Assembly (NCBI GenBank): GCA_017860395.1
Contig: JAGDMC010000024.1
Location: 1-18,593 of the forward strand
Direction: 5' to 3'
From: Bacteroidota bacterium
GTDB taxonomy: Bacteria; Bacteroidota; Bacteroidia; Bacteroidales; UBA932
Length of the DNA stretch: 18,593 bases
The translations under genes and the position numbers were made by a program. Below the pieces are notes generated by a model. It saw nothing but the letters and a program-made list of their open reading frames with translations. It ran no database searches and was not told the origin of the DNA. Positions 1 through 18,593 of the stretch are shown in pieces; position 1 is the stretch's first letter; each line of letters opens with the position of its first letter.

Positions 1-67
1 TTTTTTTTAAAAATTATCAATAGGGTATTTTCATTTAAGACAATCATATTAAGTAAAAACAGAATAA

Positions 68-85
68 TAGAATTGTGCCTCACAA
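68..85 (+). promoter_or_regulatory. Possible susC promoter box with overlapping small palindrome
   Basis: TAGAATTG at 68-75 matches the Bacteroides -7 consensus TAnnTTTG at all but one fixed base. It overlaps a perfect 5-bp inverted repeat, TTGTG-CCT-CACAA, at 73-85, which could bind a dimeric regulator. No convincing -33 TTG lies 19-21 bases upstream, so the promoter call is weak. The leader to the susC start would be about 58 bases. Confidence 0.25.
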
Positions 86-138
86 GTGCTTAATCCACAA
101 TATCAATTAGACTGATTAACTAACTAAAAATTTATTTA

Positions 139-3100
139 ATGAAAAAAATCTTTCTTGGTATTATTACGCTACTCCTGGTAGCCGGGAATGTTCTCTATTC
201 TCAGAACATTCGAGTATCTGGAACGGTCACTGAAAAGGGGACCGGTGCAAATCTTTCTTTTGTTGGGGTTCAGCTTAAGGGTACAACAACAGGAGCATCA
301 ACTCTTGAAAACGGATCATACTTGATTAACGCTCCCGCCAACGGAACTCTCATTTTTAGTTTTATCGGGTATAAGACTATTGAAATTCCTATTGAAAACA
401 AAACAACAATAAATGTTCAACTGGAAACAGATGCTCTGCTTCTTGATGAAGTAGTAATGGTTGCTTATGGTACAGCAAAAAAAGAGTCCCTCACCGGAGC
501 AGTCTCTTCTGTAAACACAAAGGATATTGAAAAAAGGCCATTGTCCAGTGTGTCAAGCGTACTTGAGGGTCAGGCTGCGGGTGTTCAGGTAAATAACACA
601 TATGGAGAACCCGGCAGTGACGCAATAATCAGCATTCGCGGTTTTACTTCAATAAACGGAACTAATACTCCTTTGTATGTTTTAGATGGAGTTCCTTTTG
701 GCGGAAATATCTCCGATCTCAATCCAAATGATATCGAGAGCATTTCTGTGCTTAAAGATGCTGCATCTTCGGCTCTTTTCGGAAACAGAGCATCTAACGG
801 TGTTGTGCTGATAACAACCAAAAGAGGTAAAAACGAAAAAACAAGCGTTAGGGCAAATATCAACCAGGGTGTCTACAACAGGGGCATCAAGGAATATGAC
901 AGGCTTAACTCAAACGAATTTATGGAGGTTATGTGGAAGGGTAACAGAAATAACCTTATGACAACCCGTCCGGCGAGCTTCCCTACTTATGAATTGGCCA
1001 ATGCTGAGGCAACAAGAACGCTTATACCTACATATTTAAAATATAATATTTATAACCAGCCGGATGCATCTCTTTTTGACGCAAATGGCAAACTTGTTGC
1101 CGGAGCTCAGATTAGAGAAGGTTTTGACGACCTTGACTGGTTCAAATATATCGAGAGACTAGGTTACAGGCAGGACTACACAATCAGTGGCGATGCTGTA
1201 ACAGATAAGAGCAGTTATTTCTTTTCTGCCGGTTACCTGGACGAAAAAGGATATCTGCAATCATCGGATTATAACCGTTTTACAGGAAGAACAAACATCA
1301 CAGTAACTCCAAAAAAATGGTTCAAAGCAGGTTTTTCTCTTTCCGGATCTCATCAGGTTTCAAATAATTCAGCCGGAGATCCGGCAGATCCGACAAAATT
1401 TATTAACCCATTCTATTTTGCAAGAAATATGGCTCCAATATATCCTGTATATCTGCATAATATGACAACAGGCGAATATATTCTGGATTATGCAGGTAAA
1501 AAACAATATGACAATGGCGGAGCCAATTCAAGACCGCAAAACATAGACAGACATATTGTATGGGAGACAGAAAAGGATATGGACAGAACATATCGTAATA
1601 CAATGGCCAGCCAGGCTTTTGCTGACATTAGTTTTCTGAAGGATTTTAAATTTACTGTAAAAGGAGACATCAGCCTTCGAAACAGCGAGCGCCAAAGATA
1701 TAACAACGCGACTATCGGAGACGGTGCCGGCAACAAGGGCCGTGCAGGAAGAACTCTATACAGATACAAGAACTATACATTTCAACAACAATTGACATGG
1801 AACAAGGAATTCAATAAACACAATGTCGATTTCTTAGCCGGCCACGAAAATTTCAGCGATAATTACTCTTATTCATATGGCTATAAGACAAACGAAACAT
1901 TCGAAGGTGGCCCTGAACTAATAAACTTTACAGAGATAACAAGCCTTACAGGGTATCAGGTTGATTACAGAAATGAGAGCTATCTTACAAGAGCAAGATA
2001 CAACTATGATAACAAATATTATCTGGAAGGATCTTTTCGTCGTGATGGATCTTCAAAATTCCATAGTGATTACAGATGGGGTAATTTCTGGTCATTGGGC
2101 GGCAGTTGGTCAATCTCAAAAGAACCATTCATGGCAGGTGTGAAAAATGTTATAAGTTCATTAAAACTAAGAGCATCTTACGGAGAAGTAGGTAATGATG
2201 GAGGTGTTGGTAACTATGGGTATATGGCTCTGTATTCAATGGATCAAAATGCAAATAAAGGTGCTGCTTACAAAATGCAGAACAGTGCTTTTGATATTAA
2301 ATGGGAGACATCCAGCTCCTTTGGAGCCGCGTTAGAGGGTTCGCTTTTTGACAGAATAAATTTCAGCGTTGAGTATTTCGATAAAAGGTCTCAGGATTTG
2401 TTGTTTGACATTAACCTGGCTCTTTCTACGGGCGCAACCTCTACATCGGATGCAGTAGCTACAATAACAAAGAATCTCGGCTCCATTGCCAACAAGGGTG
2501 TAGAATTTGTTTTTGACGCAGATCTTATTAGAAAAGATAATCTAAGATGGAATTTAGGGTTCAATACTACCTACCTGAAAAATAAAATCATTTCATTACC
2601 TGAGCAAAACAGGGCAAATGGGATTATTTCAGGAACAAAAAGATATTTAGAGGGTCATGGAATTTATGATTTCTGGATGTACCAGTTTGCCGGGGTCGAT
2701 CAGATGACCGGTAAATCGCTTTATCAGCCGGATCTTGATAAGTATTACATTGGAACACCTGTTGAAGGCAAAACAGCATTCCCTTCACAATATCTGGTTC
2801 AGATAGGAGACAAAAATTATTCAACATATACAACATATGCAAAGAAAGACTGGAGCGGAAGTGCAATGCCGGATCTTTTTGGAAGTTTCTCGACTAAGCT
2901 TACTTATAAAAGCTTTGATTTGTCTATGCTGTTTACCTATTCTATTGGAGGGAAAACCCTTGACAACTCGTATATGAGCCTTATGAGCGCAACAGCAAAT
3001 CCCAGCTCTCTTCACAAAGACCTTCTTAAATCATGGGACGGAGTACCGGCCGGCATGACAGAAACCTCGGCTAACCGTGTGCTTGAAAACGGAATACCCG

Positions 3101-3405
3101 CAATTAACTATGAACAAAGCACATATAACAATGCCGTATCTTCAAGGTTCCTCATAGATGCTTCATACCTTGTTGTTAAGAATATCTCTCTCAGTTATAC
3201 ACTTCCAAGTCGGTTAGTTAACAAATTTGATTTGAGCGGGTTCTCAATTAGTGCATCTGTTGATAATCTTGCAACATTTACAAAATTACAAGGGATGAAC
3301 CCTCAGCAATCTTTTACCGGTATTAATCAATCTTTTACCGGTATTAATGATAACGGTTTTGTTACAGCAAGGGTGTTCTCAATTGGGTTGAATATTAAAC
3401 TATAA
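139..3405 (+). CDS. susC: SusC/RagA-family TonB-dependent outer-membrane transporter
   Basis: This is the beta-barrel channel of a SusCD nutrient importer. It would take up an unknown glycan or peptide across the outer membrane using TonB-ExbBD energy. A signal peptide covers residues 1-21 (LLLVAGNVLYS, then Q). A carboxypeptidase-regulatory-like domain follows (about 24-98), then a TonB-box-like stretch (LDEVVMVAYG, 102-111), a plug domain (about 113-230, with YVLDGVPFGG and ISVLKDAASSALFG), and a barrel running to the C-terminus. The length of 1088 residues is usual for the family. There is no N-terminal STN extension, so sigma/anti-sigma signalling through this receptor is unlikely. A perfect 21-bp tandem duplication adds seven residues (QSFTGIN twice, 1057-1070) near the C-terminus. 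susD follows after 19 bases, so the two are surely co-transcribed. The substrate cannot be inferred. Confidence 0.95.
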   Translation: MKKIFLGIITLLLVAGNVLYSQNIRVSGTVTEKGTGANLSFVGVQLKGTTTGASTLENGSYLINAPANGTLIFSFIGYKTIEIPIENKTTINVQLETDALLLDEVVMVAYGTAKKESLTGAVSSVNTKDIEKRPLSSVSSVLEGQAAGVQVNNTYGEPGSDAIISIRGFTSINGTNTPLYVLDGVPFGGNISDLNPNDIESISVLKDAASSALFGNRASNGVVLITTKRGKNEKTSVRANINQGVYNRGIKEYDRLNSNEFMEVMWKGNRNNLMTTRPASFPTYELANAEATRTLIPTYLKYNIYNQPDASLFDANGKLVAGAQIREGFDDLDWFKYIERLGYRQDYTISGDAVTDKSSYFFSAGYLDEKGYLQSSDYNRFTGRTNITVTPKKWFKAGFSLSGSHQVSNNSAGDPADPTKFINPFYFARNMAPIYPVYLHNMTTGEYILDYAGKKQYDNGGANSRPQNIDRHIVWETEKDMDRTYRNTMASQAFADISFLKDFKFTVKGDISLRNSERQRYNNATIGDGAGNKGRAGRTLYRYKNYTFQQQLTWNKEFNKHNVDFLAGHENFSDNYSYSYGYKTNETFEGGPELINFTEITSLTGYQVDYRNESYLTRARYNYDNKYYLEGSFRRDGSSKFHSDYRWGNFWSLGGSWSISKEPFMAGVKNVISSLKLRASYGEVGNDGGVGNYGYMALYSMDQNANKGAAYKMQNSAFDIKWETSSSFGAALEGSLFDRINFSVEYFDKRSQDLLFDINLALSTGATSTSDAVATITKNLGSIANKGVEFVFDADLIRKDNLRWNLGFNTTYLKNKIISLPEQNRANGIISGTKRYLEGHGIYDFWMYQFAGVDQMTGKSLYQPDLDKYYIGTPVEGKTAFPSQYLVQIGDKNYSTYTTYAKKDWSGSAMPDLFGSFSTKLTYKSFDLSMLFTYSIGGKTLDNSYMSLMSATANPSSLHKDLLKSWDGVPAGMTETSANRVLENGIPAINYEQSTYNNAVSSRFLIDASYLVVKNISLSYTLPSRLVNKFDLSGFSISASVDNLATFTKLQGMNPQQSFTGINQSFTGINDNGFVTARVFSIGLNIKL
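3307..3348 (+). repeat. Perfect 21-bp in-frame tandem duplication inside susC
   Basis: The unit at 3307-3327 is repeated exactly at 3328-3348. It encodes QSFTGIN twice, just before the last barrel strands. SusC proteins usually show a single such segment (NPQQSFTG followed by N), so one copy looks like an added unit. Identity at every base suggests recent replication slippage, and the seven-codon length keeps the frame open. Confidence 0.95.
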
Positions 3406-3424
3406 TTATTTAAAATATTTAGTG

Positions 3425-4957
3425 ATGATAACTATTAAGAAAATAACATATTTACTGGTAGGGATAATTCTCCTTTCCTCTTGTTCAAAGGACTATTTAA
3501 GTACGAAGCCATCCTCTTCAACCGCAACATCAACAATTTTTGAAACTACGAAGAATGCTGCACTGGCTATAAATGGCATCAATGCGCTTATGACGACTCA
3601 ATTGCTTGGAACACAGGGTTTCAATGGAGAGGGCACAATAAAATTGTATTATGGAATCTATCCTGGAAATAACACTTCCATTAATCTTCCTGGTTGGGCA
3701 TCAATAATAAACGGCACATTCAGAGAGAATGTTTCAAGCATATACCTTTATTATCCATGGTATTACTACTATATGTTAATAGGAAATGCAAATGCAATTA
3801 TTACCAACATAGACAATGCAACAGGTCCGGATTCTGAAAAACAGTTTATCAAGGCACAGGCACTCACGTTCCGGGCATATAGCTACTTTATGTTATCTCA
3901 AATTTACTGCAACAGATGGAAGGATTCCAATAACGGAGCTTCTGCCGGCCTTGTTCTGAGAACAGATACGTCAACTGATGAAATGCCATTATCCACTCTT
4001 AAGGAAACATACGAAAGAGTCTACAAAGATCTTGACGATGCAATTGCTCTTTATGCTCAGTCGGGCAAAAGCCGCAATAATAACTACGATCCGGATAAGA
4101 ATGTGGCTTATGCAATATATGCAAGGGCTGCAATTACCAGGGCAGATTATGCAAAAGCTTCTGCAATGGCGGTAAATGCGCGTGAAGGTTATCCGCTGAT
4201 GTCAAATAACGATTACAAATCGGGATTTAACACGCCTAACAATGAGTGGATATGGAGCAGTTACGGTGCTGCAGATGAAACTCTTTATTACTATTCTTAC
4301 TTTGCATATATGGCATATAATGGTAACGGAAGCGCAGTAAGATCAACTCCAAAATGCATAACCAAGGAGCTGTTTAATAAAATTCCGAATGGTGACATCA
4401 GAAAATCACTTTTCCTTGACCCAACCGGATACACTTATACAACTTCAACCGGTCAGGCGGCTTCGACCTCTGCTTTGGCTGCAAAAGCGCGTTTAATGTT
4501 TCCGGATATATATCCGACAGCAACGATTTATGCATATATGCAATTTAAAGTTTCTGCAACAGATTTACCGGGTGTAGGTAATCTAAATCACTTCCGTTCT
4601 TCTGAGATGTACCTTATCGAGGCTGAGGCGAAGTATTTCCTGAATGATGTAACAGGAGCGCAAGACGCTTTGATTGCGTTGAATAAAAATAGCGGCCGTA
4701 ATCCGGTTTATACCTGTACAGCTACAGGAACAAATTTATTGGAAGAAATAAAACTTTACCGGTCAATTGAGCTTTGGGGCGAAGGTTTTGACTGGTTTGA
4801 CCTTAAGAGATGGGGAGACAATGTAACTCGCACAAGTACAGCAAATGGCGGTAGCTTTATCCCTTCTCTTGCAATAAATGCAGGGCCATCAGAAGGAAAC
4901 AACTGGACATGGAAAATCCCATTGAGAGAGACTGACTATAACTCGGCTCTTCAATAG
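3425..4957 (+). CDS. susD: SusD/RagB-family outer-membrane lipoprotein
   Basis: This is the surface lid of the SusCD complex, which captures the substrate and closes over the SusC barrel. A lipoprotein signal ends in the lipobox LLSSC, with the acylated Cys at residue 20. The following SKDYLSTKP is typical of SusD and resembles the Bacteroidetes surface-export signal. The C-terminal family signature ELWGEGFDWFDLKRWG is at residues 449-464, and the end W-IPLRETDYN is also typical. The length is 510 residues. A GTG at 3422 would add one residue; I chose the ATG at 3425 because it begins the normal basic signal-peptide start. The gene lies 19 bases after susC and is followed by a strong terminator. 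No glycoside hydrolase, protease or sulfatase follows, so the substrate stays unknown. Confidence 0.94.
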   Translation: MITIKKITYLLVGIILLSSCSKDYLSTKPSSSTATSTIFETTKNAALAINGINALMTTQLLGTQGFNGEGTIKLYYGIYPGNNTSINLPGWASIINGTFRENVSSIYLYYPWYYYYMLIGNANAIITNIDNATGPDSEKQFIKAQALTFRAYSYFMLSQIYCNRWKDSNNGASAGLVLRTDTSTDEMPLSTLKETYERVYKDLDDAIALYAQSGKSRNNNYDPDKNVAYAIYARAAITRADYAKASAMAVNAREGYPLMSNNDYKSGFNTPNNEWIWSSYGAADETLYYYSYFAYMAYNGNGSAVRSTPKCITKELFNKIPNGDIRKSLFLDPTGYTYTTSTGQAASTSALAAKARLMFPDIYPTATIYAYMQFKVSATDLPGVGNLNHFRSSEMYLIEAEAKYFLNDVTGAQDALIALNKNSGRNPVYTCTATGTNLLEEIKLYRSIELWGEGFDWFDLKRWGDNVTRTSTANGGSFIPSLAINAGPSEGNNWTWKIPLRETDYNSALQ

Positions 4958-4977
4958 AGAATAAGCAATGCTGATTT

Positions 4978-5009
4978 AAAGAGCTGCCGTTTGATTGGCA
5001 GCTCTTTTT
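4978..5009 (+). terminator. Intrinsic terminator of the susCD operon
   Basis: The 11-bp stem AAAGAGCTGCC pairs with GGCAGCTCTTT across an 8-base loop and runs into five T residues. It starts 21 bases after the susD stop, so it closes the susCD transcript before aspS. Confidence 0.9.
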
Positions 5010-5039
5010 ATTTCAAACACGCACCCTCTAAATAATTAT

Positions 5040-5047
5040 TATATTTG
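5040..5047 (+). promoter_or_regulatory. aspS promoter, -7 box TATATTTG
   Basis: TATATTTG is an exact match to the Bacteroides -7 consensus TAnnTTTG. It sits between the susCD terminator and the aspS ATG. Transcription would start near 5053, giving a leader of roughly 30 bases. No clear -33 TTG is present. Confidence 0.65.
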
Positions 5048-5081
5048 CAGGTTAATTGAATATAAGTAAACAGTTTTTTAT

Positions 5082-6836
5082 ATGTACAGGACACACACTT
5101 GCGGAGAGTTACGCATAAACAATGTAGGAGAGCAGGTTACGCTTGCCGGATGGGTTCAGAGAATACGTAAAATGGGAGGGATGAGTTTCATCGATTTGAG
5201 GGACCGTTACGGAATCACACAGCTTGTAGTTAACGAAGGCGATTTAAATACTGTTGCAGAAAAGCTTGGCCGCGAGTTTGTTCTTCAGGTTAAGGGAATT
5301 GTAGCGGAGAGAAGCAGCAAGAACGGCAAACTTCCAACAGGTGATGTGGAAATTAAGCTTTTGGAAATAAATGTTCTTAATTCTTCACTTACTCCTCCGT
5401 TTACAATTGAAGACGAATCAGACGGCGGAGAAGAGATCCGCTCAAAATACCGCTACATTGACCTTCGCAGGAATCCACTTAAAAAAGCGTTGGAACTGAG
5501 GCACAAAATGGCTCAGGAGGTACGTAAATATCTGGATGGAATTGGGTTTATGGAAATAGAGACACCTGTACTCATCAAGTCTACACCGGAGGGAGCGCGT
5601 GACTTCGTTGTACCTTCAAGAATGAATCCGGGAGAATTTTATGCACTTCCCCAAAGCCCCCAAACCTTTAAGCAGCTTCTGATGGTAGCCGGATACGACC
5701 GCTACTTCCAGATTGTTCGCTGTTTCCGCGATGAGGACCTTCGTGCCGACCGTCAGCCTGAATTTACCCAAATCGACTGCGAAATGTCTTTCGTGGAAAG
5801 GGAGGACATTCTCTCCACTTTCGAAGGAATGATTAAGGCTCTCTTCAAAAATGTACTGAACAGGGAATTCAGTGGTCAATTCCCAAGAATGTCCTATACC
5901 GATGCCATGAAATATTATGGTTCGGACAAACCGGACATCCGCTTTGGAATGAGAATGACAGAGATTAAACATCTTGTTGGAGGGAAAGATTTTGCGGTAT
6001 TTGATTCTGCAGAATATGTTGGTGCAATTTGTGTTGATGGAGCTGCCTCATATACACGCAAACAGCTTGACGAAATTACCGAGTGGGTTAAGCGTCCTCA
6101 GGTAGGAGCAAAAGGACTTGTATATATTCGCATTGCAGAGGACGGAATAAAATCTTCCGTTGACAAATTTTATACTCCTGCCGAACTTAAAACCATTGCC
6201 GATGCCGTTAATGCAAAAGTCGGGGACCTTATATTAATCCTTGCCGGGGGCAGAAAAAAGACTCAGGAAGCTTTGGGAACACTAAGGATTGAGATGGGAA
6301 ACAGGCTTGGTTTGCGCGATAACGCAAATTATGCTCCGCTTTGGGTTTATGATTTTCCTTTGCTCGAATGGGACGAGGAAACTCAGCGCTTCTATGCAAT
6401 GCACCACCCGTTCACTTCTCCTAAGCCGGAGGACCTTGATAAGTTTTACAGTTCAAACAAAGATGATGTTGCAGCTGTTGCTGCAAACGCATACGACTTT
6501 GTGCTTAACGGAACAGAAATTGGCGGCGGCTCAATAAGAATTCATGACTCTGCTGTTCAGAAAAGGATGTTCGAAGTATTGGGATTTTCTTCCGAAGAGG
6601 CCGATTACAAATTCGGGTTTATAATAAATGCATTTAAATATGGTGCGCCGCCACACGGTGGAATTGCTTTTGGGTTTGACCGTTTCTGCGCCCTTTTCGG
6701 AGGTCAGGAAACAATCCGTGACTACATTGCTTTCCCTAAGAACAACGCCGGCCGTGATGTTATGCTTGACGCTCCTTCTCAGATAGACGGCTCTCAAATG
6801 GACGAGCTCTTTTTAAAAAGCACTGTAAAAAAATAG
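5082..6836 (+). CDS. aspS: Aspartate--tRNA ligase
   Basis: This cytoplasmic class II synthetase charges tRNA-Asp with aspartate using ATP. An N-terminal OB-fold anticodon-binding domain (about 1-105, [11 protein letters not shown] and [12 protein letters not shown]) is followed by the catalytic core. Motif 2 is [18 protein letters not shown] (215-232), and motif 3 is [10 protein letters not shown] (526-535), followed by RDYIAFPK. The bacterial-type insertion domain lies between them (about 280-400). At 584 residues it has normal bacterial length. The residue after RIRK is Met, not the His found there in the well-studied non-discriminating enzymes, so a discriminating enzyme is more likely; this is an inference. 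It has its own promoter box at 5040, and oxyR follows after 22 bases. Confidence 0.98.
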
Positions 6837-6858
6837 ATTTTTACACAAAAATTTAGAA

Positions 6859-7785
6859 ATGAACATTCAGCAACTGGAATATATTGTAGCAGTGGACCGC
6901 TACCGGCATTTTGCCAAAGCGGCAAAGTCGTGCGGGGTTTCCCAGCCCACACTGTCTATGATGATTCAGAAGCTGGAAGATGAGCTTGGACTGGAGATAT
7001 TTGACAGGTCTAAAAGTCCTGTTTCTACGAACCAGTCCGGAGAAATGATAGTGAACCAGGCAAGAGTGGTGCTGTATAATATCCGTCAGCTCCGGGAAAT
7101 GGCAGACTCAACAAAAGAGAGTATTCTGGGCGATCTTGAAATGTCCATTATACCAACTGTTGCTCCATATTTGCTTCCTAAGCTTTTCGGAGAGTTTAAA
7201 AGAAACCTTCCATCTCTTCGCTGCAGGGTATCGGAGATGAAAACATCCACCGTAATAGAAAAACTTAAGAGTGCAGAAATTGATCTGGCAATTGTTGCAA
7301 CTCCACTTGACGATCCGGAAATTCTTGAAGTTCCGCTTTATTATGAACGTTTTCTTGCGTATATTTCACCCGGAGACGAGCTCTATTCACGCACAGAATT
7401 GAATGTCGCAGAAATAAATTACGACAGAATGTGGATACTTGAGGAAGGGCATTGTTTCCGCGACCAGATATTCAACATCTGCAACAGGGCACATAACAGC
7501 TTTCAGCAGTACGAGGCGGGCAGTATTGAAACGCTTATTAAGGTTGTTGACGAGAACGGAGGGTTTACTATATTCCCCGAGCTTCATCTCCCTTCACTCA
7601 CTCCTGCTCAGCAAAAACACGTGAGGCCTTTCAGGGGAGAGGAGCCAAGAAGAGAAATCTCGCTCGTTTTCCGGCAGGATTTCATAAAGGAGAAATTGCT
7701 TAATGTAATAGTCTCATCAATCAAGAGCATAATTCCGCAAAGCATGCTGGACCCAAGACTCTCAAAGATGAGGGTTAAACTTTAG
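6859..7785 (+). CDS. oxyR: LysR-family peroxide sensor OxyR
   Basis: This is a DNA-binding regulator of the peroxide response. An N-terminal winged helix-turn-helix (about 1-60: FAKAAKSCGVSQPTLSMMIQKLEDELG) is joined to a LysR effector domain (about 90-300). The OxyR signature GHCFRDQIFNIC places Cys199 and Cys208, the same numbers as the redox pair of E. coli OxyR, so a reversible disulfide switch is expected. The following GSIETLIKVVDENGGFTIFPE also matches OxyR rather than other LysR proteins. The length of 308 residues is typical. It starts 22 bases after aspS, with the CNNM gene 20 bases downstream, so read-through from aspS is possible. TAGATTTT at 6835 is only a poor promoter match. 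The other Cys residues are C25 and C122. Confidence 0.93.
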   Translation: MNIQQLEYIVAVDRYRHFAKAAKSCGVSQPTLSMMIQKLEDELGLEIFDRSKSPVSTNQSGEMIVNQARVVLYNIRQLREMADSTKESILGDLEMSIIPTVAPYLLPKLFGEFKRNLPSLRCRVSEMKTSTVIEKLKSAEIDLAIVATPLDDPEILEVPLYYERFLAYISPGDELYSRTELNVAEINYDRMWILEEGHCFRDQIFNICNRAHNSFQQYEAGSIETLIKVVDENGGFTIFPELHLPSLTPAQQKHVRPFRGEEPRREISLVFRQDFIKEKLLNVIVSSIKSIIPQSMLDPRLSKMRVKL

Positions 7786-7805
7786 AAAACTAAAAACACA
7801 CGCAA

Positions 7806-8813
7806 ATGGGCTTACTCTTATTTTATCTTTGTCTTGCCCTCGCAATATCGTTTATTTGTTCGGTAATGGAGGCCGTCCTTCTTTCTGTGCCAATGTCTTT
7901 TATTAACATCAAGGAGGTAAAACAAACAATAGACAGGCCTATTTCTGCAATTCTTACACTTAACACTGTGGCACATACAGTTGGGGCAGCCGGTGTTGGT
8001 GCTCAGGCTGTTGTGATTTTTGGAGAGGCATATTTCGGGCTGATATCTGCAGTTCTCACTCTTCTTATCCTGATCTTCTCGGAAATTCTTCCAAAATCAA
8101 TAGGTGCACACTACTGGAAAAGTCTGGCTATGAGCTCCGGAAGAATAATTCAGGTGATGATTTATGTTACATACCCGTTTGTAATAATATCGGAAATTTT
8201 AACAAGAATTATTGCAAAACAATCTAAAGAAGAGGCATCTGTGAGCAGGGAAGAGATTTCTGCAATGGTTGACATTGGAACAGAGGAGGGCACATTTGCC
8301 TCAACGGAAAATAAAATTATCCAAAACCTGATAAAGTTAAGGAGCGTACGCGCAGAAGACGTAATGACTCCAAGGGTTGTTGTTGCCACAGCCTCCGAGG
8401 ACATTACTCTTGAGGAATTTTATAAAAACAAGGCTTACCTTCATTTTTCAAGAATCCCGGTCTATACATTTAATAGCGAAAACATAACAGGATTTGTATA
8501 CAGGCAGGAAGTCCTTGAAAATCTTGCAAATGACAATTTTGGAATTAAGCTGTCGGAGATAAAAAAACCAATGGTGGTTGTCCCAAATCATCAACCCCTC
8601 ACGGTATTATGGGAGATGCTGCTTTCAGAGAAAGCGCATATTGCTCTTATTGTAGACGAATATGGCGGTTTTGAGGGTATCGTAACACTCGAAGATATTA
8701 TCGAAACCATTATGGGCATCGAAATAATGGACGAAAGGGACGTAGTTGCCGATATGCAACAATATGCCCGCGAACGCTGGAAAGAGAGGGTTGAAAAGTA
8801 CAAACATCTTTAA
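7806..8813 (+). CDS. CNNM-domain (DUF21) membrane protein with CBS pair
   Basis: This is an inner-membrane protein of the CorC/CNNM type, a family linked to magnesium or cobalt efflux and often labelled hemolysin-like. Hydrophobic segments lie at about 1-28, 46-72, 76-96 and 112-137. Conserved CNNM stretches are ILTLNTVAHTVGAAGVG (49-65) and FSEILPKSIG (91-100). A cytoplasmic CBS pair follows (about 183-245 and 255-308; HIALIVDEYGGFEGIVTLED in the second). The protein stops at residue 335, soon after CBS2, so it lacks the C-terminal CorC/HlyC domain that many relatives have. The stop is followed at once by a strong terminator, so this is a natural short form rather than a visible truncation. 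It lies 20 bases after oxyR. The ion substrate is unknown. Confidence 0.88.
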   Translation: MGLLLFYLCLALAISFICSVMEAVLLSVPMSFINIKEVKQTIDRPISAILTLNTVAHTVGAAGVGAQAVVIFGEAYFGLISAVLTLLILIFSEILPKSIGAHYWKSLAMSSGRIIQVMIYVTYPFVIISEILTRIIAKQSKEEASVSREEISAMVDIGTEEGTFASTENKIIQNLIKLRSVRAEDVMTPRVVVATASEDITLEEFYKNKAYLHFSRIPVYTFNSENITGFVYRQEVLENLANDNFGIKLSEIKKPMVVVPNHQPLTVLWEMLLSEKAHIALIVDEYGGFEGIVTLEDIIETIMGIEIMDERDVVADMQQYARERWKERVEKYKHL

Positions 8814-8819
8814 CGTAAT

Positions 8820-8850
8820 AAAAAACGACTTCTAAGGGAAGTCGTTTTTT
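8820..8850. terminator. Bidirectional intrinsic terminator between the CNNM gene and mrp
   Basis: The stem AAAAAACGACTTC pairs with GAAGTCGTTTTTT across a 5-base loop. The A-run on the left and T-run on the right let it work on both strands. It lies 7 bases after the CNNM stop and about 43 bases beyond the mrp stop on the other strand. Confidence 0.9.
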
Positions 8851-8864
8851 ATTAGCGAATAGCA

Positions 8865-8894
8865 AGCTGGTTGCAGCAATGTGCTGCACCAGCT
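8865..8894. repeat. GC-rich hairpin overlapping the mrp stop codon
   Basis: AGCTGG-t-TGCAGCA pairs with TGCTGCA-CCAGCT around the loop ATG. This makes a 13-bp stem with one bulged T, and GAAT (8857-8860) and ATTC (8895-8898) can extend it. Its right arm covers the first bases of the mrp stop codon on the minus strand. It has no T-tract of its own, so it may protect the mrp 3' end or help the adjacent terminator. Confidence 0.8.
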
Positions 8895-9951
8895 ATTCAA
8901 GAACTTTGATAAGATTGCTGGCCAGTTTCATGAATGCAACACTGTCCGGTTTGTCCGAAAGTGCAACCGGCTCTCCAATGTCACCGCTTTCGCGAATACT
9001 TTGAACGATGGGAATCTGGCCAAGCAAAGGAATGCCAAATTTTTCCGCCATCCGCTTCCCGCCATCTTTGCCAAATATATAGTACTTATTGTCCGGAAGT
9101 TCTTCCGGAGTAAACCATGCCATGTTTTCCACAAGACCAAGAACAGGTTTGTTGATGTCTTTCTGGCGGAACATATTTACGCCTTTCTCTACATCGGCCA
9201 AAGCTACTGCCTGAGGTGTGCTCACGATAATTGCTCCCGAAAGAGGGATGTCGTGCACAAGTGAAATATGTATATCGCCTGTTCCCGGAGGAAGGTCAAT
9301 GAGAAGAAAATCGAGTTCGCCCCATTTAACCTGAAGAATCATCTGCTTTAGAGCATTGCTCGCCATAGGCCCTCTCCAGATGAGAGGTTGCGAGGGGCCG
9401 GCAAAATAACCGATGGACATCCATTTTACCCCATATTTCTCAATAGGGATAATCATATCCTTTCCGCTCGAATCGTCTACCAGCGGTTTTTCGTATTCCG
9501 TTGCTGTCATCTTGGGAACAGAGGGCCCGTAAACATCTGCATCGGTAAGACCTACTTTGTATCCCGCTCTGGCTAAGGCAACGGCCAGATTAACGGCAAC
9601 AGTGGATTTCCCAACTCCTCCTTTGCCCGAAGCAATGGCGATAATGTGACCGACATTCGCAAGAGCGTCATGGCCGAGTTCCATGTTGAGCCTCTTTTCA
9701 ATCTTCCTCTCCCGCACAAGTTCCATTATTGATATTTTGAAATCTTCGCCCGGGAATGCATTCCTTATAGCTTCTTCGCAACTCTTCTTAATTGAAGACG
9801 AAAAAGGGTCCGGCGAAGGAAAAACCAGCTTAAATCTCACCTTTCCATCCTCAACCTTAATGTCTTCAACTATTCCCAGTGACACCACATCTTTCTCTCT
9901 CACCGGATGCATAACACCCATAAGCGCAGCTTCAATCCTGTTTTTATCCAT
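8893..9951 (-). CDS. mrp: Mrp/ApbC-type P-loop ATPase, iron-sulfur cluster carrier family
   Basis: This is a cytoplasmic ATPase of the Mrp/NBP35 family, whose studied members carry and deliver Fe-S clusters. The N-terminal MIP18-like (DUF59) domain spans about 1-80. The deviant Walker A GKGGVGKS is at 109-116, followed by DADVYGPSVPKM (137-148), WRGPMAS and IDLPPGTGDIHIS (218-230). The length of 352 residues is normal. The CxxC pair that binds the bridging cluster in characterised members is absent: the region reads ENMAWFTPEELPDNKYYIFG (275-294), with no Cys. The only Cys in the whole protein is C58. I recall the same wording from other Bacteroidales Mrp proteins, so this looks lineage-typical. 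It lies downstream of the S46 peptidase gene but has its own promoter box at 10029. Confidence 0.93.
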   Translation of the reverse strand: MDKNRIEAALMGVMHPVREKDVVSLGIVEDIKVEDGKVRFKLVFPSPDPFSSSIKKSCEEAIRNAFPGEDFKISIMELVRERKIEKRLNMELGHDALANVGHIIAIASGKGGVGKSTVAVNLAVALARAGYKVGLTDADVYGPSVPKMTATEYEKPLVDDSSGKDMIIPIEKYGVKWMSIGYFAGPSQPLIWRGPMASNALKQMILQVKWGELDFLLIDLPPGTGDIHISLVHDIPLSGAIIVSTPQAVALADVEKGVNMFRQKDINKPVLGLVENMAWFTPEELPDNKYYIFGKDGGKRMAEKFGIPLLGQIPIVQSIRESGDIGEPVALSDKPDSVAFMKLASNLIKVLE

Positions 9952-10028
9952 ATTTTTCCTGATTAATTAACACTGTGGTATTTATAAGCCCAAGTGCGAT
10001 TAAAATAATATTTAATGATTATTATCAA

Positions 10029-10036
10029 CAAAGATA
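10029..10036 (-). promoter_or_regulatory. mrp promoter, -7 box TATCTTTG
   Basis: Read on the minus strand, TATCTTTG fits TAnnTTTG exactly. Transcription would start near 10023, leaving a 5' leader of about 70 bases before the mrp ATG at 9951. No -33 TTG is visible at the usual distance. The same octamer lies upstream of the peptidase gene. Confidence 0.5.
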
Positions 10037-10089
10037 CCGGTTTTTTGTTGTCCCGGTGGCGAGTTGTTTCTTTTCTCTGCCATTTAAAC

Positions 10090-10174
10090 ACTGCCAACTA
10101 ATTGATGAGGGCTTGTGCGTCCTCCTCCGCTGTGCTTCGTCCGACCGAATCGCCCTCATCAATTAGTTGGCAGT
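10090..10174. repeat. Long inverted repeat, 23-bp perfect arms around a 39-bp centre
   Basis: The left arm (10090-10112, containing CTGCCAACTAATTGATG) is the exact reverse complement of the right arm (10152-10174, containing CATCAATTAGTTGGCAG). The 39-bp centre (10113-10151) is GC-richer than its surroundings and does not continue the pairing. There is no T-run after either arm, so it is not a standard terminator. No flanking direct repeat was found that would show insertion. It may be a dispersed palindromic element or MITE-like sequence, or an RNA or cruciform structure. Confidence 0.92.
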
Positions 10175-10277
10175 ACGTAATAATTGTTCAGAAATGTTGC
10201 AACCAGCCGCCGGAGACAAAAATCTGCAAAAATTGCGGAGTCACAACGCCATAATAGATAGTTAATAAATCAGTTAC

Positions 10278-10310
10278 TAAAAACAAGGAGCGCAGGTTTT
10301 CCTGCGCTCC
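10278..10310 (-). terminator. Intrinsic terminator of the S46 peptidase gene
   Basis: On the minus strand a perfect 10-bp stem, GGAGCGCAGG/CCTGCGCTCC with a 4-base loop (10287-10310), is followed by TTGTTTTTAGT. It lies about 33 bases after the peptidase stop. Confidence 0.88.
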
Positions 10311-10343
10311 CGGCGTATGTTTTACAATAGACGCTTTAAAAAT

Positions 10344-12491
10344 CTATTTAGCAATAGTCATCTCTTTCAGCAAATATCCTGCGCCGCCGAATTTGTCCAT
10401 AATGAACAATGTGTAGCGTATGTCAACGCTGATTGTGCGCTGGAGTGAAGGTTCGAAAATGATGTCACCGCTCATTGCTTCCCAGTTTCCGTCAAAGGCA
10501 GTTCCAATCAGTTCGCCTTTGGCATTGAGAACAGGGCTTCCTGAATTACCGCCCGTAATGTCGTTGTTGGTAAGGAATGCAACAGGCATTTCACCGTTTT
10601 TCATTGCATACTGGCCATAATCCTTTGCCTTGTAAAGCTCTTTGAGTTTTGCAGGGACAACGAATTCCCAGTTGTTTGGGTCTTCTTTTTCCATAACACC
10701 TTTAAGAGTCGTTACGTGTTCGAACAAAACTGCATCTTTCGGAGAGTAGTTAAGGACTTGTCCGTAGCTGAGTCTCATTGTTGAATTCGCATCCGGATAC
10801 ATTGCCTGTCCCTTTTTCATTTCAAGCAAACCTGCGATATAGGCTTTCTGACCTTTGGCAAGAGTAGTACCAACGGCCTGTAATTCTCCGAAAGTTTTTC
10901 CCATAACCACGTTGATTGATTTTGCAGCAGCAAGTGCAGGATCGGAAAGGAGAGCATCGATGTTGCCATTCAGGGCAGCCTTAAACTTCTCCTGAGAAAC
11001 GAAAACAGATTTTTCGAAAATGAAGTCGACATAAGCGTCGATATTTCCTCCGAACTGGGTATCTATTGTTTTAAATACATCCGGACGATCAGCCGCTTTC
11101 ACCTTGTCGCGATACACATTAAGAAGGGCTTTTGCCACCTTTTTGTCTGTTGCAGGAGAATAATCCTTGTAGAAAGATTCAGTTCTCCTCTGCGCCATTG
11201 CAAGAGTTTGTTTGGCTCTGTCTGTTTCGCCTTTGGAAATAGCATCGGCATAGGCCACGAAAGCACTTGCCACTGAGAATACCTCAATATTGTTCAGTGC
11301 TTCGCGTGTGTACGAGCTGAGGGTTAGTGCCTCTGCTCTTTTTGCGATAGATGAGTTGATATCGTTGAGGGCGGTTCCGTATTTTTCAATGCGGGCCTTG
11401 TCTTCGTTAACCCATTTGGTGAAAGTTCTCTCTTCTTCTGCACGACGCTCCTGAACTCCAAGTTTTGCAAAAGTTTCGTTCATGCCAATAGCCTTTTTCC
11501 AGAAGTTTGAAGATCCCGAATATTTGCTCGCATACTGAAGACGAATCTTAGGGTCGGCAACCATATCTTTCATAAGCACATCCTGACGGATACCTCTTAC
11601 GTAGATTGAGATGGAATTGGTTATATCGCTCATCTCCTTAACCTCGGCAGAAGTCATAAAACGGTTTGTTCTTCCGGGATAACCGATAATCATGGCAAAA
11701 TCTTTTTGCTCAACACCTTTTAAAGAGATTGTAAGATGTTTTTTAGGCTGATATGGTATGTTGTCCTTTGAGTAATCGGCAGGGTTATTGTCTTTATCTG
11801 CATACACGCGGAACATTGAAAAGTCGCCGGTGTGGCGTGGCCACATCCAGTTGTCGGTATCAGCTCCGAATTTGCCGATTGATGAAGGGGGAGCTCCTAC
11901 AAAACGGATATCGGTGTAGGTTTTTGTAATCATCATTAAGTATGTGTTTCCGCCAAAAAATGAAGCAACTCTTCCTTTAAGGAATTTATTGCCGGCAATT
12001 GCCTTAGCTATGAGTTCATCTGATACAGCAGCAAGTGCTTTTGCACTTTCTTCCGGAGTGGTTGCTTTTGCAACTGCATTTTCCACATCTTTGGTCACAT
12101 CAATTATGTTCTCAAGGAATGTAACCGTGAGTCCCGGAGAAGGAAGCTCCTGTTCGCGGTTCATTGCCCAATAGCCATCCTGAAGATAATCGTGCTCGAC
12201 AGTGCTGAGTTTTTGGATAGAACCATAACCGCAATGGTGGTTTGTAAGTAAAAGACCCTCCCTGGAGATTATTTCTCCTGTACAGCCACCGCCAAAGCTT
12301 ATTACGGCATCTTTGAGGCTGGAGTTGTTTATGTCGTATATATCTTTAGCAGTGAGCTTAAAGCCAAGTTCCGACATTTTCTTGCTGTTTAACTTCTCTA
12401 TCAGCGGCAGAAGCCACATGCCTTCATCCCCTCTGAGCGGGCTAAAAGAGAGGAGTATAGCGCCCAAAATTAAAAGACTGATTTTTTTCAT
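10344..12491 (-). CDS. Family S46 dipeptidyl peptidase, DPP7-like
   Basis: This is a secreted periplasmic serine exopeptidase that removes dipeptides from the N-terminus of oligopeptides, feeding peptide nutrition in asaccharolytic and gut Bacteroidales. The signal peptide is residues 1-20 or so, with the mature chain near DEGMWLLPL. The chymotrypsin-like triad is the His of TNHHCGYG (H85 or H86), probably D223 in RHTGDFSMF, and S650 in GGNSGSPVLN. The large helical lid domain lies between (about 250-560). The length of 715 residues fits. Eighteen residues after the catalytic Ser is Gly668 (AFDGNW). Porphyromonas DPP11, specific for Asp/Glu, has Arg at this place, while DPP7, which prefers hydrophobic residues, has Gly. 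That supports DPP7-like specificity, by inference. It is transcribed from 12537 and ends at its own terminator. Confidence 0.93.
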   Translation of the reverse strand: MKKISLLILGAILLSFSPLRGDEGMWLLPLIEKLNSKKMSELGFKLTAKDIYDINNSSLKDAVISFGGGCTGEIISREGLLLTNHHCGYGSIQKLSTVEHDYLQDGYWAMNREQELPSPGLTVTFLENIIDVTKDVENAVAKATTPEESAKALAAVSDELIAKAIAGNKFLKGRVASFFGGNTYLMMITKTYTDIRFVGAPPSSIGKFGADTDNWMWPRHTGDFSMFRVYADKDNNPADYSKDNIPYQPKKHLTISLKGVEQKDFAMIIGYPGRTNRFMTSAEVKEMSDITNSISIYVRGIRQDVLMKDMVADPKIRLQYASKYSGSSNFWKKAIGMNETFAKLGVQERRAEEERTFTKWVNEDKARIEKYGTALNDINSSIAKRAEALTLSSYTREALNNIEVFSVASAFVAYADAISKGETDRAKQTLAMAQRRTESFYKDYSPATDKKVAKALLNVYRDKVKAADRPDVFKTIDTQFGGNIDAYVDFIFEKSVFVSQEKFKAALNGNIDALLSDPALAAAKSINVVMGKTFGELQAVGTTLAKGQKAYIAGLLEMKKGQAMYPDANSTMRLSYGQVLNYSPKDAVLFEHVTTLKGVMEKEDPNNWEFVVPAKLKELYKAKDYGQYAMKNGEMPVAFLTNNDITGGNSGSPVLNAKGELIGTAFDGNWEAMSGDIIFEPSLQRTISVDIRYTLFIMDKFGGAGYLLKEMTIAK

Positions 12492-12529
12492 TTAGATGTT
12501 ATATAATAATTAGTTAGTGAGATTGGTGA

Positions 12530-12537
12530 CAAAGATA
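12530..12537 (-). promoter_or_regulatory. S46 peptidase promoter, -7 box TATCTTTG
   Basis: TATCTTTG on the minus strand fits TAnnTTTG exactly. Transcription would start near 12524, with a leader of about 33 bases. It sits in the 89-bp gap between the divergent peptidase and glycerate kinase genes. The kinase side has only a weak match (TTTATTTG around 12543-12550). Confidence 0.55.
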
Positions 12538-12580
12538 TATTTTTATTTGTACATTTATTCATCCAAAAGGGGCAAAAAAT

Positions 12581-13801
12581 ATGGCTCTTCCTCTTAAAAT
12601 AGTTATCGTTACAGATAAGTTCAAAGGAAGTCTCAAATCTTCTGAGGCTGCCGGAATCATTAGTGAGGGCTTGCGGGAAGGATTCGGGCGTGAACTTGAC
12701 ATTAAAGTTATACCTATTGCCGACGGAGGTGAAGGTTTTCTGGATACAATCTCGGAAGCCATTGTTTGTGATGAAGTAAAAACAGCAGTATTCGACCCGT
12801 TGGGAAGGAAAATAAACAGCAGCCTGCTCATGTCCGAAGGAAGGGCTATTATTGAAATGGCAAAAGCTTCCGGTTTGCAGTTACTCAACCCAAACGAATA
12901 CAATCCGCTCAAAACCACCTCTTTCGGTCTCGGAGAGTTAATTGATAAAGCACTTAAAGAAGAGGCAAAAGAGATTTTAATAGGTATAGGAGGTAGTGCC
13001 ACAAACGATTGCGGAACCGGTATGCTTCAGGCTCTGGGATACAGATTTCTTGACAGCAAAGGGAAAAAAATAGGTTCCGGCCCGGGAGAGTTTATGAGCG
13101 GATCATTACTCAGTTCCATTTGTACAATTGACGATTCTCAGATGAATCCGGCTCTGCATAAAAAGAAAATTACTGTTGCATGTGATGTTACAAATCCTCT
13201 CATTGGCCCGGAGGGAGCAACTTATGTATACGGGCCGCAGAAAGGAGCCACAAAACAGCAATTGGAAGAACTGGAGGAGGGTGCAAGAAATTTTTCAGCC
13301 GTAACAGAGAAACATCTTGGATTTAGCAGCAGCTTTTTATGTGACTCCCAAAATTATATAGGATTTGATTTGTCCGATTTCCCGGGAGTTGGCGCTGCCG
13401 GCGGAGTGGGATTTGCACTTAAAAGCTTTCTTAATGCAGACCTTTTACAGGGCTGGAGAGTAACAACAGAACTTACACATGCCGAAAAGGCGATTGCGGA
13501 AGCAGATCTTGTAATCACCGGAGAAGGAAGGCTTGATGCACAGAGTCTCTCCGGCAAACTTATCAGTGGAATCTCACATATTGCCATGCACTATAAAAAA
13601 CCATTATGGATATTCTGCGGAGAGAATACACTTAACCCAGAACAGGAAAAAAAGATTATTTTTGATAAAATATTTACAATTTCAAAAGAAGCTAAAAATT
13701 TAAATGACTCTATATCAAAGGCCAAGGGGATTTTGAGAAAAATTTCTGTCTCTGCTGCAACTTTTCTGAACGGATTGCAGTCTAACAGACAAACCTTTTA
13801 A
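12581..13801 (+). CDS. glxK: Glycerate kinase, GlxK/GarK family
   Basis: This cytoplasmic kinase phosphorylates D-glycerate with ATP, feeding the phosphoglycerate step of glycolysis or serine metabolism. Family signatures are VTDKFKGSLKSSEAA (10-24), PIADGGEGF (45-53), GIGGSATNDCGTGMLQALG (135-153) and TGEGRLDAQSLSGK in the C-terminal half. The length of 406 residues is slightly above the usual 375-390. The excess is at the C-terminus, which ends in a basic, poorly conserved tail. The start ATG is the first in frame. No glycerate-producing or hydroxypyruvate gene lies nearby. The next gene begins 13 bases downstream, so the sigma-factor module may share its transcript, although the functions look unrelated. 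Confidence 0.93.
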   Translation: MALPLKIVIVTDKFKGSLKSSEAAGIISEGLREGFGRELDIKVIPIADGGEGFLDTISEAIVCDEVKTAVFDPLGRKINSSLLMSEGRAIIEMAKASGLQLLNPNEYNPLKTTSFGLGELIDKALKEEAKEILIGIGGSATNDCGTGMLQALGYRFLDSKGKKIGSGPGEFMSGSLLSSICTIDDSQMNPALHKKKITVACDVTNPLIGPEGATYVYGPQKGATKQQLEELEEGARNFSAVTEKHLGFSSSFLCDSQNYIGFDLSDFPGVGAAGGVGFALKSFLNADLLQGWRVTTELTHAEKAIAEADLVITGEGRLDAQSLSGKLISGISHIAMHYKKPLWIFCGENTLNPEQEKKIIFDKIFTISKEAKNLNDSISKAKGILRKISVSAATFLNGLQSNRQTF

Positions 13802-13814
13802 ACAAAACAAAATT

Positions 13815-14171
13815 ATGGAAGCAATTCTTGGGATTTTAGTCCCCTTTACAACAGCAGTTTTAATCATTGCAATAATTTATCTGGCAAAGTATTTCAAGGA
13901 GAAATCGAGAAATGAACTCATTGCAAAGGCTATCGAGCACGGAAAGGATATTTCTCCGGATCTTTTCAAAAGCAATGACAGACCCAGAAAACAATCGGAT
14001 CCCCTCACAAGTGCACTAGTATCAATTGGAATAGGTATCGGATTATTCGGAGCTTTTTACTTTTTCTTTGACGGATTTAAATTTGCAGCATTCGGCCTCA
14101 TTCCCCTGTTCATTGGTATAGGACAACTGGTTGCCTATTTTGTAAACAAGAAAAATAAAACTCAAGACTAA
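13815..14171 (+). CDS. Small membrane protein, DUF6249-like
   Basis: This 118-residue protein has three likely membrane segments (about 4-25, 66-85 and 90-110). A charged loop lies between the first two (KYFKEKSRNELIAKAIEHGKDISPDLF). The pattern of one helix, a basic loop mentioning an ageing-like EHGKDIS stretch, then a glycine-rich helical hairpin fits the DUF6249 proteins found beside ECF sigma factors in Bacteroidota. That family name is from memory. The role is unknown. The sigma-factor GTG start lies two bases after its stop, so the two are almost certainly translated together, and it may act in the same envelope-signalling unit. Confidence 0.8.
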   Translation: MEAILGILVPFTTAVLIIAIIYLAKYFKEKSRNELIAKAIEHGKDISPDLFKSNDRPRKQSDPLTSALVSIGIGIGLFGAFYFFFDGFKFAAFGLIPLFIGIGQLVAYFVNKKNKTQD

Positions 14172-14173
14172 CT

Positions 14174-14668
14174 GTGAACAGAGCCGCTTTTGAAAAAGAG
14201 GTAATAAACAATCAGGAACCGCTGCGGCGGTTCCTTTTAAACCTTTGTGGCGGCGATAGTGCTTTGAGTGACGATATAGCTCAGGAGGCATTTATTAAAG
14301 CCTACCTGAATATCAATTCATTCAACGGATTGTCGAAATTTTCAACCTGGCTCTTCCGGATAGCGTATAACTGTTATTGCGACAACAAAAGAGCTTCTCA
14401 GAGATTCTCTACTGTTGAGATAAACGACAGAGTTCATATGGCAGGTGAGAGTTCCGATTCCAGATATAAAAACCAGGAACTATATATGGCTCTGGCACAA
14501 CTGGGAGAGAAGGAGAGATCGGCAATTCTGCTCTTTTACATGGAAGATAAAAGTATAAAAGAGATATCAACAATAACTGGAACACCGGAGAACACGATAA
14601 AGTCTCACCTTTCCAGAGCCCGTTTAAATTTGTCAAACCATCTAAAAACTATCGGTTATGAAAGATGA
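14174..14668 (+). CDS. ECF-type RNA polymerase sigma factor
   Basis: This is an alternative sigma factor directing RNA polymerase to a dedicated set of promoters. Region 2 is at about 10-75 (LSDDIAQEAFIKAYLNINSF, then FSTWLFRIAYNCYCDNKR). Region 4 is at about 104-158 (LGEKERSAILLFYMEDKSIKEIS, then GTPENTIKSHLSRARLNL). The length of 164 residues is typical. The start codon is GTG at 14174, two bases after the previous stop, which suggests termination-reinitiation coupling. Its last 11 bases overlap the next gene, a candidate anti-sigma factor. There is no FecR-like gene, so this is not the SusC-linked ECF type. Target promoters are unknown. Confidence 0.93.
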   Translation: MNRAAFEKEVINNQEPLRRFLLNLCGGDSALSDDIAQEAFIKAYLNINSFNGLSKFSTWLFRIAYNCYCDNKRASQRFSTVEINDRVHMAGESSDSRYKNQELYMALAQLGEKERSAILLFYMEDKSIKEISTITGTPENTIKSHLSRARLNLSNHLKTIGYER

Positions 14669-14993
14669 TAATATAAAACAATTCTTTACAGAGCATAAGC
14701 AGGAGATTCCCGATGAGGGATTCAGCAACAGACTCTTTGCCGCGCTTGATTGTTTACCTGAGCCTAAACCGAGAGTCGACAGGTCGAGAATGATTACTGC
14801 AATATTTGCAGCAGTGGGATTTATAATGTTTGCAGTGCTTGGCGGTTACTCCATACTTATAGAGGGTCTCAGCTCAATGGGCGGAATCTTTGTAAATTAC
14901 AAATCGGCAACCCCGGAAATTATAACTGCTATGACATTCACCTTCTGTGCCTTGTTTGCTCTTGGAAGATTTGCAGTAAAGGATAACCAGTAG
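14658..14993 (+). CDS. Small membrane protein, candidate anti-sigma factor (DUF5056-like)
   Basis: This 111-residue protein has a short acidic cytoplasmic N-terminus (DDNIKQFFTEHKQEIPDEGFSNRLFAAL, about 3-30) and two membrane segments (about 45-68 and 86-105). The N-terminal KQFFxEHKQEIPDxGFSxR pattern resembles DUF5056 proteins of Bacteroides, which accompany ECF sigma factors; I name the family from memory. Its ATG lies inside the sigma gene (11-base overlap), giving tight stoichiometric coupling. By position it is most likely a membrane anchor or inhibitor of the sigma factor. It has no zinc-binding HxxxCxxC anti-sigma motif, so the mechanism would differ from classic ZAS proteins. It converges on rnhB with only 12 bases between, and no terminator is visible there. 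Confidence 0.75.
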   Translation: MKDDNIKQFFTEHKQEIPDEGFSNRLFAALDCLPEPKPRVDRSRMITAIFAAVGFIMFAVLGGYSILIEGLSSMGGIFVNYKSATPEIITAMTFTFCALFALGRFAVKDNQ

Positions 14994-15005
14994 AGCCCGG
15001 AAAAC

Positions 15006-15614
15006 TCAGAATAAAACCGGATCTTCCAGCAGTTTGTATGACATTCTGTGATACTTGCAAGGTCCGTACAACTTAATGGCCTCTCTATGCTTTTTTGTAG
15101 GGTAGGCCATATTTCTTTCCCAGCCATACTGTGGAAATTCAGCTGCTATTTTTTTCATGTATTCGTCCCGGTGGGTCTTTGCAAGAACGGATGCTGCCGC
15201 AATAGACGCAAACCGTCCGTCTCCCTTTACGAAACACTCATGAGGTATATTCTGATATTTAATAAACCTGTTTCCGTCTACCAGTATATACTGAGGCAAT
15301 ACAGACAAAGAGTCCAGTGCAAGATGCATTCCTTTTATTGAGGCTTTAAGAATATTAATCTTATCTATCTCCGGGGCATCCACGGCTGCAACACTCCATG
15401 CCACAGCCTCTTTTTCAATGATTTCCCTGAGCATGTCTCTCTCTTTTTCTTTAAGCTGTTTTGAGTCGTTAAGAAGAGGATGAAAAAAATCCTCAGGAAG
15501 AATGACTGCTGCAGCATAAACCGGTCCGGCAAGACAACCCCTTCCGGCTTCGTCGCAACCAGCTTCAATTCTGTTTTTTTCGTAATATGGCAATAGACTT
15601 GGAAAGGCCGGCAT
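15006..15614 (-). CDS. rnhB: Ribonuclease HII
   Basis: This cytoplasmic nuclease cuts the RNA strand of RNA-DNA hybrids and starts removal of ribonucleotides misinserted in DNA. The catalytic DEDD set is visible: D21 and E22 in GCDEAGRGCLAGP, D113 in ILVDGNRF, and D150 in LAKTHRD. Conserved NDSKQL (49-54) and KGDGRFASIAAASVLAK (130-146) are also present. From the ATG at 15614 the protein has 202 residues. An in-frame TTG at 15635 would add seven residues, but the ATG start gives the N-terminus seen in relatives. It lies 34 bases after the XRE regulator gene on the same strand and probably shares its transcript. Confidence 0.95.
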   Translation of the reverse strand: MPAFPSLLPYYEKNRIEAGCDEAGRGCLAGPVYAAAVILPEDFFHPLLNDSKQLKEKERDMLREIIEKEAVAWSVAAVDAPEIDKINILKASIKGMHLALDSLSVLPQYILVDGNRFIKYQNIPHECFVKGDGRFASIAAASVLAKTHRDEYMKKIAAEFPQYGWERNMAYPTKKHREAIKLYGPCKYHRMSYKLLEDPVLF

Positions 15615-15648
15615 ATATGTGAAATTTACCGGCAATTTAGTGAATGTG

Positions 15649-16050
15649 TCAATATTTTGAAATTTTATCCTTTAAAATTCCAATAAGAGTATTTTTACTT
15701 TCGATAGATGCTTTATACTCACTATTCGCACAGTCAATTTCTGCCTTGAGCAGTTCTCTCTGCATTTCCGATTCTGAAAGTAATTTTTGAAGGCTCTCTA
15801 TGCGGGAGTCTTTTTCAGCAATCTGGTCAAGAAAACTTTGGGATAGATTTTCGAAAAGCAGGTTCTCCGCCGGAATATTCAAAACTCTTGATATATCATT
15901 GAGACGCGGATTGATGAGGGCAGTCTTTCCTCCCTCTATTTTTCTGTATCCATTGAGTGAAATTCCCAGAATCTGGGCCATATATTCCTGAGAATACCCC
16001 AGATCTCGTCTTCTTTTTCGAATGGTTTCCCTTATCCTGTCTGTATTCAT
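15649..16050 (-). CDS. XRE-type helix-turn-helix regulator with coiled-coil tail
   Basis: This 133-residue DNA-binding protein carries an N-terminal HTH_3 domain (about 3-62: IRKRRRDLGYSQEYMAQILGI, then SLNGYRKIEGGKT, then RVLNIPAENLLF). A long charged helix follows (about 68-130, QSFLDQIAEKDSRIESLQKL), which probably forms a dimeric coiled coil. The domain order suggests a small transcription regulator, and its targets are unknown. An upstream ATG at 16113 would add 21 residues. I prefer the ATG at 16050 because it begins the HTH fold normally and because the promoter box at 16056-16063 lies inside the upstream extension. rnhB follows after 34 bases. An AraC-like gene is divergent, with 148 bases between them. 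Confidence 0.85.
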   Translation of the reverse strand: MNTDRIRETIRKRRRDLGYSQEYMAQILGISLNGYRKIEGGKTALINPRLNDISRVLNIPAENLLFENLSQSFLDQIAEKDSRIESLQKLLSESEMQRELLKAEIDCANSEYKASIESKNTLIGILKDKISKY

Positions 16051-16055
16051 CAACA

Positions 16056-16063
16056 CAAATATA
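16056..16063 (-). promoter_or_regulatory. XRE regulator promoter, -7 box TATATTTG
   Basis: TATATTTG on the minus strand is an exact TAnnTTTG match, only five bases upstream of the ATG at 16050. Transcription would begin at or within a few bases of the start codon, so the mRNA would be leaderless or nearly so. Confidence 0.5.
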
Positions 16064-16198
16064 AGCCTAAGTTCACTTGAGTATGGGCAATCAGAAGTAG
16101 CTACAATGCACACAAAAAGTATGGATATGTTTTAAAATAAAATATAGTATTGTCAAAATAAAATTTAGAAATGGATAAATCGACACAATGAGTGTATT

Positions 16199-16531
16199 AT
16201 GAGTCAAAAGAGACATTATTTTTGCAAAAAAAAGATGAGAAAGGATTTTTTGGAATTTATTTATCTGTTGCTGGAAGAGAAGAAGCTTTTCCTTAATCCG
16301 GAATTCAACCGATATGATATTTGTTCGTTTTTTTGCAATGGAGTATTTCCCGGAGAAAAAATTGTCTTTGAAGAGTACGGATGTTCCGTTGATACTCTTA
16401 TTTCCCTCTTTCGGGTGCAGCATGCTAGAAAGCTGCTGCAAGAGGGCTTTTGCTACGAAAATGTATGGAAATACAGCGGATTCAAATCAAAAAGGGTTAT
16501 GATCAAAGCTATTTACCGTGTTGTTGTATGA
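16199..16531 (+). CDS. Stand-alone AraC-type DNA-binding protein
   Basis: This 110-residue protein appears to be only the two-HTH DNA-binding domain of the AraC family, without a sensor domain. KLFLNPEFNRYDICSFF (29-45) matches the opening of AraC domains in Bacteroidota sensor-regulators (usually LFLNPxLT). VDTLISLFRVQHARKLLQEG (64-83) matches the linker helix, usually NDYINxYRIxxAxxLL. YENVWKYSGFKSKRVMIKAIYRV (86-108) matches the second HTH. The first HTH is divergent and rich in Cys and Phe (ICSFFCNGVFPGEK), so DNA contact there is doubtful. The DNA is more AT-rich than that of its neighbours. Start is the ATG at 16199, with the ATG at 16235 as an alternative. It lies 68 bases before the EF-G2-like gene, so it may control that gene, itself or the divergent XRE gene. 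Confidence 0.72.
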   Translation: MSQKRHYFCKKKMRKDFLEFIYLLLEEKKLFLNPEFNRYDICSFFCNGVFPGEKIVFEEYGCSVDTLISLFRVQHARKLLQEGFCYENVWKYSGFKSKRVMIKAIYRVVV

Positions 16532-16550
16532 AAAAAAAATATTAAATTTG
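16520..16550 (+). promoter_or_regulatory. Promoter of the EF-G2-like gene, -33 GTTG and -7 TAAATTTG
   Basis: TAAATTTG (16543-16550) is an exact TAnnTTTG match. GTTG at 16520-16523 lies 19 bases upstream, the expected spacing for the Bacteroides -33 TTTG box. It is the best-formed promoter in the window. Transcription would start near 16556, with a leader of about 44 bases. The -33 box overlaps the 3' end of the AraC-like gene. Confidence 0.65.
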
Positions 16551-16599
16551 ATAGCTAAACGCCAGAAAAAATTAACTAACAAATAATCAGGTAATTAAT

Positions 16600-18593
16600 A
16601 TGAAAGTTTATCCAACCCAAAACATTCGAAATATTGTCCTGCTTGGAGGCACGAAGTCCGGCAAAACAACGCTGGTAGAGACAATGATGTTTGAAGGCAA
16701 AGTAATTGATCGCCGGGGAACCGTTGAGGCGAAAACAACTGTCAGCGACAATGCCGAAATTGAACAAATTTATCAACGCTCAATTTATCCGACTCTGCTT
16801 TATACAGAGTTTATGGATAACAAACTTAATATAATTGATACTCCGGGTTCCGATGACTTCATCGGAGGAGTAATATCTGCCTTTAAGGTTGCAGATACTG
16901 GTGTAATGATTGTAAATGCGCAGCAGGGAGTTGAGGTGGGTACAGAAATCTTTGCGCGTTATGCCGAAAAATTTAAAAAACCGTTGATTCTGGCAATTAA
17001 TCAGCTCGATCACGAAAAAGCAAACTGGGATGCAGCTCTCGATTCTGTTAAACAGACTTTTGGAAAGAAAGTAGTTGTTATTCAATATCCTGTTGAAACA
17101 GGACCTAACTTCAAGTCTTTCATTGATGTTCTCAAAATGAAGATGTATGTCTTCAAAGACGATAACGGAACAAGAGAGGAGCATGAAATTCCTGCAGATC
17201 AAAAAGATCAGGCAAACGAACTGCATCAGATACTTGCAGAAGTTGCAGCAGAAAATGACGAGTCGCTCATGGAGCTCTTTTTTGACAAGGGAGTTCTCTC
17301 GGAAGAGGAAATCCGCGTAGGGCTCAGAATCGGACTTGCAAAATCTGAGGTTTTTCCACTTTTCTGCCTTTCAGGCAAAAAAGACATGGGTGTTAAGAGA
17401 CTTATGGAGTTCATAATAAATGTTGCTCCTGCTCCTGACAAAACAATACAGAAACTTAAGGACGGCACTTTGGTTCCTTGCGACTCTGCAGCACAGCCGT
17501 CAATTTTTATATACAAAACATCCGTTGAGCCCCACCTGGGCGACGTATCCTTCTTCAGGGTAATGTCGGGAAAAGTTGTTGAAGGTTGCGATCTTGTAAA
17601 TCCGGAAAACGGAGCAAAAGAGAGACTTACTGCAATTTATGCCGTAGCCGGTAAGAAAAAAGAAAAACTTACAGAAATGGTTGCCGGCGATATAGGATGT
17701 ACAGTTAAGCTTAAAACTGTTAAAACAAATCAGACTCTAAACGGAGGCAACAAAGAGTGGGTTTTCGAACCTATGGTTTTCCCTCCATCTAAATACAGAA
17801 CAGCAATTAAGGCCAAAGTTGAGAAAGACGAAGAGAAACTCGGAGAAATTCTTAACAAGGCACATGCCGAAGACCCTACAATTGTTATTGAGTATTCAAA
17901 AGAACTCAAACAAACAATCCTCAGCGGGCAGGGTGAGCACCACATCAACATTTTGAAATGGCACCTCACAAATACCCATAAAATTGAGGTAGATCTTTTC
18001 CCTCCTAAGATTCCATACAGGGAAACAATTACCAAAGTAGCTCTTGCAGATTATCGCCACAGAAAACAATCCGGCGGAGCAGGTCAGTTCGGAGAGGTTC
18101 ATATTCTCATCGAACCGGTTGTTGAAGGCGTTGCTGCAAACAACAGGTTTAAGGTCGAAGGCAAAGAGCTTGTTCTTAACCTTAAGAGCAAGGAAGAATA
18201 CAAAATGGACTGGGGTGGCAAGCTTGAATACTACAACTGTATTGTGGGCGGCGCTATTGATGCCCGTTTTATGCCGGCAATCCTTAAAGGTATAATGGAA
18301 AAGATGGAAGAGGGTCCTCTCACAGGTTCATACGCTCGTGATATCCGCGTATTCGTATATGACGGTAAGATGCACCCGGTTGACTCAAACGAAATCTCTT
18401 TCAAACTTGCAGGACGTAATGCATTCAAGGAGGCCTTCAAAAAAGCAGGTCCGAAAATTATGGAGCCAATTTACAATGTAGAGGTACTCGTACCAAGCGA
18501 TTGTATGGGAGACGTAATGAGCGACCTTCAGAACCGCAGGGCCATGATTGAAGGAATGAGCAGCGAAAAGGGATTTGAAGTTTTAAAAGCCAG
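16600..18593 (+). CDS. fusA2: EF-G paralog lacking the GTPase signature (EF-G2 type), 3' end cut by window
   Basis: This is a ribosomal translocation factor paralog; 664 residues are visible and about 50 are missing at the C-terminus. The overall EF-G architecture is present: G domain (1-270), domains II and III, domain IV with SGGAGQFGEV and VGGAIDARFMPAILKGI, and the start of domain V. The GTPase motifs are altered. The P-loop reads GGTKSGKTTL (16-25) where EF-G has AHIDAGKTTT. Switch I reads QRSIY (59-63) where EF-G has ERGIT. Switch II reads DTPGSDDF (80-87), with Ser84 in place of the catalytic His. G4 is NQLD (134-137). Domain IV has roughly 26 extra residues near 518-543. These traits match EF-G2 of Bacteroides thetaiotaomicron, reported to drive slow translocation without GTP hydrolysis during carbon starvation. 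Tetracycline-protection factors are an alternative, but they keep the catalytic His. Confidence 0.88.
   Translation, partial: MKVYPTQNIRNIVLLGGTKSGKTTLVETMMFEGKVIDRRGTVEAKTTVSDNAEIEQIYQRSIYPTLLYTEFMDNKLNIIDTPGSDDFIGGVISAFKVADTGVMIVNAQQGVEVGTEIFARYAEKFKKPLILAINQLDHEKANWDAALDSVKQTFGKKVVVIQYPVETGPNFKSFIDVLKMKMYVFKDDNGTREEHEIPADQKDQANELHQILAEVAAENDESLMELFFDKGVLSEEEIRVGLRIGLAKSEVFPLFCLSGKKDMGVKRLMEFIINVAPAPDKTIQKLKDGTLVPCDSAAQPSIFIYKTSVEPHLGDVSFFRVMSGKVVEGCDLVNPENGAKERLTAIYAVAGKKKEKLTEMVAGDIGCTVKLKTVKTNQTLNGGNKEWVFEPMVFPPSKYRTAIKAKVEKDEEKLGEILNKAHAEDPTIVIEYSKELKQTILSGQGEHHINILKWHLTNTHKIEVDLFPPKIPYRETITKVALADYRHRKQSGGAGQFGEVHILIEPVVEGVAANNRFKVEGKELVLNLKSKEEYKMDWGGKLEYYNCIVGGAIDARFMPAILKGIMEKMEEGPLTGSYARDIRVFVYDGKMHPVDSNEISFKLAGRNAFKEAFKKAGPKIMEPIYNVEVLVPSDCMGDVMSDLQNRRAMIEGMSSEKGFEVLKA

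Follow-up and report, generated by a model that had tools for sequence, protein, structure and literature searches.

An EF-G2 orthologue of a Bacteroidales genome: GTPase motif changes, a domain IV insertion and neighbouring regulator genes

The closest described system is EF-G2 of B. thetaiotaomicron, the fusA2 product BT2167 studied by Han et al. (EMBO J), in which a 26-residue region is reportedly credited with protein synthesis, with release and with the absence of GTPase activity. In the available excerpts of one account, B. thetaiotaomicron EF-G2 enables GTP-independent translation (PMC10294740), and in those of another, which cites the same B. thetaiotaomicron work, an EF-G paralogue translocates without GTP hydrolysis (PMC12775393). 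The wider EFG II subfamily is characterized, in the consulted parts of Margus et al. 2011 (PMC3150367), by loss of the switch I motif RGITI, whose Thr is a Mg2+ ligand, with Ser or Thr kept at its fourth position; the rule given there is Ser at this position, and the motif given for Bacteroidetes is YGYSV. Members of the subfamily are described in excerpts as differing in activity, since T. thermophilus EF-G-2 hydrolyses GTP (PMC3150367) in a ribosome-dependent manner (PMC3832671) whereas M. smegmatis EF-G2 is without ribosome-dependent GTPase (PMC3150367, PMC3832671). Expression of fusA2 in Bacteroides is driven by the regulator BT4338 (Cur) acting at a 22-bp site, according to the excerpted text of PMC6989115.

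The stretch of DNA analysed here (the window) is a whole contig of 18 593 nucleotides from an assembly of 1.77 Mb that is 73% complete. It opens with a SusC/SusD-like pair at 139-4957 (TonB plug and CarbopepD_reg_2 domains; SusD-like domains) and includes a Peptidase S46 family protein of 715 amino acids (10344-12491) and a 164-residue, ECF-sized protein with sigma-70 regions 2 and 4 (14174-14668). At its far end lies fusA2 (16600..18593, forward strand), with an ATG at 16600 and a frame that remains open to 18591, where both window and contig stop. The window thus holds residues 1-664 of about 717, an extent judged from the open reading frame, the family model and relatives of 717 residues. 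Because these relatives, at 98-99% identity, are full length, the loss of about 53 C-terminal residues reflects the end of the assembly and not a broken gene. An earlier note on this DNA had placed an EF-G2-type translocase at 16645..18228; that span does lie inside fusA2, although it covers residues 16-543 only and misses both the true start at 16600 and the continuation of the frame out of the window.

The family assignment in the earlier note held. EF-G domains are present in the Pfam search, and the protein scores 1104.6 bits against NF058620 (NCBIfam, elongation factor G2; cut-off 1000) despite its missing 53 residues, and 786.6 against the wider subfamily model NF009381 (cut-off 583), while it stays below every cut-off of the next four NCBIfam EF-G equivalogs. 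The marks of EFG II are found as well: RGITI is lost, the protein reading YQRSI with Ser61 at the fourth position, and Gly16 and Leu25 (1WDT numbering) are both present, matching T. thermophilus EF-G-2 (PDB 1wdt). Against the nearest relative (locus L021), gene-wide dN is 0.006 and dS 0.143, so that the sequence features of fusA2 are not due to chance. Judged by these matches, the window gene is a Bacteroidota EF-G2, the second EF-G of that group. It is an ordinary orthologue of a known family, to which the locus brings a modest evolutionary and regulatory addition.

The best solved relative is PDB 7uvp/8dmf, a chain of 718 residues whose residues 1-664 align with residues 1-663 of the window protein at 841 bits; the two are not identical in sequence, although they share the SDDF of switch II and the domain IV insertion. 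As this entry is labelled TetQ, we considered whether the window protein could be a TetQ-type ribosomal protection protein that confers tetracycline resistance. The NCBIfam scores refute such an identity (89.8 bits to tet_protect_Q, cut-off 1425; 216.6 to tet_protect, cut-off 775; 1104.6 to EFG2_Bacteroid, cut-off 1000) and leave it with next to no probability. With an EF-G2 switch II and insertion in the chain itself, and only 89.8 bits to Tet(Q) for the window protein, the label of 7uvp/8dmf looks mistaken. We have taken 7uvp as a Bacteroides EF-G2 and locus L028, on the strength of its 1384 bits to NF058620, as a Bacteroides-type one. The window protein carries Lys19 where both have Gly. 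By way of NF058620 and 7uvp, rather than the sequence of BT2167 itself, it resembles B. thetaiotaomicron EF-G2 in having Ser in place of the switch II His and an insertion in domain IV.

A further likeness to B. thetaiotaomicron is that a canonical fusA is also present. The second, canonical gene that the earlier note had proposed looking for elsewhere in the genome was located at C199:1101-3221, directly after an rpsG open reading frame. It encodes 706 residues scoring 1012.7 bits to TIGR00484 (cut-off 659.4) and only 447 to NF058620, below its cut-off of 1000, with the motifs AHIDAGKTT, RGITIT and DTPGHVDF intact. NF058620 matches above the cut-off were found in 37 of 41 genomes (the source genome, 24 of the same genus and 16 from other families of the order). 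In G003 the gene is present only as a fragment at a contig edge, in G032 it is split across two contigs, in G022 the match is partial (model positions 1-583), and G028, at 98% completeness, has the canonical EF-G type only. One fusA2 of the same genus (G016:C8:117154-119070) contains an in-frame TGA, its match to the model begins only at position 78, and it is either a broken gene or an assembly error. In three Bacteroidales families (G030:C5, G031:C30 and G037:C46), fusA2 and a canonical-type fusA are divergently oriented, with 1.1-1.3 kb between them.

To place the GTPase residues, we aligned 131 proteins (the window's, its own canonical EF-G and one per locus L008-L136), with E. coli EF-G added later. 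The P-loop of the window protein (16645..16671) reads GGTKSGKTT against AHIDAGKTT, which agrees with the earlier note both in placing Lys19 (16654-16656) at the Asp position and in finding GKTT kept. GKT is present in all 120 EF-G2-type rows with an aligned P-loop segment (122 rows in total); the other two, insertion-free and trimmed in the alignment through the choice of start, read GHGGSGKT when untrimmed. Switch II reads DTPGSDDF, with Ser84 (16849..16851) at the His position, again as first noted. No EF-G2-type protein in the alignment has this His (0/122, 26 of them without insertion), a count to be read with the choice of genomes in mind, as these were picked by NF058620 score among the matches listed and for family spread, and low-scoring His-bearing EF-G2s could have been missed. 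Asp, Thr and His occupy the three GTPase places in all nine aligned Bacteroidota canonical EF-Gs and in E. coli EF-G.

Switch I is where the earlier note went astray. It had put Tyr63 at the conserved Thr, and a lost Mg2+ ligand would follow; the alignment instead sets Ser61 of Ser61-Ile62-Tyr63 (16780..16788) at the Thr of RGITI, and Tyr63 at the second Thr (QERGITITS in its own canonical EF-G). Tyr63 as a lost ligand is thereby ruled out in favour of a conservative change, and the EF-G2-type proteins have Ser (116/122) or Thr (6/122) at this place. With the ligand position conservatively Ser, the nucleotide pocket is not wrecked; Asp80 and Gly83 of DxPG are moreover kept in 122 of 122. A further departure was seen in the G4 motif (16999..17010), which reads NQLD for the canonical NKxD.

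Domain IV is longer than in canonical EF-G, by 26 residues relative to E. coli and by 28 relative to the genome's own protein; between the anchors Pro506 and Asn546 there are 39 residues in the window protein, 13 in E. coli EF-G and 11 in its own EF-G. The earlier note was thus right on the size of the insertion, about 26 residues, but not on its place, which is about residues 511-538 (18130..18213) and not 518-543. Over the same anchor interval the EF-G2-type proteins fall into an insertion-free class with 10 residues (26/26), a short class with 30 (70/72; 31 and 32 once each) and a long class with 39 (23/24; 41 once). The insertion ends in Trp538, and this residue and Gly539 are invariant in all 96 aligned insertion-bearing proteins. 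By its size and place, the window insertion is likely to be the published 26-residue region.

Residue changes were then compared across the classes. The switch II His is replaced by Tyr (21), Phe (3) or Leu (2) in the 26 insertion-free rows; by Tyr (39), Phe (11), Thr (11), Leu (8), Pro (1), Ser (1) or Ala (1) in the 72 rows of the short, 19-residue class; and by Ser (16), Ala (4), Leu (3) or Met (1) in the 24 rows of the long, 28-30-residue class. Among the matches listed near the window protein, itself included, Ser stands at this place in 118 of 120, the searched motif being absent from the other two; among those listed near an insertion-free member, Tyr does so in 120 of 120. The NKxD Lys is retained in 26/26 insertion-free rows, in 32/72 of the 19-residue class and in 1/24 of the long class, with related rows counted together, and it changes six times on the tree. 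Its loss as an insertion-linked change was considered and dropped, as the tree offers just one independent pair, too few for any test.

Two residues of domain IV are kept. Gln490 (18067..18069) and His592 (18373..18375) align with Gln508 and His584 of E. coli EF-G (Met counted), presumably Gln507 and His583 of the domain IV tip in the usual numbering. The window protein thus shares both these residues and the EF-G domains with E. coli EF-G and its own canonical EF-G, but differs from them in the GTPase motifs, where these two have intact Asp, Thr, His and Lys. Gln490 and His592 are kept in 122/122 EF-G2-type proteins, which argues against a protein that acts mainly in ribosome recycling, dormancy or splitting and not in elongation. 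There is precedent for such a role, as EF-G paralogues are divided into translocation and recycling factors in Borrelia burgdorferi (excerpts of PMC3150367 and PMC3832671), but the studied orthologue is described, in the part consulted, as an alternative translation elongation factor (PMC10294740), and we regard a mainly non-elongation role as very unlikely.

The order in which these features arose was approached with a quick IQ-TREE phylogeny of 122 rows (113 EF-G2-type and nine canonical; SH-aLRT only), from which the insertion columns were excluded; nine same-genus rows are outside the tree and inside the residue counts. A branch with 100% support separates the EF-G2-type rows from the canonical ones, and the 28-residue class is one group (support 99). 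Insertion length changes twice, from 0 to 19 to 28, although the tree does not settle how the deepest insertion-free rows branch. When rooted on canonical EF-G, the tree suggests that the His was lost first, followed by a gain of 19 residues and then of nine more. Tyr is also found at the His place in T. thermophilus EF-G-2 (1wdt) and in another EF-G chain (9k0z), suggesting that the His was lost before Bacteroidota arose, barring repeated losses.

These observations bear on what the insertion is for. Since insertion-free relatives are already without the His, the insertion is probably not the original cause of GTPase loss, and an adaptation for release is the more likely role; even if the region does remove GTPase activity in B. 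thetaiotaomicron EF-G2 today, in the order found here the His had gone before the region existed. We had also asked whether having an insertion here is enough to indicate that GTPase activity is lost. That idea is weakened by canonical EF-Gs of family f40, chosen because their model match ran on unbroken (among the matches listed): in all five fetched (L123-L127), 23 residues lie between the domain IV anchors and Asp, Thr and His are intact. The other five aligned canonical EF-Gs have 11-13 residues there.

We put at about 0.75 the probability of the following explanation as a whole. EF-G2 would enter the ribosomal A site as EF-G does, perhaps nucleotide-bound, and binding of its domain IV would move tRNA and mRNA. 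It would then leave the ribosome without ribosome-triggered GTP hydrolysis, the domain IV insertion probably serving both function and release when hydrolysis is absent, and it may permit slow translation that spares GTP when nutrients are scarce, alongside the canonical EF-G of the genome. For the window protein, translocation without hydrolysis is a fair inference from orthology, but the residue changes do not establish it, because T. thermophilus EF-G-2, which is reported as a ribosome-dependent GTPase, has no switch II His either. Points against the explanation are that EFG II relatives differ in reported GTPase activity (GTP hydrolysis by T. thermophilus EF-G-2, no ribosome-dependent GTPase in M. 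smegmatis EF-G2), that the Mg2+ ligand position has a conservative Ser and leaves the pocket largely in order, and that the window protein is only 59% identical to L028.

Conversely, the window EF-G2 might still hydrolyse GTP on the ribosome despite its missing His, by means of an intact P-loop, Ser61 and DxPG. T. thermophilus EF-G-2 (PDB 1wdt/2dy1, 665 residues), which shares Gly16 and Leu25 with the window protein and has Tyr where the latter has Ser, is reported to do so in the excerpts of PMC3150367 and PMC3832671, and GKT, Ser61 and DxPG are all retained. However, the window protein belongs to the Bacteroidota EF-G2 family, whose studied member is reported, in the parts of PMC10294740 and PMC12775393 at hand, to work without GTP hydrolysis; it has an insertion, absent from 26 EF-G2-type proteins, and it has lost the NKxD Lys. 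We therefore consider retained hydrolysis unlikely and keep translocation without it as the preferred explanation.

Unlike the B. thetaiotaomicron system, fusA2 of the window has an XRE-type regulator gene and a small AraC-like frame as neighbours, both found by domain search and genus comparison. The XRE-type HTH gene (15649..16113, reverse strand) is divergent from fusA2. A search of 25 genomes of the genus at E <= 1e-5 gave 22 matches to its product, one per genome in 22, and all 22 are divergent and just upstream of fusA2, although one has an internal stop and two are short. Between the XRE gene and fusA2 lies the mini-AraC frame (16199..16531, forward strand), which encodes 110 residues with an HTH_18 match under the Pfam cut-off and ends 68 nt upstream of fusA2. 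It has 38 matches at E <= 0.01 in the same genomes. Eighteen of these (in 18 of 25 genomes) adjoin fusA2 in short frames, three with stops in the matched stretch; among the other 20, 19 are in frames of 369-403 residues, presumably ordinary AraC regulators, and one is in a 169-residue frame with a stop. Three of eight sequence pairs gave a usable dS, and in these the mini-AraC dN lies well under dS (0.022/0.338, 0.093/0.629 and 0.145/0.567), which suggests a genuine protein under constraint; four further pairs have dS above 1.5 and one has dS 0. The 126 upstream regions compared (that of the window and those of 125 loci) include 24 with mini-AraC and 26 with the XRE type, counts in which weak members are less sure, the profile having been iterated within the same regions, and some genomes perhaps enter twice (L022, L137). 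We hypothesize that the XRE and mini-AraC pair controls fusA2.

The Cur consensus was also searched for. Within 300 nt upstream of fusA2 the best site has five mismatches. With 700 nt scanned, a site with two mismatches, as close as the published B. thetaiotaomicron site, was found at 16126-16141, 474 nt upstream, in the interval that separates the XRE gene from the mini-AraC frame; 6 of 200 shuffles did equally well, and window-wide the number of Cur-like sites is not above chance. The site is not conserved in L021, the nearest relative, which has four mismatches there. Eleven other same-genus loci have three to five, L009, from another family of the order, has three, and L008, with just 24 nt upstream, is uninformative. 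The likely Bacteroides-type loci L028 and L029 themselves reach only four and three in this wider scan, which therefore has little power.

Taken in sequence, these features allow a tentative proposal, which we hold to be possible but somewhat doubtful, that EF-G2 was assembled in separable stages. A His-less EFG II ancestor, perhaps still hydrolysing GTP in another way, would have gained first a 19- and then a 28-residue insertion that enabled ribosome exit without hydrolysis, while the nucleotide pocket eroded (NKxD to NQxD); in the lineage of the window, expression would have come under the local divergent XRE and mini-AraC pair, replacing or adding to Cur. In the portions of the EF-G2 literature that were searched, we met neither a two-step insertion after His loss nor fusA2-linked regulators.

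EF-G2 bears on the question of whether GTP hydrolysis powers translocation or serves mainly the release of the factor. Natural relatives that are all without the His and have no insertion, a short one or a long one form a series for separating the removal of GTPase activity from release. The retention of the regulator pair next to fusA2 suggests, in addition, that the way in which EF-G2 is turned on may vary among Bacteroidales lineages.
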